This document shows, one piece after another, positions 1 through 64,000 of a stretch of DNA of 64,000 bases. Below the pieces are notes generated by a model. That model searched no databases. It was not told the origin of the DNA and saw only the letters and a program-made list of their open reading frames with translations. The DNA comes from Thermoleptolyngbya sichuanensis A183 (lineage in GTDB: Bacteria; Cyanobacteriota; Cyanobacteriia; Elainellales; Elainellaceae): NCBI RefSeq assembly GCF_013177315.1, contig NZ_CP053661.1, positions 1,302,001 to 1,366,000 on the forward strand. The letters are read 5' to 3'. Positions within the stretch are counted from its first letter, which is position 1. The number at the start of each line of letters is the position of its first letter. The position numbers and the translations under genes were made by a program.

Positions 1-1
1 G

Positions 2-787
2 GGCGGCTTCTCTTTTCAAAATGACACGGTGATGCCGTTTCGGGTGGGCGCAGTGCAACTGGCGATGCAGACAATGCAGCGACAGGTGAGGCAGGGCACA
101 CCCGTTGAGGCACTGGAGGATTTGTATGCTGTGCCGATTGCGCTGAAATATCGCTATCACGGCGATATGGCTCCGGTTATTGAACAAACCCTAAACCAGT
201 TAGAAAAAGCGCTATGGGTGTTTCCCAGCAGCACCGACTGGTATGAGCGGCTGCTGGTGATTGGCGAGCAGGTGTTGCTGGGGTTCGAGCGCGACTATGG
301 GCTGCCGATTGTAGAAACCGTGTGGCGATCGCGCCCTGACCGCATTCAGCGGGTCAAAGACCACATTTTGAACTATTGCGAACGCACGCTGAAGATTGCG
401 CCGAATCTCCACGAACCGCTGCGGGAGCGGGTCTATCGCATCCAGCGCAGCCTAGAGGCACAGGCAGAAACCCTGGATCTGCGAACCCAAGAGGCGATCG
501 CCCGCGCTGCTGCCCAGTTGCTCAATTTCAACGCCATCTCCGACGGCTATGTGGCCGCCAACCCCACCCCAGAGCGATTTCTCGATACGCTCATTCGCCT
601 AGAGCGGGCCGTGTTTGGCATCGACCAGCCGCCCCCCAAGGGCGATCGCACGGTCATTCTCCGCGTCGGCGAACCCGTAAACCTGACGCAACACCTAGAC
701 GACTATACCCAAGACCGAACTCAGACCGTCGAGCAGCTAACCGAAAAGCTCCGCAGCACCGTCCAGACCAACTTGGATCTCATGTAG
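2..787 (+). CDS. 1-acyl-glycerol-3-phosphate acyltransferase family protein, C-terminal part (5' end outside window)
   Basis: The reading frame is open from base 2 with no stop, so the gene begins outside the window and only its C-terminal 260 or so residues are seen. The segment QNDTVMPFRVGAVQLA, followed shortly by VPIALKYRYHGDM, resembles the part of cyanobacterial PlsC-like acyltransferases that follows the FPEG-type motif. The tail TVILRVGEPVNL and a charged C-terminal helix also fit the longer cyanobacterial members. Such enzymes acylate lysophosphatidate at the membrane. The catalytic HxxxxD motif is not in the window, so activity cannot be judged. An ATG/GTG near base 29 exists but lies inside the conserved region and is not the real start. 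Confidence 0.7.
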   Translation, partial: GGFSFQNDTVMPFRVGAVQLAMQTMQRQVRQGTPVEALEDLYAVPIALKYRYHGDMAPVIEQTLNQLEKALWVFPSSTDWYERLLVIGEQVLLGFERDYGLPIVETVWRSRPDRIQRVKDHILNYCERTLKIAPNLHEPLRERVYRIQRSLEAQAETLDLRTQEAIARAAAQLLNFNAISDGYVAANPTPERFLDTLIRLERAVFGIDQPPPKGDRTVILRVGEPVNLTQHLDDYTQDRTQTVEQLTEKLRSTVQTNLDLM

Positions 788-927
788 GTCAAGCAACTAG
801 ATCCAGCAATCCTAATCGCTCCAAGCCCTTAGTCTTCCTAAAGAGGGACTGACCCCCAAACCCACCCTGCGATAGCATTGCGAAACGCGCCCTGATAGGA
901 CTTACCAACCTGAAGCCTCTGGGACTC

Positions 928-1082
928 CTCGCCCCCCCTAACAAGGGGGGAACCGAGCCTGATCCCCCCTCGCCCCCCTTGTTAAGGGGGGAACCGAGCC
1001 TGATCCCCCCTCGCCCCCCTTGTTAAGGGGGGAACCGAGCCTGATCCCCCCTCCCCCCCTTAACAAGGGGGGGAACCGAGCC
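928..1082. repeat. 41-bp tandem repeat with G/C-run palindrome, 4 copies
   Basis: The core AACCGAGCCT recurs at 951, 992, 1033 and 1074, an exact 41-bp period. Each unit carries a palindrome of the form CCCCCC-TTGTTAA-GGGGGG, and the first and last copies have the middle inverted (TAACAA). It lies between the acyltransferase gene and the C39 exporter gene. The rest of the 788-1206 gap shows no gene. The CCCCC...GGGGG palindrome is a familiar dispersed repeat type in filamentous cyanobacteria. Confidence 0.9.
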
Positions 1083-1206
1083 AGTTCAGAAGGGCCCTTA
1101 TTTTCAGGGAAGCGGCCCGTCAGCACAGAGACTCCGAAGGATCTAACCGCAGCCCCCCCATTCCTTGCCCAATTCCCTCTTCGTTCTTCGTTCTTCGTTC
1201 TTCCCC

Positions 1207-3411
1207 ATGCCTCGCTACCCCCTCATCCTCCAGCACAGCCGCGAAGACTGTGGCGTAGCATGTCTGGCCTCGATCGCCAAGCACTATGGACGCACCGTAT
1301 CCTTTACCCGCATCCGCGAAGCCATCGGCACGGGGCAGCTGGGCACGACGATGCTGGGGTTGCGACGGGGAGCCGAGTCGCTGGGGTTTCGGGCCCAGTC
1401 GGTGGTCGCGTCGGACGAGGTGCTGGAGGCGCTTGACCGGATGCCACTGCCTGCGATTTTGCACTGGCAGGGCAATCACTGGGTGGTGCTATATGGACAG
1501 AGGGGCGATGCGCGAAACGATCCCTACGGGAATCGCCCCCAGGATGGCTTTGTGATTGCCGATCCGGCGGTGGGGCTGCGCTTCTTGTCGGGGGCGGAAC
1601 TGCTGGCAGGCTGGGCAAACGGCGTGATTCTGCTGCTGGAACCTGATCCAGAGCGCTTTTTTAGCCAGCCCAATGATCCGACAGTAACACTCGCCCAGCT
1701 TTGGCAGCGAATTCGCCCCTACCGCTGGGTGCTGCTGCAAGTGATGATCTGCGCCAGCCTAATCGGGCTACTGTCGCTGGCATCGCCTATGTTTCTGCAA
1801 ATTTTGACGGACGAGGTGCTGCTGCCTGCTGAGGAAACGGGAGCCTTGCCCGAACAGCGGCGGATGCTTTTGGGCATTGTGGCGGCGGTGATGCTGCTCT
1901 ACCTATTGCGGAGCGGACTGTCGCTGGCAGCGGATTTGCTGATTGCGCGGTTTGCCCAGCGGCTAGAGTTGGGCTTTGTGCTGGAGTTTGGGCAGCAGGT
2001 GCTGCGGCTGCCGCTGACCTACTACGAAACGCGGCGCAGTGGCGAGGTGGTCAGCCGTCTGCGCGACATCGAGGAGATTAACCGCCTGGTGTCGGATGCG
2101 GTGGTGAGCCTGCCCAGTACGCTGCTAGTGGCGGTGGTGTCCTTTGGACTGATGCTGTTTTATAGCTGGCGGCTGACGCTGGTGGCGGTGCTGGTGGCGA
2201 TCGCCATGACCCTTTCCACCATCTGGTTTCAGCCTGTGCTGCGGCAAAAGACGCGGGCGGCGATGGTGTTGGAAACCGAAAACCAGGGCGTGCTGGTGGA
2301 AACCTTTAAGGGAGCGCTGACGCTGAAGGTGCTGGATGCGCGATCGCCCTTTTGGGAAGAACTTCAGCAGCGGTTTCGCAGGCTGGCGGCACTGCTGCTG
2401 GAGACCATGCAAATCGGCATTATCAACAGCAACTTCAGTGCGCTGATGTCAGATCTGGGCAATGCGCTGCTGCTGGGCATCGGCGGGCTGCTGGTGTTTA
2501 GCCAGGATTTATCGGTGGGGCAATTGCTGGCGTTTACCACGCTAAACCGCAACGGAGTGGCGCTGGTGGACTTGCTGGTGAACTATGTAGACGACGGGGC
2601 GCGGGTGCAAACGGCAAACGCCCGCCTGCATGAGGTGATCGCCGCCACGCCCGAAGCCGAGCGCCTAGACAAACCCTGGAAGACGCTGGCCGACGATGCG
2701 GCGATCGCCTGTGATGGAGTCAGCTTCTTCTATCCCGGTCGGGTCGAGTTGCTGAAGGACTTCTCCCTGACGATTCCCGGCGGCCAGGCGATCGCCCTGA
2801 TCGGCCGCACGGGCTGTGGCAAAAGCACCCTAGCTAAGGTCATCGCCGGACTGCACTCACCCCAGTCGGGCACGGTTCGCATTGGCAACGATGCGCTACA
2901 AGACCTATCCCTCGCCTGCGTGCGACGGCAGGTTATCCTCGTGCCCCAGGATTCATTTTTCTGGAGCCGCTCGATTGTGGAAAACTTTCGCCTCGCCCAG
3001 CCCCAGGTTACACAGTCAGACATTCAAACCGCCTGCCAGATGACGGGCGCAGACGACTTTATTCAAAAGCTGCCAGACCGCTACCAGACGATTTTGGGCG
3101 AATTTGGCTCCACCCTCTCCGGCGGCCAGCGCCAGCGGCTGGCGATCGCCCGCGCCCTGCTTGCCGACCCGCCGATTTTGATCCTGGATGAATCGACCAG
3201 CGGTCTCGATCCGGTCAGCGAATCTGAACTATTGGACAAACTGCTGTGGCAGCGTCGGGGCAAGACGACAATCCTGATCAGCCATCGCCCCAACGTCATT
3301 GCGCTGGCGGATTGGGTCGTGTTTCTGGAAGAGGGACGCTTGAAGCTTGCAGGGACGATGGAGGACGTGCGATCGCAGGCAGGCGACCACCTCAACTTCC
3401 TGACCGTTTAA
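1207..3411 (+). CDS. peptidase-containing ABC exporter (C39 peptidase / SunT-LagD type)
   Basis: This 734-residue protein has the full architecture of a peptide-maturing exporter. The N-terminal C39 cysteine protease domain carries Gln9 and Cys15 (LQHSREDCGVAC), His91 in GNHWVVLYG and Asp119 in IADPA. A six-helix transmembrane domain spans roughly 165-450. The ABC domain has Walker A GRTGCGKST near 533, LSGGQ near 637 and ILILDEST near 657. Known relatives cut double-glycine leaders from bacteriocin-like peptides while exporting them. I chose ATG 1207 because the protein then opens directly with the C39 motif; an in-frame start at 1165 adds only low-complexity residues. No HlyD-type adaptor, precursor peptide or modifying enzyme is adjacent, so the substrate is unknown. 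All catalytic residues appear intact. Confidence 0.85.
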   Translation: MPRYPLILQHSREDCGVACLASIAKHYGRTVSFTRIREAIGTGQLGTTMLGLRRGAESLGFRAQSVVASDEVLEALDRMPLPAILHWQGNHWVVLYGQRGDARNDPYGNRPQDGFVIADPAVGLRFLSGAELLAGWANGVILLLEPDPERFFSQPNDPTVTLAQLWQRIRPYRWVLLQVMICASLIGLLSLASPMFLQILTDEVLLPAEETGALPEQRRMLLGIVAAVMLLYLLRSGLSLAADLLIARFAQRLELGFVLEFGQQVLRLPLTYYETRRSGEVVSRLRDIEEINRLVSDAVVSLPSTLLVAVVSFGLMLFYSWRLTLVAVLVAIAMTLSTIWFQPVLRQKTRAAMVLETENQGVLVETFKGALTLKVLDARSPFWEELQQRFRRLAALLLETMQIGIINSNFSALMSDLGNALLLGIGGLLVFSQDLSVGQLLAFTTLNRNGVALVDLLVNYVDDGARVQTANARLHEVIAATPEAERLDKPWKTLADDAAIACDGVSFFYPGRVELLKDFSLTIPGGQAIALIGRTGCGKSTLAKVIAGLHSPQSGTVRIGNDALQDLSLACVRRQVILVPQDSFFWSRSIVENFRLAQPQVTQSDIQTACQMTGADDFIQKLPDRYQTILGEFGSTLSGGQRQRLAIARALLADPPILILDESTSGLDPVSESELLDKLLWQRRGKTTILISHRPNVIALADWVVFLEEGRLKLAGTMEDVRSQAGDHLNFLTV

Positions 3412-3521
3412 TTGCAACGGACCTACGCACTTACAACAAGCTCTCTGGGTTTTGGACGATTTCGTCGCCAGCGCCGCAGCCAGTGCGCGTCACCCACGGG
3501 TCAAAATGCACAGCAAAAGCG

Positions 3522-4244
3522 CTACAGCACCTTCTCCAAAAACTGCTGCGCCCGGGCGCTCTTGGGCGTAGAGAAAAACACGTCCGGCGGCGCGTCTTCT
3601 GCAATCTTGCCGCCTTCCAAAAACAGCACCCGATCCGCCACGTCTCGCGCAAAGCCCATTTCGTGCGTCACAATCGCCATCGTGATGCCCGTCTGCGCCA
3701 GAGACTTCATCACGTCCAGCACTTCTTTCACCATTTCTGGGTCGAGCGCCGAGGTCGGCTCGTCAAACAGCATATACTCCGGCTCCATCGCTAGCGCCCG
3801 CACGATTGCCACCCGCTGTTTTTGCCCGCCAGATAGCCGGGAGGGATAAACGCTGGCCTTTTCTGCCAGCCCCACGCGCTCCAGCAATTCCATTCCTTTC
3901 TCCTCTGCCTGTGCTTTGGATACGCCTTTCACCTTGCGTGGCGCGTAGGTGAGATTTTCCAGCACCGTCATGTGGGGAAACAGATTGAAATGCTGAAATA
4001 CCATGCCCACATTCTGCCGCACTTTTTGAATGTCACATTTTGGATCAGTGACTTCGACATTGTTGATGTAAATGCGGCCGCGAGTTGGCGTTTCCAGCAA
4101 ATTCAAGCATCTTAAAAAAGTCGATTTTCCAGAACCGGAGGGGCCAATGACGGCCACCACTTCGCCATCTTTAATCTCAGTGGAAATGTCTTTCAACACA
4201 TCCAGCTTGCCAAAGGATTTTGTCAAAAACTCAACTCTAATCAC
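3522..4244 (-). CDS. amino-acid ABC transporter ATP-binding protein (GlnQ/HisP type)
   Basis: This 240-residue ATPase has Walker [10 protein letters not shown], signature LSGGQKQR and Walker [13 protein letters not shown], followed by the switch His in IVTHEMGFA. That set is typical of polar-amino-acid importers. It would sit on the cytoplasmic side and energise the permease encoded just upstream. I prefer GTG 4244 (protein starting [12 protein letters not shown]), which overlaps the permease stop by 8 bp and matches the family N-terminus; an upstream ATG at 4277 would add 11 unrelated residues. The substrate (glutamine, glutamate or other) cannot be told from the ATPase. Confidence 0.88.
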
Positions 4245-4947
4245 TTCTCCGCATCCTCCGTTCAAATCGTCGTGCAAACAGTGTCAGCCCCATCACCAAA
4301 ACATAGTAAATAACACCCGCCAATAGCAATGGCTCAAAGTAGATAAACTTTTCTGCGGCCACTATCTGCGCTCGCCGCATCACGTCCAACGCCCCTACTG
4401 TAGACACCAGCGCCGAGTCCTTCAAAAGCGCAATACTGTCGTTTACTAGCGCAGGCAAAATATTCTTAAACGCCTGAGGCAAGATGATGTCTTTCATCAT
4501 CATGGGATAGCCCACGCCCAGGGTTTGTGCTGCTTCTCGCTGCCCCTTGTCCACGGCCAAAATGCCGCCCCGAATGGTTTCCGAACTATAAGCAGCCGAA
4601 TTTAGCGCAAAGGTAATCACGCCGGCCTGTAGACCCGAAATTGGATACCCCGTCAGCTGCGGCGTTGCGAAGTAGATTAAAGCCAACTGCAAAATCAGCG
4701 GCGTGCCGCGAAAGACTGAAGTATAAACATCGGCAAACCAGCGCAGCGGCTTAAACGTGGAAACCTTGAAAAAAGAAAGGACAATGGCTAATGCAAAGCC
4801 AAACAAAGCAGATAGGAGTGTAAATAGAAGTGTGACCTGAATGCCTCCCAGGATATAGGGAATATTGGGCGCAATCTTGCCAAAGTCAAGGTTGAGTTGT
4901 CCCAGCAAGGGTGGGGATAATTCTAATATGAACGTACTGCAATCCAT
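4237..4947 (-). CDS. amino-acid ABC transporter permease (HisM/GlnP type)
   Basis: The 236-residue protein has a hydrophobic N-terminal helix region ([19 protein letters not shown]) and the EAA loop [21 protein letters not shown], which docks onto the ATPase. [11 protein letters not shown] is the classic polar-amino-acid permease signature. It is translationally coupled to the downstream ATPase gene. No binding protein is encoded beside it. The lipoprotein at 62527-63315 is the only amino-acid-type binding protein in the window and could be the partner, but that is inference. Confidence 0.88.
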
Positions 4948-5613
4948 GCCGTTTGAATTCCTCAGGTTTTCTGATCGCGCCAGATCATGACAAGAACCTC
5001 AATCGTCTCGCAGATATCTGACAAAGCCACTGGGGCAGCTTGAGTTGGGCTTAACGACCTATCCCAATGGGGGGGGGTAACGCTAACACCAACTGCTGAA
5101 AAGAATGCTCTTTTCTAAAGTCTCAAAGAACTCTAAGAAACACAAGTTTCAGCTTTGCGATGCCACAGGTGGTCAAGCTCCTGTGTAGGTTATACAGTTT
5201 GATGCTCGGAGCGCCAAAACTCAAAGCAACAGCATACTATGGCTTTTGCGCTGAAATAGTACGGAGGGAGACAGTCAAAAAAAGTTTGAAATGCTTATTT
5301 TGCGGTGATCTCTAACTTTCTCGTCGAAACGGCAAAATTCTGGCAGGGCTGGCCCTGTCGGGGTGATTTGGGCGGATCGCCCTGCAAATTTCACAGCCCA
5401 AAGCATGGTCTTGCTGAAGCGTTTGGTGCGCTTCAGACCGTTCCAAAACTCATCTTTGTGTTCAGCATGACTTAAGATTTTGCAACCCGATTGAGCCATG
5501 AGATTGAGCGATTCAATCGGGATGCCGAATTTTGCAAGCCGATTCATTGGCAAGAGTTTGCCTATGGATGTCCTAGCTGCAATGGGCTATTGGCTAAAAG
5601 CGTCGGATGTGCG
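4948..5613. other. 666-bp gap without a convincing gene
   Basis: The stretch upstream of the amino-acid permease holds a run of nine G near 5070 and a short near-palindrome TGTAGGTTATACA near 5184 that could be a regulator site. It also holds a 92-codon minus-strand open frame at 5275-5553 with no family resemblance. I do not support that frame as a gene. No tRNA or clear terminator was found. Confidence 0.5.
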
Positions 5614-6288
5614 TTATCCCCAGTAGCCTGTCGGCCCATTCGCAGGCAGATCCGCCAGCAGATCCCAAAGGTCGTTCTGGTGCTGGAGTTGCCACCATTC
5701 GGCATCTAGCAGGCTCAGTTCTTCTGCGTCGATCCAAGGATCAAACAGGGGCATAGATGCTTCTAACCCGATGGGTTCCTCGAACAGGGGTTCTGGCAGG
5801 GCGATTCCCGCACGGATCGCTTCACGAATCGCTACACAGGGCGCAGATGGCGGTTGCCATCGCAGAAGATCCTGGGTCGCTAGGGGCGCTAGGGGGGCGA
5901 TCGCCCGGTCGAGGACTTCGGGTGGCGCGATTCCCGCAGGGATCGCTTCGCGATTCGCGGCGAGCGGCTGGGGCAGAGGGGCGATTTCCGCACGGATCAC
6001 TTCGCGAATCGCCAGAGGATCAGCAAATTCCACTGGCGCGACGGGTGCCGCCATCACTGCTCCTGCCGAGTCTGCCCATTCTTCCAGACCCATCGCCGCA
6101 ACCTCTGGCGGGGCAATCGTGGCGTAGACGGAGACCATCGCCTGCAAGAGATCCTGGGGTGCGGCCAGCCCAACCAGCATCGGCGGCGCGTCGATTTGCA
6201 GCGATTGGGCGATCGCCGCCTGGGGTGCATCTTGGGCGGCCAGCGCCGCTAACGTGTAAACCGCAACATGGGAAAGCGCCTTAGCCAT
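5614..6288 (-). CDS. hypothetical Ala/Pro-rich protein invaded by an in-frame palindromic repeat
   Basis: This 224-residue frame is not recognised. It starts MAKALSHVAVYTLAALAA, is rich in Ala, Pro, Leu and Glu, and ends with an acidic, Trp-rich segment. Three stretches (REAIRAGIA, REAIPAGIA, REVIRAEIA) are encoded by copies of one 32-bp near-palindromic DNA repeat at 5801-6012, all in the same reading frame. The repeat brings no stop codon in this frame, so the open frame could partly be a product of repeat expansion. No signal peptide or membrane helix is obvious. Whether it is expressed is uncertain. Confidence 0.45.
   Translation of the reverse strand: MAKALSHVAVYTLAALAAQDAPQAAIAQSLQIDAPPMLVGLAAPQDLLQAMVSVYATIAPPEVAAMGLEEWADSAGAVMAAPVAPVEFADPLAIREVIRAEIAPLPQPLAANREAIPAGIAPPEVLDRAIAPLAPLATQDLLRWQPPSAPCVAIREAIRAGIALPEPLFEEPIGLEASMPLFDPWIDAEELSLLDAEWWQLQHQNDLWDLLADLPANGPTGYWG
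5801..6012. repeat. 32-bp near-palindromic repeat, three copies within a coding frame
   Basis: Copies lie at 5801-5832, 5927-5958 and 5981-6012. Each reads roughly GCGATTCCCGCA-GGATCGCTTC-RCGAWTCGC, with inverted GCGATT/GAATCGC ends. Spacing is irregular (126 and 54 bp), so this is a dispersed repeat inserted several times rather than a simple tandem array. Similar GATTCGCGAAGCGATC elements are known as small dispersed repeats in cyanobacteria. Confidence 0.8.
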
Positions 6289-6504
6289 GAGTCTCAGGGA
6301 GGGGGTGAGGAGAGAAACAGCAACCGGGTCGCCTGCCTACATCGTTGCCGCATTGCCTAAGCTGGTCTGCGCCAAAAGAATCCAAACGAGGGCAGCGTCC
6401 CTCACTTAATACATACGTGCCAACGGTGACGAATCAGGACAGGCAATCTGCTGACTGAGCAATTTTCTCAGGCGGTTGCGTGTCTTGATGTTTTGAGACT
6501 TCAG

Positions 6505-6585
6505 TAAACCTATTGCATCAATGCTTTTCTGGAAACGTGCATCGTTGGGCAGCACCGTCGCCCAACGATTCACGCAAGAGGTCTA
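6505..6585. repeat. 81-bp MITE-like element, copy 1
   Basis: The element matches 63501-63581 over its full 81 bp with scattered differences. It ends in GCAAGAGGTCTA with an inverted, slightly degenerate start (TAAACCTATTGC). Inside is a stem built from ATCGTTGGGC and GCCCAACGAT. It has no coding capacity and sits in the gap 6289-6636 between the hypothetical gene and the DUF305 gene, where nothing else is seen. Confidence 0.8.
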
Positions 6586-6636
6586 GTGTGAAACCTCAGA
6601 GAGTGGGACGTGACGTTGAGATAGGTAATAGGGACG

Positions 6637-7314
6637 CTATTTCCCGTACCAAGCTTTGCGCCAGGCCTGCATTTGCTCAATTTCCTGCTTTTGGGAAGCG
6701 TAGATTTCTTCTGCCATCTGGCGGAGTTCAGGGCGATCGCTCTTTTCCAGCGCCTCCTGTGCCATCACCAATGCCCCTTCGTGATGCGGAATCATCGCCT
6801 CGATAAACCGCAGATCGAACTGGTCATCCGCCGCGCCAAGGTCGCCCGCCATCCTCATCGCGTCGCGCATTTCTGGGGTCATAGGCATCATGTGGTTCAT
6901 GCTGTCGTGCCACATCACGGGCTGATCGCCTGCATTGGGATACCACGCCTTGCGCCAGGCCTGAAGCTGGCTGATTTCCTGTTCCTGGACACGGAGAATG
7001 GCTTCGGCGAGGGTGCGAATTTCAGGACGGCTGGACTTTTCCAGCGCTTCTTGCGCCATCAGCACTGCGCCTTCGTGGTGGGGGATCATGCCGTCGATAA
7101 ACCGCAGGTCGAAGGAGTCGTCCTTGGGCCCCAAGCTCATGCTGCTGTGATCCATGCCGCCCATATTGTGACCCATTGTTGCGGGAGCGGTGGACTGGCT
7201 GTTCTGGTGGCCAGAGTCGTGGCTACAGGCAGCTAAGCCCAGGCTTCCAGCAAAAACGACCGCGAGGAGGGTCTTTTGGATATTTGCTTTGACGTTCGCT
7301 TTTTTGAGGTTCAT
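6637..7314 (-). CDS. tandem DUF305 (CopM-like) lipoprotein
   Basis: The 225-residue protein has a lipoprotein signal ending LGLAACSH near residue 30 and a Met/His-rich linker (MGHNMGGMDHSSMS). Two DUF305 repeats follow, each with FDLRFI-x-x-MIPHHEGA and ending QAWRKAWY. The two repeats are highly similar to each other, showing an internal duplication. DUF305 proteins such as cyanobacterial CopM bind copper in the periplasm through His and Met; that role here is inference. No copper efflux genes or copRS-type regulators are adjacent. It is followed on the minus strand only by the 81-bp repeat. Confidence 0.82.
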   Translation of the reverse strand: MNLKKANVKANIQKTLLAVVFAGSLGLAACSHDSGHQNSQSTAPATMGHNMGGMDHSSMSLGPKDDSFDLRFIDGMIPHHEGAVLMAQEALEKSSRPEIRTLAEAILRVQEQEISQLQAWRKAWYPNAGDQPVMWHDSMNHMMPMTPEMRDAMRMAGDLGAADDQFDLRFIEAMIPHHEGALVMAQEALEKSDRPELRQMAEEIYASQKQEIEQMQAWRKAWYGK

Positions 7315-7494
7315 CGGTCAATGTGAATCTAAAGTCTACAAGTTGAGATCAGAGACGTTATTCCACTCTAGATTCTCCAGTTTGCTGGAGAGTCAAGCCC
7401 GGTGTGGAAGGCGGGACGGAAACATGGGGTGGGCGATCGCTCAAATCCCACACCACACAGCTCTTGGTCCTCCCAGGAAGAGGACTTCGAGCGG

Positions 7495-8304
7495 TCAAAC
7501 CTCATCTGGGTCAACGCCCATAGCCCGCAGTCGCTCCGCCAGTCTGTCTGCCCGCTGGCGTTCGGCTTCTGCCCGCTGGCGTTCGGCTTCTGCCCGCTGG
7601 CGTTCGGCTTCTGCCCGCTGGCGTTCGGCGTTTTGTCCCTCTGCTCCAGTCCAAATCACCTGCCCTTGAGCATCGCACCAGCGCAACCACAGTCCGCTTA
7701 CTCCTTCAAATTCGCCCTCCCAGAGCGTCAACCCCAACCCCACCGCTTCTAACCAGATGGGCGGCTGCAAGAGGTGATATCGTCCCTCCCTCAAAGCCCA
7801 AGCTTGCAGCAGCGATCCATCCATCTCTTCTGGAGCCTGAAGCTGTTCCAGAGGATCAAACACAGCGTAGTAGGGCACCCCAATGCGGGCATAGAGGTCT
7901 TTCTTGCTCAGGGTTTTGCCCTTTTGCTGAGATTTACGGCTCAGCGCTAGCTCATCTCCTTCTCGGTTGGAGACAATTTCAATGCACACATCCGGCACTT
8001 TGCCAAACTCCCAGACAAAGTAGGAGCGGTTTTGCTTCTGGCTCCAATCTGTTGGCATTTCCAGCCCCAAGCTCAGCATCGCATCGGGAACAATCGGATC
8101 TTGCTTGAGGGCATAGAACACCCCCACATTGGCGGCGGCAATAAATGGGATTCCTGGTGACCAGGAGCTATACAGCGGTTCCACCAGGAGTCGTTGCTGT
8201 TTTTCGGATTGAAAATTGTCCACTGGTGTGTCGTCCTCGGTAACCAGATGGCTGATGTCCAGTTCCGTCACGATTGCGTCGTCGTTGAGCAGGTTGTGTG
8301 CCAT
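7495..8304 (-). CDS. Uma2 family (DUF820) endonuclease-like protein
   Basis: The 269-residue protein has the PD-(D/E)XK-like core of the Uma2 family: PDVCIEIVSNREGDEL followed by YARIGVPYYAVFDPLEQLQ. These proteins are very abundant in cyanobacteria and their biological role is unsettled. The C-terminus is a run of ERQRAEA heptads ending LAERLRAMGVDPDEV, a coiled-coil tail typical of this family and encoded by the 21-bp tandem repeat at 7549-7632. ATG 8304 (MAHNLLNDD) is preferred over the in-frame ATG at 8349, which lies in the upstream 14-bp repeat array. Confidence 0.85.
   Translation of the reverse strand: MAHNLLNDDAIVTELDISHLVTEDDTPVDNFQSEKQQRLLVEPLYSSWSPGIPFIAAANVGVFYALKQDPIVPDAMLSLGLEMPTDWSQKQNRSYFVWEFGKVPDVCIEIVSNREGDELALSRKSQQKGKTLSKKDLYARIGVPYYAVFDPLEQLQAPEEMDGSLLQAWALREGRYHLLQPPIWLEAVGLGLTLWEGEFEGVSGLWLRWCDAQGQVIWTGAEGQNAERQRAEAERQRAEAERQRAEAERQRADRLAERLRAMGVDPDEV
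7549..7632. repeat. 21-bp coding tandem repeat, 4 copies
   Basis: The unit TGCCCGCTGGCGTTCGGCTTC repeats at 7549, 7570, 7591 and 7612 (last partial). It encodes the ERQRAEA heptads of the Uma2 protein on the minus strand, so copy-number change keeps the frame and only lengthens or shortens the coiled coil. Confidence 0.92.
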
Positions 8305-8340
8305 AGGGATGATCCAACCCGATACTGCAATACCGTTTAT

Positions 8341-8382
8341 TCTAGTCAAGCGAGTCTGGTCAAGCGAGTCTAGTCAAGTGAG
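8341..8382. repeat. 14-bp tandem array upstream of the Uma2 gene, 3 copies
   Basis: Units TCTAGTCAAGCGAG, TCTGGTCAAGCGAG and TCTAGTCAAGTGAG follow one another exactly. They lie in the region just upstream of the Uma2 start. Confidence 0.85.
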
Positions 8383-8612
8383 TCGGAACTTCCTTCTGCT
8401 CACGTCCTTGAGCGACTGCTGATTCCTGGCAGTTTGCTAAACCCCGCTTTACCGGCGATCGCCCAGACTGAGATCGCACATTGAAGCCTTTCGCCGGGGC
8501 TGCCTGTAATTGGCGATCGCCAGCGTGTAGTCTTGAAACATAGCGGCTGGCCTGCTCCCAAATCCTCCTCCTTTCCCGGTCTGCCGTCTTCCATGCGCGG
8601 GAGCTTTCTACC

Positions 8613-9062
8613 ATGATGCAGTCCGTCTTCAATCAGCCTGCCTACCTGCTTTGGCTGGTGGGAGGAATGTGTTGCCTTTTTTTGAATTTGCTGGTGTTTG
8701 AGCCAACCATCACAGCGCTGGGCATTGCGGCCATTATTACCTCAATCGCCGCCCTCAGCCTGCCCAGCGTCGGCCTTCAGATGATGCTGTGGGGCATTTT
8801 GTCGGTGGCGCTGGCGATTGTCATGCGCGGGCTAGTGCCCCAATCGTCCAAAGATCTGGCGGCTCCGAGCGAGGCACAGGTTTCTGTGACGATTCCACGC
8901 GGCGGGGTTGGGGAGGTGACCTATGAAGGCACGATTTGGTCAGCCCGCAGCCAGGTTTCGGACGTGGCGATCGCCGTTGGGCAGACGGTTCACGTCGTCG
9001 GTCGCCAGGGGAACACGCTAATCGTTCTCCCCGCAGGGTTTGTGCAAGATCGCCCAGTTTGA
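8613..9062 (+). CDS. NfeD-like membrane protein
   Basis: The 149-residue protein begins with two or three hydrophobic helices (YLLWLVGGMCCLFLNLLVF and the next two segments to about residue 70). It ends with a small beta-barrel-like domain (GGVGEVTYEGTIWSARS ... GQTVHVVGRQGNTLIV). This is the short NfeD arrangement without the N-terminal ClpP-like protease. NfeD proteins are thought to partner stomatin/flotillin-type membrane proteins; none is adjacent here. Either of the two consecutive ATGs (8613 or 8616) may be the start. Confidence 0.8.
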   Translation: MMQSVFNQPAYLLWLVGGMCCLFLNLLVFEPTITALGIAAIITSIAALSLPSVGLQMMLWGILSVALAIVMRGLVPQSSKDLAAPSEAQVSVTIPRGGVGEVTYEGTIWSARSQVSDVAIAVGQTVHVVGRQGNTLIVLPAGFVQDRPV

Positions 9063-9084
9063 GGATTCGCCCAGTTTGAGGATT
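9051..9084. repeat. 17-bp direct duplication spanning the nfeD-like stop codon
   Basis: CGCCCAGTTTGAGGATT occurs at 9051-9067 and again at 9068-9084. The TGA stop of the NfeD-like gene (9060-9062) lies within the first copy. Confidence 0.9.
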
Positions 9085-9216
9085 CATTGAGTATTAATTT
9101 GAATATTTGGGCGAACTCCCCCATCGTCCCACCGCCCCAATTCCCTGTCACCGCAAACCCTCCCCTAACCCGTGATTCGGATATAGCATAGAGTCAGTGC
9201 AATTATTCAAACCCTG

Positions 9217-10401
9217 ATGGCCTCATCTCCTGCGGAAACTCCTGAGTTGCAAATTCGACCGCTGCTTCGCCGCGACCTGGAAGTCGTGGAGCGGTTGATG
9301 CTGGATGCACTAGAAACGGACACTGAGAGCAACCGTCTGGAGGTGACGCAGCGAGTGCAGCAGCTCCGACGCTGGTACGGGCTGCTCAAGGGGTTGAGTT
9401 TGTTCCCCAATCCGCTGCAACATCTGCTTTCAACCTACGTTGCTGAGCAAGACGATCAGGTGCGCGGGGTGATTCAGGTTTCACCGTTCAACCGCACACG
9501 CAGCACTTGGCGGATTGAGCAAATTGCGGTCGGGCAATATTCTCCCGGCGAATTCAGACAAACCTCGCTGATGGACGTGGGTTCCCAACTCCTGCGCTAC
9601 TGCCTGCAAGCCATTTGGGAAGCCCGTACCTGGCTGATTGAAGTGGATGTCAACGACAACTCAGTGATTGGGCTATGTCGCAAAACAGGCTTTCAACCGC
9701 TGGCGCAGATGACCTACTGGGCGATCGCCCCTGATCTGTGGCAAGCCCTAGCCGAGCGACAGCCCGATTTGCCCAACCTGCTGCCTGTGGGCAACGCCGA
9801 CGCAGGGCTGCTGTGCCAACTGGACACGGCCTCGATGCCGCCCCACGTCCGTCAAGTGTTCGATCGCCACATCACCGATTTCAAGACTGGTCTGCTGGGC
9901 AGCGTCACGGACGGGGTGGGAAGTTGGCTAACTCCGGTGCAGGTGGTTAGCGGCTACGTGTTCGAGCCGCAGCGCAAAGCAGCGATTGGCTATTTTCGGC
10001 TGCAACTTTGTAAAGACGGCAGCCACCCCCACGAAGCCAAGCTAACGGTTCACCCGGCCTACACTTGGCTCTATCCAGAGCTATTTTGCCAGATGGCGCA
10101 GGTGGTGCGGGGCTATCCGGAGCAGGCGCTCATTGTTGATTCGGCCGACTATCAGCCGGAGCGGGAAGACTTTTTGCAACAACTGGGTGCAGAGCAAACC
10201 CACCATACGCTGATGATGTCGCGCTCGGTGTGGCACAAGCTGCGGGAAGCCAAGCCGCTAGAGGGGCTGCAACTAACCGACGTGCTGCAAAATCTCCAGC
10301 CCGTGCGAAAGCCAGTGCCCAGTCGCTTCTCGCTGGAGTCGGGCAACGGCAACGGTAAGTCCGACACCAAGCCGCCGGGGCTGTCTAAAGATTCCAACTA
10401 A
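9217..10401 (+). CDS. GNAT family N-acetyltransferase (cyanobacterial, two-domain length)
   Basis: The 394-residue protein opens with an acetyltransferase-like fold (LQIRPLLRRDLEVVERLML ... IEQIAVGQYS ... LIEVDVNDNSVIGLCRKTGFQPLAQMTYW). The Asn/CRKTGF segment matches the C-terminal part of GNAT domains. A second half of about 200 residues, ending in a Ser/Asn/Gly-rich tail, has no clear family. The substrate is unknown. It lies just upstream of ruvX in the same direction, and the intergenic stretch is a degenerate 13-bp repeat array. Confidence 0.7.
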   Translation: MASSPAETPELQIRPLLRRDLEVVERLMLDALETDTESNRLEVTQRVQQLRRWYGLLKGLSLFPNPLQHLLSTYVAEQDDQVRGVIQVSPFNRTRSTWRIEQIAVGQYSPGEFRQTSLMDVGSQLLRYCLQAIWEARTWLIEVDVNDNSVIGLCRKTGFQPLAQMTYWAIAPDLWQALAERQPDLPNLLPVGNADAGLLCQLDTASMPPHVRQVFDRHITDFKTGLLGSVTDGVGSWLTPVQVVSGYVFEPQRKAAIGYFRLQLCKDGSHPHEAKLTVHPAYTWLYPELFCQMAQVVRGYPEQALIVDSADYQPEREDFLQQLGAEQTHHTLMMSRSVWHKLREAKPLEGLQLTDVLQNLQPVRKPVPSRFSLESGNGNGKSDTKPPGLSKDSN

Positions 10402-10492
10402 AGCTCCCAACTGAATCTCAACCAAGATTCGCACTGAATCTCAACCAGATCTCAACTAGCTCTCAACTCACTGATCTCAACTAAGTTTTACA
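10394..10492. repeat. degenerate 13-14-bp array from the GNAT stop to ruvX
   Basis: Variants of CCAACTGAATCTC / AACCAAGATTCGC / AACTCACTGATCTC run from across the GNAT stop codon (10399-10401) to just before the ruvX start. Individual units vary, but the CTCAAC motif recurs throughout. Confidence 0.6.
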
Positions 10493-10494
10493 GC

Positions 10495-10926
10495 ATGACG
10501 CGGATCTCGGCGCTGGGGCTGGATGTGGGCAGGAAGCGCATCGGCGTAGCGGGCTGCGACGGCACGGGGCTGATTGCCACGGGTCTAGAGACGATCGAGC
10601 GGCGATCCTTTGCCGAAGATGTGGCGCGGCTGCGGAAGCTGGTCGAGGCGCGGCGGGCAACGGTGCTGGTGGTGGGAATGCCCTACAAGCTGGATGGCGA
10701 AGTGGGGGCGCAGGCGCGGCAGGTGCAGCGGTTTGCTGAGCGGCTGGGAGCGGCGCTGAATCTACCTGTGGAATATGTAGACGAGCGATTGACCTCCTAT
10801 GCCGCTGAGGAATTAATCCATGCGGAGGGGCGATCGCCCTCCCACAACAAGGCGCTGATCGACCGCAAAGCCGCCGCCATTATCTTGCAACAGTGGCTAG
10901 ACGGGCGATCGCCCACTCAGACCTAG
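10495..10926 (+). CDS. ruvX: RuvX/YqgF putative pre-16S rRNA nuclease
   Basis: The 143-residue protein has the RNase H-like YqgF fold: LGLDVGRKRIGVA with Asp10, VVGMPYKLDGEVG, YVDERLTSYAAEEL and IDRKAAAIILQQWL. These are the expected acidic active-site positions. YqgF processes the 5' end of 16S rRNA in other bacteria, and the family was earlier predicted to resolve Holliday junctions. Length is normal. It heads a co-directional set with the DUF3727, mltG and yqeG genes, an order often seen in cyanobacteria. Confidence 0.9.
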   Translation: MTRISALGLDVGRKRIGVAGCDGTGLIATGLETIERRSFAEDVARLRKLVEARRATVLVVGMPYKLDGEVGAQARQVQRFAERLGAALNLPVEYVDERLTSYAAEELIHAEGRSPSHNKALIDRKAAAIILQQWLDGRSPTQT

Positions 10927-10952
10927 CCTGCGACCCGATCCGAGGGGCTACA

Positions 10953-11001
10953 AATCCAAGACTCAGAATCCAAAATCCAAAACCCAAAACCCAAAATCCA
11001 A
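10953..11001. repeat. heptamer array AATCCAA, 7 units
   Basis: Seven consecutive heptamers (AATCCAA, GACTCAG, AATCCAA, AATCCAA, AACCCAA, AACCCAA, AATCCAA) fill the start of the ruvX-DUF3727 gap. This is the short tandemly repeated repetitive type typical of cyanobacteria. Confidence 0.88.
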
Positions 11002-11139
11002 AGCTGCTCCTGTTTTCTATCCGCCGAAGAGTCCACCAGAATCCACCTTTTCATCAATTGCGGCGCAGCGATGCGGTAAAGTTTTCAGTAGCAATGCGCT
11101 TGTGAACTCTTGCTGGAGAAGTTTTTTAAGGATATTGGC

Positions 11140-11736
11140 ATGGCAAAGGTCGGGAAAAATAATGATGACTTTGAGACAAACCAGGGCGATTTGGAAGAGG
11201 AGTTGCCTACCGTCAGCCTGACAGACGAGGCCGGGCGATCGCTCGTTTGTTATGTGGAGCATTCGGTTGAAGTAGACGGACAAGCCTACCTGCTGCTGCT
11301 GCCAGTCGATTCGCCGATTGAAATCTTTGCCTGGGAAGACGACGAAGACGAAGATGCAGAGACGCTTGTTGACCTGGCCGATACTCAGATTGAAGAGATT
11401 TTTGAAACCGCTCGGGCTGTGCTAGCAGAACAAGATTTGACCCTCAAGCGCACGGCCTATACGCTGACGGCGGTGGGCGACCTGCCCGATGTTTCCGAAG
11501 AAGACGTAATCACGATTGACGTGGGCGAAGAAGGCGGCCTGGTGGATTCTGAGCAGTTTCAGCGGCTGACCTCCTTCTATCACGAAGAGCAGGAATACGA
11601 CGTTTGCACGCCCCTCGATCCGCTCATGTTCTTTGCCCGCGTCAACGCTAGCGGTGAACCTGAATTGCTCTCTCCAGAAGAGTTTCAAGCAATCCGCCCG
11701 CAGCTAGAAGAGCAGTTGTTTGACTCGTTTGAGTAA
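11140..11736 (+). CDS. DUF3727 domain-containing protein
   Basis: The 198-residue acidic protein begins with a DUF1292-like segment (PTVSLTDEAGRSLVCYVEH ... LLLPVDSPIEIFAWEDDED). The C-terminal cyanobacterial DUF3727 part holds QRLTSFYHEEQEYDVCTPLDPLMFFAR. Homologues are found in cyanobacteria and chloroplasts, and the molecular function is not established to my knowledge. ATG 11140 is preferred over the in-frame TTG at 11110. Its place between ruvX and mltG is a conserved cyanobacterial neighbourhood. Confidence 0.82.
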   Translation: MAKVGKNNDDFETNQGDLEEELPTVSLTDEAGRSLVCYVEHSVEVDGQAYLLLLPVDSPIEIFAWEDDEDEDAETLVDLADTQIEEIFETARAVLAEQDLTLKRTAYTLTAVGDLPDVSEEDVITIDVGEEGGLVDSEQFQRLTSFYHEEQEYDVCTPLDPLMFFARVNASGEPELLSPEEFQAIRPQLEEQLFDSFE

Positions 11737-11893
11737 TTTGGGGTGCGTAATCCTCGTGGGGCTGCCGCCGTTAGACTCGTAGACTCTCGCTAGACTAGGG
11801 TTTAGACTGCGTTCCGGTGCTTAATGTAGAAACCCGCAGGGCGATCGCCCCAACACTCTGGGTTCAGCAGCTCTGGGTTTGGAGAAAACAACA

Positions 11894-12973
11894 ATGTCGG
11901 TCAAACAATTTTCTGGATGGTCTAAGGGGGTAATCCTGCTGGCGCTGGTGCTGGTGGCGCTGCTGCTGGGCGGCTGGCAGGGCTGGCGCTGGTGGCTGGG
12001 GGCGATCGCCCCGGCAACTCAGGCGACCCATAGTGGCAACCCTCCAGAAGACGCAGCCGTGCAGGTCGAAATTCCCGAAGGCAGCACCGCCCAGCAAATT
12101 GGCGAAACCCTAAAAGACAAAGGCATCATCCGTTCAACTGAGGCATGGAACCTGTGGACGCGCTGGCAAACGTTGCAAAACCGGCCGGGTAGCTTTCAGG
12201 CAGGAACCTACGCCCTCTCGCCCGCTGAGCCGTTGCCCGCGATTGCCGATCAGATCTGGCGGGGCGAAGTCGTGCAAAACAGCTTCACCATTCCCGAAGG
12301 CTGGACGATTCGCCAAATGGCGGAGTATTTCGAGGAGCAGGGCTACTTCCCCGCTGAGGAATTCATGGCCGCCACACAAGACATCCCACGCGATCGCTTT
12401 CCGTGGCTACCCGAAAATCTGCCCATGCTGGAGGGCTTTCTGTTTCCCGATACCTACCAGTTTGCGGGAGAGCTTACGCCTGAGTTGGCAATTGACCAAA
12501 TGCTTCGCCGATTTGAGCAAGTCGCCCTGCCGATTTATGACGAAGGGCGATCGCCCTATAGCTTCATGGAATGGGTGACGCTGGCTAGCATTGTTGAAAA
12601 AGAAGCCGTCGTCCAGGACGAGCGTCCCACCATCGCCAGCGTGTTTGCGCGGCGGCTGCGCGAGGGTATTCCTCTGGCTGCGGACCCCACGGTAGAATAT
12701 GGGCTGGGCATCCGGCAAACCGTTGAGCAGCCGCTGACCTACGCCCAGGTGCGCCAGCCCTCGCCCTACAACACCTACATCAACCCTGGCCTCACGCCAA
12801 CGCCCATCGCCGCACCGGGTTTGGCCAGTCTGGAAGCCTCGCTGAATCCTGGCGATACGGAATATCTGTTTTTCATGGCGCGATACGACGGTACGCATAT
12901 CTTTAGCCGGACGCTCGCCGAACACGAAGCCGCCAAGCGAGCAGTCGATGCGGAACTAACTCGGCAAAACTAA
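11894..12973 (+). CDS. mltG: endolytic peptidoglycan transglycosylase MltG
   Basis: The 359-residue protein has one N-terminal membrane anchor (GVILLALVLVALLLGGWQGW, about residues 11-30). A LysM-like segment (VEIPEGSTAQQIGETLKDKGII) follows, then the YceG catalytic domain with LEGFLFPDTYQF and ASIVEKEAVVQDERP, where the first Glu of EKE is the expected catalytic residue. The tail GLASLEASLNPGDTEYLFF is also standard. MltG cuts nascent glycan strands at the inner membrane. ATG 11894 follows a GGAG element; a TTG 15 bp upstream is less likely. Its stop codon lies in a 14-bp tandem array. Confidence 0.92.
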   Translation: MSVKQFSGWSKGVILLALVLVALLLGGWQGWRWWLGAIAPATQATHSGNPPEDAAVQVEIPEGSTAQQIGETLKDKGIIRSTEAWNLWTRWQTLQNRPGSFQAGTYALSPAEPLPAIADQIWRGEVVQNSFTIPEGWTIRQMAEYFEEQGYFPAEEFMAATQDIPRDRFPWLPENLPMLEGFLFPDTYQFAGELTPELAIDQMLRRFEQVALPIYDEGRSPYSFMEWVTLASIVEKEAVVQDERPTIASVFARRLREGIPLAADPTVEYGLGIRQTVEQPLTYAQVRQPSPYNTYINPGLTPTPIAAPGLASLEASLNPGDTEYLFFMARYDGTHIFSRTLAEHEAAKRAVDAELTRQN

Positions 12974-13016
12974 CTTGGCAAAACTAATTCGGCAAAACTA
13001 ACTCGGAAAAACTAAA
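12961..13016. repeat. 14-bp tandem array across the mltG stop codon, 4 copies
   Basis: Units start at 12961, 12975, 12989 and 13003 and read TCGGCAAAACTAAC with one or two changes. Each unit contains TAA, and the mltG stop is the TAA of the first unit. Confidence 0.92.
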
Positions 13017-13230
13017 GTTCCAACGTCACGGAAAATCATCCAACGGCACCAGATCTACCAGGTAGAATTTAGGCTGGGTTGTTAGCCAAGCAATCGCAAT
13101 ATCAATTCTCCTGAGCGGAGCGACGAGTGAAACTGCTAGAAGCTTTGCAACTGCTTGACTAGCCATCCCAAATCGCGAATCCAAAATTGAGAATCGGTAT
13201 CGCGCCCCAATTCGCCCTTACGCAAAAACA

Positions 13231-13752
13231 ATGTCCTGGGGAAAACTCTTACAACCTGACCTGGTGTTGGGCAGCAGCATCTTGGCGCTGACCCCAGCGT
13301 TATTGCAGCAATACAACCTGCGGGGGCTAGTGCTGGATGTGGACGAAACGCTGGTGCCGATTCGGGTGGCTCAAACCTCTGGAGAACTGCGCGAGTGGGT
13401 GGCGCAACTGCGTCCCACAACTGCGATCTGGCTGGTGAGCAACAATATCAGCAAATCGCGCATCAGCAGCATTGCCAACTCGCTTGATCTGCCCTACTTG
13501 CTGGGCGCAGGCAAACCCTCGCGGCGCAAACTGCGGCAGGCCGTGGAGGCAATGGGCATTCCAATTGAACAGGTGGCGATGGTGGGCGATCGCCTGTTTA
13601 CCGATGTGCTAGCGGGCAATCGCCTGGGCATGTTCACCATCCTAGTGGAGCCAATGGCAGACCCCGCCGTAGAGATACGCCGCAGCCCCGTTCGCAACTT
13701 TGAAGTGTGGGTGTCGCAGGCCTTGGGGGCATCGCTCACGCCCCGGCAGTAG
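13231..13752 (+). CDS. YqeG family HAD-IIIA-type phosphatase
   Basis: The 173-residue protein has the HAD motif I GLVLDVDETLVP, motif II WLVSNN, the Lys-containing GAGKPSRRKL and the acidic motif IV MVGDRLFTDVLAGNRLG. That is a complete HAD active site. YqeG proteins often sit beside mltG or shikimate genes; a phosphatidylglycerophosphate-phosphatase-like role has been shown for plant and yeast relatives but is only a possibility here. It closes the ruvX-DUF3727-mltG-yqeG run. Confidence 0.87.
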   Translation: MSWGKLLQPDLVLGSSILALTPALLQQYNLRGLVLDVDETLVPIRVAQTSGELREWVAQLRPTTAIWLVSNNISKSRISSIANSLDLPYLLGAGKPSRRKLRQAVEAMGIPIEQVAMVGDRLFTDVLAGNRLGMFTILVEPMADPAVEIRRSPVRNFEVWVSQALGASLTPRQ

Positions 13753-13854
13753 AACGGCGGTGTGGATTTTGGATTGGTGATTTTGGATTGCCGCCCCCTG
13801 GATTGACGATTTTGGATTGGCAAATCTAGCAGGCGGCAAATTTATTGCGAAATG

Positions 13855-13883
13855 TTGCGCTGTCGGGGTGATAGTGTTACATT
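13855..13883 (+). promoter_or_regulatory. candidate sigma-70-type promoter
   Basis: TTGCGC at 13855-13860 and TACATT at 13878-13883 are separated by exactly 17 bp. Transcription would start near 13890, about 140 nt before a strong terminator, with no open frame between. Confidence 0.4.
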
Positions 13884-13889
13884 ACTTTA

Positions 13890-14036
13890 CAGAGATTTCT
13901 GCAAAGCGATCGCACTGACGACTTCGGCTGTTCATTCAGGCAGTCTGCCAGTGACTTCGTTCTCCTAGCATCACATCTCTTTCCAACACAGCGAACCCGG
14001 CCAGCCTGCTTTAGGGCTGGCTATTTTTTGTTTTTT
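13890..14036 (+). ncRNA. candidate small RNA (~145 nt)
   Basis: This segment lies between a plausible promoter and a strong Rho-independent terminator and has no credible coding frame. The 5' part can fold into a long hairpin (CACTGACGACT near 13913 against AGTCTGCCAGTG near 13951). A pyrimidine-rich, probably unpaired linker with ACATCTCTTTCC follows, then the terminator stem. That layout is typical of trans-acting sRNAs. No known family could be assigned. It could instead be only the long 3' UTR of the yqeG gene. Confidence 0.4.
14000..14036 (+). terminator. strong Rho-independent terminator
   Basis: GCCAGCC (14000-14006) pairs with GGCTGGC (14015-14021) over a short loop and is followed by a T-rich tract TATTTTTTGTTTTTT. 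Confidence 0.8.
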
Positions 14037-14138
14037 ATGCACGTTTGACGGCTTATGTAGCAATTGTCGATGCTGCCAGTGCGATCGCCAGCAGCCCTGC
14101 AAACGCTCATCTGGCCAAAAATCGTAAATCCAAAGAAA

Positions 14139-15655
14139 CTTTAGTTTGGACTAATGGTGAAGAGGAAGGCAGTCAATGAGAAGCACCGACTGCCGTAAGG
14201 TCAATGAAGTACAACCAACATTGACCCCATGATTTTCAACGAACTTCAGCAATTTCGCCAAACGTTGTATGCCAGCTTGGGAAACGCCAGAGATGCCCTG
14301 TTTGATCTGATGGATGCCGTGTTAGTGAGTGCGTGCATCGTGTCGTTTGTGAGGCTATCGCAGAGTCCTGTCTTTCGTCGCCAGTGGTCGAGCACCTATG
14401 AAGCGTTGCGCGATAGCCGCCTACCCCGATCAAAGGTGCTGAAGCTGTTGGTGCAGCAGATACCGACTCAGCAGCAACCGTTGTTGGCAGGTGATGCGAG
14501 TCGGTGGAACCGTCCTGCTGCCAGGCGTTTGAAAGACCGCACCTTATCAGGCAGAACAGGACATGCCCCGATAGCCGGACAAAACTACAGTACCTTAGCC
14601 TGGATTGCTGAAGACAGGGGCAGTTGGGCATTACCATTGCGGCATGAGCGCATCACCAGCTTTGAAACACCCGCCAGTAAAGCGGCATTCCAACTCAAAC
14701 AAGTGACTCGGCAGTTAGCGGTGCGTCCGTTGGCGATCTACGACCGAGGGTACGGCAATGCCAGTTTTGTCAACCAAACGGCAGGGATTGAGGCAGACTT
14801 GCTGCTGCGGGTTACATCCAATCGATGTGTCTATGGCGCGCCCCCAGCGTATCGAGGGCGAGGCGCACCTGCCAAGCATGGACATAAGATGAAACTCAAT
14901 GACCCTGACACTTGGAGTGTCCCGGTCGAAACCGTTGAAGTCGATGATCCCAACTGGGGACGAGTGCGGGTCAGTCGTTGGAGTGCATACCATTTCCGCA
15001 AATCCCCCAAACGGGCAATGGAAGTGTTGCGCGTGGAGGTGCTGGAGACACAGAGCAGCACGCGACGCTTGGCTCCTTTGTGGTTAGTTTGGCTGGGTGA
15101 GCAGATGCCTCCGTTAGAAACCCTGTGGTTGCACTACCTCCGTCGCTTTGCCATTGAACACTGGTATCGCTTTGCCAAGCAGAGGCTATATTGGACACAT
15201 CCCCAGTTCAGTTCTGTATCGGCAACCGAACAGTGGAGCAGCCTGATGCCGTTGCTCAGTTGGCAGTTGTGGTTAGCGCGAAAGGACTGTACTGACCACC
15301 CCTTGCCCTGGCAGGCACCGCAAGAAACGTTGACTCCGGGTCGGGTCGCACAAGCGTTTGCAGGCATTTTGGCAGTGATTGGCACCCCTGCTCCTGCGCC
15401 TAAACCTCGTGGTAAATCGCCAGGACGAGGCAAGGGGCACAAGCCAACTCCTCGTCCCTGCTATCCGATGGTCAAAAAACGAGCCTCGAAACGCAAGACA
15501 TCCGAACAATCCCTGAACAGTCCGGTTGCAACAGCAGCTTAACTGCGAGCAGGATTGTATCCAATTCCTTAAGTTCAACTGTTATGAACGGTTGAGCAGA
15601 TTCTTTATGGCATCCTGTTGAGCATTATTGTGATGCCAGTTAGTCCAAACTAAAG
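14139..15655 (+). mobile_element. complete insertion sequence, 1517 bp, IS4-like DDE type
   Basis: Perfect 16-bp terminal inverted repeats CTTTAGTTTGGACTAA lie at 14139-14154 and 15640-15655. AAGAAA flanks both sides (14133-14138 and 15656-15661) and may be the target duplication, though it is A-rich. One transposase gene fills the element. It inserted between yqeG and the NIL-domain gene at the 3' end of the sulfate operon. Perfect ends and an intact frame suggest recent arrival. Confidence 0.9.
14229..15542 (+). CDS. transposase of the insertion sequence
   Basis: The 437-residue protein looks like a DDE transposase of the IS4/IS701 kind. The likely acidic residues are in GDASRWNRP near residue 90, AIYDRGYGNASF near 176, and a Y-x2-R-x3-E-like block IEHWYRFAKQRLYW near 308. 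The C-terminus is basic (PRGKSPGRGKGHKPTPRP), consistent with DNA binding. Its codon use is less GC-rich than the neighbours and it has no HIP1 octamer, consistent with acquisition. The frame is intact. Confidence 0.87.
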   Translation: MIFNELQQFRQTLYASLGNARDALFDLMDAVLVSACIVSFVRLSQSPVFRRQWSSTYEALRDSRLPRSKVLKLLVQQIPTQQQPLLAGDASRWNRPAARRLKDRTLSGRTGHAPIAGQNYSTLAWIAEDRGSWALPLRHERITSFETPASKAAFQLKQVTRQLAVRPLAIYDRGYGNASFVNQTAGIEADLLLRVTSNRCVYGAPPAYRGRGAPAKHGHKMKLNDPDTWSVPVETVEVDDPNWGRVRVSRWSAYHFRKSPKRAMEVLRVEVLETQSSTRRLAPLWLVWLGEQMPPLETLWLHYLRRFAIEHWYRFAKQRLYWTHPQFSSVSATEQWSSLMPLLSWQLWLARKDCTDHPLPWQAPQETLTPGRVAQAFAGILAVIGTPAPAPKPRGKSPGRGKGHKPTPRPCYPMVKKRASKRKTSEQSLNSPVATAA

Positions 15656-15688
15656 AAGAAAACCCAAAATCGGCAATCCAAAATCGGA

Positions 15689-16006
15689 TCACCAACCGTC
15701 AGGGCGATCGCCCCCCTGCCAGATTTCCAAATCTAGATCGTTCAGGTCGATCAGGGCGCTTTGAATGTTCTGGGCGGGGCCGCGCAGCTCTAGGTCAAAC
15801 CAGCCGTCATCGCGGGCATTTGCCCCCAGCAGCGCCGCCAAAATATTCACCGTCAGCCCGTGCTTGGAAACTAGCCGGGAAATGACGGGTTCTTCGTGAT
15901 ATTGCTTGGGAATGCGGACGCGGATGCGGGTCTGGGTGGGGCGATCGCCTCCGTCGGCAAGGCTATCCCCATCAAAATGGGCGATCGAGGTCGTGGGTAC
16001 AGTCAT
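15689..16006 (-). CDS. NIL-domain protein of the sulfate operon
   Basis: The 105-residue protein consists essentially of a NIL domain (TRIRVRIPKQYHEEPVISRLVSKHG ... GWFDLELRGPAQNIQSALIDLNDLDLEIW). This ACT-like fold, found at the C-terminus of some ABC transporter ATPases, is a probable ligand-sensing module. ATG 16006 is preceded by AGGAGA at a good distance; an upstream in-frame start at 16093 would run back toward cysW. Stand-alone NIL proteins next to sulfate genes occur in cyanobacteria. It may sense a sulfur metabolite; that is inference. Confidence 0.8.
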   Translation of the reverse strand: MTVPTTSIAHFDGDSLADGGDRPTQTRIRVRIPKQYHEEPVISRLVSKHGLTVNILAALLGANARDDGWFDLELRGPAQNIQSALIDLNDLDLEIWQGGDRPDGW

Positions 16007-16098
16007 GGCTAAATCTCCTATAGTTCGATGAGGTCTGACGAGCAGCGGATTCAAAACCACAGAGCGAGACTGTTCAGCGCTATTCGGCAGCACAGGTG

Positions 16099-16980
16099 CT
16101 ACTCCTCAACGTCTTTAATGCGCGTCTTGCGCTCCACAATTTCCTTTAACACCAGCGTGATCACGGCCAAAAACGCCAGCAAGACGGCTGCGGAATAGGC
16201 TTCAGGCGTTTTGTACTGCTTATAGGCCTCTTCCACATAGAGCGGCAGGGTTTGGGTTTTGCCGATGATATTCCCCGACACCACCGACACCGCGCCAAAC
16301 TCGCCCATCGCCCGCGCATTGGTGAGGATCAAGCCATACAGCAAGCCCCAGCGGATATTAGGCAGCGTTACCCGCCAAAAGGTCTGCCAGTTGCTTGCGC
16401 CCAGGGTTTTCGCTGCCTCTTCCTGATCGGTGCCCGCTTCCTCCAGCACCGGAATCACCTCCCGCGCCACAAACGGCATCGTTACAAACATCGTCGCCAG
16501 CACCATCCCCGGTACGGCGAAGATAATCCGCAGATCGTTGGCTTGCAGCCACGGGCCAAACCAGCCGTTTCGCCCATACAGCAGCACAATCATCAGACCC
16601 GCCACCACAGGCGAGATGGCAAAGGGAATGTCGATGATGCTGAGCAGCAGCGTGCGGCCGGGAAACTGATGACGGGCGATCGCCCAGGCCGCGCAAAGTC
16701 CAAAAATTGTGTTGATGGGGAGGGCGATCGCCGCGATCAGCAGCGTCAGCTTCACCGCATTCAAAAACGGCTGCGACACTAGGTTGGAAAAGAACGGCCC
16801 CAGTCCATTGCGAAACGCCTGCACAAACACATTCAGCGCCGGAATAAACAAAATCAGCGTCAGATACAGCACCGCAATGCCGATCAGCACCCACTTCACC
16901 CACGCCCCCTGGCTGCGAGGGGCAACCCTGCGGCCCGATGAAGCGTCCGGCGTGTTAAACAGTTCCGCATCAGTCCGCAT
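16099..16980 (-). CDS. cysW: sulfate ABC transporter permease CysW
   Basis: The 293-residue inner-membrane protein has six predicted helices and the EAA loop [52 protein letters not shown] is characteristic of CysW. Its start overlaps the end of cysT by 11 bp, implying translational coupling. With CysT it would form the channel for sulfate or thiosulfate. No cysA ATPase gene follows; after the NIL gene comes an insertion sequence. Confidence 0.92.
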
Positions 16981-17830
16981 AGCGCCTCCCCCAGGCTTGC
17001 AGCAAATTGATCACCAGTAGCATCAGCAGTGAAATCAGCAGCAGCACCGTGCCAATCACCGTTGCTCCGGCATAGTCATACTGTTCTAGCCGCTGAAACA
17101 CCAGCACGGGCGCAATCAAGTCCTGAAATGGCACGTTGCCCGCCACAATCACCGTCGAGCCGTATTCGCCTACTGCCCGCGAAAACCCCAGCGCCACCCC
17201 GGTCAAAATCGCTGGAATTAGCGGCGGCAGCAGCACCCGCCAGAAGGTCTGCCAGGACGACGCGCCCAAACACCAGGCCGCCTCTTCTACTTCCTTTTCC
17301 ATTTCTTGCAGCACAGGCTGGAGCGTCCGCACCACAAACGGCAGCGAGATGAACACCATCGCCACAAACACGCCCAGACGTGTAAAGGCAATTTTGATGC
17401 CGAAGGGTTCAAAGAAGGAGCCGATCCAGCCGTTATTGCTATAGACCGTGGCCAGCGTCAGACCTGCCACTGAGGTCGGCAGGGCAAAAGGCAAGTCCAC
17501 TGCCGCATCAATCATTCGCTTACCGGGAAATTCATAGCGCACAAACACCCAGGCAATAAGCGTGCCAAAGACGCCGTTGAGCAGGGCGGCGGCCAGGGAC
17601 GTGCCAAAGGTGACGCTGTAGGTGGAAAGGGCGATATCAGTGGTAGCAATGCGCCAAAACTCTGCCGGGCCGACCGTGCTGGCGCTGAGCAGCATGGCAG
17701 TCACGGGCAAAAACAGCATGAATGATAGATAAACCCACGTGACGCGCCAGGGCCAGGACAAATGGGTGAGGCGATACCAAAAAGAGCGATCGCCCTTAAC
17801 GGGTCTAGGATTTGTAGGAGAGGCAGTCAT
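16970..17830 (-). CDS. cysT: sulfate ABC transporter permease CysT
   Basis: The 286-residue membrane protein has six helices and the loop [61 protein letters not shown] is diagnostic of CysT. It is the second gene of the operon, separated from sbpA by 180 bp that contain a hairpin with a short T-run. Start ATG 17830 is the only good in-frame choice. Confidence 0.92.
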
Positions 17831-17950
17831 GATACAGCGTTGATTTAAGAAAAGCCGGAGATCCCAGGGGCAAACAGACGGTCAGTGGCAATTACACGGC
17901 GGGAGCAGCTTAAGCCAGTCGCGCAGCAAATGAATGTAATTAACTTTGCT

Positions 17951-17996
17951 AAAAGTGCCTGTATCACTCGAAAGAATCTCCGGCGCATACAGGCAC
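17951..17996 (-). terminator. intercistronic hairpin between sbpA and cysT
   Basis: GTGCCTGTAT (17955-17964) and ATACAGGCAC (17987-17996) form a perfect 10-bp stem. In the minus direction it is followed by TTTT. It probably terminates part of the transcription or protects the sbpA 3' end, giving more binding protein than permease. Confidence 0.65.
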
Positions 17997-18011
17997 CTGA
18001 CAACGCTACAC

Positions 18012-19103
18012 CTATTTGCCCAGCTTGGCCTGAATCTGGTCAAACACTGCTCCATCCGCGAAGAACTTGGCCTGAATATCGTCCCAGCCGCCAAAATCAG
18101 CTACGGTAAATAGATTATCGACTTTGCCAAACTGGTCAGCAAACTTCTCTGCAACTGCTGGATCAGATGGACGGAACCCGACCTTGGCAAACTCTTCCTG
18201 CGCCTCAGGCGTAAACAAGAACTGCGTAAAGGCTTCTGCCACTTCCCGCGTGCCGCGCTTATCGACAATGGCGTCTACAACGGTAACGGGATTGTCAATC
18301 GAAATGTTGGTTGTAGGCACTACGTAAGGCAGTTCTTCTCCCTTAATCTTGGCCAGCAGCACTTCGTTTTCGTAGTTAATCAGCACATCACCCTGGCCTT
18401 GGTTGAAGAAGATGTCGGTCGATTCGCGAGCATCCTTCGCCAAAATCGGCGTGTTTTGGAAGAGCTTGGTGGTCAACTCCAGCGCTTGCTCATCCGTACC
18501 GCCGTTCTGCGTTACGGAACCCCACGCGCCGAGGAAATTCCAGCGGGCACCGCCAGAAGTTTTGGGGTTGGCAGTCACAATTTGAATGCCGTCTTTGGCC
18601 AAGTCGCTCCAGTCCTGGATGTTTTTGGGGTTGCCTTCACGAGTCACTAGCACTGCGACCGATTTGTGAACAATAGAGTCATTGGGCAGCTCTTTTTCCC
18701 AGCCTTCGTTGATCAGACCAGCTTCTTCAATTTTCTGGATGTCGAGGGCGAGAGCGAGGGCAACCACGTCTGCTTCCAGACCGTCAATCACGGCGCGAGC
18801 TTGGGTTCCAGAGCCAGCATAGCTTTGGTTAATTACGAGATCTTGCCCCTTTTCCGCTTTCCATTTGGCGACGAATTGAGGAATGATGTTTTCGTAGGCA
18901 GCCTGGGTAACGGCGTAGCTGACCAGCGTGATCTCAACTTTTGCAGGGGCGGCGGCGGCGGGGGTGCTTTCCCCTGCGGCGGGGCTGCTGGCGGTGTCTG
19001 TGCTGCTGGGGGTGCAAGCGGCGATCGCCATGCTGAGGCTAAGTCCTGTTGCGGCTAGGGCCAGAAGTTTCTTGGGCGATCGCAGTTTAAAGTTTGCAAC
19101 CAT
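18012..19103 (-). CDS. sbpA: sulfate-binding lipoprotein SbpA
   Basis: The 363-residue protein has a signal ending SMAIAACTPSS, a lipobox with Cys near residue 29. The Sbp fold follows: VSYAVTQAAYENIIPQF, QSYAGSGTQARAVIDGLEADVVALALALDI, TANPKTSGGARWNFLGAWG and GQGDVLINYENEVLLAK are all conserved sulfate-binding segments. It would capture sulfate in the periplasm for CysT/CysW. ATG 19103 follows AAGGAGAACCT and is clearly better than the longer frame start at 19160. Confidence 0.93.
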   Translation of the reverse strand: MVANFKLRSPKKLLALAATGLSLSMAIAACTPSSTDTASSPAAGESTPAAAAPAKVEITLVSYAVTQAAYENIIPQFVAKWKAEKGQDLVINQSYAGSGTQARAVIDGLEADVVALALALDIQKIEEAGLINEGWEKELPNDSIVHKSVAVLVTREGNPKNIQDWSDLAKDGIQIVTANPKTSGGARWNFLGAWGSVTQNGGTDEQALELTTKLFQNTPILAKDARESTDIFFNQGQGDVLINYENEVLLAKIKGEELPYVVPTTNISIDNPVTVVDAIVDKRGTREVAEAFTQFLFTPEAQEEFAKVGFRPSDPAVAEKFADQFGKVDNLFTVADFGGWDDIQAKFFADGAVFDQIQAKLGK

Positions 19104-19300
19104 TAGGTTCTCCTTAGAAGTAATGACGGTCTTGTGAAGGGATGAATAGCGCCTTGGCAATTAATCCACGGTTCATCGCTCGGGATACTGACTTATCCTT
19201 ATGAAAAGTCATCATACAACAGAATCCAAGTTTTAATCTACGGTTTTCCAGTCAAGATACGAGGTTTTTCGGAAGCCTGGAAATCTAACGGAGGCTGCCT

Positions 19301-19349
19301 AAAAAACACAAAACCAGCAGTTGAATGGCCGTCTGGCCGCTGCTGGTTT
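19301..19349 (-). terminator. Rho-independent terminator of the CobW-type gene
   Basis: In the minus direction AAACCAGCAG (19340-19349 side) pairs with CTGCTGGTTT and is followed by TGTGTTTTTT. It lies about 55 bp past the stop of the metallochaperone gene. Confidence 0.8.
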
Positions 19350-19404
19350 CGCGCTGGATTCGTCGATTTTTTGATTGGGAAATGAGTTTGCTAGAAAGTT
19401 TGGC

Positions 19405-20586
19405 TTACTTGCCAAAGCCGCGGCCGCGAGCAACCGTCGGCAGGCAGACACAGGCTTTGATCTGCTCTAGCAGCGTTTCGCGATCCAGACCTTGCCCAAT
19501 CAGCACGATCTGGTTTTTGGGTGTGCCTTTCCACTCGCTGTCGTCGAGGGTAAAGCGCTTGCCGCTGAGGTGGAAGATATGGCGCTTGGGGCTTTCGTCA
19601 AACCAGAGGATGCCCTTGGCGCGGAAGACGTTGGCGGGCATTTGGTTGTCGAGGAAATGTTGGAACCGCTTGATGGCGAAAGGGCGATCGCTCTGGAAAG
19701 ACACCGAGGTAAATCCATCAACCTCCAGATGATTGGAATGGTGGTGATGATGGTCATGATCATGATCGTGGACACAGTGGCCGTGATCATGGTCGCAAGC
19801 GGAATGGTCGTGATCATGCCCGTGATCGGAATGCGCGTGATCATGATGATCGTGATGATGCGTGTGGTCATGCGCGTGATCATGACTGGAGGCGTGGGAA
19901 TGCTCGTCATTCTCCGGCTTGAAATATTGGGACGACTCGAACAGGCCCACGCTAAGGATCAGCGGCAGCGGCACCTGCGAATTGGTCGTCCGGAGAATCC
20001 GTGCGCCTTCCTTGACATCACGAATTTTAATCTCTAGTGCGTCCAAATCGGCTTCGTCCACTAGATCACATTTGTTGAGCAAGATGATATCGCCGTAGGC
20101 AATTTGGTTATGGGCGGCATCGCTGTTGAACAGATCCAGGCTGTAGTTGGCCGCGTCTACCACGGTCACAATCGAGTCGAGGCGGGTCAGGTCGCGCAGT
20201 TCTGTTCCCAAAAAGGTGAGGGCGACGGGCAGCGGGTCAGCCAGTCCAGTGGTTTCCACGACTAGATAGTCTACTTTTTCGGGGCGTTCCAGGATTTTAT
20301 AAACGGCTTCTAGCAGGTCGTTGTTAATCGTGCAGCAGATGCAGCCGTTGCTCAGTTCCACCATGCTGTCGTCACCGTCGGTGGCAACAATCAGCTCGTT
20401 GTCGATGCCAATTTCGCCAAATTCGTTGACCAGCACGGCGGTTTTTAGCCCCTGCTGATTGGTCAGAATGTGGTTCAGGAGGGTGGTTTTGCCGCTACCC
20501 AAAAAGCCCGTGATGATAGTGACTGGAAGACCCTGCTTGGTGTCGTCCATGTGGGCGATCGCTTGCGGCGTGTCAACAGTTTGCAT
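19405..20586 (-). CDS. CobW/COG0523 G3E GTPase, His-rich zinc metallochaperone
   Basis: The 393-residue protein has Walker A GFLGSGKTTLLNHIL, the metal-binding GCICCTINND (CxCC), ETTGLADP, and NKCDLVD. A central run of about 60 residues is dominated by His and Asp. The C-terminal CobW_C domain ends RGFGK. COG0523 proteins with His stretches and CxCC deliver zinc (or another metal) to client enzymes in a GTP-dependent way, often under zinc starvation. No cobalamin synthesis genes are nearby, so a zinc role is more likely than CobW proper. ATG 20550 (MDDTKQGLP) is an alternative start. Confidence 0.87.
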   Translation of the reverse strand: MQTVDTPQAIAHMDDTKQGLPVTIITGFLGSGKTTLLNHILTNQQGLKTAVLVNEFGEIGIDNELIVATDGDDSMVELSNGCICCTINNDLLEAVYKILERPEKVDYLVVETTGLADPLPVALTFLGTELRDLTRLDSIVTVVDAANYSLDLFNSDAAHNQIAYGDIILLNKCDLVDEADLDALEIKIRDVKEGARILRTTNSQVPLPLILSVGLFESSQYFKPENDEHSHASSHDHAHDHTHHHDHHDHAHSDHGHDHDHSACDHDHGHCVHDHDHDHHHHHSNHLEVDGFTSVSFQSDRPFAIKRFQHFLDNQMPANVFRAKGILWFDESPKRHIFHLSGKRFTLDDSEWKGTPKNQIVLIGQGLDRETLLEQIKACVCLPTVARGRGFGK

Positions 20587-20828
20587 AGCGTGATGGGGAG
20601 AGGGGGAACGAGGATGGGTCAGAAATGGAGAAATGTCGCTCGAAAAATGTCGCTCGAAAGGAATATCGCTCTAACCCTAGAGCCTGCCGTATGCTGCTAG
20701 ATTGAGCAGGGTCTCAGCGAGAGACAATTTCCCGTCTCACATATTCCAATTGTGGAAGCTGTTGCGCGGTGTTTTAGGGCGCATTGCAAACTATATTATT
20801 GCCGATTTCTCCACAATTCGACTGCGCC

Positions 20829-21896
20829 ATGGATAGGGAGGGTGGGACTGCCGTGAATCGGGACGATCAGCCAATGCAGACGCTGTGGTCGCAGTTGAAC
20901 AATGCTAAGCTGCTGCGCTATTTGCTGCTGCTGTTGCTGGGTTGGGCGATCGCCCAGGTGCTTGCCTATTTTTCCTCGGTAATTGTCATCTTCACCTTTG
21001 CGGCAATCCTGGCATTTTTGCTTAGCTATCCCATGCGGTGGCTCCAGCGCTGGCTGCCTCGTCCAGCGGCAGCGGTGGCCGTGTTTTTGCTGAGTCTCTT
21101 GCTGCTGGCGGGGTTTGTGTTTACGATTGGCTCGGCCATGCTGTCGCAGGGGCAGGCGCTTCTGGCTCAGGCTCCCGGCATTGCGGCAGTGCTGCTGAAC
21201 TCGTTGGAGCAGGTGGAAGAGTTTTTGCAGCGGTTCAATCTCCAGGCAGATTTTTCAGCCCTGGAGAATTTGCTGCAATCCCAAACAATCGAGGCAGCGA
21301 AAACGTCCCTCATTGGGCTGCAAGTGCTGCTGCAACGATTGCTGGATTTGTTGCTGATTGGCATTGTCAGCTTTTTTATGCTGCTGGATGGCGATCGCCT
21401 CTGGCGCTGGATTGTGTGTCGGTTTCCGGCCTCGCTCCAGCCCCGCCTGACGGATGCCGTGCAGCAAAACCTGCTGGGCTTTTTTTGGGGACGGTTTTTG
21501 CTGTCGCTGTTTTTTGCGCTGTCGTGTCTGGTGATTTTTCTGCTAGTGAATGCGCCCTATGCGCTGCTGCTGGCGGCGATCGCCGGCTTTTTTGACCTGA
21601 TCCCCGGCATCGGCGCAACCCTGGGCATTAGCCTCATCTGCCTCATCCTTTTGCCCCAAGGCATCTGGCTCAGCCTGCTGATCCTAGTCTGCTGCGTGCT
21701 GCTGCAACAGGTGGAGGAAAATGTGCTGATGCCCAAAATCATGCAGGGGTCGATCAATATGAACCCGGTGGTGATGTTTCTGGCACTGCTGGTGGGGGTG
21801 CGAGTGGCGGGGCTGTTGGGGCTATTTCTGGCGATTCCGGTGGCGGGCGTGCTGATCAGCCTGTTCGACGTGGAGGCTCTGCGGGCCAAGCACTAG
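20829..21896 (+). CDS. AI-2E family transporter (YdiK/TqsA/PerM type)
   Basis: This protein of about 355 residues has several long hydrophobic segments and the conserved GFFDLIPGIGATLG and PKIMQGSINMNPVVMFLALLVGVRVAGLLGLFLAIPVAGVL blocks of the AI-2E exporter superfamily. Members move varied small molecules or ions, so the family name should not be read as quorum sensing. The start is uncertain: ATG 20829 is used, while TTG 20784 and ATG 20874 are in frame. It converges with lysC, with 14 bp between. Confidence 0.83.
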   Translation: MDREGGTAVNRDDQPMQTLWSQLNNAKLLRYLLLLLLGWAIAQVLAYFSSVIVIFTFAAILAFLLSYPMRWLQRWLPRPAAAVAVFLLSLLLLAGFVFTIGSAMLSQGQALLAQAPGIAAVLLNSLEQVEEFLQRFNLQADFSALENLLQSQTIEAAKTSLIGLQVLLQRLLDLLLIGIVSFFMLLDGDRLWRWIVCRFPASLQPRLTDAVQQNLLGFFWGRFLLSLFFALSCLVIFLLVNAPYALLLAAIAGFFDLIPGIGATLGISLICLILLPQGIWLSLLILVCCVLLQQVEENVLMPKIMQGSINMNPVVMFLALLVGVRVAGLLGLFLAIPVAGVLISLFDVEALRAKH

Positions 21897-21910
21897 AGAA
21901 CTCTGAACAA

Positions 21911-23725
21911 CTAAGCAGGCACTTCCACGCGCTCTGTACCCGCCAGTCCGAAGGCCGCGTGAACGGCTTGCAGAGCGCGGATGCCATCTTCTTCTGGCAC
22001 TACGCAGCTAATCTTGATCTCCGATGTGGCGATCATCTGGATGTTGATCTGCTCCTGAGCCAGTGCCTCAAACATGCGAGCCGCGATGCCGGGGCGGCCG
22101 ACCATGCCCATACCAACGATGCTAACTTTGGCGATCGCCTGATTCACCACTATCTCCCCACAGCCCAAGTCGGGGGCGGCTGCTTCTAGGGCCGCTTTGG
22201 CTGCATCTACGTCGCCCTTCGCCACAGTAAAGGCGATATCCCGCGTCACCATGCCGTTGACCAGGCGGCAGCGCTGGGACTGAATGATCATATCTACGCT
22301 GATGTTGTGATCGGCCAGCAGGCGAAACAGACGAGCGGCCATGCCGGGGCGATCGGGCACATGGCGGATGGCAAGCTGGGCCTGGTTGCGGTCGAGGGCG
22401 GCCCCGCGCACGGGCGGCGCATCGGCATAGGCGAGGGATTTTTGGGCCTGGTTGACGGGCGAAGAGGTGACCTCGAAGGCGCTGCACAGGGCGGCCAGAG
22501 CGCGATCGCAGTCTTCGGCACGAATGGCGCAGCTCACCTGCACCTCGGAGGTGGAAATCATTTCAATATTCACACCCGCCGTCGCCAGCGTTTCAAACAT
22601 CTGTGCTGCCACGCCGGGGCGACCGATCATGCCTGCGCCAGAGATGCTGACCTTGGCCATGTCCCGTTCCACCATCACTTCTGCTTCGCCGGAGGTGGGC
22701 GATGGGTCGTAGCGCAGGGCCGGGGCGATCGCCGCTGCAACGGCCTCTGCCCGATTTAGCGAGTTGCGGGTGACGGTGAAGGCAATGTCGTTGCTGTTGC
22801 CCTCGTGGATGGACTGGATAATCAAGTCTACATCCAGCGCTTGGGAGGCGATTTCGCCAAACAAACGAGCAGCAATGCCGGGGCGATCGGGCACGCGCAA
22901 GAGGGCGACCTTGGCCTGATCCGTGTCAAACTCGACCGCATCAACGGGATGGGCGATTTCTAACCCATCGAGCGATCGCGGCTGGGGCAGAGGCGACATC
23001 ACGCGAGTACCCGGATCATCCGTCCAGCTAGAGCGCACCACCAGCATCACGCCGTAGTTGCGAGCAATCTCCACCGAGCGGGGATGCAGCACCTTTGCGC
23101 CCAGGCTGGCCAGTTCCAGCATTTCGTCGCTGGTGATTTCGTCCATTAACTGGGCATCGGGTACAAGCCGTGGGTCAGCAGTCAAAATCCCTGGCACGTC
23201 GGTATAAATTTCACAGGCATCGGCCCGCAGCGCTGCCGCTAGGGCCACGGCCGAAGTGTCGGAGCCGCCGCGCCCCAGCGTGGTGATTTCCAAATCTACC
23301 GAATCAGTGATGCCCTGAAAACCCGCTACGACGACGACCTCGCCCTTTTGCAAATGCCGCTCTAGGCGATCGGTTTCGATTCGCAAAATGCGGGCGCGGG
23401 AGTGAATCGACTCGGTAACGATGCCGACCTGTGCGCCTGTGAGGGAGATGGCAGGTTGGCCGAGTTCCTGAAGCGCCATGCTCAGGAGGGCGATGGATAC
23501 TTGTTCACCTGTGGATAGCAGCATGTCCATTTCGCGGCGGTTGGGGTTGCTGGAGATTTCCGATGCCAGCTTGACCAGTCCGTCGGTGGTTTTGCCCATT
23601 GCAGACACCACTACTGCGACCGAGTTCCCCGCTTGGACAGTCTGCATGACGCGCTGGGCGACTGCCTGAATCCGCTCAACCGTGCCGACCGATGTCCCGC
23701 CGTATTTCTGAACAATTAACGCCAT
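21911..23725 (-). CDS. lysC: aspartate kinase with four ACT domains
   Basis: The 604-residue enzyme starts [13 protein letters not shown] and has the kinase core to about residue 250, including [16 protein letters not shown] and [15 protein letters not shown]. Two pairs of ACT domains follow, seen as repeated [12 protein letters not shown] / [12 protein letters not shown] and [12 protein letters not shown] / [12 protein letters not shown] blocks. The duplicated ACT arrangement is the cyanobacterial form and is regulated by Lys/Thr feedback. It phosphorylates aspartate for lysine, threonine and methionine synthesis. Stand-alone with no adjacent pathway genes. Confidence 0.95.
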
Positions 23726-23909
23726 AGCCCTCGCTGCACCGCCCGCTTCGTGATCTCCGGCGCGGATGAAGCTGATCGTCCAGAAATCACAAATGGCGCA
23801 AAATCATTTACCCCATCAAGGTATCAGACCAGAGGGACAACGGGTAAGGGGAAACTGGGATTGAGGGGCGGGCTTGTTATCAAACTTTGGAATTTCTCTC
23901 AGGAATAGC

Positions 23910-24058
23910 GCTGGTTTTGCGGGGGTTCTGAGTTCCGAGCCAACAGCCTTGGGGGATTAGGCTGGTTTTGCGGGGTTCTGAGTTCCGAGCTAACAGCCTT
24001 GGGGGATTAGGCTGGTTTTGCGGGGGTTCTGAGTTCCGAGCCAACAGCCTTGGGGGAT
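23910..24058. repeat. 50-51-bp tandem repeat, 3 copies
   Basis: Copies begin at 23910, 23961 and 24011 with GCTGGTTTTGCGGGG and contain TTCTGAGTTCCGAGC and CAGCCTTGGGGGAT. Downstream, to about 24375, lie other repeat-like C- and G-run segments (for example CCCCCTTTTGCAGGGG and GGGAGAAGGGGTTGGGGG). The 661-bp gap between lysC and pgl contains nothing else. A 165-codon minus-strand frame over it is translated repeat, not a gene. Confidence 0.85.
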
Positions 24059-24386
24059 ATCTCCCAAACCCCCTTTTGCAGGGGACGAAGCGTCCCCCAC
24101 ACCCCCTCCTAAGGACGTTTTGGTGAGTCCGAAGGCCGCTTCGCATGGCATGGGCTTCAGTTGGCGATTGCGTTGAGCGACGGTGCGGAAAGATCCTCTT
24201 GGCGCTGCTAGTTAACGCTATGTACAACTTTGCCGATCCCCCTTCACCTTTTTTGGTATGCCGAGAGCGTTGAGCTCTCTCCCAGTCTGGTAGAGGGACT
24301 TCAAGCCTCTCCTCCTCCCCTTCTACCAGTTCGGGAGAAGGGGTTGGGGGATGGGGGCAGATTGTAAAGTTACACATCCCGTCTAG

Positions 24387-25106
24387 TTAGGGAACGGGAA
24401 TGCTGGCAGCTTGGTCGAGGAGCCACCAGAGTTCGCCTGCGGGCTGAATCAGGCGGGCGGGGTAGGTGTCTGCATCGCCTTCGGGGGCGAAGATTTGGGT
24501 CAGGGCGGGGCGCTTGTTGGCTCCGGCGACGAGGAAGATGACGCAGCGAGCGTGGTTGATCAGCGGCGCGGTGAAGGTGATGCGGGGCTGGTCGTCTTTG
24601 TTGCCGACGGTGATCAGGCGATCGCCCACGGTCAGCGCCTTCGTGTGGGGAAATAGGGAGGCGGTGTGCCCATCGTCGCCAATGCCCAGCAGCACCACGT
24701 CCAGCGATGGAAAGTCCCCAGGTGCAAGCTGAAAGACCTGCTGCAAATGCTGCTCATACAAATCAGCCGCAACTGTCGGGTCGGCAGGGGTCGTGTCCAT
24801 TGGATGGATATTGGCAGCGGGAATAGGCACATGGTCGAGCCACGCGCGGCGGGCCATGCCTTCGTTGCTGTCGGGATGATCGGGCGGGACGTAGCGCTCG
24901 TCACCCCAAAAGACCTGGATTTTGTCCCAGGGAAGGGGCTGCTGGGCGATCGCCTCGTATAGCGGCTTGGGCGTGCTGCCTCCCGACAGCGCAATCGAGA
25001 AGGTTCCCCGCTGGGCGATCGCCGCTTCGGCCCGCTCCAAAATTAGCGCCAGCGCCCGATTCACAATGCCTGCCACATCCGGCAATACTTCAACCTGTCG
25101 AGTCAT
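24387..25106 (-). CDS. pgl: 6-phosphogluconolactonase
   Basis: The 239-residue protein has the DevB-type motifs FSIALSGGSTPKPLYEAIA, VFWGDERYVPPDHPDSN and LLGIGDDGHTASLFPHT, with INHARCVIFLVAGANKRPAL near the end. It hydrolyses 6-phosphogluconolactone in the oxidative pentose phosphate pathway, the main dark carbon route of cyanobacteria. Length is normal. Other pathway genes are not adjacent. Confidence 0.93.
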   Translation of the reverse strand: MTRQVEVLPDVAGIVNRALALILERAEAAIAQRGTFSIALSGGSTPKPLYEAIAQQPLPWDKIQVFWGDERYVPPDHPDSNEGMARRAWLDHVPIPAANIHPMDTTPADPTVAADLYEQHLQQVFQLAPGDFPSLDVVLLGIGDDGHTASLFPHTKALTVGDRLITVGNKDDQPRITFTAPLINHARCVIFLVAGANKRPALTQIFAPEGDADTYPARLIQPAGELWWLLDQAASIPVP

Positions 25107-25665
25107 GCGTTCCCTCGCTTACACCACAATGTCACCACTCCGACAAGCGTATCGGTACAAGCTGAAAAGCACGATAGAACCGCTATTTTTTTTAGACTTG
25201 CATCCTGTTTGGTGTTTAATTGACCGATGGGCACCTGTGCAAAAGCATCTCATTTTTCCCAAGGCTTCGCTTTCCCAAGCTTTGACAAAGCTCGCTCCTC
25301 AAGCGCGATCGCGCTCGTCCAACGCCGTCTCTGTAAATAACTGCAAATAACTGCCGTTTCCAACGGGTCGCTGTCTCTGAGCAACGCAATCAACCTTGTC
25401 TCTGAAAGTCGCTGAATATCGCTATCCCTAAAGATTCCGAGAATGACCAGTCTGAGAATGGCAAACGCGAAATTGCAACGGCTGATTTACCTGTGTCTTG
25501 TATGAACCGACCTGTATGAACCGACCCGTAAAATTCACCTGTGAGACTCACCTGTAAAACCGACCAATGAAACCGACCTGTGAACCCTCACGATAGGCTG
25601 ATGCGGGCAGGTTGGTTTTTGTTCACCCCTAATCTTGTGAATCCCAACAAATCGAAATTACCGTT
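25107..25665. other. 559-bp gap with a 13/14-bp tandem array
   Basis: No gene is supported. From 25499 to about 25591 two exact 14-mers TGTATGAACCGACC are followed by degenerate 13-mers (CGTAAAATTCACC, TGTGAGACTCACC, TGTAAAACCGACC, AATGAAACCGACC). The segment just before the next gene (GGCTGATGCGGGCAGGTT...) may hold its promoter, but no clear boxes are seen. Confidence 0.7.
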
Positions 25666-26445
25666 ATGACATCGATTAAACCTGCTGGCCGCATTACTGC
25701 TCCACTGGCTTCCCGCATTCTGAAAACAGTCGGAATCATCATCACGCTCTCTGCGCTGATTGACTTCTTTATTCTGCCGATTCCCTATCGACTGCTCGAT
25801 CGCCAATGGCAGCTTGCCTTTACGACCCAGTTTGTCGATCGGGGCATCGTGCCGTTGGTGGGGCTGGCGCTGCTGTTTGCAGGGTACTGGATTGACCATG
25901 CCACCGGGGCGATCGAGGAGCGACGATCAGGGCGGAATCGGGATCTGCGATTTTGGGCGCTGCTGTTGGCCAGCCTGCTGGGGCTGATCTATGTGCTGCT
26001 GTTCCCGCTGCATCTCAACAATCTGCGGCTCAACAATGCAGCCGCCCAAGAGCAGATCAACCAGGAAGCCGAGCAGGCCGAAGGACGACTCGATCAAAGT
26101 CTGGCGACGGCATTACAGCAGCAGCGGGCCCAGATTGCTCAACTGCTCAATGCTAGCGACGAGCAAATCAATCAGGCGGTGCAGGCAAACCAGATCAACC
26201 AGGAGCAGGCAAATCAAATTCGGGAGTTTAAGCAAAATCCAGAGCGGCTGGAGCCGTTTTTGCAGGAGCGGGTGCAGGAACTCCGCTCGCGGGGACAGAC
26301 TGAAATCCGCACTCGCAAGGAAGATGCCCAGGCGACGGCTCGCACCGAATCCATCAAGTCGGGTCTGCGAATTGGGCTGGGTAGTTTGGTGCTGGCAGTA
26401 GGCTACATCATTATTGGCTGGACAGGGCTAAAATCGCTGGATTAG
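25666..26445 (+). CDS. HpsJ-like membrane protein
   Basis: The 259-residue protein has two N-terminal membrane helices (LKTVGIIITLSALIDFFILP and GIVPLVGLALLFAGYWI), a third near residues 105-121 (WALLLASLLGLIYVLLF) and one at the C-terminus. Between them is a Gln/Asn/Glu-rich helical segment of about 110 residues, probably coiled coil. The arrangement resembles HpsJ proteins linked to hormogonium polysaccharide and gliding in filamentous cyanobacteria. A glycosyltransferase gene follows 23 bp downstream, which supports a link to polysaccharide. The assignment is moderate. Confidence 0.55.
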   Translation: MTSIKPAGRITAPLASRILKTVGIIITLSALIDFFILPIPYRLLDRQWQLAFTTQFVDRGIVPLVGLALLFAGYWIDHATGAIEERRSGRNRDLRFWALLLASLLGLIYVLLFPLHLNNLRLNNAAAQEQINQEAEQAEGRLDQSLATALQQQRAQIAQLLNASDEQINQAVQANQINQEQANQIREFKQNPERLEPFLQERVQELRSRGQTEIRTRKEDAQATARTESIKSGLRIGLGSLVLAVGYIIIGWTGLKSLD

Positions 26446-26468
26446 CGGTTTGGCAGCAAAGCGTCTCG

Positions 26469-27413
26469 ATGTTTTCGATTTATATCCTCACCTACAACGA
26501 AGAGATCGACATCGCGGACTGCCTGGAGTCGGCGCTGCTGTCGGACGACGTGGTGGTGGTGGATTCCTGTAGTGGCGATCGCACGCTGGAAATCGCCGCC
26601 CAGTTTGCCGAGCGCCATCCGGTTCGGATTGTCCAGCACGCCTTCGAGAGCCACGGCAAGCAGCGCACCTGGATGCTGGAGTCCATTCCGCCCAAGCACC
26701 CCTGGATTTATATCCTAGAGGCGGACGAGCGGATGACTCCGGCGCTGTTTCAAGAGTGCTGCCGTGTGATCCAGTCTGAGGAGCGGGTGGGCTACTATGT
26801 CGCCGAGCGGGTGATGTTTATGAACCGCTGGATTCGTCGCAGCACGCAGTATCCCCGCTATCAGCTCCGGCTGCTGCGCCACGGCAAGGTCTGGTTTGAG
26901 GACTACGGTCACGCCGAGCGTGAGGTCTGCAACGGGCCCACCGGCTTTTTGCAGGAAACCTATCCGCATTACACTTGTAGCAAGGGTTTTAGCCGCTGGA
27001 TCGACAAGCACAATCGCTATTCCTCCGATGAAGCGGCGGAAACCCTGCGGCAGTTACAGCAGGGAACCGTGAACTGGCGATCGCTCTTTTGGGGAGCTTC
27101 GGAGGTGGAGCGTCGCCGCGCCCTAAAAGACCTATCCCACCGCCTGCCCGGTCGGCCGCTGCTGCGGTTTCTCTACATGTACTTTGGGCTAGGGGGATGG
27201 CGGGATGGCGGGCCGGGGTTTACCTGGTGCGTTCTGCAAGCCTTTTACGAATACCTGATTTTGCTCAAGGTCTGGGAGTTGCAGCAGGCGACGACCCACC
27301 CGCAGGTTGCCTCTCCACCAGTAGAGTCGGGATTCGCCAAATCTGGCCTGGATACGACCGTGCAACAGGCAGAGGCCGCTGAGTCGGGCGATCGCCCTTC
27401 GCCAACCGCATAA
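26469..27413 (+). CDS. glycosyltransferase family 2 protein
   Basis: The 314-residue protein begins FSIYILTYNEEIDIADCLES and continues VVVDSCSGDRTLEIA, the usual GT2 nucleotide-sugar site. A DXD-like ILEADERM lies near residue 90. It resembles WaaE/KdtX-type enzymes that add a sugar to surface glycans; donor and acceptor are unknown. A C-terminal hydrophobic stretch (LRFLYMYFGLGGW) suggests membrane association. It probably forms a unit with the HpsJ-like gene 23 bp upstream. Confidence 0.82.
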   Translation: MFSIYILTYNEEIDIADCLESALLSDDVVVVDSCSGDRTLEIAAQFAERHPVRIVQHAFESHGKQRTWMLESIPPKHPWIYILEADERMTPALFQECCRVIQSEERVGYYVAERVMFMNRWIRRSTQYPRYQLRLLRHGKVWFEDYGHAEREVCNGPTGFLQETYPHYTCSKGFSRWIDKHNRYSSDEAAETLRQLQQGTVNWRSLFWGASEVERRRALKDLSHRLPGRPLLRFLYMYFGLGGWRDGGPGFTWCVLQAFYEYLILLKVWELQQATTHPQVASPPVESGFAKSGLDTTVQQAEAAESGDRPSPTA

Positions 27414-27733
27414 GCTGAAAACATTCTCAAAAGCATCTCCTGAGAAGCGGAGAATGTATCCCCGAAACTTGAAATAATTCTTTACAAACCGTACAAATAA
27501 AGTAACGTGCTAGCTGAGAACGGCAGTCCTCGCATAACAGGCTTCTCTAAAGCAGCACTGATAACCCTGCCTTAACCTGCTAGATTGTAGATTCAGATAC
27601 TTTTTTACAAACGCTTTTTACGGCCGCTTCCTACAACTGCTTTTCACAGCCGCTTTTTCACTCGCTTTGTTCACCTTCGGCTTATCTATCTCGGTTTGTT
27701 TATCCTCGGCTTGTTTATTAGGGAGATACTGGG
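27414..27733. other. 320-bp gap upstream of the DUF502 gene
   Basis: ACATTCTC (27421-27428) and GAGAATGT (27450-27457) can close a hairpin just after the glycosyltransferase stop, but no T-run follows. The rest is T/C-rich with repeated CGCTTTTT- and CTCGGCTTGTTTA-like words. No gene is seen. Confidence 0.5.
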
Positions 27734-28606
27734 TTGTCCGTTCTTCAACGCTTCAAGCAGGATTTGAAAAACGACCTGATCGCAGGTCTGCTGGTGGTGA
27801 TTCCGCTGGCTACGACGATCTGGCTGTCGTTTACGATCGCAAGCTGGGCGATCGCCTTTTTGACGCGCATCCCCAAGCAGATCAACCCGTTTAACGATTT
27901 TCCGCCGATTTTGGGTGATTTTCTCAACCTGGTAGTTGGCTTCACCGTGCCGCTGGCGCTAATCCTGCTCATTGGGCTGATGGCTCGCAACATCGCCGGA
28001 CGCTGGCTGCTGGATGTGGGAGAGCGTCTGCTGCAAGCCATTCCGCTGGCAGGATCGGTCTACAAAACCCTGAAGCAACTGCTGGAAACGCTGCTGCGCG
28101 ACACAAACGACCGTTTTCGGCGAGTCGTGCTGGTGGAATATCCCCGACGCGGCGTGTGGGCGATCGCCTTCGTCACCAGTGCATTCACCGCCGATATCGC
28201 CGGCCCCTTGTCGGGCAAGATGCTGAGCCTGTTTATTCCCACTACCCCCAACCCCACGACGGGCTGGTATGCCGTCGTACCCGAAACCGAAGTCATCAAC
28301 CTGGCAATGTCGGTAGAAGATGCGTTTAAGGTGGTTGTCTCTGGCGGCATTGTCGGCCCCAACCTGGCCAGTGCGCTGCCCGCAGGCGGACTGCCGCCCG
28401 GAAACCCGCCTGCGGGAACCCTTGCGACGGGCGGGCTGAACCCTGCTAACGTAGGAACGAGCAGCTATGGCGATCGCCCTGCGACGGCCAAGGACACCCG
28501 TCCCCTCGATCTGGTTTTGGATGAACCACTGATGGAGTCGCCGTTTGAAAACGCCTCCCCCGAAGCCAAGCGTCAGTCCGTGCCGCTGCCATCTGACCCA
28601 GTTTGA
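27734..28606 (+). CDS. DUF502 family membrane protein
   Basis: The 290-residue protein has DLIAGLLVVIPLATTIWLSFTIASWAI and a second hydrophobic hairpin (LVVGFTVPLALILLIGLMARNI). GRWLLDVGERLLQAIPLAGSVYKTLKQLLETL and VLVEYPRRGVWAIAFVTS, typical of DUF502, follow. A Pro/Gly-rich, acidic tail of about 80 residues is variable. It probably starts at TTG 27734, with GGGAG 8-12 bp upstream; no ATG is available near the conserved N-terminus. Function is unknown. In cyanobacteria this gene often precedes nusB, as here. Confidence 0.82.
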   Translation: MSVLQRFKQDLKNDLIAGLLVVIPLATTIWLSFTIASWAIAFLTRIPKQINPFNDFPPILGDFLNLVVGFTVPLALILLIGLMARNIAGRWLLDVGERLLQAIPLAGSVYKTLKQLLETLLRDTNDRFRRVVLVEYPRRGVWAIAFVTSAFTADIAGPLSGKMLSLFIPTTPNPTTGWYAVVPETEVINLAMSVEDAFKVVVSGGIVGPNLASALPAGGLPPGNPPAGTLATGGLNPANVGTSSYGDRPATAKDTRPLDLVLDEPLMESPFENASPEAKRQSVPLPSDPV

Positions 28607-28666
28607 GCGTTTCCGCCAGCCTGCCCTCTGTTTCCACTTGAATTTTTTAAGGATTGAGAACCCGAC

Positions 28667-29320
28667 ATGCAAGCTCGACGCATTGCGCGAGAACTGGCGT
28701 TGCTGAGCGTGAGCCAGCTTCCATCCAAGCCCGAAAAACTGGAGGCTCAACAGCTTCAGTCCGTCGCCCTAGCCGCCGTGCGGACGCTGACGGGCGAAGC
28801 TCACGACATGCTGGAAACCGCCGCCGCCGAGGTGGAGCGGGGGAGCGATCGCCTATTGGCCAGTGAAACCAAAGCCCAGGATCTCGACAGCGCCCGCGTT
28901 ATGGTGAAAGAAGCGCTGGAACTGGCTCAAGCAGCCATCAACCGGATTGGCACCGCCGTCGAACTGCCGGAAATACTGCAACTCGCCAATCATCAGGAAG
29001 TGCGCGACTACACTCTGGCGCTGCTGCAAACCGTCAGCATCCGCCGCGCCGAAATCGATCAGATTATTTCCGCCGCAATGGTAGACTGGCAGCTTCATCG
29101 GCTTCCCCAGATCGACCGCGATATTCTGCGGCTGGCTGTGGCGGAGTTTCAATACATGGGCATTCCTGACAAAGTGGCGATTAACGAAGCCGTTGAGCTA
29201 GCCAAACGCTATAGCGACGACGATGGGCATCGCTTTATCAACGGCGTGCTGCGGCGGGTGGTCGAGAAGCCCGAAGACAGGCCCGAAGACAGGCCCGAAG
29301 ATAAGCTCGAAAAAGCCTGA
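28667..29320 (+). CDS. nusB: transcription antitermination factor NusB
   Basis: The 217-residue protein begins [15 protein letters not shown] and ends with the conserved [54 protein letters not shown]. It is longer than enterobacterial NusB because of an inserted middle section, as in other cyanobacteria. NusB joins NusE (S10) on boxA to support rRNA transcription. The tail has three PEDR/PEDK units from a 12-bp coding repeat. Located between DUF502 and ftsY. Confidence 0.92.
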
Positions 29321-29578
29321 AGACCCCTTAGATGACCCGCAGCCCAAGCGTTCTAATTCTAAACCAAGGCTTTATCAGACTTTCCCCGGCCGCCGTTCCG
29401 ATGGGCCGCACTTCCAGCCTTGCCCTGTTCCGGGTTGGCGGAAATCTCTTCACTAGGAAAAACGCAAGCACTATAAGCTAGCTTATAGATGAAGCGGAAA
29501 TCTGGATGCAGCGGCTCCAGGCGCTCTTGGGCGTTTGCTCCTGATCCAGAGCAATGTCCCTAACCCCTGACCCTCCCT

Positions 29579-31141
29579 ATGTCGTCGTTTAATTGGTTCA
29601 ACCGTCAATACGAAAACCAGCCCGCTGAGGCAGAGCCAGATCCACAGAAAGGCGCTGCCCCAGCGCCAAAGTCGAAAGCGCCTGCCGATGCTGCTGCGGG
29701 TGAAGCGGCGATCGCCCAAGACTATCTCGCCTGGGCAAAGTCTGCCTACAAAAATATTCAAAAGCGCCAGCAGGAAACCGCTGAGTCCACCACGCCCGAA
29801 ACCGTTACAGAACTCGCTACGACGGACGAAGCCGCGTCAGGGGCGATCGCCGATTCATCTGCGGCTGAAAAAACCGCATCGAACCCCTCTGAAGCAGTAG
29901 CGCCCAGCGAACTATCAACGGCTGCCGCGCCAGAAACCGCGCCAGAAACTGCACCAGAAACTGCGCCAGAGACGGCTGCGGCTCCGCTCCCCTTTTGGGC
30001 CCAGGCCGAGGCCGAGCGGCAGGCCCGCCTGGAGCAACTCAAAGCAGAAGCGGCCCAAGAAGCAGCAGCGGAAGCTGAAAAACTGGCTACTGAATCAGCC
30101 AGCCCAACGGACTCCGCCCCAGAACCGGATCTTCCCCTGGATGAGAGCTTCCTTTGGTCGGCGCAGGTGCTAGCCTCCCAGGGCCGCCGGGCCGACCAAG
30201 TAGATCTGGAGGAAATTACCTGGCTCAAGCGCCTGCGCCAGGGACTCGACAAGACGCGACGCAGCCTGGTGAACCAACTGCGGGCGATCGTCGGTCAGGG
30301 GCCGCTCAACCAAGATGCGGTGATGGAGATCGAGTCGCTGCTGCTCCAGGCAGACGTGGGCGTGGAGGCGACGGATCGGATCATCGAGCGCTTGCAGGAC
30401 AAACTGCGCCAGGAATCTCTGCCCCCCGAAGCGGCGATCGCCTATCTTAAAGAAATCCTGCGAGACATGCTCGACAACCCCGGCGGCAAGCCTGTTAGTC
30501 CCACCTTTGCTCCCGAAAAGGACACCCTCAACATCTGGCTGATGACGGGGGTTAATGGCGCGGGCAAAACCACGACCATCGGTAAAATTGCCCACATCGC
30601 CCAAAAATCGGGCTACAAAACCCTGATTGGCGCAGCCGACACCTTCCGAGCCGCTGCCGTGCAGCAGGTGAAAGTGTGGGGCGATCGCAGCAACGTAGAA
30701 GTCATCGCCAACCCTGGCAAAAACACCGACCCCGCCGCCGTCGTATTCGACGCAATCACAGCGGCCCAGGCGCGGGGAACCGAACTGCTGCTCATCGACA
30801 CGGCAGGCCGGCTGCAAAACAAGAAAAACCTAATGGATGAACTCGCCAAAGTTCGCCGCATCATCGACAAAAAAGCACCAGATGCCCGTATCGAGTCGCT
30901 GCTGGTGTTAGACTCCACTCTGGGGCAAAATGGCTTGCGCCAAGCTGAGGTGTTCTCCGAAGCCGCCCAGCTAAGCGGAGTTGTGCTAACCAAGCTAGAT
31001 GGCACAGCCAAAGGCGGCATCGCGCTGGCCGTCGTGCAGCAGTTGGGGTTGCCCATCCGCTTCATCGGCGCAGGGGAAGGAATTGAAGATTTGCGCCCCT
31101 TCTCTAGCTATGAGTTTGTGGAAGCGCTGTTGAGCGGCTAG
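29579..31141 (+). CDS. ftsY: signal recognition particle receptor FtsY
   Basis: The 520-residue protein has an acidic, Ala/Glu-rich N-terminal domain of about 200 residues, with four PETA units at about residues 119-134 from a 12-bp tandem repeat. The NG domain follows, with GVNGAGKTTTIGKIA, AADTFRAAAVQQ, LLIDTAGRLQNKKNLMDEL and TKLDGTAKGG. It binds the SRP GTPase Ffh and brings ribosome-nascent chains to the membrane or thylakoid. ATG 29579 gives an N-terminus (SSFNWFNRQYE) like other cyanobacterial FtsY proteins. Confidence 0.95.
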   Translation: MSSFNWFNRQYENQPAEAEPDPQKGAAPAPKSKAPADAAAGEAAIAQDYLAWAKSAYKNIQKRQQETAESTTPETVTELATTDEAASGAIADSSAAEKTASNPSEAVAPSELSTAAAPETAPETAPETAPETAAAPLPFWAQAEAERQARLEQLKAEAAQEAAAEAEKLATESASPTDSAPEPDLPLDESFLWSAQVLASQGRRADQVDLEEITWLKRLRQGLDKTRRSLVNQLRAIVGQGPLNQDAVMEIESLLLQADVGVEATDRIIERLQDKLRQESLPPEAAIAYLKEILRDMLDNPGGKPVSPTFAPEKDTLNIWLMTGVNGAGKTTTIGKIAHIAQKSGYKTLIGAADTFRAAAVQQVKVWGDRSNVEVIANPGKNTDPAAVVFDAITAAQARGTELLLIDTAGRLQNKKNLMDELAKVRRIIDKKAPDARIESLLVLDSTLGQNGLRQAEVFSEAAQLSGVVLTKLDGTAKGGIALAVVQQLGLPIRFIGAGEGIEDLRPFSSYEFVEALLSG

Positions 31142-31229
31142 GCTGGACTGTATGCTCTGGACGGTATGCTTTGGCCTCATGCTTTAGCCTCGGCTATGGG
31201 CTAGTCTAATCTCCCCCCAATCCTGACTC

Positions 31230-31811
31230 ATGCCCCCTCAACCCTCAACCTCCGAGGAAGCGCACCTGCTGGCCCGCATCGCCCAGCAGGATCAATCTGC
31301 CCTATCCCTCCTGTACGACCGCTATGCGCGAGTGCTGTATTCCCTGGCATTTCGGATTTTGGGGTCGGTCGAAGAGGCAGAAGAAATTGTGCTGGACGTG
31401 TTTAGCCAGGTGTGGAAGCTGGCAGGGCGCTATGATCCCCAGCGTGGACGGGTAGACGCATGGCTATTCATGCTCACCCGCAGCCGCTCGCTCGACCGAC
31501 TGCGATCGCTCCAGCGCGTCAGCAAAGCTGTCGAGTCTTCTACCGAAGCCGCAAAAACAGTCCCCCAAGCACAGATCTCAGATCCGACAGAAGACGTATT
31601 AATAAATGAACGGCGCGATCGCCTGTTGGCAGCAATGCAGCGACTGCCCGTAGAACAGCGCGAGGTGCTTGAGCTAGCTTACTACGAAGGATTGACCCAT
31701 GTAGAAATCGCAACCAAGACCGGAAAATCTCTGGGAACGGTGAAAACGCGCATCCGTCTGGGTTTGAACAAACTCCGACAGGTGCTTGATGCACTCGACT
31801 TGTTAGATTGA
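31230..31811 (+). CDS. ECF-type RNA polymerase sigma factor
   Basis: The 193-residue protein has region 2 (LLYDRYARVLYSLAFRIL ... VWKLAGRYDPQRGRVDAWLFMLTRSRSLDRLR) and region 4 (MQRLPVEQREVLELAYYEGLTHVEIA ... SLGTVKTRIRLGLNKLR) with no region 3, so it is group IV. It probably works with the cupin-type protein encoded at 32571, normally an adjacent anti-sigma. The two are separated by 759 bp that contain a mobile repeat. Target promoters are not identified. Confidence 0.9.
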   Translation: MPPQPSTSEEAHLLARIAQQDQSALSLLYDRYARVLYSLAFRILGSVEEAEEIVLDVFSQVWKLAGRYDPQRGRVDAWLFMLTRSRSLDRLRSLQRVSKAVESSTEAAKTVPQAQISDPTEDVLINERRDRLLAAMQRLPVEQREVLELAYYEGLTHVEIATKTGKSLGTVKTRIRLGLNKLRQVLDALDLLD

Positions 31812-31824
31812 GGACTTGTTAGAG

Positions 31825-31892
31825 TAAGGAGTCTTTTGGGCCCCCCGAAACTCGGAAGAACGCTGAAAAGATTGGACGCTGCATACATTAGA
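31825..31892. repeat. 68-bp direct repeat, left copy, flanking the 140-bp element
   Basis: It starts TAAGGAGTCTTTTGGG and ends GCTGCATACATTAGA. It is repeated at 32029-32096 with two or so changes (GTCTTTTGGG versus GCCTTTTGGT). The two copies lie on either side of the 140-bp repeat and share its terminal bases. Confidence 0.9.
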
Positions 31893-32029
31893 GCTAATTT
31901 ATGAAGCAAATCTTAAGAAGCCTGAAACTCTTGGCATGTGTGGCTTTGAGGTCATGCTTGCCCAGGAAAAGCGGTTTCTCGGAAATCCTTGATTAACAAG
32001 GCTTTCAGGCTCCTTTACAAATTAGCTCT
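31890..32029. repeat. 140-bp MITE-like element, copy 1
   Basis: It begins AGAGCTAATTTATG and ends ACAAATTAGCTCT, so its ends are inverted repeats with one mismatch. Internal AGCCTGAAA and TTTCAGGCT form a second inverted pair. The sequence is identical to 38244-38383 except for one C/T difference. It has no coding capacity and sits between the ECF sigma gene and its putative anti-sigma. Confidence 0.92.
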
Positions 32030-32096
32030 AAGGAGCCTTTTGGTCCCCCCGAAACTCGGAAGAACGCTGAAAAGATTGGACGCTGCATACATTAGA
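32029..32096. repeat. 68-bp direct repeat, right copy
   Basis: See the left copy at 31825-31892. Between here and the next gene at 32571 the sequence is full of degenerate words such as GATGCTGCATACAC and GCAGCATAGC, with no gene or clear promoter. Confidence 0.9.
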
Positions 32097-32570
32097 TAGA
32101 TGCTGCATACACTTACACTTGCATACACTATAGAGTGCGGATGCAACACAAGTAGATAGAAACACAGAATCCAAAAAGCAGAACCCAAAAATATGATGAT
32201 GCAACTATCGTGCAGCTATTTCACAGCCATAGCGCAACGGCAATGCTGCTGAACGGTGCTATTAGCCCAACACGGCTTGCACTAGTCAACAGGGTCGCAG
32301 CATAGCAGCATAGCCGTCCTACGTTGTGAGGTGGTATTCCGGCCCGACATGGCTTGCACCTGCAACAAGCGGCGACAGATGCATCATAGCCAGCAGCGCA
32401 GCTATAGGCATCAGCACGAAGCATAGACGCAGAGCATAGATGCAAAGCGCAGAGATCCAAAGATATTGAGATGTATTGAGATAAACATGGGTCAGTATAG
32501 AAAAACGCTTGGTCAATCGTTTAGCACCGTCAGAACGCTTACCAAATCCACAAGCTAGGATGAAGAAATA

Positions 32571-33287
32571 ATGACAGCAGTAACTATGGATCACGCCCCC
32601 TGCTTGTGTGACTTGGCTGCACTGTACGCCCTTGGGCTGCTAGACGATGCAGGGCTTCAGCAGATTAACGACTATCTAGAGGAATGTCCAGAATTGGCCA
32701 CTGAAATGGCCGAACTGGAAGAAACCGTGGCTATGCTGCCCTATAGTTTGGAGTTGGTGTCGCCTGCTGCCGATCTGAAGGATCGACTGTTTCAGCGGAT
32801 TTATCAAGACACGGTTCAGCCCGCTGGCTCAGTCCCGTCCGAATCCGCCTCTCCGCCGGTCGCAGAACCGCTCGCCTCCTTTTCATTCCGCCAGGTACGC
32901 GAGGCTGTTGCTGCCGCACGGGTATTGATGCGCCAGTTTTCTAGCGGCAACCGACTGACCGTGCGCGGTCGCGACCTTGACTGGCAGCCCTATCGGGTTC
33001 CTGGTGTTTCCGTCGCTCCGCTCTACGTAGATCTGGCAAAGCGAGAAGTAACCGCGCTGCTCAAGGCGGAGCCGGGTGCAGTCTATCCGATTCATCGTCA
33101 TGCGGCTCCCGAAGAGATTTACATGCTCGATGGTGATCTGAGAATTGACGGTGAGGTGTATGGCGCAGGGGACTACATTCGCTCTCGCCAGGGAACGGTG
33201 CATGAGCCATCTGAAACGGTGGGCGGCTGCATGTTCTTGGTGCGAACTTCGCTAGACGATGAGTATTTTCAGCTTCAAGCGCACTAG
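32571..33287 (+). CDS. putative anti-sigma factor with C-terminal cupin (ChrR-like)
   Basis: The 238-residue protein starts with an anti-sigma-like helical domain (DHAPCLCDLAALYALGLLDDAGLQQINDYLEECPELATEMAELEETV). It ends with a ChrR-type cupin: PIHRHAAPEEIYMLDGDLRIDGEVYGAGDYI ... GTVHEPSE, which supplies His/Glu metal ligands. ChrR-like proteins hold an ECF sigma factor until singlet oxygen or another stress is sensed. The canonical zinc motif HxxxCxxC is only partly recognisable here (His8 and Cys11, Cys13). The likely sigma partner is at 31230. The stop is the first base triplet of a 12-bp duplication. Confidence 0.78.
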   Translation: MTAVTMDHAPCLCDLAALYALGLLDDAGLQQINDYLEECPELATEMAELEETVAMLPYSLELVSPAADLKDRLFQRIYQDTVQPAGSVPSESASPPVAEPLASFSFRQVREAVAAARVLMRQFSSGNRLTVRGRDLDWQPYRVPGVSVAPLYVDLAKREVTALLKAEPGAVYPIHRHAAPEEIYMLDGDLRIDGEVYGAGDYIRSRQGTVHEPSETVGGCMFLVRTSLDDEYFQLQAH

Positions 33288-33308
33288 GTGATTAATTAGG
33301 TGATTAAT
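33285..33308. repeat. 12-bp direct duplication starting at the anti-sigma stop codon
   Basis: TAGGTGATTAAT occurs twice in direct succession; the first TAG is the stop of the preceding gene. Confidence 0.9.
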
Positions 33309-33376
33309 ATTCAAGCACGGTTAATATTCGAGCACGAGCGCTAATCCTGCTAACCCCAACTCCTGCTGCATCCTCT

Positions 33377-34132
33377 GTGTCCCAGTTTCAGCGGCTTACC
33401 ATTGCGCCTGACCAGATCAGTGGGTCGTATATCCGACTGACACCAGAGCAGCAGCACTACTTGTGGCGAGTGTTGCGGCTTCAGGCGGGCGATCGCCTAT
33501 TGGCAATGGATGGTCTGGGGCAGTGCTGGCTGGTTGCCGTCGAGCCGCCCGACCAGATGCAAATTCTAGAGGAACAGATCCCAATTGCACCCACAGAACT
33601 GCCGCGCCCTGTTGTGCTGCTGATTGCCATGCCCAAGGGGCAGGGCATGGACGACATTGTTCGCCAGGCAACGGAACTGGGCGCAGCGCAGATTATGCCG
33701 ATTTTGAGCGATCGCACGCTACTCAACCCCAGTCCCCAAAAGCTCGATCGCTGGCGGCGCATTGCCCAAGAGGCTGCGGAACAATCCGAACGGCAGTTCG
33801 TGCCCACGATCGGTGAGCCCCAGTCCTGGAGCGACGCGCTCACGGTCTGGAATGCGGAGACTTGCGATGCTTATCTGTGCGAGGCGCGGGGCGATCGCCC
33901 TCATCTGCTCCAAAAACTCTTGCCAACTCGTGGAGCCTCCCCATCGACCAAACCAGTGGCAATCGCCATTGGCCCCGAAGGCGGCTGGACCGATGCCGAA
34001 ATCGACGGGGCGATCGCCGCAGGCTATCGAGTTGTCTCGCTGGGGCGGCGCGTGCTGCGAGCCATCACCGCACCTGCGGCCGCGCTGTCAATCCTTGCAG
34101 CCGCCTTGGAGCAAGACATGCCTTCCAGCTAA
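33377..34132 (+). CDS. rsmE: 16S rRNA m3U1498 methyltransferase RsmE
   Basis: The 251-residue protein starts at GTG 33377 (SQFQRLTIAPDQ). It has the N-terminal PUA-like part (HYLWRVLRLQAGDRLLAMDG) and the SPOUT methyltransferase knot with ALPKGQGMDDI-like AMPKGQGMDDIVRQATELGAA, IGPEGGWTDAEI and SLGRRVLRAITAPAAALSILAA. It methylates U1498 of 16S rRNA in the decoding centre. A terminator lies about 215 bp beyond the stop. Confidence 0.93.
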   Translation: MSQFQRLTIAPDQISGSYIRLTPEQQHYLWRVLRLQAGDRLLAMDGLGQCWLVAVEPPDQMQILEEQIPIAPTELPRPVVLLIAMPKGQGMDDIVRQATELGAAQIMPILSDRTLLNPSPQKLDRWRRIAQEAAEQSERQFVPTIGEPQSWSDALTVWNAETCDAYLCEARGDRPHLLQKLLPTRGASPSTKPVAIAIGPEGGWTDAEIDGAIAAGYRVVSLGRRVLRAITAPAAALSILAAALEQDMPSS

Positions 34133-34454
34133 TTTTATTGGCAAGTTGATACAAGTAGAACTTACGCATCTGCGTGATTGCTCAGGAGGTGTGCCCGCTA
34201 GAACCCCAAAAACTTGCTACAAGACCAAATTTCAAATCCAAATCCAAAAAGCTGCCGTTGAACCCTTCAACAGCAGCTCTCAAGCTAGCCAAATTTCAAT
34301 CTAGCCAAGAACCTAAATCTAGCCAAAAAATCAGCCAAGACCAAAGGCAAAAGGGGAACTAGGCCAAACCGCTCCGGCAGCTCCCCTTTTTAAGGGAGAT
34401 TTAGGAGGATCGACTCAGGGCAATCAACGACCTGGAAAGCTTTAAAGCACTGAC
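34133..34454. other. 322-bp gap between rsmE and the MGLIKKLIGG-type gene
   Basis: It contains AAATCCAAATCC-like words near 34230 and AATCTAGCCAA repeats near 34300, then the terminator at 34349-34394. A 62-codon plus-strand frame over it is not convincing. Confidence 0.6.
34349..34394 (+). terminator. probable rsmE terminator
   Basis: AAAAGGGGA (34349-34357) pairs with TCCCCTTTT (34382-34390) and is followed by further T. The loop is about 24 nt, longer than usual. Confidence 0.5.
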
Positions 34455-34889
34455 TTAGCCCTGGGATCTGACCTGACGCGCCATGTCTAGAAACGGATTG
34501 AGGCTGGGGCCAGGGCGACGACGACCGCTCCGGCTGCTGCTCAACACCACAAAATTCGGCGCAAAGGTTTGATCAGCCGCAGGCGAAGCCTCAGGTGTAG
34601 GCTTGGCAGCCGGAGCCGGGGACGGAGCCGCAGCCGCAGGAGCCTTGCCATTCGACGTAACATCCGTTGCAGGAGGCGCAACCGTAGCCACAGCCGCCGC
34701 AGGGGCAGGGGCAGCCACGGGCGCTTCAGTCGTCGCAGGGGCAGCCTCAGCAACCGGAGCCGCAGGCGCAGCACTACTAGAAGGCTCAGCCTCTAGAAAA
34801 TATTCTGAAGACTTGCCCAAGCCCAGCAGCTTGCCCAGCCCACCCAAAAACGAGAACAGTCCCCCAATTAGTTTCTTAATTAAACCCAT
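34455..34889 (-). CDS. conserved cyanobacterial hypothetical protein (MGLIKKLIGG type)
   Basis: The 144-residue protein starts at ATG 34889 with MGLIKKLIGGLFSFLGGLGKLL, an amphipathic or membrane-attaching helix, then KSSEYFLEAEPSSSAAP. A long Ala/Pro-rich linker follows, and a short conserved-looking end (PNFVVLSSSRSGRRRPGPSLNPFLDMARQV). The N- and C-terminal blocks recur in cyanobacterial hypothetical proteins. Function is unknown. It lies downstream of mreBCD in the same direction but 320 bp away. Confidence 0.7.
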   Translation of the reverse strand: MGLIKKLIGGLFSFLGGLGKLLGLGKSSEYFLEAEPSSSAAPAAPVAEAAPATTEAPVAAPAPAAAVATVAPPATDVTSNGKAPAAAAPSPAPAAKPTPEASPAADQTFAPNFVVLSSSRSGRRRPGPSLNPFLDMARQVRSQG

Positions 34890-35208
34890 TGTTGCGATCG
34901 CTCCAAGAAATGCGTCTGTGTGTTCAATGCGTCTATGTGGTCGCAAAAGCTTTTTTCGTCAAGAAAACGCAGGAGAATCCCTAAATTTTCTCGCTCGTCA
35001 TCTAATCTTTTGGCTGAACGTGCTGCTCCGGTCGCTTAGCATATCAGCTTTGGGTAAAAATACTTAGAGCCTTCTCTGGAAGCCAGACTGAGCAAGATTT
35101 CAGCTACCCCTATTATCCCTGTCAATGGACATTCAGAGATGCGTTGTTGACCAAGTTGATCAAAAAATTTTAGACACCGTGGATCAGTGGTAACGCCCCA
35201 GTTCCTCT
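34890..35208. other. 319-bp gap between mreD and the hypothetical gene
   Basis: No gene or clear terminator is seen. The segment is AT-richer than its surroundings and likely carries the promoter of the minus-strand gene at 34889. Confidence 0.5.
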
Positions 35209-35784
35209 CTAGGCCTGGAGTTGATCTGCCAGACTCACTCGCTGCCACCAGCGATTCAGTGGGTAATAAAGCGCTGGTGCCCAGAGGCTACTGAGAATGG
35301 CAGAGCAGAGGGCAATTTGCTGGTGATAGTTCCAAATCTCTGAAAGCGTGCGGGAGGAAAGGCGATCGGGTACTCGTAGATCTTGAAGCATGAATTGAAA
35401 CGCCGTCACGGTTTCCGCAATCACCGCCATGCCAAACACAATCAGCGCCACCGAAATAAAGTCTTCTTGGATATAGCGCTGCTTTTGAATCAATGCTGTA
35501 AGCAACCCCACCAGCGCGAGACTCAGTGTATGAGTTGGGTTGGCCGCCGTCATGCCGTCTTGCAGCAGCCCCAGCACAACTCCGGCGATCGCACCCTGCC
35601 AGGGCGATCGCTTGACACTCCAGGCCACAACCCAGATCAGCAGCCAGTTTGGCCCCACCCCCAACAGTTCCATCCCTACAAACCGGGTTGGCAAAACCAG
35701 CAAACAGGCCAAGACTGAGCCAGCCGTTACCAGTGCATTTAGCGCCTGCCTCAAATAAGGACTCAGAAGCAGCAAATCATTCAT
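35209..35784 (-). CDS. mreD: rod shape-determining protein MreD
   Basis: The 191-residue membrane protein has five or so hydrophobic segments, including MELLGVGPNWLLIWVVAWS and GAIAGVVLGLLQDGMTAANPTHTLSLALVGLL. The latter resembles the conserved MreD block around the G-x-L-x-D loop. It follows mreC with 18 bp between. MreD takes part in the elongation complex; its exact role is unclear. Confidence 0.87.
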   Translation of the reverse strand: MNDLLLLSPYLRQALNALVTAGSVLACLLVLPTRFVGMELLGVGPNWLLIWVVAWSVKRSPWQGAIAGVVLGLLQDGMTAANPTHTLSLALVGLLTALIQKQRYIQEDFISVALIVFGMAVIAETVTAFQFMLQDLRVPDRLSSRTLSEIWNYHQQIALCSAILSSLWAPALYYPLNRWWQRVSLADQLQA

Positions 35785-35802
35785 AGCACTTAGGCAGGAT
35801 CA

Positions 35803-36603
35803 TCAGGGCAAGGTCGAGTCTGGTGGCGGCGGGGGCGGCGGGGGCGGTTCAGTAGCAGCAGGTTTTGGATTGGGCGCAACCAGCACCCAGTCCAATGTGC
35901 TAATCGGGGCCGATAGCTCGACAATGGCCTCTGGGGCAGGGCTTTTGCTAAAGTCTACTGACTCAATGCGCCCCACAGGCAGCCCTGGCGGAAACAGCTG
36001 GCTAAACGACGACGTAGACACGACATCCCCCGGTTTCACATCCGGCACCTTTTCAAAAAACTCCATCACTGCCCGATTGCCCGACTGCCCCCGCATGTAG
36101 CCCATAAAGCGAGAGCGGCTAACCGTCACGCCGATACGACTGGTGGGATCACTCACCAACAGCACACGGCTTGTATTCGCCGTCACTTGTACCACTCGCC
36201 CCACCAGTCCGCCCGTTCCCGAGACAATAGAACCAACTTCTACCCCGTCTCTCCTTCCCCGTCCCAAGGTCACCTGCTGCCACCAGTGGTCAGCGCTGCG
36301 CCCAATAATCGGAGCCGCAATCCCCGGTTGTGGCTGCGTCGTATTGTAGTTCAACAATTCTTGGAGTCGGCGGTTTTGGCTTTCTAGCTCAATTAAGCGC
36401 TGCTGCAACTCTTGAACCTGGGCGTTATTCAGGATTTCGGCGCGAGTCGGGCCTTTAGCCTGAAACGGGGCGCTGATCGCTCGATATAGCTCTAGCACAA
36501 ATGCACCCTGGGTTTGCCTGAGCATCCACGCAGTGCTAAGAGCCAGCACTGCTAGCCCCAGCCGCAACCCATTCTTCCCCCACCATCGACGCAGTACGTA
36601 CAT
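35803..36603 (-). CDS. mreC: rod shape-determining protein MreC
   Basis: The 266-residue protein has an N-terminal anchor (LGLAVLALSTAWML) and a coiled coil (NAQVQELQQRLIELESQNRRLQELLNY) at about residues 60-86. The MreC beta domain follows, with GSIVSGTGGLVGRVVQVTANTSRVLLVSDPTSRIGVTVSRSR. It ends in a Pro-rich tail (nine Pro in succession near the end). MreC scaffolds PBP2/RodA with MreB on the periplasmic side; a PBP2 gene is encoded at 41695. Confidence 0.93.
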   Translation of the reverse strand: MYVLRRWWGKNGLRLGLAVLALSTAWMLRQTQGAFVLELYRAISAPFQAKGPTRAEILNNAQVQELQQRLIELESQNRRLQELLNYNTTQPQPGIAAPIIGRSADHWWQQVTLGRGRRDGVEVGSIVSGTGGLVGRVVQVTANTSRVLLVSDPTSRIGVTVSRSRFMGYMRGQSGNRAVMEFFEKVPDVKPGDVVSTSSFSQLFPPGLPVGRIESVDFSKSPAPEAIVELSAPISTLDWVLVAPNPKPAATEPPPPPPPPPDSTLP

Positions 36604-36745
36604 TAGCCGCGCTCAATCCTCATCGCCAGCGCTTCACACAAGTCCTGAAATGCTTGATACGAATCCTGAGAGGAATCCCCACGAAAACTGGAAATACTTG
36701 CTCAGAACACCAATTCAGAATACTGGTAAGCTATACAGCCTTACG

Positions 36746-37789
36746 CTACATATTGCGAGAGTGTCCGCTAAAGACCCGCTCAAGCTGCTTGAAGTTTTCT
36801 AGCACACGCCCAGTGCCCAGCACTACGCAACTCAGTGGGTCGGCTGCAACGTGAACCACAATTCCTGTCTCATGGCTGATCAGGGTATCTAGCCCACGCA
36901 GCAAGGCTCCGCCCCCTGCCAGCATGATCCCCCGATCGATGATGTCTGCCGCCAGTTCAGGAGGGGTGCGCTCCAGCGTGCGCTTAACAGCTTCGATGAT
37001 GACCGACAGAGGTTCTGCCATCGCTTCACGGATCTCTGGCGCTTTCACCGAAACGGTGCGGGGCAGCCCCGACAGTAGGTGCAGCCCTCGAACATCCATA
37101 ATGATGTCGTCATGGTTGTCCGTTGGATAGGCGGAGCCGACCGTGATTTTGATTTCCTCTGCTGTACGTTCCCCAATCACCAGGTTGTGAACCTTTTTCA
37201 TATATTGGGAAATGGCCTCGCTTAGCTCGTCGCCAGCAACCCGCACCGATTCGCTCAGCACAGTGCCCTGCAAGCTTAGCACTGCGACCTCGGTGGTGCC
37301 ACCGCCGATGTCGATAATCATGTTTCCAGTCGGCTCTGCCACAGGCAAGCCAGCCCCAATGGCTGCGGCCACAGGTTCATCAATCAAATAAACATCTCGG
37401 GCTCCCGCCTGGGATGCAGCTTCCATCACAGCCCGACGCTCAACGCCCGTCACGCCACTGGGAATGCCAATCACGATACGAGGGGAAACGAGCGTCCGAC
37501 CTTCATGGACGCGGCGGATGAAGTGCTTGAGCATTAGCTCAGCCGTGTCAAAATCTGCAATCACCCCATCACGCAGGGGGCGCAGTGCCATCACGTTTCC
37601 GGGAGTCCGTCCCAGCATCTTCTTGGCATCTTCGCCAACGGCTAGGGGTACTTTCTCGTTTTGGTCGATGGCTACCACTGATGGTTCTTGAAGCACAATG
37701 CCCCGACCCGAAACGTAGACCAGGGTGTTTGCTGTGCCCAGGTCGATACCCATGTCGCGTGACAACGAGAAGCGGTTAAAAAGTCCCAC
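36746..37789 (-). CDS. mreB: rod shape-determining protein MreB
   Basis: The 347-residue actin-like protein has [27 protein letters not shown], the phosphate loop [16 protein letters not shown] and the adenosine motif [22 protein letters not shown]. It forms filaments on the inner face of the plasma membrane that guide sidewall synthesis. It is the first gene of mreBCD; the 142-bp spacer to mreC is longer than the mreC-mreD one. Confidence 0.96.
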
Positions 37790-38064
37790 TAGCCTAACAA
37801 GCTCCTAGTTACAAAAACACTACTGCGATCGCTCTAAATGCCCCGATAACTCAGGTAAAATCCTTGGCTGGCACCTGGTTAACGATTCTGAGGTGATGAC
37901 GATGCTCAGGGGTAAACTTGCAGATGCTGCCCGATGAACCGGACTTCCCTTTTCAGAGAGCCGCCTTGCTTTTGAAAAGCAGCTTTGCTGCTGATGCTGC
38001 ACAGATTCGTCATGCCTTGAACTCAACTCTACCTGCACAACGCTGCTAAGCCAATGCCTTCAAA

Positions 38065-38109
38065 ATTTAGTGTTTCCAGATTTAGTGTTTCCAGAATTAG
38101 TGTCTCCAA
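38065..38109. repeat. 15-bp tandem array, 3 copies
   Basis: ATTTAGTGTTTCCAG occurs twice exactly and a third time as AATTAGTGTCTCCAA. Confidence 0.88.
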
Positions 38110-38243
38110 ACAATACCTCAGGGTTCCAACCCAGCTCCAAGAATTTAACGCATGAGTATGGAAGAGATTCAAGTACAACAGTCTAACTCCGTCGATGGGA
38201 TTGTATTACGATTTTTGTCAACCGTCTAGTCGGAATATGCCTA

Positions 38244-38383
38244 AGAGCTAATTTATGAAGCAAATCTTAAGAAGCCTGAAACTCTTGGCATGTGTGGCTT
38301 TGAGGTCATGTTTGCCCAGGAAAAGCGGTTTCTCGGAAATCCTTGATTAACAAGGCTTTCAGGCTCCTTTACAAATTAGCTCT
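38244..38383. repeat. 140-bp MITE-like element, copy 2
   Basis: It matches 31890-32029 at all but one base and lies in the same orientation. Flanking sequence differs from copy 1, showing the element itself moved. No 68-bp flanking duplication is present here. Confidence 0.92.
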
Positions 38384-38891
38384 AAGATGCTGATCGGGTT
38401 TGGGCTGACTGAGTGAATGAGGACGATTGCCCACACTTGAAGGCCAGCCGCCAACATCTTGTTGCTAGTTCCCGGCTCGATCTGGTCATTAGATCCTGAC
38501 GGATTGCACCCCGCTCACGATACCGCAAAACTGATCCCTGTGGCGCAAGATACCAGGAAGATTATGGAAGGTGGATGGATGGGGGCGATCGCGCAGTTGG
38601 CGATCGCCAACCGATGCCAATTTGACGATGTTTCCGGCGCTTGCTAAAGCGAAAAAATTTGGACAAAACAGTCTGGCAATCATCCGGCAATCAAGGGAGC
38701 AACCGCTTCAAAATCCGGCTAGATCCTGTTAAAATAGGACAGGCATACTACACAAGGCGATATGCAATTCTAATCATTCCTCTGATTTTTTTAGGAATTA
38801 ATTTTGAAAGGATTGATCGACTCAGATTTTCTTCGTCTTTGGCTTTAGTTGCTGTTTCCAAAGTTTTGATTTTAGGTTTGGGGAATATCCT

Positions 38892-39260
38892 ATGAGCTTG
38901 AACGTCGTTACCTTGGTGGGTCGGGCGGGTCGTGATCCGGATGTAAAGTATTTCGAGTCGGGTAGCGTGGTCTGCAAGTTTACGCTGGCAGTGAACCGCC
39001 GCACGCGCAACAGCGACGAGCCAGACTGGTTCAACCTGGAGATGTGGGGCAAGACGGCTGAAGTAGCTGCAAACTATGTCCGAAAAGGCAGCCTGATTGG
39101 AGTCAGCGGCTCTCTCAAGTTTGAATACTGGAAAGATCGAGCCACTGGAGCCGATCGCTCTGCGCCTGTGATTCGGGTTGACCGAATGGAATTGCTGGGA
39201 TCTAAGCGTGACAATGAGGCGGCGGCAGCCTCTGGTGGCTATGCCGATGATGAGTTCTAG
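38892..39260 (+). CDS. ssb: single-stranded DNA-binding protein
   Basis: The 122-residue protein has the OB fold SLNVVTLVGRAGRDPDVKYFESG ... CKFTLAVNRRTRNSDEPDWFNLEMWGKTAEVAANYVRKGSLIGVSGSLKFEYWKD. It ends YADDEF, a reduced form of the acidic tip that recruits repair and replication partners. The short length without a long linker is normal for a cyanobacterial SSB. Confidence 0.93.
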   Translation: MSLNVVTLVGRAGRDPDVKYFESGSVVCKFTLAVNRRTRNSDEPDWFNLEMWGKTAEVAANYVRKGSLIGVSGSLKFEYWKDRATGADRSAPVIRVDRMELLGSKRDNEAAAASGGYADDEF

Positions 39261-39502
39261 ACAGTGCGGCCTGAGTTTTAGCAAGGGGCGATCGCCCATC
39301 GGACAAAAGCTCGCCTAAGGTTCGGCATATTCTCACGGTTGCTTCAGTTTCCTCACAAAAGGGTTCTGGGGCACTCAGTGCTGTTTCAGGTTCCCCTCAG
39401 CCAGAGCCGCCAAGATGTGAGTTATCTCGGAAAGGACTCCCAAGCCTTGCCAATAGCAGGCCGGAACCTTCTACGGATTGACTAACATCAAGGAGGTTTG
39501 CG

Positions 39503-39643
39503 ATGAAACGAATTGTTCTCGTGGCGCTGTTTGCGCTGGTGCTGTTTACAGCCGTTGCTCCAGTGGCGCTTGCTCGAAGAGGAACTAGTACCTGTCCTCT
39601 GGACGGAACCCGCTGCGTTGGATCGGGGGGCGGCGGCGATTAG
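39503..39643 (+). CDS. small secreted Cys-containing peptide (46 aa)
   Basis: This short gene is well supported by local signals: AGGAGG lies 7 bp before ATG 39503. The product begins MKRIVLVALFALVLFTAVAP, a textbook signal peptide with cleavage after ALA near residue 25. The mature part of about 21 residues is RRGTSTCPLDGTRCVG followed by SGGGGD, with two Cys six residues apart and a Gly-rich end. I recognise no family. A 13-bp repeat array and a strong hairpin follow. Neighbours are ssb upstream and a minus-strand amine oxidase gene; neither predicts a role. The two Cys may form a disulfide or bind a metal or cofactor. Confidence 0.65.
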   Translation: MKRIVLVALFALVLFTAVAPVALARRGTSTCPLDGTRCVGSGGGGD

Positions 39644-39665
39644 GATTGGGCGATCGCACTATGAA

Positions 39666-39743
39666 ATCGCCCTGTAAGATTGCCCAGTCAAATCGCGCTG
39701 TGAAATCGCGCTGTGAGATTACACTGCGAAATCGCCCTGTGAT
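39666..39743. repeat. 13-bp tandem array, 6 copies
   Basis: Six units of 13 bp (ATCGCCCTGTAAG, ATTGCCCAGTCAA, ATCGCGCTGTGAA, ATCGCGCTGTGAG, ATTACACTGCGAA, ATCGCCCTGTGAT) begin 23 bp after the stop of the small secreted peptide. Confidence 0.88.
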
Positions 39744-39757
39744 GTAGACGATAAAAG

Positions 39758-39789
39758 ACCCTGGCAGAAGATGGGAATCTTGCCAGGGT
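39758..39789 (-). terminator. hairpin between the small peptide gene and the amine oxidase gene
   Basis: ACCCTGGCA and TGCCAGGGT, extended by AGAT/ATCT, make a long stem. In the minus direction it is followed by CTTTTAT, so it most likely ends the amine oxidase transcript; it may act in both directions. Confidence 0.65.
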
Positions 39790-39820
39790 TTCTGATGAAG
39801 CTACCAGGTCTTTTCAACTT

Positions 39821-41416
39821 TTATGCCTGAAGAATGCTGCGGGTAGCGATTTCAGCCGTCTCTACTGCGCCATTCATATAGCCCTGGGATTCTAGAGAGC
39901 AGTGTTCCCCTGCGAACCAGAGATTGCCCACCCGCTCGATTTCGGCTCCGGCGATCGCCGTCCACTGCCCGGGCCGATAGCAGGAATAAGACCCCAGCGC
40001 GTGGGGTTCGGCCGCCCAAATTGCGCGGAGCGATCGCCCTTTTTGCACTTCAGCAATGCCTGGAAAGATCTGGTCTAGATCAGCGGCGAGCGCCTTGGCG
40101 TGGGTGGCGGGGCTATCGGCCGCCAGCAATACGCCCTGTCGTCCCGCCCGTAGGTCTGTCACCCAGGCGCTCGGCCCCGGCGAGTAGCGGGCGCTTTCCC
40201 AGGTATTTTGAAAATCCAGGTCAGTGTAGACGCTGATGGTGGAGCCGTAGCGGGTGCGCCAGATACGCTCCTGGAAGGGGACGGCCAGCTTGCTGCTGGT
40301 GCCATAGCCCAACTCGGCGATCGCCTTTTGCTTGACGGGCGGCAGGTCTATCGCGAGTTCCACCTGTCGCAGCACCGAAAACGGAATGGTCAGCAGCACC
40401 TTTTCGTAGCTGCGCTCGATGCTCTTGCCGTCTTGTCGCAGGCTGACGCGATAGCGCCCATCGGGGGCGAGGCGAATCGATTCCAGAGCGGTGTTGAGGG
40501 CGATCGCCCCCGCAACCCGTTGTGCCAGCGCTTCAGGAATCGACTGGTTGCCGCCGACCACATGCCAACGCTCGTCGCTGTCGCCGTAGGTGCTCCACTG
40601 CCCCACCTCTGTCCCAATCAGATAGAGCATGTTCAAGCAGGACATATCTTCTGCGTCTCGTCCAAATTCGGTGATGTAGGCTACCCGCACCAGTTGGTGA
40701 ATCACCGGGTCAATCTCTGCCGCATCCAGATATTCTGCCAGCGACAGCCGATCGAGCTGGGCGGCGTGGTCATTATGCTGGCGATAGGTGATGCCTCGCC
40801 CCATCGCCAGCAAGTCCTGCGTGATTCGCTTGGCGAGGGGGGCAAACCGCTCCACCACTGCCTCATGGCTCACCTTTTGTCCCTGGAAATACAGCACCTC
40901 CGGCTCTAGCCCCGCATCAGCCGCCCGCAGGTCAGACAATTCCAGTCCCAATTCTGCGGCCAGAGCGCGGACGTGGGTATGGCGCGTGTCGATAAATTCG
41001 CCACCCAGTTCCACTGTCCCCGGCAGTCCATCCGGGTTTCGCACAGTCCGCAGCCGACCGCCGATGCGGGCACTGGCTTCGACTAGCTCAAACGGCATAC
41101 CTGCCTGCTGGAGCCGATAGGCAGCCGTTAATCCTGCCACACCCGCTCCCACAATCAGCACGGGCGATGAGTTTTCGCCAGAGCGAGTGGGCTGCCCCGA
41201 TGGATAAGAGCGATCGTCCCCCACCGAGTCTTTCATTCCCAAACTGCCCATCCCCAGCGTGCCACCCAGCACTGCGCCTGCCTGCAACACGCGCCGCCGC
41301 GACAGGTTTGCATCCAGCCACCCCGACGCTTCGGGCAGGGACATTTGTGTTTGCTCAGACCATTGCGAAATTCGATAAGCTCGGCGAAAAAGCGTAATTA
41401 ATCGACTTCTAGACAT
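39821..41416 (-). CDS. flavin amine oxidase with Tat signal
   Basis: The 531-residue protein has a twin-arginine signal region (SRRRVLQAGAVLGGTLGMG, about residues 39-57), so export in folded form is likely. The FAD-binding motif VLIVGAGVAGLTAAYRLQQAG follows, then GGRLRTVRN and GTVELGGEFID. Near the end come NLWFAGEHCSLESQGYMNGAVETAE, the flavin-contacting block of monoamine / L-amino-acid oxidases. It would oxidise an amine or amino acid in the periplasm with H2O2 release; the substrate is unknown. The Tat signal is preceded by about 38 extra residues, unusual but common when a start is placed early. Confidence 0.83.
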   Translation of the reverse strand: MSRSRLITLFRRAYRISQWSEQTQMSLPEASGWLDANLSRRRVLQAGAVLGGTLGMGSLGMKDSVGDDRSYPSGQPTRSGENSSPVLIVGAGVAGLTAAYRLQQAGMPFELVEASARIGGRLRTVRNPDGLPGTVELGGEFIDTRHTHVRALAAELGLELSDLRAADAGLEPEVLYFQGQKVSHEAVVERFAPLAKRITQDLLAMGRGITYRQHNDHAAQLDRLSLAEYLDAAEIDPVIHQLVRVAYITEFGRDAEDMSCLNMLYLIGTEVGQWSTYGDSDERWHVVGGNQSIPEALAQRVAGAIALNTALESIRLAPDGRYRVSLRQDGKSIERSYEKVLLTIPFSVLRQVELAIDLPPVKQKAIAELGYGTSSKLAVPFQERIWRTRYGSTISVYTDLDFQNTWESARYSPGPSAWVTDLRAGRQGVLLAADSPATHAKALAADLDQIFPGIAEVQKGRSLRAIWAAEPHALGSYSCYRPGQWTAIAGAEIERVGNLWFAGEHCSLESQGYMNGAVETAEIATRSILQA

Positions 41417-41694
41417 ACAAAACGAAAAACTAAGAAAGACTGGGAATAGATCCCCGGCTCAAAAGCCAGCCGTTATCTAACGTGACATCTCAAGGTGACA
41501 TCTCAAGGTGATGACATCTAAGGTGACAGTAGCGGCTTCTCACGGGCGCTACGCTTTGCCATCCTGTATCCCCAATCGCCACGCTAGCGCTTTTTTTAGC
41601 GAACGGGTGTAAACCTGATGGGCGATCGCCCATCCACAGCGCCCCTGCACAGAAGCGCCCACCATCCCAAAAAGACCAGCCTAAAAGTCCCAGC

Positions 41695-43515
41695 CTAATC
41701 AGACACGACCCCACCCTGGGGCGCAGCCTGGCTATCGGGCTGGGTTTTATTGAAATACGTTTCCAGCACTTGCTTCACCATCGGCGCAGCCACCTTGCCG
41801 CCGCCTCCCTCAGGGGAATTCTCGATAAACGCTACCACGACAATTTCTGGATTATCCAGCGGAGCATAGCCGCCATACCAGGCGTGGGATTTGCGCGGTG
41901 GATCTTCGGCAGTACCCGTTTTGCCCGCGTTGGGCGGCAGGCTGGGCGTATTCATCACTGTGCCCGTGCCGCTGCTGACCACCCGACGTAGCCCATCTTG
42001 CAAAATTCTCAGTGTCGTAGGACTCAGACCAATAGGAGTGCGCCACGAGCGGGCTGCCTCCTGGTCTTTTAGCAAATGGGGACGCACCAAATCACCGCCA
42101 TTCGCGGGCACTGCAAACATCACCGCCACCTGGAGCGGCGAGGCCTGCATATAGCCCTGACCGATGGACATATTGATGGTGTCGCCGATAAACCATTCCT
42201 CATCCAGGTTTTCGCGCTTCCAGACCGGATCGGGCACCAGCCCCGCCGATTCTTCAGCCGCCAGTTCAATGCCCGTTTTCCGTCCAAAGCCGTAGCGCCG
42301 CGTCCACTCAATCAGCGGTTCATGGCCCATGCCCATCGCGGTTTGGTAGAAAAACGTATCGCTGCTCCAGGCCATGGCTCCGCGAAAATCCAGCGGCCCA
42401 AAGCCTGCATTGTTCCAGTCCCAAAACTTGATACCGCCGACTTCGATGTAGGGTCGAGTCCGAAGAACGGTGCTGGGGGAATAGCGCCCCGACTCAATCG
42501 CCGCTGTCGTGGTGACAATCTTAAAGGTGCTGGCCGGCGGATAGCCCTGGAGGGCCCGGTTGACAAACGGATAGGACTTGCTTTGCAACTCCTGCCACTG
42601 GGCATCCGTAATGTGGGTAGAAAAAAGATTGGGGTCAAAGGCTGGACGGCTGACGAGCGCCAGTACGGCTCCGTTGCGCGGATCGAGGGCAACGATCGCC
42701 CCTTTGCGATCGCCCAACACCGTTTCCGCCGCCTTTTGCAAATCTAGATCCAGCGTCAGCGTCACGGTATTGCCCGCCCGTGCCGACTTTTCGCCCAGCA
42801 CTCGCAGCACATGGCCCATGCCGTCCACCTCGACCTGCTGCCCGCCCCACTGCCCCCGGAGTTGCCGTTCAAACGCCGCCTCCACGCCCATCTGCCCGAC
42901 CACATCCCCCAAGCGATAGCCTTCAGACCGCCGCCGTTCCAAGTCTTCGTCTGACATTTCGCCCGTATAGCCCAGCACATGGGCCGCCAGATCCCCGTGG
43001 GGATAGTAGCGCACCGCCTCTGCCTGCACCTGCACCCCCGGCATCTGCTGGCTAAACTCGGCCAGCGCTGTTACCTGGGCGGGGCTGATGCCACGAGCGA
43101 TGCGGAGTAGTTCTGGAGAGCTATAGCCAGCCTGATCTAGCCGCTTCTGGATAGTCTCTTCAGGAATATTGAGGATCGTGGATAGCCGCTTGACAATGGG
43201 CCGCCAGTTGGCCTGGCGATTGGCAATCGGCCAGAGAAACACCGCATAGGAAAGGCGGCTCCCTGCCAGCGTCCGCCCTTTGCGGTCGAGGATTCGCCCC
43301 CGCTCTGGCGGTCGAGGAATCAGCCGCACCCGGTTGTCGTCTGCCAATTGCCGATTGTATTGCCCTTCGACCAGTTGCAGGTAGGCCAGGCGAGTGCCGA
43401 TGCCTCCTAGCAGAGCGACGGTGACGGTGAGCATCACCACCAGCGATTGGTAGGACTTGCCCACGGTGCGGCCCGTTTGTTGCCGCACGGTTGGCGGATT
43501 TTGCGTCAGCGTCAT
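41695..43515 (-). CDS. mrdA: penicillin-binding protein 2 (elongation transpeptidase)
   Basis: The 606-residue protein has an N-terminal anchor (SLVVMLTVTVALLGGIGTRLAYL) and the pedestal domain with RGRILDRKGRTLAGSR. The transpeptidase has SxxK in PPASTFKIV, SxN-like SSDTFFYQ and KTG in GKTGTAEDPPRKSHAWYGG. It cross-links sidewall peptidoglycan with MreBCD/RodA. No rodA gene is adjacent. The usual C-terminal end is present. Confidence 0.93.
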   Translation of the reverse strand: MTLTQNPPTVRQQTGRTVGKSYQSLVVMLTVTVALLGGIGTRLAYLQLVEGQYNRQLADDNRVRLIPRPPERGRILDRKGRTLAGSRLSYAVFLWPIANRQANWRPIVKRLSTILNIPEETIQKRLDQAGYSSPELLRIARGISPAQVTALAEFSQQMPGVQVQAEAVRYYPHGDLAAHVLGYTGEMSDEDLERRRSEGYRLGDVVGQMGVEAAFERQLRGQWGGQQVEVDGMGHVLRVLGEKSARAGNTVTLTLDLDLQKAAETVLGDRKGAIVALDPRNGAVLALVSRPAFDPNLFSTHITDAQWQELQSKSYPFVNRALQGYPPASTFKIVTTTAAIESGRYSPSTVLRTRPYIEVGGIKFWDWNNAGFGPLDFRGAMAWSSDTFFYQTAMGMGHEPLIEWTRRYGFGRKTGIELAAEESAGLVPDPVWKRENLDEEWFIGDTINMSIGQGYMQASPLQVAVMFAVPANGGDLVRPHLLKDQEAARSWRTPIGLSPTTLRILQDGLRRVVSSGTGTVMNTPSLPPNAGKTGTAEDPPRKSHAWYGGYAPLDNPEIVVVAFIENSPEGGGGKVAAPMVKQVLETYFNKTQPDSQAAPQGGVVSD

Positions 43516-44280
43516 AAATAAAAACGCGCCCTCTGACAGAACCTCTGAAACCCAGTGCGGGTTGGAGAAACGTTAAATGTTTAGTAAATCATTAAGGTAA
43601 ATCAATTCACATAGTTTACCGCCATTGATCCCAGTGTTGATCCCCGGTAGTGTCGGATTCAGCTACCTGTATTTTGGACTGTATCTTGGACTGTATCTTG
43701 GTATATGGCGATCGCCCCTACATCCCAAACTCGCCATAGCTAGTGCCGAAATCACTCAGCCCAGATTGCCAAACGGTATACCAAACAACCGTTGATTACC
43801 CTGGCTTCTTTGAAGATGAAGGGAAAGTTAGCCGGATGGAATGTTTGTTATGCAACATCTGTCCTGCAATGTTTGTTATGGCGTGTCGGCGGCCGTCTGC
43901 GTAGATCCAGCTTGAAAAGCGCATAGCGATAGTCGTGACCCCGTCGCGGGCAAACTGACTTACAAGCTGAGTCGCTGTCCCGGAATTGCGAAATGTCCCG
44001 GCATTCGAGCATTTCCATCTTGCGAATTTCAAATCCAGCAATTTCAAATCCAAACAGTTTCAAATCCAGCAATTTCACGAGTCTACAGGCTTCATCCCTT
44101 AGGATATTTACAAGTCATCAAAGTACGAGTCATAAAATCACATAGGATCAGGCGTTTGTCTGCCCCCTCGTCGCCCATAGGGACTCACATACTCAGCACA
44201 AAGACTTAACTGCTAAAATCTCAGACCTAAGCCTTGACCACTGCCCCGTTCTAGCAGAATCTCTACAGGGAATTTGCCAC
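43516..44280. other. 765-bp gap between PBP2 and potA
   Basis: The only notable structure is the TTTCAAATCCAGCAA repeat near 44030-44080 (periods of 14-16 bp). Two minus-strand frames over it (near 43796-44078) read through the repeats and are not supported. Promoters for the divergent mrdA and potA genes should lie here, but no clear box is seen. Confidence 0.55.
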
Positions 44281-45420
44281 ATGGCACAGACCATCACCCC
44301 AAATCAGTCCACGGTAGAAACCGAAACCCAATATGATGTCGAACTCCGCAGAGTATTCAAGGTCTTCGATGGCTATACAGCGGTTCGCGGTATCGACTTG
44401 AACGTGCGGCAAGGGGAGTTCTTCAGCATTCTTGGCCCTTCCGGCTGCGGCAAAACCACAACGCTGCGCCTGGTGGCGGGGTTCGACGAGCCAACGGCAG
44501 GTGAGGTGTTACTCCAAGGCAGGTCAATGGTGGGCGTGCCGCCCTATCGCCGTCCGGTGAATACAGTGTTTCAGAGCTACGCGCTGTTCGGACACATGAC
44601 CGTGTGGGACAATGTGGCGTTTGGGCTGCGGCTAAAAAATAAGAGCAAGGCAGAGGTTCAAAAAGCAGTTGGAGAAGCGCTGCAACTGGTCAAGATGGAG
44701 TCTTTTTCCCGACGCTATCCGGCTCAGCTCTCTGGCGGACAGCAGCAGCGGGTCGCGCTGGCGCGGGCGCTGGCAAACCAGCCAACCGTCGTGCTGCTTG
44801 ACGAGCCATTGGGAGCGCTAGATCTGAAGCTGCGGAAAGAAATGCAGGTGGAGCTTTCAACGCTGCATCGAGAACTGGGTGTCACATTCATCATGGTGAC
44901 CCATGATCAGGAAGAAGCCCTCAGCCTGTCCGATCGGATTGCCGTGATGAATGAGGGGCGGGTAGAGCAAATTGGCACGCCCAGCGAGATTTACGAGTTT
45001 CCAGCTACGCCCTTTGTGGCCGACTTCATTGGCGAGACGAATCTATTCCAAGGGTATATGGCTGCCGCAGACCCGATGTTGATAAAAGTGGAAACCGAGC
45101 GCGGACTCCAGATGGTGGTGAAGCCGACGGAGGCTTGCCCCGGCGCGGCAGCGGAGCCTGTTGTGGTCAGCATTCGCCCCGAAAAGGTGCGGCTGTCGCT
45201 AGAGCCTCCTGGTAGCGAAACGAACTGTTTTGAAGGACGACTCCGGCACACTATGTACCTGGGCACCCATGTCCACTATGTGGTCGATTTGCCGACGGGG
45301 GATATGGTGACGGTGATGCGCCCAAATCGCCCAGAGTCGATGCTCCAGGTTGATATGCCTGTGTACGTATCCTGGTCGGCGGCAGATGCACTTCCCCTTG
45401 CAATTCAGCCTGGAGCCTAG
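44281..45420 (+). CDS. potA: polyamine ABC transporter ATPase PotA
   Basis: The 379-residue ATPase has GPSGCGKTTTLRLVAGF, LSGGQQQRVALARALANQP, VVLLDEPLGALDLKLRK and IMVTHDQEEALSLSDRI. A C-terminal TOBE domain with VVSIRPEKVRLS follows. The following genes encode a spermidine/putrescine-type binding protein and two permeases, which fixes the assignment over sulfate or iron systems. Its stop codon lies in a 14-bp array that runs toward the next gene. Confidence 0.9.
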   Translation: MAQTITPNQSTVETETQYDVELRRVFKVFDGYTAVRGIDLNVRQGEFFSILGPSGCGKTTTLRLVAGFDEPTAGEVLLQGRSMVGVPPYRRPVNTVFQSYALFGHMTVWDNVAFGLRLKNKSKAEVQKAVGEALQLVKMESFSRRYPAQLSGGQQQRVALARALANQPTVVLLDEPLGALDLKLRKEMQVELSTLHRELGVTFIMVTHDQEEALSLSDRIAVMNEGRVEQIGTPSEIYEFPATPFVADFIGETNLFQGYMAAADPMLIKVETERGLQMVVKPTEACPGAAAEPVVVSIRPEKVRLSLEPPGSETNCFEGRLRHTMYLGTHVHYVVDLPTGDMVTVMRPNRPESMLQVDMPVYVSWSAADALPLAIQPGA

Positions 45421-45460
45421 AGCCTGGAAGCTAGAGCCTGGAGCCTAGAGCCTGGAACCC
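45407..45460. repeat. 14-bp tandem array across the potA stop codon, 4 copies
   Basis: AGCCTGGAGCCTAG (45407-45420), AGCCTGGAAGCTAG (45421), AGCCTGGAGCCTAG (45435) and a partial copy (45449). The stop TAG of potA is the end of the first unit. Confidence 0.93.
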
Positions 45461-45573
45461 AGGGCCAAGGACGAAGGCGTTGGGAGTCAAGATTGGATGC
45501 ACTCCTTGGAATTACTGCCCTCAAAGGGGGCGGTTATTCTTCGCATGGACACCGCAGTTTTAGGAGATTTGCT

Positions 45574-46779
45574 ATGCCTCCCTATCGATTTTCTGGTCGT
45601 TCCAATTCTGAATCCTCGCTGAGGCGGAATCCTGGCGGTGGGCGATCGCCCTATTCCTCCGCCTCCCGCGCCAGCCGTCGCCGCTTTTTGCAGTTGTCGA
45701 GTGCAGCTTTCTCTGGCGTGCTGTTGAGCAATTGCGCCCGAAACATTGGTACAACGGGCAGTTCTGCCGCCACAGACACTTCCGCCGCCTCACCGCCCAG
45801 CAGCGGAGATAATACCCTCCACGTCTACACTTGGTCAGCCTACATCGATGAAGACCTGCTGAAGGGCTTTGAGCAAGACACCGGGATTAAGGTCATTGCC
45901 GATGTCTATGACTCCAACGAAACCATGCTGGCTCGAATGCAGGCCGGTGGCGGCAGCCAGTACAGCATCGTCTATCCTTCCGACTACATGGTAGAACTCA
46001 TGATCGAGGAAGAGATGCTGCTCGAAATCGACCAAGACCGCGTTCCTGGCTATGCCGATCTTCTGGAGCAGTGGCAAGATCCTCCCTACGACCCTGGCAA
46101 TCGACACAGCGTGCCCTATACCTGGGGCACAACAGGGCTGGTCTACAACAAAGAATTGGTGAAGAAGCCCATTACCGACTGGTCTGACCTGTGGGAACGA
46201 AAGTCTGAGCTATCTCGAAGAATGACCTTGCTCAACGACGTGCGTGAGGTTATGGGCATGGCCCTAAAGATGCTGGGCTTTTCCAACAGCACCCAAGATC
46301 CCAAAGAAATTGAAGCTGCCTACAAAAAGCTGCAAGAACTCAAGCCCGCGATCAATGCCTTTACAACTGACGGTTGGCGAGATCAGATGGCGGTGGGCGA
46401 CCTGGCCGTGGCCCATGCCTACTCGGTGGATGGCATCGATATGGTGCTGGAAAATCCCCAGCTAGAATACGTAGTGCCGTCCAGTGGCGCAACGGTTTGG
46501 ACGGACACCATCGCCATTCCTAAAACGGCTCCCAACGTGGATGCCGCCTATAAATGGATTGAGTATTCGGTAGAACCGCAGACGGCAGCAAAGAATCTAG
46601 GACGGCTCAAACTGCCCACGCCCAACCAGAAAACGCTGACGCTATTGCCGAAGGAGCTGGTCGAAAACCCAGATCTCTTCCCCCCCGAAGAAATTCTGGC
46701 AAAGTGTGAGGTTCTTGCCAATGTAGGCGAAGCGGTCGATATTTATGATCGGTACTGGACGCAGTTGACTAGCGCCTAA
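45574..46779 (+). CDS. potD: polyamine-binding protein PotD-like, Tat-type lipoprotein
   Basis: The 401-residue protein has a twin-arginine motif SRRRFLQLSSAAFSGVLLSNC, ending in a lipobox Cys, so it is likely a Tat-exported lipoprotein. The mature part has LHVYTWSAYIDEDLLKGFEQDTGIKVIADVYDSNETMLARMQAGG and VPYTWGTTGLVYNKELV, hallmarks of PotD/PotF-type proteins. ATG 45574 follows TAGGAGATTTGCT. Start at 45493 would add a stretch encoded by leader sequence. Confidence 0.9.
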   Translation: MPPYRFSGRSNSESSLRRNPGGGRSPYSSASRASRRRFLQLSSAAFSGVLLSNCARNIGTTGSSAATDTSAASPPSSGDNTLHVYTWSAYIDEDLLKGFEQDTGIKVIADVYDSNETMLARMQAGGGSQYSIVYPSDYMVELMIEEEMLLEIDQDRVPGYADLLEQWQDPPYDPGNRHSVPYTWGTTGLVYNKELVKKPITDWSDLWERKSELSRRMTLLNDVREVMGMALKMLGFSNSTQDPKEIEAAYKKLQELKPAINAFTTDGWRDQMAVGDLAVAHAYSVDGIDMVLENPQLEYVVPSSGATVWTDTIAIPKTAPNVDAAYKWIEYSVEPQTAAKNLGRLKLPTPNQKTLTLLPKELVENPDLFPPEEILAKCEVLANVGEAVDIYDRYWTQLTSA

Positions 46780-46784
46780 CCCTG

Positions 46785-46813
46785 TTTTTGAGCGATCGCT
46801 CTCAATATTTTTT
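46785..46813 (+). terminator. HIP1-based hairpin between potD and potB
   Basis: GAGCGATCGCTC (46790-46801), extended by TTGA/TCAA, is followed by TATTTTTT and then the potB start at 46819. This looks like an intra-operon terminator that would lower permease relative to binding-protein expression. Confidence 0.6.
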
Positions 46814-46818
46814 CCACT

Positions 46819-47757
46819 ATGGCAACCTCCGCTCCGCTCTCCCCGACTCCAGAAGTCGAACCCCAGCGCCCTGCCAGCAAGGGACTCAAGCAGCGGCTGA
46901 TGGGTTTGATTCAGCCCTTTGTCTTGCTGGGGCCGCCAGGGCTTTGGCTGCTGTTGCTGCTGGTCGTGCCGACGCTGATGATCCTGGAGCTGAGCCTGAT
47001 TCCAGGATTCCGTCCTGGCAGCCAGCCCGCACCCTACGGTCTGGGCAACTATGCCAAAATCTTTGAGCTAATTGACGGTCAGGCGATTTATCTGTGGGTG
47101 ATTGGGCGATCAGTGTTTTTTGCGATCGCCAGTACGCTCCTTTGCCTCTTGCTGGGGTTTCCCGTCGCCTACTGGATTGCGGTGATGGCTCCTGCCCGCT
47201 GGCGCAACCTGCTGTTGGTCAGCTTTGTGCTGCCCCTGTGGACATCCTCTCTGCTGCGCTCCTACGCCTGGATCACCATTCTGCGGCCGACGGGCGTGCT
47301 GAACTTGCTGCTGAGTACCCTCCGCTTGCCAACGCTGGATATTCTGAACACCCAGACTGCCGTGATGATCGGGTTGGCCTATAACTTTTTGCCCTATATG
47401 GTGCTGATCCTCTACGCTTCGCTGGAGCGGCTTGATAAGCGGCTGCTAGAGGCGGCGGCTGATCTGGGGGCAACTCCCCAGCAGGGCTTTTGGAAAGTCA
47501 CCGTGCCCCAGACGCTCCCTGGCATCGCTGCCGCCTGCCTGCTGGTATTTATTACCAGCCTGGGGGATTTTGTGGTGCCTGAACTGCTGGGCGGAGCATC
47601 CAGTATGACTATGGCCCGCCTCATTTACAACCAGTTCCTTGGCGCGACTCGCAACTGGGGCTTTGGCTCTGCCCTCAGCATGGTGCTGATTGGCGCGATG
47701 GGGCTGGGCATTGTGCTGCTGCTGAAGTATGGCGATCGCAAGCTAGAGAATTATTAA
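46819..47757 (+). CDS. potB: polyamine ABC transporter permease PotB
   Basis: The 312-residue membrane protein has six helices and the EAA loop LLEAAADLGATPQQGFWKVTVPQTLPGI. VLPLWTSSLLRSYAWITILRPTGVLN is the PotB signature. No Shine-Dalgarno sequence is visible; the ATG directly follows a T-run. Co-directional with potC 29 bp downstream. Confidence 0.9.
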   Translation: MATSAPLSPTPEVEPQRPASKGLKQRLMGLIQPFVLLGPPGLWLLLLLVVPTLMILELSLIPGFRPGSQPAPYGLGNYAKIFELIDGQAIYLWVIGRSVFFAIASTLLCLLLGFPVAYWIAVMAPARWRNLLLVSFVLPLWTSSLLRSYAWITILRPTGVLNLLLSTLRLPTLDILNTQTAVMIGLAYNFLPYMVLILYASLERLDKRLLEAAADLGATPQQGFWKVTVPQTLPGIAAACLLVFITSLGDFVVPELLGGASSMTMARLIYNQFLGATRNWGFGSALSMVLIGAMGLGIVLLLKYGDRKLENY

Positions 47758-47786
47758 TATTCCCCCGTTTTCCCCGGTTTCCCACT

Positions 47787-48614
47787 ATGACCGCAACCCT
47801 CGATCTGCCCAAAACCGTTGCCGCCAAACGCCGCCTCTCCTGGCAGTTTCTCTTTACGCTGGTGATGTTTGCGTTCATGTACATCCCGGTGCTGGTGCTG
47901 GCGTTTTTTAGCTTCAACGCATCGCCCTTTAGTGCAGGCTGGAGCGGCTTTTCGTTGCAGTGGTATCAGCGCATGTTCAACGACACGCGGATTCTATCAG
48001 CACTGGCGGATAGCTTGTCGGTGGCGCTGCTGGCCGTGGGCATTGCGGCCGTGCTGGGCACGCTGATGGCGGTGGGGCTAGCCCGCTACACCTTTCCCGG
48101 CAAGCAGTTGTATCAGGGCATTTCCTACCTGCCGCTGATTATTCCTGATATTGCGATCGCCGTTGCAACACTCGTATTTCTGGCTTCGCTGGCAATTCCC
48201 CTGAGCCTGTGGACAGTCGTGGCGGCACACATTGTCTTTTGCCTCGCCTATATTGCGGTCGTCGTCTCGACGCGGCTCACGGGCATGAATCCTCACCTAG
48301 AAGAAGCGGCGCTGGATCTGGGCGCAACTCCGTTCCAAGCATTTATTAAGGTGCTGCTGCCCCAGCTTATGCCTGCAATTCTCTCCGGCTGTCTGTTGGC
48401 GTTTGTGCTAAGCATGGATGATCTGCTGATTTCCAGCTTCACCGCAGGCGGCGGCACCACGACGTTGCCAATGGAGATTTTTAGCCGCGTCCGCACAGGC
48501 GTAAAGCCCGACATTAACTCACTGAGCGTCGTGCTAATTCTGGCATCCGGCACCCTGGCCTTTGCGGCGGAGCTCATTCGCTATCGCAGCGAACAACAGC
48601 GGCTAGATGGGTAA
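47787..48614 (+). CDS. potC: polyamine ABC transporter permease PotC
   Basis: The 275-residue permease has six helices, FNASPFSAGWSGFSLQWYQRMFND, the EAA loop LEEAALDLGATPFQAFIKVLLPQL and the PotC-type SMDDLLISSFTAGGGTTTLPMEIFSRVRTG. With PotB it forms the polyamine channel. It ends the operon; a strong hairpin lies about 100 bp further. Confidence 0.92.
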   Translation: MTATLDLPKTVAAKRRLSWQFLFTLVMFAFMYIPVLVLAFFSFNASPFSAGWSGFSLQWYQRMFNDTRILSALADSLSVALLAVGIAAVLGTLMAVGLARYTFPGKQLYQGISYLPLIIPDIAIAVATLVFLASLAIPLSLWTVVAAHIVFCLAYIAVVVSTRLTGMNPHLEEAALDLGATPFQAFIKVLLPQLMPAILSGCLLAFVLSMDDLLISSFTAGGGTTTLPMEIFSRVRTGVKPDINSLSVVLILASGTLAFAAELIRYRSEQQRLDG

Positions 48615-48708
48615 GCCTAAGAAGACTGTTCCAAAACATATTCTAAAACATAAAGGTTCATTAAAAGAAAGTCCATAATATCCAAATATCCACAATAAAA
48701 GTCCTATG

Positions 48709-48745
48709 CAAAGCCCAGCCAAGAGCGAATCGAGGCTGGGCTTTG
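48709..48745. terminator. bidirectional terminator between potC and tkt
   Basis: AAAGCCCAGCC (48710-48720) and GGCTGGGCTTT (48734-48744) form an 11-bp stem with A/T on both outer sides, suitable for ending both the convergent potC and tkt transcripts. Confidence 0.8.
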
Positions 48746-48769
48746 GAAATGGTTTAGCAAAGCAACGGC

Positions 48770-50782
48770 TTAGCCAAGTAGCGCCTTAGCACGGCTCAGC
48801 ACATTGTCTACCGTGAAGCCAAACTTCTCCATGCAAACGCCGCCAGGAGCCGACGCGCCAAAGGTGTCAATACCGAGAATATCTCCTTCGCTACCTGCAT
48901 ACTTATGCCAGCCGAAGGTCGTCCCTGCTTCCACGACCAAGCGCTTGGTCACCGCTTTGGGCAACATCGACTCTTTGTAAGCAGCGTCCTGCGCTTCAAA
49001 CAATTCGGTAGACGGCATAGAAACCACGCGAACTTTCTTACCTTCTGCGGCCAGTTGTTCTGCGGCCTTGACACAGAGATTCACTTCCGAACCCGTGCCA
49101 ATCAAGATTAGATCCGGCGTGCCGTCGCACCCGATCACCGTGTAGCCGCCTTTGCCCACGCCTTCGATCGAGCTACCTGCCAGATTGGGCAGACCTTGGC
49201 GCGACAGGGCCAACAGCGTCGGGCGGTTCTTCCGAGCGTTTTCGATCGCCACTTTATAAGCACCAGAGGTTTCCGTACCGTCCGCAGGGCGAATCACCGT
49301 CAGGTCAGGGATAGCCCGCAGCGAGGCGATGGTTTCCACAGGCTGGTGGGTCGGGCCGTCTTCGCCCAGGGCCACGGAATCGTGCGTCATCACCCAGATC
49401 ACGCCGCACTCCGCCAGCGCCGACAGGCGAATTGCGCCACGCATGTAGTCGGTAAACACCAGGAAGGTTGCGCCGTAGGGAATTAGCCCGGAACCATGCA
49501 GCGCAATGCCGTTGCAAATTGCGCCCATGCCGTGTTCGCGCACGCCAAAGTGGATATTGCGGTTTTCGTAAGCGCCTTTCTGGAAATTGCCGCTGATTTC
49601 TAGCTCCGTCAGGTTGGAGTGGGTCAGGTCGGCCGAGCCGCCAATGAGTTCTGGCAATACCGGAGCCAGCGCGTTAAGGCAGATTTCCGAGTGCTTGCGG
49701 CTGGCTAGCGCCTTATCTTCAGGCTTGTAGGTGGGCAGCACTTTGTCCCAACCCTCAGGCAGCTTGCCGCTCAGCAGGCGATCAAACTCCGCCGCTTCCT
49801 GAGGATACTTGGTCTTGTATTGTGCCCAGGTTTCCTGCCACTCGGCTTCGTAGCTAGCACCGCGCTCGATGGCTTTGCGAGTGTGGGCCAGGGCTTCGTC
49901 AGGAACGACAAAAGGATCGTAGGTCCAGCCCAGGTTTTCGCGAGTCAGCTTGATTTCGGCTTCGCCCAGTGCTGCGCCGTGAACGCCAGCGGTGTTGGCT
50001 TTGTTGGGAGAGCCATAGCCGATGGTGGTGGTGACTTTAATAAGCGTTGGCTTGTCGGTAACGGACTTGGCTTCGGCGATCGCCCTGGCAATTCCCTCCA
50101 AATCCGTGTTGCCGTCCTGCACATGCAGCACATGCCAGCCGTAGGCTTCAAAGCGCTTAGACACGTCTTCCGTGAAAGCAATGTCCGTGGAGCCGTCAAT
50201 CGAAATGTGGTTGTCGTCGTAGAGCGCGATCAGCTTGCCCAGCCCCAGGTGACCCGCCAGCGAGCAGGCTTCGCCGGAAATCCCTTCCATGTTGCAGCCG
50301 TCGCCCAGGATGACGTAGGTGTAGTGATCTACCAGGGTCAGGTCGGGCTTGTTGAACTTGGCAGCGAGGTGCGCTTCGGCGATCGCCAGACCAACCGCAT
50401 TGGCAATGCCCTGGCCGAGCGGCCCGGTCGTGACCTCAATGCCAGGAGTCTCAAAGTTTTCGGGGTGGCCAGGCGTTTTTGAACCCCACTGACGGAAGTT
50501 CTTGATTTCGTCCAGCGTGACGCTATCGTAGCCTGCCAGATACATCAGGGCGTACTGCAACATACAGCCGTGCCCAGCCGACAGCACAAAGCGATCGCGG
50601 TTAAACCACTTGGGGTTTTTGGGATTAAACCGCATGAACTGATCCCACAGCACAAACGCCATCGGCGCAGCACCCATAGGCAAGCCAGGGTGTCCAGACT
50701 TTGCCTTTTCAACAGCATCGATCGCCAAAAACCGGATGGAATTAATACAGAGTTGTTCGAGGGTTAGGGTCGCAACAGCCAT
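48770..50782 (-). CDS. tkt: transketolase
   Basis: The 670-residue enzyme has [19 protein letters not shown], the thiamine-diphosphate motif [50 protein letters not shown] and the C-terminal [22 protein letters not shown]. It serves the Calvin cycle and pentose phosphate pathway. ATG 50782 ([10 protein letters not shown]) is the standard start; the frame can be extended upstream by 45 residues of no family resemblance. Order acpP-fabF-tkt is common in cyanobacteria. Confidence 0.96.
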
Positions 50783-51198
50783 TGTCTTCTTTCTACTCAA
50801 CGACGGGTGACAGGCGCTCACAAACACGCCAAAACAGGCAAGCAGGGCGGATAGGCAAACAGAAGAATCCTGAATCACCAAAGGCATCTTCCCCATCATC
50901 CCACTACAGGGGATCACAGGTGAAAGATTTCTTGGGCGATCGCACTAGGCAAATATACTCAATAAAATTAGCTTAACGGTTTATGGAAAACTGGACAAGG
51001 GTTAATCACAGCTTTCTGTAAAGCCGAATACTGTATAGGCTACAGGCAACTTGATAGGCAACTGGGCAGCTTAGAGGTTAGTTTCGCTACTTTGGTTAGC
51101 TTCGCTACTTTGGGGCACTGCTTCAGAGTCTTGACTCTCAGAGTTTTGACTGACCGACTTCCCATCGGATGCAGGAAAAATCGCAAGAAATCCAGACT
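50783..51198. other. 416-bp gap between fabF and tkt
   Basis: No gene is seen. A short direct duplication (TAGTTTCGCTACTTTGG and TTAGCTTCGCTACTTTGG near 51080-51115) is the main structure. A tkt promoter is expected here. Confidence 0.5.
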
Positions 51199-52458
51199 TT
51201 AACCCTGATATTTGCGGAAAGCCAGCGTCACGTTGTGGCCGCCAAAGCCAAAAGAGTTAGACAGCGCTGCATCGACCGTCTGGCTACGGCTCTCGTTTGC
51301 CACGTAGTCCAGGTCGCAGGCGGGGTCTGGGTTTTCTAGATTAATCGTGGGAGGTACACGGTTGTTAGCCACGGCCATCACAGTCGCCACAGCCTCAATG
51401 CCGCCCGATCCGCCCAACAGGTGGCCTGTCATGGACTTAGTGGAACTGACAGTGAGCTTGTACGCTTGATCGCCCAAGGCAGTTTTAATGGCCGCCGTCT
51501 CAGTAGAGTCATTAGCAGGCGTGCTAGTGCCGTGGGCATTGATGTAGTGAATCTCTTCAGGACGCAAGCCTGCGTCTTTCATTGCAAGCTGCATTGCACG
51601 GGCAGCCCCTGCGCCACCGGGAACAGGCGAGGTAATGTGATAGGCATCGCAGGTCATGCCATAGCCGACAATCTCGGCATAGATCCGCGCCCCCCGGCTG
51701 AGGGCATGTTCCAGTTCTTCCAGAATGAGAATGCCAGCGCCCTCGCCCATCACAAATCCATCGCGATCCTTGTCGAACGGGCGGCAGGCATGTAGCGGAT
51801 CATCATTGCGGGTGGATAGGGCTTTGGCCGAAGCAAAGCCCGCTACAGACAAAGGCGTGACGGCCGCCTCTGTGCCGCCGCAAATCATTGCCTGAGCAAA
51901 TCCCCGCTGCAAAATGCGAAACGCATCGCCAATGGCATTTGACCCAGCCGCACAGGCTGTCACTGTGCAGTTGTTGGGCCCCTTTGCCCCCACTTGAATC
52001 GCCGTCAGCCCGGCCGCCATGTTGGCAATCATCATCGGCACAGTGAACGGGCTACAGCGATCGGGGCCGCGCGTTAGAAACACTTCCTGCTGGTCTTCCA
52101 TGACCTTAAGTCCGCCAATGCCTGTGCCGATGAGCGTGCCGACCTGTTCAGCATTCAGATCGTTAATGACAAAATTGGCATCGGCGAGGGCTTGCTTGCT
52201 GGCAGACACCGCAAATTGGGCAAAGCGATCCATGCGCTTCGCTTCTTTACGATCCATGTAAAGCTGTGGGTCAAAGTTTTTGACCTCGCCCGCAATGCGG
52301 CAGTCGTGGCGAGACGCATCGAACAGCGTAATCGGGCCAATGCCGTTACGACCGCTCATTAAACCGTCCCAGTATTCCGCCAGGGTGTTGCCAATGGGCG
52401 TAATGGCACCCAGACCCGTAACCACGACGCGCTTTAATCCAGAATCCAAAGTTGTCAT
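51199..52458 (-). CDS. fabF: 3-oxoacyl-ACP synthase II
   Basis: The 419-residue condensing enzyme has [14 protein letters not shown], the active-site Cys in [17 protein letters not shown], and the two His in [16 protein letters not shown] and [15 protein letters not shown]. It elongates acyl chains on ACP. ATG 52458 ([12 protein letters not shown]) is the best start. acpP lies directly upstream in the same direction. Confidence 0.95.
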
Positions 52459-52569
52459 GACAGCAAATTCGTGGGCTTTTGCCCAAACCACAGGATAGCC
52501 GAGACCTATAGATAGCCAGGGCAGAGAACAGCAGGAGGTTGGAGAAGGCGTGGAAGCTTGCGTCCAGTC

Positions 52570-52812
52570 CTACGCAGCGACCTTTTGCTTGATGTAGTCC
52601 ACAGCAGCTTGAACCGTTGCGATGCCTTCGGCGGCTTCGTCAGGAATTTCGATGTCGAATTCTTCCTCTAGCGCCATCACCAGTTCAACCGTGTCTAGAG
52701 AGTCTGCGCCCAAGTCGTTGGCAAAGTTAGACTCAGGGTTGACTTCACTCTCTTCGACGCTCAGTTGCTCGGATACGATCTTTTTGACCTTTGTGAGAAT
52801 CTCGTCGCTCAT
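52570..52812 (-). CDS. acpP: acyl carrier protein
   Basis: The 80-residue acidic protein has [30 protein letters not shown], with the phosphopantetheine Ser in DSL near residue 39. It carries acyl chains for FabF, whose gene follows 111 bp downstream. ATG 52812 ([10 protein letters not shown]) gives the standard N-terminus. Confidence 0.96.
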
Positions 52813-53205
52813 AGCTTTTATGTTCCTACCCAACGCGGATGCAAGTTGAGAAATTCAAAGAAATTCAATCTGTTGTGCAAGTCTAGCCGAATCCAAACTT
52901 GAAACTCGACAGAACTGGACACTGCCTGTCTCTGTCCGCAAGGCTTGCGATGTGCCGGGAACCGACGATGCGCTTGACCTAGTGAGAAATTAGGCATTCC
53001 TTCATATTATCTGAAAGCGTGACGAGCTAAAACGGAGGGTAGAAAAACTAGAAAACTAGGGATTAGGAGTGATTGCTCCGCAACGCTAGCGCTGGGGAAC
53101 TGGACAAAGATATGAAAAGAGCAAAAAAAAGGGGGCGATCGCCCCTCCATTCACAAAACTTGGTTTTTCTCAGAATTTCGGTCGAAATTAAACCAGGATA
53201 AAACC
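52813..53205. other. 393-bp gap between xdhB and acpP
   Basis: It holds the upstream region of acpP and the HIP1-based terminator of the xdh operon. No gene is seen. Confidence 0.6.
53123..53146 (-). terminator. HIP1-based Rho-independent terminator of xdhAB
   Basis: GGGGCGATCGCCCC (53132-53145) is a perfect palindrome, followed in the minus direction by eight T. It lies 60 bp past the xdhB stop. The octamer GCGATCGC is the stem centre. Confidence 0.85.
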
Positions 53206-55542
53206 CTAGACCGACGTAGACGACAGTGCAGCTTCTACCGCAGGGGTGGCGCTCCGAACCGCTTCGATCGCCCTCAACGTGGCTTCTGGCGTAGCGGGTG
53301 CGGCCAGTTCCACCACGGCGGCATTGCCAAAGGCGGCCACGGCTGCTCGAATTGCCTCGCGGACGGACATCGCCAGCATAAACGGCGGCTCACCCACCGC
53401 TTTGCTGCCGTAGATCGTGCCGTCCTGGCTGCCTCGCTCGATCAGATGCACCTGGAAATGTTCTGGGATTTCGCTGATGGTGGGAATTTTATAAGTGCTG
53501 GGGGCAAAGGTGCGGAGGCGGCCCTGCTCATCCCAGACCAGTTCTTCCATCGTCAGCCAGCCCATGCCCTGCACAAAGCCGCCCTCAATCTGCCCTTGAT
53601 CCACCAGCGGATTCAGCGACTCGCCCACGTCATGCACAATATCCACCTGGCGTAATTTGAACGTGCCCGTGAAGCCGTCTACTTCCACCTCGCTCACCGC
53701 TGCGCCATAGGCAAAGTAATAGAAGGGGCGACCCGTCGCGGTCACCGGGTCCCAGTGGATCATCGGCGTGCGGTAGTATCCCGTGGCAGAGAGACTGATG
53801 CGATCGCCATAGGCCTGCTGCACTACCGCATCAAAGGACACCCGCGCTGTCGGGTAGGTGCGGCAATAGACCTCGTTATTTTCAAACACCATCTCCTCGG
53901 CCGCGTCAAAATCCAGCAGCCTGGCCGCCACCGGGGCCAGCCGCGACTTCAGGATTTCGCAGGCGTTTTTCACCGCTTGCCCGTTCAGGTCGGCTCCGCT
54001 AGAGGCGGCCGTGGCCGAGGTGTTGGGCACTTTGTCGGTGCTGGTGGGCATCATGCGGATGCGGTCGAGCGTCACCCCTAGCGCCCGCGTCGCCACCTGC
54101 TGCATCTTGGTGTGTAGGCCCTGCCCCATCTCCGTGCCGCCGTGGTTCAGTTGGATGCTGCCGTCAGTGTAGATATGCACCAGCGCTCCCGCCTGGTTAT
54201 ATTGCACCTTATTGAAGGAAATGCCAAACTTTACCGAGGTAATCGCCAGCCCCCGCTTTTTGTAGCGGTTTTGCTGATTAAACTCTGTAACAGCGGCGGC
54301 CCGTTCGGCAAAGTGGGCCCGCTCCTTCGCTTCATGCCAGACCCGGGCGATGCGGTTATCGACGATCACCTGGCCATAGTGGGTGGTGGTGCTGTCGCCT
54401 TCGCCGTGGTAGAAATTTCGCTCGCGCACCACATCCGGCGGCAGGTTCAAATGCCGCGCCACTCGATCTACCACGTCTTCGATCACCAGCATTCCCTGGG
54501 GCCCGCCAAAGCCGCGATAGGCAGTATTAGACACGCGATGAGTCTTCACGATCAGCCCGCGCACGAGCATATTGGGGATGTAGTAAGCGTTATCGACGTG
54601 CAGCATGGCCCGCATCAGCACCGGGGGCGACAGATCCAGGCTCCAGCCGCCCTCGGCATAGAGCGCCACATCCAGCGCCAGGATCTTGCCGTCGGGATCA
54701 AAACCGACCCTGTATTGCCCCAAAAAACCGTGGCGCTTGCCCGTCAGGATCATGTCATGGTGGCGCTCCAACTTCACGCGCACCGGGCGACCCGTCTTGT
54801 GCGCTGCGACGGCCGCTGCGGCCGCCATCGGGTTTGCCTGGGACTCCTTGCCGCCAAAGCCGCCGCCCATTCGTAGACAGGTACAGACGACGCGATTCAC
54901 AGGAATCCCCAACACCCGCGCCACAATGGTTTGGGTTTCGCTGGGGTGCTGGGTGGACGAGTAAACTTGGTAGTTACCTTCAGGATCAGGAATGACCCAG
55001 CTTGTGTGGGTCTCCAGGTAGAAGTGATCCTGCCCGTTCATCTCCAGTTCGCCTTCGAGGGTGTGGGCGGCTGTGGCCATGGCCTGATCCACTTCGCCCC
55101 GGCGGATGAACTGCGGATCGTTGTGGTAGCTATGGGCGGCGACCGCCCCTTTAATCGTCAGCACCGCCTCCAGAGGTTCGTATTCCGCCGTGACCTGGGC
55201 CGCTCCCCGCCGCGCTGCGTCTTCCGTTTCGCCTACCACCCAGGCGATCGCCTGCCCCCAGTAGCTCACTTCATCGGTGGGAAACAGTGGCTCATCTTGA
55301 CGAATCACGCCCGTATCGTTGGTTCCGGGCACATCCGCTGCCGTTAGCACTGTCACCACGCCCTCCACCTCCAGCGCCGGAGCCGTGTCGATGCTGAGAA
55401 TCCTGGCATGGGCGTGGGGCGATAGAACCGGATAAATCGACAACATCCCACTCGGCATCCGCTGGTCATCGGTATACACCGCCTTGCCGCTAACGTGACC
55501 TTCGGCGCTCTCATGGCTCTTGCGTTGACCGACCATGCTCAT
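53206..55542 (-). CDS. xdhB: xanthine dehydrogenase molybdopterin-binding subunit
   Basis: The 778-residue subunit has GKAVYTDDQRMPSGML, GQDHFYLETHTSWVIPD, CLRMGGGFGGKESQANPMAAAAAVAAHKTGRPVRVKLER and the catalytic-Glu segment GSKAVGEPPFMLAMSVREAI. It binds the molybdenum cofactor and hydroxylates xanthine/hypoxanthine in purine breakdown, a nitrogen source. Its start ATG overlaps the xdhA stop by 4 bp (ATGA). No xdhC maturation gene lies in the operon. Confidence 0.93.
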   Translation of the reverse strand: MSMVGQRKSHESAEGHVSGKAVYTDDQRMPSGMLSIYPVLSPHAHARILSIDTAPALEVEGVVTVLTAADVPGTNDTGVIRQDEPLFPTDEVSYWGQAIAWVVGETEDAARRGAAQVTAEYEPLEAVLTIKGAVAAHSYHNDPQFIRRGEVDQAMATAAHTLEGELEMNGQDHFYLETHTSWVIPDPEGNYQVYSSTQHPSETQTIVARVLGIPVNRVVCTCLRMGGGFGGKESQANPMAAAAAVAAHKTGRPVRVKLERHHDMILTGKRHGFLGQYRVGFDPDGKILALDVALYAEGGWSLDLSPPVLMRAMLHVDNAYYIPNMLVRGLIVKTHRVSNTAYRGFGGPQGMLVIEDVVDRVARHLNLPPDVVRERNFYHGEGDSTTTHYGQVIVDNRIARVWHEAKERAHFAERAAAVTEFNQQNRYKKRGLAITSVKFGISFNKVQYNQAGALVHIYTDGSIQLNHGGTEMGQGLHTKMQQVATRALGVTLDRIRMMPTSTDKVPNTSATAASSGADLNGQAVKNACEILKSRLAPVAARLLDFDAAEEMVFENNEVYCRTYPTARVSFDAVVQQAYGDRISLSATGYYRTPMIHWDPVTATGRPFYYFAYGAAVSEVEVDGFTGTFKLRQVDIVHDVGESLNPLVDQGQIEGGFVQGMGWLTMEELVWDEQGRLRTFAPSTYKIPTISEIPEHFQVHLIERGSQDGTIYGSKAVGEPPFMLAMSVREAIRAAVAAFGNAAVVELAAPATPEATLRAIEAVRSATPAVEAALSSTSV

Positions 55543-56954
55543 ACTTCTACCCCCGCCGCTGCTGCAAACTCCACAAAGAACTTTTCAAACAAATTGGCCA
55601 CCAGCATCTTGCGATAGTCGGCGCTGCCCCGCAGATCCGTCAACGGGGTAAAAGCGCTGTAGAGCATAGGTTTGGCTTGTTGCACCGTGTCCATGCTCCA
55701 GGGTTTGCCTACCAGAAACTCTTCCACCGCCGTCGCCCGAATCGGGGTCGCCGCCACGCCGCCATAGCCCAGCCTCGCATGAACCACTCGCTTCTCACTG
55801 TCCAAATCCACCACGTAGGCCGCCGCCACAATGCTGATGTCGTCTGTACCGCGCTTACCGATTTTGTAAGATTGGCTGAGGCGCTGCGCTGCGCCCGGTG
55901 TAATGCCCTTAGGAATCCACACCGATTGAATCACTTCACCAGGTTGCAAGTCGGTTTGGCGATAGCCCTGGAAAAATCGCGACAGGGACATGACCCGCTC
56001 CCCCTCCAGACTCGCCAGCTTCAGCTCCGCATCCAGCGCCAGCAGCACGGGTGGCAAATCGCCAATGGGTGAGGCCGTACCAATATTTCCCCCCAGCGTG
56101 GCGCGGTTCCGCACCTGCCGTGCCGCAAACCAGTGAATCATCTCATCCATGCAGGGAAACACGCCGTGAAGCTGTGTCTCGATGTGGCTTAGGGGAATCG
56201 CCGCGCCAATTTCTACAAACTCGTCGGTTTGCACCAACGTCTTCAGTTCCGCCACCGCTTCTAGGGAAATCAGCACCGGAAACTCTCGCCGCTGAAGCTC
56301 TAGCCCCAGGTCGGTCGCGCCTGCCACCAGCGTTGCATCGGGATGGTCGCGCAGCAGTTCCAGCACCTCCCGAAGCCTCGTCGGGCGATAGAACTGTCCG
56401 TGTTCCGTGAAGCAGTAGGGCATCAGCTCGGCATCTGCCTCGGCCAGATACTCGCTGAAATGGTCGCAGGGCGTTTCGGCAGCCGCAGCCTGGGCCGCCC
56501 GGCGAATCGGCAAATAGCCCGTGCAGCGACAGAGATTGCCCTCCACCGCCACATCGTCCAGCTTGCCGTCGTAGTAGGCGGCGAACATGCTCATGATGAA
56601 ACCCGGCGTGCAATAGCCACACTGGGAGCCACCCAGCTTCACCATTGCGTCTTGAACAGGGTGCAGCTTGCCGTTGGCCACGCCTTCCACCGTGATCACT
56701 TCGCGCCCCACCATCGACCCCAGCGGAATCAGGCAGCTATTTACCGCCTGGTAATGGGGCTTGCCATCTACGCCCACGCCGACCACGGCCACGGTGCAAG
56801 CTCCGCAGTCCCCATCGCCGCAGCCTTCCTTCGTGCCTACACGCCCAATGAGCCGGAGGAAATCCAGCAGCGTGGTGGTGAGGGGAACGTCTTTGATACG
56901 AACGCGATCGCCATTGATAGTAATCGCTAGTTGGGTTTCGAGTTGCTGTGTCAC
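55539..56954 (-). CDS. xdhA: xanthine dehydrogenase small subunit (2Fe-2S and FAD)
   Basis: The 471-residue subunit has the first 2Fe-2S cluster GTKEGCGDGDCGACTVAV and the second in CGYCTPGFIMSM ... GNLCRCTGYLPI. The FAD domain then follows with ATLVAGATDLGLELQ, RNRATLGGNIGTASPIGDLPPVLLALDAEL and LGYGGVAATPIRA. It passes electrons to NAD+. It heads the two-gene xdhA-xdhB operon. Confidence 0.93.
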   Translation of the reverse strand: MTQQLETQLAITINGDRVRIKDVPLTTTLLDFLRLIGRVGTKEGCGDGDCGACTVAVVGVGVDGKPHYQAVNSCLIPLGSMVGREVITVEGVANGKLHPVQDAMVKLGGSQCGYCTPGFIMSMFAAYYDGKLDDVAVEGNLCRCTGYLPIRRAAQAAAAETPCDHFSEYLAEADAELMPYCFTEHGQFYRPTRLREVLELLRDHPDATLVAGATDLGLELQRREFPVLISLEAVAELKTLVQTDEFVEIGAAIPLSHIETQLHGVFPCMDEMIHWFAARQVRNRATLGGNIGTASPIGDLPPVLLALDAELKLASLEGERVMSLSRFFQGYRQTDLQPGEVIQSVWIPKGITPGAAQRLSQSYKIGKRGTDDISIVAAAYVVDLDSEKRVVHARLGYGGVAATPIRATAVEEFLVGKPWSMDTVQQAKPMLYSAFTPLTDLRGSADYRKMLVANLFEKFFVEFAAAAGVEV

Positions 56955-56990
56955 AGGAGCGTCAGGAGTAGCGTCTGAGGGATGGCGTTT

Positions 56991-57042
56991 GATGGATATC
57001 TGGATGGATATCTCTAGATGGATATCTCTAGATGGATATCTA
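56991..57042. repeat. 14-bp tandem array upstream of xdhA
   Basis: GATGGATATCTCTA at 57003 (as GATGGATATCTCTA), 57017 and 57031 (partial), with a further GATGGATATCTG at 56991. Each contains the palindrome GATATC. Confidence 0.88.
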
Positions 57043-57360
57043 ACGGTTTATTGAATAAGTAGATGAATCCGGATCTCGCTTAGGGACAAAAGATTAGGGT
57101 GATTCTATGACGGGAACCTGGGCGATCGCCCAAAGCTTCCAAAATTTTGCAGAATGCGCCTCTTCAAAGATCTGCTTAAAAAGAGCGGCTTAAAAAGCTA
57201 CTTAACACCCTAGTCAGGGCTTTGTGCCGACTAACGTAAAATCATCTAGCCTAGAACTAACGCAAATCCAGCAGCGAGATTGTGCAACCCGATACATCCC
57301 CGGTTCTACTGCTTGTTTCACCGTCCTTTCCCCGCCACGACACTGTTCACGACATTGTTT

Positions 57361-57448
57361 TAGGACTTATGCAGTTGGACAATTTCTCACAGGCGCAGCC
57401 CACGAGAAATTGTCCAAAATCCAGAAAGCTTATCGCAAGTGCGTAAGT
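57361..57448. repeat. hairpin repeat family A, copy 1
   Basis: Outer inverted ends ACTTATGCA (57365-57373) and TGCGTAAGT (57440-57448) enclose a perfect 12-bp stem GGACAATTTCTC / GAGAAATTGTCC (57377-57388, 57404-57415) with loop ACAGGCGCAGCCCAC. The second copy at 59725-59818 keeps the loop pattern and the pairing. Confidence 0.85.
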
Positions 57449-57733
57449 TTTGTGTTTATGGCGTTTATGGCAAAGGATTCGGCTCTCTCCCTCTAGGAGT
57501 TGGGTTTTCCTCTATCGGCAGATAGAGTATCCGCGATCTCACAACGCAGTATGCTTTCCTTTGCTGGAAACTAGACCTGGAAACTAGAAGCAGTCGAAAC
57601 TGGAACTGATCATTTCAGTGGATTGATCAATCAACTGAATCAATCGACTGAATCAATCGTTAAGATTCAGCTCCTCAAAACGACTGATTTTCTACCCCCA
57701 ATTCCCTGCGCTCTATCCCTCAATCCCAAACTC

Positions 57734-58408
57734 ATGTTTAATCTGCAAACCGAGCAGCCCGTCCATGCCAGCTTGGTTGTTGAACATACTGTGCCACGCG
57801 GCAAAGGCATTGCTTTTCGCCGATGGCACGCCAAACTCACCCGCACGGCCTGGCGTTTCAAGGGCTATATCCGCACCGACCTGCTGCCGCCTGTCAAAGG
57901 CAAAAGCCAGCTCAAGTGGTATTCCATCGTTCACTTTGACTCGCCAGAGAATCTCAACGCCTGGCTGAAGTCGAAAGACCGGGAAGCCGTGATCAATGCC
58001 GAAGATCATCCCGTTGAGTCCTACCAGTTCAAGTCCTTCACCACCGGGCTAGAGGGCTGGTTTTCGCCCAAAATCGGCGGTGAGCAACTGGGATTGGGGC
58101 CGCCCGCCTGGAAGCAAAACCTAGCAGTCGTGCTGGGGCTATATCCGACGCTAATGATTCAGTCGGTGCTGCTGGGCGCATTGGGCTTTATGAAAAACCT
58201 GCCCCACCCCAGCGCCATGCTGCTCGACAATTTCATTTCCTGCTCCATCCTGACCTGGCTGGTGATGCCGTGGGTCACACGCACGCTGTCCTTTTGGTTG
58301 CAACCCGCCGCCCAGCCGCTACCCCAAAAACTCAACGCGCTGGGAACGATTGCGGTGATCGGGGTGCTGGGTGGGCTGCTGATGCTGTTTAGCGAGTTGC
58401 GGATATGA
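57734..58408 (+). CDS. antibiotic-biosynthesis-monooxygenase-like domain with C-terminal membrane helices
   Basis: The 224-residue protein starts with a ferredoxin-like ABM fold (ASLVVEHTVPRGKGIAFRRWHAKLTRTAWRFKGY ... WYSIVHFDSPENLNAWLKS). A short linker leads to about three membrane helices (VVLGLYPTLMIQSVLLGALG, ISCSILTWLVMPWVT, TIAVIGVLGGLLMLFSE). Such ABM-plus-membrane proteins occur in cyanobacteria with no known substrate. ATG 57734 is preferred; an upstream start at 57623 adds 37 unrelated residues. The stop overlaps the start of the Lin0512 gene by 4 bp. Confidence 0.75.
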   Translation: MFNLQTEQPVHASLVVEHTVPRGKGIAFRRWHAKLTRTAWRFKGYIRTDLLPPVKGKSQLKWYSIVHFDSPENLNAWLKSKDREAVINAEDHPVESYQFKSFTTGLEGWFSPKIGGEQLGLGPPAWKQNLAVVLGLYPTLMIQSVLLGALGFMKNLPHPSAMLLDNFISCSILTWLVMPWVTRTLSFWLQPAAQPLPQKLNALGTIAVIGVLGGLLMLFSELRI

Positions 58409-58761
58409 CCCACAAACGCTTCATCATCGAAATGGGCATGGGCATTGACCAGCATGGACAAGACCCTACGGTTGCCGCAGCGCGGGCTGTGCGAAATGCG
58501 ATCGCCCACAATGCCCTTCCCGGCATCTGGGAAGTCGCCGGCCTCAACCACCCCGATGAAATGCTCGTCGAAGTGCAAGTCGGCGTGCCCTATCCAGAGC
58601 TAGTGCGGCAGGCAGAAGTGCTGGCAGTGCTTCCCTTCGGGCAAAAACGCCTGATCGTGGAATCTGGCGGCATGGTGGTTCAGGGACGAGCCATCCCGGA
58701 ACTAGACGACAAAAACGACGAAATGCTAATTGCCGTGGCCGCCGTCACCGTTTGGGTATAG
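58405..58761 (+). CDS. Lin0512 family protein
   Basis: The 118-residue protein has FIIEMGMGIDQHGQDPTVAAARAVRNAI, MLVEVQVGVPYPE and LIVESGGMVVQGRAIPELDDKNDEMLIAVAAVTV. This matches the small conserved Lin0512 family, whose function is unknown. It is translationally coupled (ATGA) to the ABM-type membrane protein, which suggests a joint function. Confidence 0.83.
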   Translation: MTHKRFIIEMGMGIDQHGQDPTVAAARAVRNAIAHNALPGIWEVAGLNHPDEMLVEVQVGVPYPELVRQAEVLAVLPFGQKRLIVESGGMVVQGRAIPELDDKNDEMLIAVAAVTVWV

Positions 58762-58825
58762 CTCCTGAAGACCCAGCCGAAGCAATCCAAAGTCGGGCTG
58801 ACACGCTTTATCTCATCCCCAAACC

Positions 58826-59671
58826 TTAAAGCGTCGTCGCCTCAAACGTATTGCACTGATTCACGTCGCCCGTCTTGATTCCCTGGGTAAACCAGCGGAC
58901 GCGCTGTGCTGAGGTGCCATGGGTGAAGGAATCGGGAACAGCATAGCCCTGGGCTTGCTTCTGGAGGCGATCGTCACCAATGGCAGCAGCAGCATTGAGC
59001 GCTTCTTCCACATCGCCCTTCTCCAAGATCTGCTGAGCCTGGTGGGTGCGATTTGCCCATACGCCTGCGAAACAATCCGCCTGAAGCTCCAGCCGAACCG
59101 AAAGCTGATTGGCCTGGGTTTTGCTGACGCGACGCTGCATCGACTGCACCTGGTCGGAAATCCCCAGCAGGTTTTGTACATGGTGCCCGACCTCATGGGC
59201 AATCACATAGGCGTAGGCAAAGTCGCCCCCTGCCCCCAGCCGACGCTGCATGTCGTTATAAAAGCTCATGTCCAAGTAGACTTTTTGATCCAGCGGGCAG
59301 TAGAAGGGGCCCATTGAGGCTTGTGCCGTGCCGCAGCCCGAATTTACAACACCCGAAAACAGCACCAGCTTTGGCTCAACGTACTTTGAGCCTTTTTCGC
59401 GGAAGATCTGCGACCAGGTATCTTCGGTATAGCCCAAAACCGTCGAAACGAAGGCAGCCGCCTGGTCGTCTTGGGGAGGGGCCGGAGCGACTTGGGCGGG
59501 GCTGTCGTATACGGGAGACTGGTTCAGCACCATTGACGGGTCGCCCCCCAGCAGCGCCACCAGCAGCGCCAACAGCAAAGCCCCCAGCCCGCCGCCAACC
59601 ACGCCGCGAGAGGGTCTCATTCCACGCCGATCTTCTATATTGGTGCTTCGCCGACCAAACTCCCAGCGCAT
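58826..59671 (-). CDS. putative neutral zinc metallopeptidase (YpfJ family)
   Basis: The 281-residue protein has a membrane anchor (GGGLGALLLALLVALLGG) near residue 30. The zinc site YVIAHEVGHHVQNLLG and the family segments GCGTAQASMGPFYCPLDQKVYLDMSFY and LELQADCFAGVWA follow, then FTHGTSAQRVRWFTQGIKTGD. These are all diagnostic of the PF04228-type peptidase. The HExxH motif is intact (HEVGH). The natural substrate is not known. Confidence 0.88.
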   Translation of the reverse strand: MRWEFGRRSTNIEDRRGMRPSRGVVGGGLGALLLALLVALLGGDPSMVLNQSPVYDSPAQVAPAPPQDDQAAAFVSTVLGYTEDTWSQIFREKGSKYVEPKLVLFSGVVNSGCGTAQASMGPFYCPLDQKVYLDMSFYNDMQRRLGAGGDFAYAYVIAHEVGHHVQNLLGISDQVQSMQRRVSKTQANQLSVRLELQADCFAGVWANRTHQAQQILEKGDVEEALNAAAAIGDDRLQKQAQGYAVPDSFTHGTSAQRVRWFTQGIKTGDVNQCNTFEATTL

Positions 59672-59724
59672 AGTGGGCCTCCTGCTCTCCAGTTTGTCTT
59701 GGAAATACTAATGCCTTATGTAGT

Positions 59725-59818
59725 TAGGACCTACGCACTTGCGATTAATTTTTCTGAGTTTTGTACGGTTTCTCACGGGTGCAGCCCGCGAGAAATCGTA
59801 CAACTGCGTAAGCCCTAG
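59725..59818. repeat. hairpin repeat family A, copy 2
   Basis: Outer TAGGACCTACGCA and TGCGTAAGCCCTA are inverted. The inner stem is GTACGGTTTCTC / GAGAAATCGTAC with one G-T pair (59763-59774, 59790-59801) and loop ACGGGTGCAGCCCGC. The rest of the 59672-59959 gap shows no gene. Confidence 0.85.
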
Positions 59819-59959
59819 TAGTTTTACTTAGAGTAGCATCCAGGGCTAGGATTTTCCGGTTTGCCACGGTACAAGAGTTGCGAAATCTTTTCCGAGAGGT
59901 TTTACTGCTTTATCCACGCTTTTGCTGATTTATTCGGCTTTAAGCATTTTTATGCGCTC

Positions 59960-60346
59960 TTAATGATCGGCAGGGCGATCGCCCCCAGCATCAACCAGCC
60001 CCGGCCCAAAGATCGGCGCGGGGTCCAGTCCGGTAATGTGGTGAAACTGCTGGGGCGTGAGGGTGCTGAGTAGTGGCTCTGTCTCGCGTTGGGCTTCCCA
60101 CTGGCGGAGGCGATCGCGCACTTGGCTGATAAATGGCAGTCCTTTGGGTAGGGGCACAGCGGCCCAGCAATCCACCAGCGTTTCCACTAGCGCCAGTTCG
60201 ATCAGCGGCGGCGGATAGCGGCGAAACAAAGCGTCCAGGCTAGTATAAACGTCTTGAGCCTCTTCGCTATCGAGCGCGTAGAGCTTGATGATGTGTTTCA
60301 CACGCTGCTGGTTGACCTGTTCCAGAAGTTGTTCCAAAGGTTGCAT
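59960..60346 (-). CDS. conserved cyanobacterial hypothetical protein
   Basis: The 128-residue protein starts MQPLEQLLEQVNQQRVKHIIKLYALDSEEAQDVYTSLDALFRRYPPPLIELALVETLVDCW and continues PLPKGLPFISQVRDRLRQWEAQ. The end PLLSTLTPQQFHHITGLDPAPIFGP suggests a folded, mainly helical protein. I do not recognise a named family. ATG 60346 is the best start; an upstream frame start at 60385 adds 13 residues. Confidence 0.65.
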   Translation of the reverse strand: MQPLEQLLEQVNQQRVKHIIKLYALDSEEAQDVYTSLDALFRRYPPPLIELALVETLVDCWAAVPLPKGLPFISQVRDRLRQWEAQRETEPLLSTLTPQQFHHITGLDPAPIFGPGLVDAGGDRPADH

Positions 60347-60656
60347 GGGAGATGGATTCAATGGGCGAGGGTAGCAAATCAGCACGAAGGGGCAAGGAAC
60401 CGGGGCACGGCATTTTCAGCGAGGTTCAGATTCAGAGAGATTCACAAAGATTCAGAGAGGCTTCGATGCAGCCCCCAACCTGGAAGTAGGCAGATCTGGA
60501 AAGTTCTAGCGCGTTTTGGGGCAGTTGGCACAGGTTCTTGGCAACTTCTTTTTAGATGTTCATGAAATAAAACAGTTGGCGCAGCGGGCGGACGGAAGTT
60601 GTCGTAGAATTGGGGCGTTTGACGCATTCTCCACGGTCTCTTTCACGGGTTTTGTT

Positions 60657-61181
60657 ATGCCACATTCTGCACTGCGATCGCCCCTTGCTCGTGTGTCTGC
60701 CCTGGTGCTGACGACGGCGGGATTACTTGTCCTGGGGTTGCCCACATCATCCGCGCTGGCCAGCTATCGCTATCGTCGCGTCAGAACGTCCGACTATGAC
60801 GAATGTACTGCGGATTTGATCGGTCGGGGAGCAGCGGAGGCAGTTGCAGCGACGGCCTGCGCCAGCGCGTTTCACCCGCGAGAAGTGTCGCGCTGCGTGG
60901 CGGGCATTGGCGGTGGCGAGACGTTGGTGGTCAGCGATGTGCTAAGTGCTTGCCGCAGCGTGCGTCGTCCCGAAGACCTGGCACAATGTTTCAACCAAAT
61001 CGTGGGAGATGATGAGACAGCCAACCTGTCGAGCGTGTTGAGCCACTGTCGCCGCAGCCTGCTGCCTAACGAGTTTGCTAACTGCGTGGTGGGCATCAAA
61101 AACGGCAGCACCCTGACTACCGACCGGGCCCTGGCCACCTGCATCGACGCAGTAGACACGCCGGGGCGTGTGGTGCAGTGA
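60657..61181 (+). CDS. secreted Cys-repeat protein
   Basis: The 174-residue protein has a signal peptide ending SSALA near residue 35. The mature part holds eight Cys in three imperfect repeats of about 31 residues. Each repeat has C-x11-C with a Pro and acidic residue between (HPREV, RPEDL, LPNEF), followed by an Ile or Val and 18-19 residues to the next Cys. The C-V/F-x-x-I motif after the second Cys recurs. The spacing suggests four disulfides or repeated metal sites. Family unknown to me. ATG 60657 is the proper start; an upstream frame start at 60516 would bury the signal peptide. Confidence 0.72.
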   Translation: MPHSALRSPLARVSALVLTTAGLLVLGLPTSSALASYRYRRVRTSDYDECTADLIGRGAAEAVAATACASAFHPREVSRCVAGIGGGETLVVSDVLSACRSVRRPEDLAQCFNQIVGDDETANLSSVLSHCRRSLLPNEFANCVVGIKNGSTLTTDRALATCIDAVDTPGRVVQ

Positions 61182-61204
61182 GTCATTGGATGGAGGGTGA
61201 ATAG

Positions 61205-62224
61205 ATGGCTACTGGCCCACCGCCAGATGAGGCGGACGGGGAGGGTTTGCACAGCGATTCCCTAGCGGCAGACCGTTTAGCCCCAGACCCGACTAGCGGG
61301 GCGATCGCCCCTACACACATCACGTCTGAACCCGCCTTTCACCACATTCCCGTGCTGGGCGCGGAGGTGCTGGCGGGGTTGGCAGTCAAACCTGGCGGAC
61401 GCTATCTGGACGCAACGGCCGGCGGCGGCGGCCACAGTCGGCTGATCCTTGAAGCAGCGCCGGACACGCAGCTTGTGGCCCTGGATCAAGACGAGCAGGC
61501 GATCGCCGCGATTCGGGCTAACCTGGCAGAATTTGGCGATCGCGTCTCGGTTTGTCACACCAACTTTGCGGCTTACAATCCGGGCGCGATCAGATTCGAC
61601 GGCATTCTGGCGGATCTGGGCGTGAGTTCGGTACAGTTTGACCAGGGCGATCGCGGCTTTAGCTTTCGCCATGCGGCCCCGTTGGACATGCGGATGAACC
61701 GCCATCAGCCCCTCACTGCCGCCGACATCATTAACACCTGGGATGAAGTTGAGCTAGCCAACCTGTTTTACCGCTACGGCGAGGAGCGGCTGTCGCGCCG
61801 GATTGCCTGCCGTATTGTGGAACAGCGACCGTTTGAGACGACGACAGAACTGGCAGAGGCGATCGCCCGCAGCGTTCCCCCCGCCTATCGACACGGGCGC
61901 ATTCATCCTGCCACTCGCGTCTTCCAGTCCCTCCGCATCGCCGTCAACGACGAACTCAACGTTTTAGAAGCATTTCTCAATAGGTCGCCCGCCTGGCTAA
62001 TGCCGACTGGAAGATTAGTCGTCATCAGTTTCCACAGTCTGGAAGATCGGCTAGTCAAACACACTTTTAGAGCCGTACCCGCCCTGCGCGTCATCACCAA
62101 AAAGCCAGTCCAGCCGACCGATGCAGAGCTATCCGCCAATCCCCGCGCCCGCTCAGCCAAACTGCGGGTGGCAGAGCGAATTGCAGAAACAGCGCCAGAA
62201 TTGCCGCCAAAACTCAACCGCTAA
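61205..62224 (+). CDS. rsmH: 16S rRNA C1402 methyltransferase RsmH
   Basis: The 339-residue protein has [78 protein letters not shown] and [18 protein letters not shown], all standard RsmH motifs. It methylates N4 of C1402 in 16S rRNA. It has an extra N-terminal segment of about 45 residues before the conserved start. It is not linked to a dcw cluster here, as usual in cyanobacteria. Confidence 0.93.
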
Positions 62225-62526
62225 AACACCCAGAAAGCAGCTTTTAGGGGGCGCAAGCTCCACAACCTTGAATTTAAGTGGCACAATAGCTAACTGGCCA
62301 GCCTAATTGCAGGCAAGGCAATTCGGTTTGGTATTTCGAGATACCGACCCAACTCGGAAAATGCCACTATACCTGAATCGTCGTAAAAACAGTTTATCTC
62401 TCAAGCTCAAAAACGGTTGTGTAGCAGGCATTACGCGAGCAGTGAAAAGATTACGAGTTTTAGACTGCAACTTTTAGACTGCAACGTTTGCACGGGTTGG
62501 TTTTAGTTCTTCTAGAGACTTTGATT
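62225..62526. other. 302-bp gap upstream of the binding lipoprotein
   Basis: An inverted GGTAT/ATACC pair near 62330 could form a small hairpin. A 38-codon frame at 62361-62477 (MPLYLNRRKNSLS...) has no ribosome site or family match and is not called. Confidence 0.5.
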
Positions 62527-63315
62527 ATGAAGCGACTCAAGTTCTTGTTCACGGCCTTTTTGACGGCCCTGTTGACGATTACACTGGTGACTGCTTGTAA
62601 CTCCAGCGCCCCCACAGCGGGCGGCGACGCTGGCAGAACATTGACCATGGCTACCTCTGCCGACTATCCCCCCTATGAGTTTATCGACACGTCGAGCGGC
62701 AGCCAGGAAATCGTTGGCTTTGATGTCGATATCGCCAAATACATCACCAGCAAGCTGGGTTATGGACTCAAGATTGACAACATTGACTTCAATGCGCTGA
62801 TTCCAACTCTGCAATCTAAGCGGGCTGATTTTGTGATGGCGGGCATGACCCCGACGGAAGAGCGGAAGCAAAACGTCGATTTTTCCCAGATTTATTATGA
62901 AGCCAAGAATGCGATTGTGTCGAAATCTGGCTCAGGTCTGACGAGTGCTGCAAGTCTGAGCGGCAAGACCCTGGGCGTGCAGTTGGGTTCGATTCAAGAG
63001 CAAGCCGCCAAGGAGTTTCAGGGCGCAAACGTCAAGGCGTTGAACCGAATCAATGAGATGATTCAGGAGCTAAAGGCTGGACGGATTGATGCCATTTTGA
63101 TGGAAGACACGGTTGCCAAAGGCTACATGGCCGCCAACCCCGACCTGGAAATGAATGTCCTCCCCAACGAGGGAGAAGCGGGTTCGGCGATCGCCTTCCC
63201 CAAAGGGTCTGAACTGCTTGGCCAGTTTGACCCCGTCATTTCCGAGATGAAATCCAACGGCGAGTTGGAAAAGCTGATTGTGAAGTGGTTTGGGAGCGAC
63301 ACGCCTGCTTCCTAA
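62527..63315 (+). CDS. amino-acid-binding lipoprotein (family 3 solute-binding protein)
   Basis: The 262-residue protein has a lipoprotein signal (FLTALLTITLVTACNSS, Cys near residue 23). The family 3 periplasmic binding fold follows: ADYPPYEFID, VGFDVDIAKYI, ALIPTLQSKRADFVMAGMTPTEERKQNVDFS, LGVQLGSIQEQAAKEF and VLPNEGEAGSAIAFPKGSELL. It would bind a polar amino acid for an ABC importer. No permease or ATPase is adjacent. The matching permease/ATPase pair at 3522-4947 is a plausible partner. A terminator lies 85 bp downstream. Confidence 0.88.
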   Translation: MKRLKFLFTAFLTALLTITLVTACNSSAPTAGGDAGRTLTMATSADYPPYEFIDTSSGSQEIVGFDVDIAKYITSKLGYGLKIDNIDFNALIPTLQSKRADFVMAGMTPTEERKQNVDFSQIYYEAKNAIVSKSGSGLTSAASLSGKTLGVQLGSIQEQAAKEFQGANVKALNRINEMIQELKAGRIDAILMEDTVAKGYMAANPDLEMNVLPNEGEAGSAIAFPKGSELLGQFDPVISEMKSNGELEKLIVKWFGSDTPAS

Positions 63316-63400
63316 TCGCCTTGGGTAATACTCCGTTAAGGCATACCCCATGCTGAATTCCTCCATCTTGGGTGTTCGCAGATGGGCTGAAATTCAAAAA

Positions 63401-63432
63401 GCCAGAGAGAATCAAGTCTCTCTGGCTCTTTT
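63401..63432 (+). terminator. terminator of the binding-lipoprotein gene
   Basis: GCCAGAGAGA (63401-63410) pairs with TCTCTCTGGC (63417-63426) with a six-base loop and is followed by TCTTTT. Confidence 0.8.
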
Positions 63433-63500
63433 GATCTGGCTCTTTTGGTGTAGATAAAGTCGAATAGCGGATAGGCTTACAACGCTTACGCCTTCTCTAA

Positions 63501-63581
63501 TAGACCTCTTGCATAAATGCTTTTCTGAGAGCGTGAATCGTTGGGCGGCACCGCTGCCCAACGATTCACGCAAGAGGTCTA
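63501..63581. repeat. 81-bp MITE-like element, copy 2
   Basis: Ends TAGACCTCTTGC and GCAAGAGGTCTA are perfect 12-bp inverted repeats. Inside, CGTGAATCGTTGGGC and GCCCAACGATTCACG form a 15-bp stem around a nine-base loop. It shares the sequence and 81-bp length of the copy at 6505-6585, which is more decayed. Confidence 0.85.
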
Positions 63582-63768
63582 ATATAAGAACATAAGAAGC
63601 GGAGGAATTGGCTTGGAGGTTCTGCCCTGCACTGGAAAGAGCTTGAAGCCTTCGGCGCACCCCAAAAGGCAAAGGGCAGATTGCAAGTTGCACATTGCAT
63701 TTAGTGCCCAAAAAAGGGCGCTCCAATGGAACACCCTTGTAGCTATCAACCTGTGATGAACACAGCCT

Positions 63769-64000
63769 TTAGAAGGTCATTTCAGCAGCCTGGACGCGCT
63801 CGACCTGCTTCTTCTTCAGCACCAGCAGGATTTGAGTCAGCGTAATGGCCGCTAGGAATGCAATCAGACCTTTAATGCGGTTCGGGCTTTGCAACACGAT
63901 TTCGGTGTCCTTCTGACCAAAACCGCCGACGTTGGGGTTGTTGGTCAGTGCAGCACCACTGGCGACTTCTTCGCCTTCAGAAACGATTAGCTCTGGGCCA
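63769..64000 (-). CDS. petA: cytochrome f, C-terminal part (5' end outside window)
   Basis: The minus-strand frame runs in from the window edge and reads [28 protein letters not shown], then QKDTEIVLQ and [38 protein letters not shown] before the stop. This is the end of the small domain and the single C-terminal membrane helix of cytochrome f. The protein is the haem-bearing subunit of the cytochrome b6f complex in the thylakoid membrane. Only 77 codons are present; the haem-binding CxxCH is outside. A petC gene normally lies upstream. Confidence 0.93.

Follow-up and report, generated by a model that had tools for sequence, protein, structure and literature searches.

A two-cysteine, probably exported peptide family of one cyanobacterial order, and the resemblance of its leader to those of other small proteins

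Does a reading frame of only 46 codons, lying downstream of ssb in a cyanobacterial genome, encode a real product, and if so, what might this product do? The frame occupies positions 39503–39643 of the forward strand, stop codon included, in the 64-kb stretch of DNA analysed here (hereafter the window; genome label G000), and translates as MKRIVLVALFALVLFTAVAPVALARRGTSTCPLDGTRCVGSGGGGD followed by the stop. A Shine-Dalgarno site, AAGGAGGT (39490–39497, forward strand), precedes it, in which AGGAGG (39491–39496) is separated from the ATG by six bases; the site is also present in the orthologue found in genome G001. The frame lies exactly where a sequence-only reading of this DNA, which had also pointed out the AGGAGG, had placed it. 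The same reading had described the gene as too short for most gene callers, which is doubtful given that the default minimum gene length in Prodigal is 90 nt.

A 46-codon gene under purifying selection

Genome G001, the nearest one compared and the only other member of the window's genus among those searched, possesses a syntenic orthologue (locus L057) with 89% identity. The two frames differ at 29 of 141 bases, distributed as 4, 2 and 23 over codon positions 1, 2 and 3. Counting the stop codon, 28 codons are changed, 23 synonymously and 5 non-synonymously, and with the stop left out the NG86 estimates are dN 0.058 and dS 1.08, a ratio of about 0.05. When an equal number of changes was placed at random, none of 20,000 simulations gave five or fewer residue changes (mean 17.6). 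These values bear out the earlier argument for a real gene, and show that it is under purifying selection.

The rival reading, a chance ORF devoid of function, has next to no prospect of being correct. In its favor are the shortness of the frame and the fact that no promoter-like site was found in the intergenic stretch separating the gene from ssb (39261–39502, forward strand), which aligns to that of G001 over 219 columns, 158 of them identical, with 80 gap positions. However, this reading is already contradicted by the substitution analysis and simulations above, and the motif described below has been kept in two more genomes, whose loci are unrelated. NtcA-type (GTA-N8-TAC) and TCCGGA sites were not found upstream. 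Purine-rich sites resembling ribosome-binding sites, as judged by eye, are found upstream of the family copies.

The changes are unevenly spread between the two parts of the product. Relative to G001, the leader carries five residue changes, and the predicted mature 22 residues none, despite 13 base changes. Genome G016 possesses a tandem pair of copies, for which dN and dS are 0.12 and 0.49 overall, and 0.07 and 0.47 in the mature part, with seven residue changes in the leader and three in the mature part. In both comparisons the leader is thus more variable than the mature part, which points to a function residing in the mature peptide.

Leader, mature motif and distribution of the peptide

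Residues 1–24 (39503–39574, forward strand) have the form of a Sec-type signal peptide, beginning with an MKR n-region, continuing in a highly hydrophobic core and ending in PVALA, as judged by eye from sequence features alone; the cut is likely after A-L-A, and A-x-A is found at residues 22–24 in all five family copies. Cleavage after residue 24 would yield the 22-residue mature peptide RRGTSTCPLDGTRCVGSGGGGD (39575–39640, forward strand). The signal peptide proposed in the sequence-only reading therefore has the expected form, but its mature length of 21 residues becomes 22. Within the predicted mature part, the segment CPLDGTRC between C31 and C38 (39593–39616, forward strand) is the proposed disulfide loop, and its two cysteines, already pointed out in that reading, are invariant together with the glycine in all five aligned rows, in each case downstream of the leader. 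The alignment defines the mature motif TxTCPx[DNE]GxxCVGSGG, with T28, T30, C31, P32, G35 and C38–G43 identical in the five genes.

No family in Pfam or NCBIfam matches the peptide above cut-off, in agreement with the earlier remark that nothing known resembles the mature sequence, and no match for the mature peptide was obtained among solved structures. A match to phrog_36135 (E 0.012) spans residues 1–40 and is probably driven by the leader. A limited literature search found neither a CPxxGxxCVGSGG peptide nor its leader class under any name. The two-Cys peptide therefore probably represents a small, exported family absent from the libraries searched. It does not qualify as a lipoprotein: it scores 12.7 bits with LPAM_1, whose cut-off is 20, and the first cysteine is residue 31, which does not fit a lipobox. 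A thioredoxin-like redox peptide was also rejected, as C-x-x-C is absent and the spacing is C-x6-C.

The AlphaFold model is of low confidence (mean pLDDT 62, pTM 0.28) and does not establish a fold; it places a helix at residues 2–26, with confidence in the leader above that of the rest, and two-residue strands at 33–34 and 37–38, the latter with low confidence. This helix, and the hydrophobicity of the leader core (best 11-residue Kyte-Doolittle mean 3.5), would suit a mini-protein anchored in the membrane by residues 1–24, which would span it as a helix and display the Cys loop on the outer side; such a protein might modulate an envelope complex or a photosynthetic one. The thylakoid lumen would be a possible compartment, as one report ties more hydrophobic leaders to it (PMC12341915). 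I regard this arrangement as rather improbable, since the A-x-A is maintained in five copies and the leader tolerates more changes than the mature part.

I then considered how widely the gene is distributed. A protein search of 60 relatives returned matches at E 1.3e-6 or better in G000, G001, G016 and G028, and the other G016 copy reached 2.7e-6; the remaining matches listed, up to E 10, mostly appear fortuitous. A profile of the mature part alone recovered five genes in 4 of 36 genomes at E ≤ 0.005, the 36 being the set of the family search (a search at the level of the order gave an identical set), several of them incomplete. All five genes follow the same plan, a Sec-type signal peptide and then the mature motif: one G016 copy reads MKRLILAALSVLAISGAIAPAAFA-IGGNIDTETCPRNGNFCVGSGGAAGR, with the second 330 bp away, and the G028 copy MQRLIVSIVLVLVWSAIAMPSASA-ARLETSTCPTEGRQCVGSGGQ. 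Three of the four carriers possess a single copy. The homologues that the sequence-only reading had called for, bearing such a leader and the same two cysteines, are thus present in four genomes of the order; the synteny it had also called for holds inside the genus but not beyond it. A fifth genome, G015, encodes a divergent sixth relative, AAGTRTCNGESLRFCTGNGR, behind a similar leader, with seven residues between the cysteines rather than six, and no proline. Its score in the class profile search is so by construction, G015 being a row of the profile. The mature-only profile found no copy in G020, which belongs to the same genus as the carrier G028.

Wider searches covered samples of 388 genomes of the class and 386 of the phylum, with the best 18 or 22 candidates scored per genome. 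Among the candidates scored in the class sample, no further match was better than E 0.001; four genomes gave matches between 0.0017 and 0.0078, the new weak ones lying in G153 and G212. The phylum sample gave one match below 0.001 outside the window genome among its scored candidates, in G054 (1.1e-4). The four G054 matches were rejected: none of these frames has a signal peptide, and three, with similar flanks, lie close to contig ends, so that they probably represent a repeat. Nine loci of the phylum sample (L062–L070, of 15 other non-window loci) were also set aside, none having a signal peptide. A scan of 84,980 species with one degenerate pattern, which may leave out the window's own records, returned nine stretches and three confirmed loci, in G001, G016 and G028. 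No relative was found in searches of plasmids, phages and viral contigs, one of which gave 14 stretches fitting a pattern, none of them confirmed; a mobile or viral origin was rejected on this basis. Within the searches made, the family is restricted to one cyanobacterial order. Since synteny is lost beyond the genus, and G020 lacks the gene, it must often be gained or lost, or else move between loci.

Genomic surroundings and possible function

The neighboring genes, ssb and an amine oxidase gene, had been said to predict no role, and they indeed give no clue. The ssb gene (Pfam SSB; NCBIfam equivalog PRK07459.1) ends 242 bp upstream, and the peptide gene faces, in convergent orientation, a gene for a flavin amine oxidoreductase (Pfam PF01593). 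Between the two convergent genes lies a hairpin (39756–39791, no strand assigned; −21.6 kcal/mol, z −4.26), a possible shared terminator, which the pattern scan did not call. Directly 3′ of the peptide gene, positions 39653–39742 consist of a 13-bp unit, ATCGCCCTGTGAA, repeated in tandem about 6.9 times. This unit was not seen in the 76 bases that follow the G001 orthologue before the contig end of L057, and these bases do not align to the window. The G001 ssb gene (L057 4292–4724) appears frameshifted near its 3′ end, with one frame ending in LLGF and the tail continuing in another, which may be an assembly error.

In G001, the peptide gene follows mreB/mreC-like genes (identified by eye) and ssb; mreB-like genes and ssb are also its neighbors in G000. 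The G016 pair sits between ilvC-like and GTPase-like genes, and the G028 copy has a histidine-kinase-like ORF and a gene for a small membrane protein nearby, as read by eye from the translations. No fixed partner gene was recognised across loci, with the ORFs of the other loci read by eye and Pfam applied to the window neighbors only. Varying neighbors and the lack of a fixed partner argue for a stand-alone product.

From these features, I tentatively infer an exported peptide of 21–26 residues with a Cys-x6-Cys loop, acting as a ligand or signal outside the cytoplasm, a reading to which I give somewhat less than an even chance. The precursor would be translocated by Sec through either the plasma or the thylakoid membrane, and signal peptidase I would cleave after A-x-A, releasing the 21–26-residue peptide. 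Its two cysteines could pair around a Pro-x-Asp/Asn/Glu-Gly turn, closing a disulfide ring (C-P-x-x-G-x-x-C) followed by the fixed V-G-S-G-G and a variable, flexible Gly-rich tail. The peptide most likely works alone, because no linked enzyme, transporter or immunity gene was recognised, and it may thus be a binding ligand in itself, either a secreted signal between cells of a filament or the ligand of an envelope protein. All four carriers possess a gene for a VKOR-type disulfide oxidase, indicating a capacity for disulfides only; of 14 control genomes, 3 were matched by the same family search, Synechococcus elongatus being one of them. Among the roles suggested in the sequence-only reading (redox peptide, metal ligand or signal), redox is not supported, the spacing being C-x6-C, and a signal is possible and belongs to the favored class.

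Several observations weigh against a ligand or signal. Its sporadic distribution (4 of 36 genomes, and absence from G020) would be odd for core signaling, an objection tempered by the incompleteness of several of these genomes; the G015 copy lacks the proline and has the longer spacing; the AlphaFold model is of low confidence; and the leader, if uncleaved, could be a membrane anchor. The patchy distribution could also suit a bacteriocin- or toxin-like peptide directed against rival microbes, with Sec as its export route and the disulfide lending stability, as could the small size, the two cysteines and the tandem copies in G016. The G016 copy also matches Pfam Defensin_big, but at 13.8 bits (E 0.064) the score falls well short of the cut-off of 25. 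I nevertheless consider such an activity improbable, as the loci, with their ORFs read by eye and Pfam applied to the window neighbors, share no recognised immunity gene, dedicated exporter or modification enzyme, and the three mature forms for which net charge was calculated lie between 0 and +1 only.

The ligand or signal reading invites comparison with PatX, which is described as a Sec-exported precursor of the RG(S/T)GR inhibitor of HetR (PMC7761841, PMC12756182, PMC11298460), requiring export for its action (PMC12756182). Like PatX, the window peptide is short and cyanobacterial, with a leader of Sec type by its sequence features and a GSG-containing C-terminal part; unlike it, it lacks RG[ST]GR, and has CVGSGG instead. 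The patX gene is located near hetR, as noted for Leptolyngbya BL0902 in the same literature (PMC7761841, PMC12756182, PMC11298460), whereas in G000 hetR is at 5368165 and the peptide gene at 1341503. The hetR family PF03574 matches all six genomes considered (G000, G001, G015, G016, G020 and G028), and in each of these a separate small (H/Y)RGSGR protein is encoded near a hetR copy, with FHRGSGR in G000; G020 has two hetR matches, only one of which has an RGSGR-type protein nearby. CPxxGxxC is absent from these six putative PatX proteins. An identity with PatX, attractive for the GSG and the leader, was rejected on account of these separate proteins. As a side observation, the putative PatX proteins at L099 302–532 (forward strand), and at L101 489–734 and L104 666–923 (both reverse complement), have Cys residues after RGSGR, while those of G015, G020 and G028 end in RGSGR.

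EbfG1-4 of Synechococcus elongatus resemble the window peptide in being very small proteins of cyanobacteria that have no known domain and are secreted, as is predicted for the window peptide. Their leaders are reported to be cut after GG by the C39 transporter PteB (PMC4997328); in contrast, the Gly run of the window peptide is C-terminal and its leader has the Sec/signal-peptidase-I form. A double-glycine leader was rejected, as Gly-Gly is found only at residues 42–45 of 46, and inspection by eye of the large ORFs at 36.5–42.5 kb in the window revealed no C39 peptidase-transporter.

Leader resemblance to other small proteins

In the class sample, a profile of the peptide family matched at least 76 of 388 genomes at E ≤ 0.01, mostly in other proteins and through positions ∼1–25; the 16 such non-family proteins examined have unrelated mature parts. 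A similar 24-residue leader, approximately MKRxILAxLSVLxLSxxAxPxxxA, is carried by DRFEQERQETLNAL repeat proteins and ‘TPFxLVxLAxQG’ proteins (labels of this analysis, no family name having been found), whose mature parts are unrelated to the two-Cys peptide. Three representatives of the other leader groups compared with Pfam, and four with NCBIfam, gave nothing above cut-off.

A leader profile (A3) built from five leaders of the two-Cys family and five of other proteins gave 43 matches in 22 of the 36 family genomes, all in proteins of 40–187 residues. By eye, these comprise 6 members of the two-Cys family (including G015), 24 ‘DRFEQER..LNAL’-type repeats, 8 ‘TPFxLVxLAxQG’ proteins, 2 SGDSNPSDLRNPTVDTSEV repeats and 3 others; a pattern recovered 22 of the 24 repeats, missing two in G002. 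Only 1 of the 37 non-family proteins matched by A3 contains a cysteine. That leaders of like class are carried by short repetitive proteins unlike enzymes, with 24 of the 43 matches being DRFEQERQETLNAL-type repeat proteins (22 by pattern, the two G002 ones by eye), would fit a secreted structural or surface peptide that, as perhaps the other proteins with this kind of leader do, attaches to the cell wall, the sheath or pili without taking part in signaling. I hold this to be unlikely, though still a serious candidate, since the strict, short and unique motif resembles specific binding more than bulk structure, and three of the four carriers have one copy only.

A second profile (A4) consisted of 19 other leaders, the two-Cys family being excluded, although its rows were found through likeness to that family. 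Read with this selection in mind, it matched the G016 copies at 4.9e-10 and 2.2e-9, that of G015 at 2.2e-6 and that of G001 at 8.2e-6, each ranking first in its own genome. In G000 the window copy likewise came first, though with an E value of only 0.40, and no match to the G028 copy appeared up to E 10. In the class sample, neither G000 nor G028 was among the genomes, at least 64 of 388, that matched A4 at E ≤ 0.001. The matches listed number 125; they include the sources of A4's own rows, have no comparison set of ordinary Sec leaders beside them, and lie in open frames of median length 142 residues (stop to stop), 120 of them ≤ 250.

The leader-bearing DRFEQERQETLNALN repeat proteins (L036, L041, L047, L112 and others), which account for the 24 of 43 A3 matches (22 by pattern), are made of ∼17-residue units, and the one scanned had no Pfam or NCBIfam match above cut-off. 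Five loci of genus g105 (L034, L037, L038, L039 and L043) encode NIQEARLEALDARTK..VHKLRLEHLNNQTKA repeat proteins with the shared leader. G182, G188 and G349 each have 9–10 A4 leader matches among the matches listed, perhaps an expanded family.

More surprising than the peptide itself is the shared leader, which still awaits proof. It may be a conserved cyanobacterial export cassette placed on unrelated small products, the looped peptide included, an idea that I consider speculative and on balance unlikely. As in venom precursors, a fixed leader would be joined to fast-changing mature parts, either by gene shuffling or through a shared destination or processing route, and among the payloads of this leader class the window peptide would count as a tiny one, closed into a loop by a disulfide.

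Small exported peptides seem, in my judgement, under-catalogued in cyanobacteria, PatS, PatX and EbfG being examples. What is new here is a conserved peptide motif that is absent from all libraries searched, and of a size amenable to synthesis. If the shared leader proves true, it would provide a simple sequence handle with which to list small exported proteins across many cyanobacteria.
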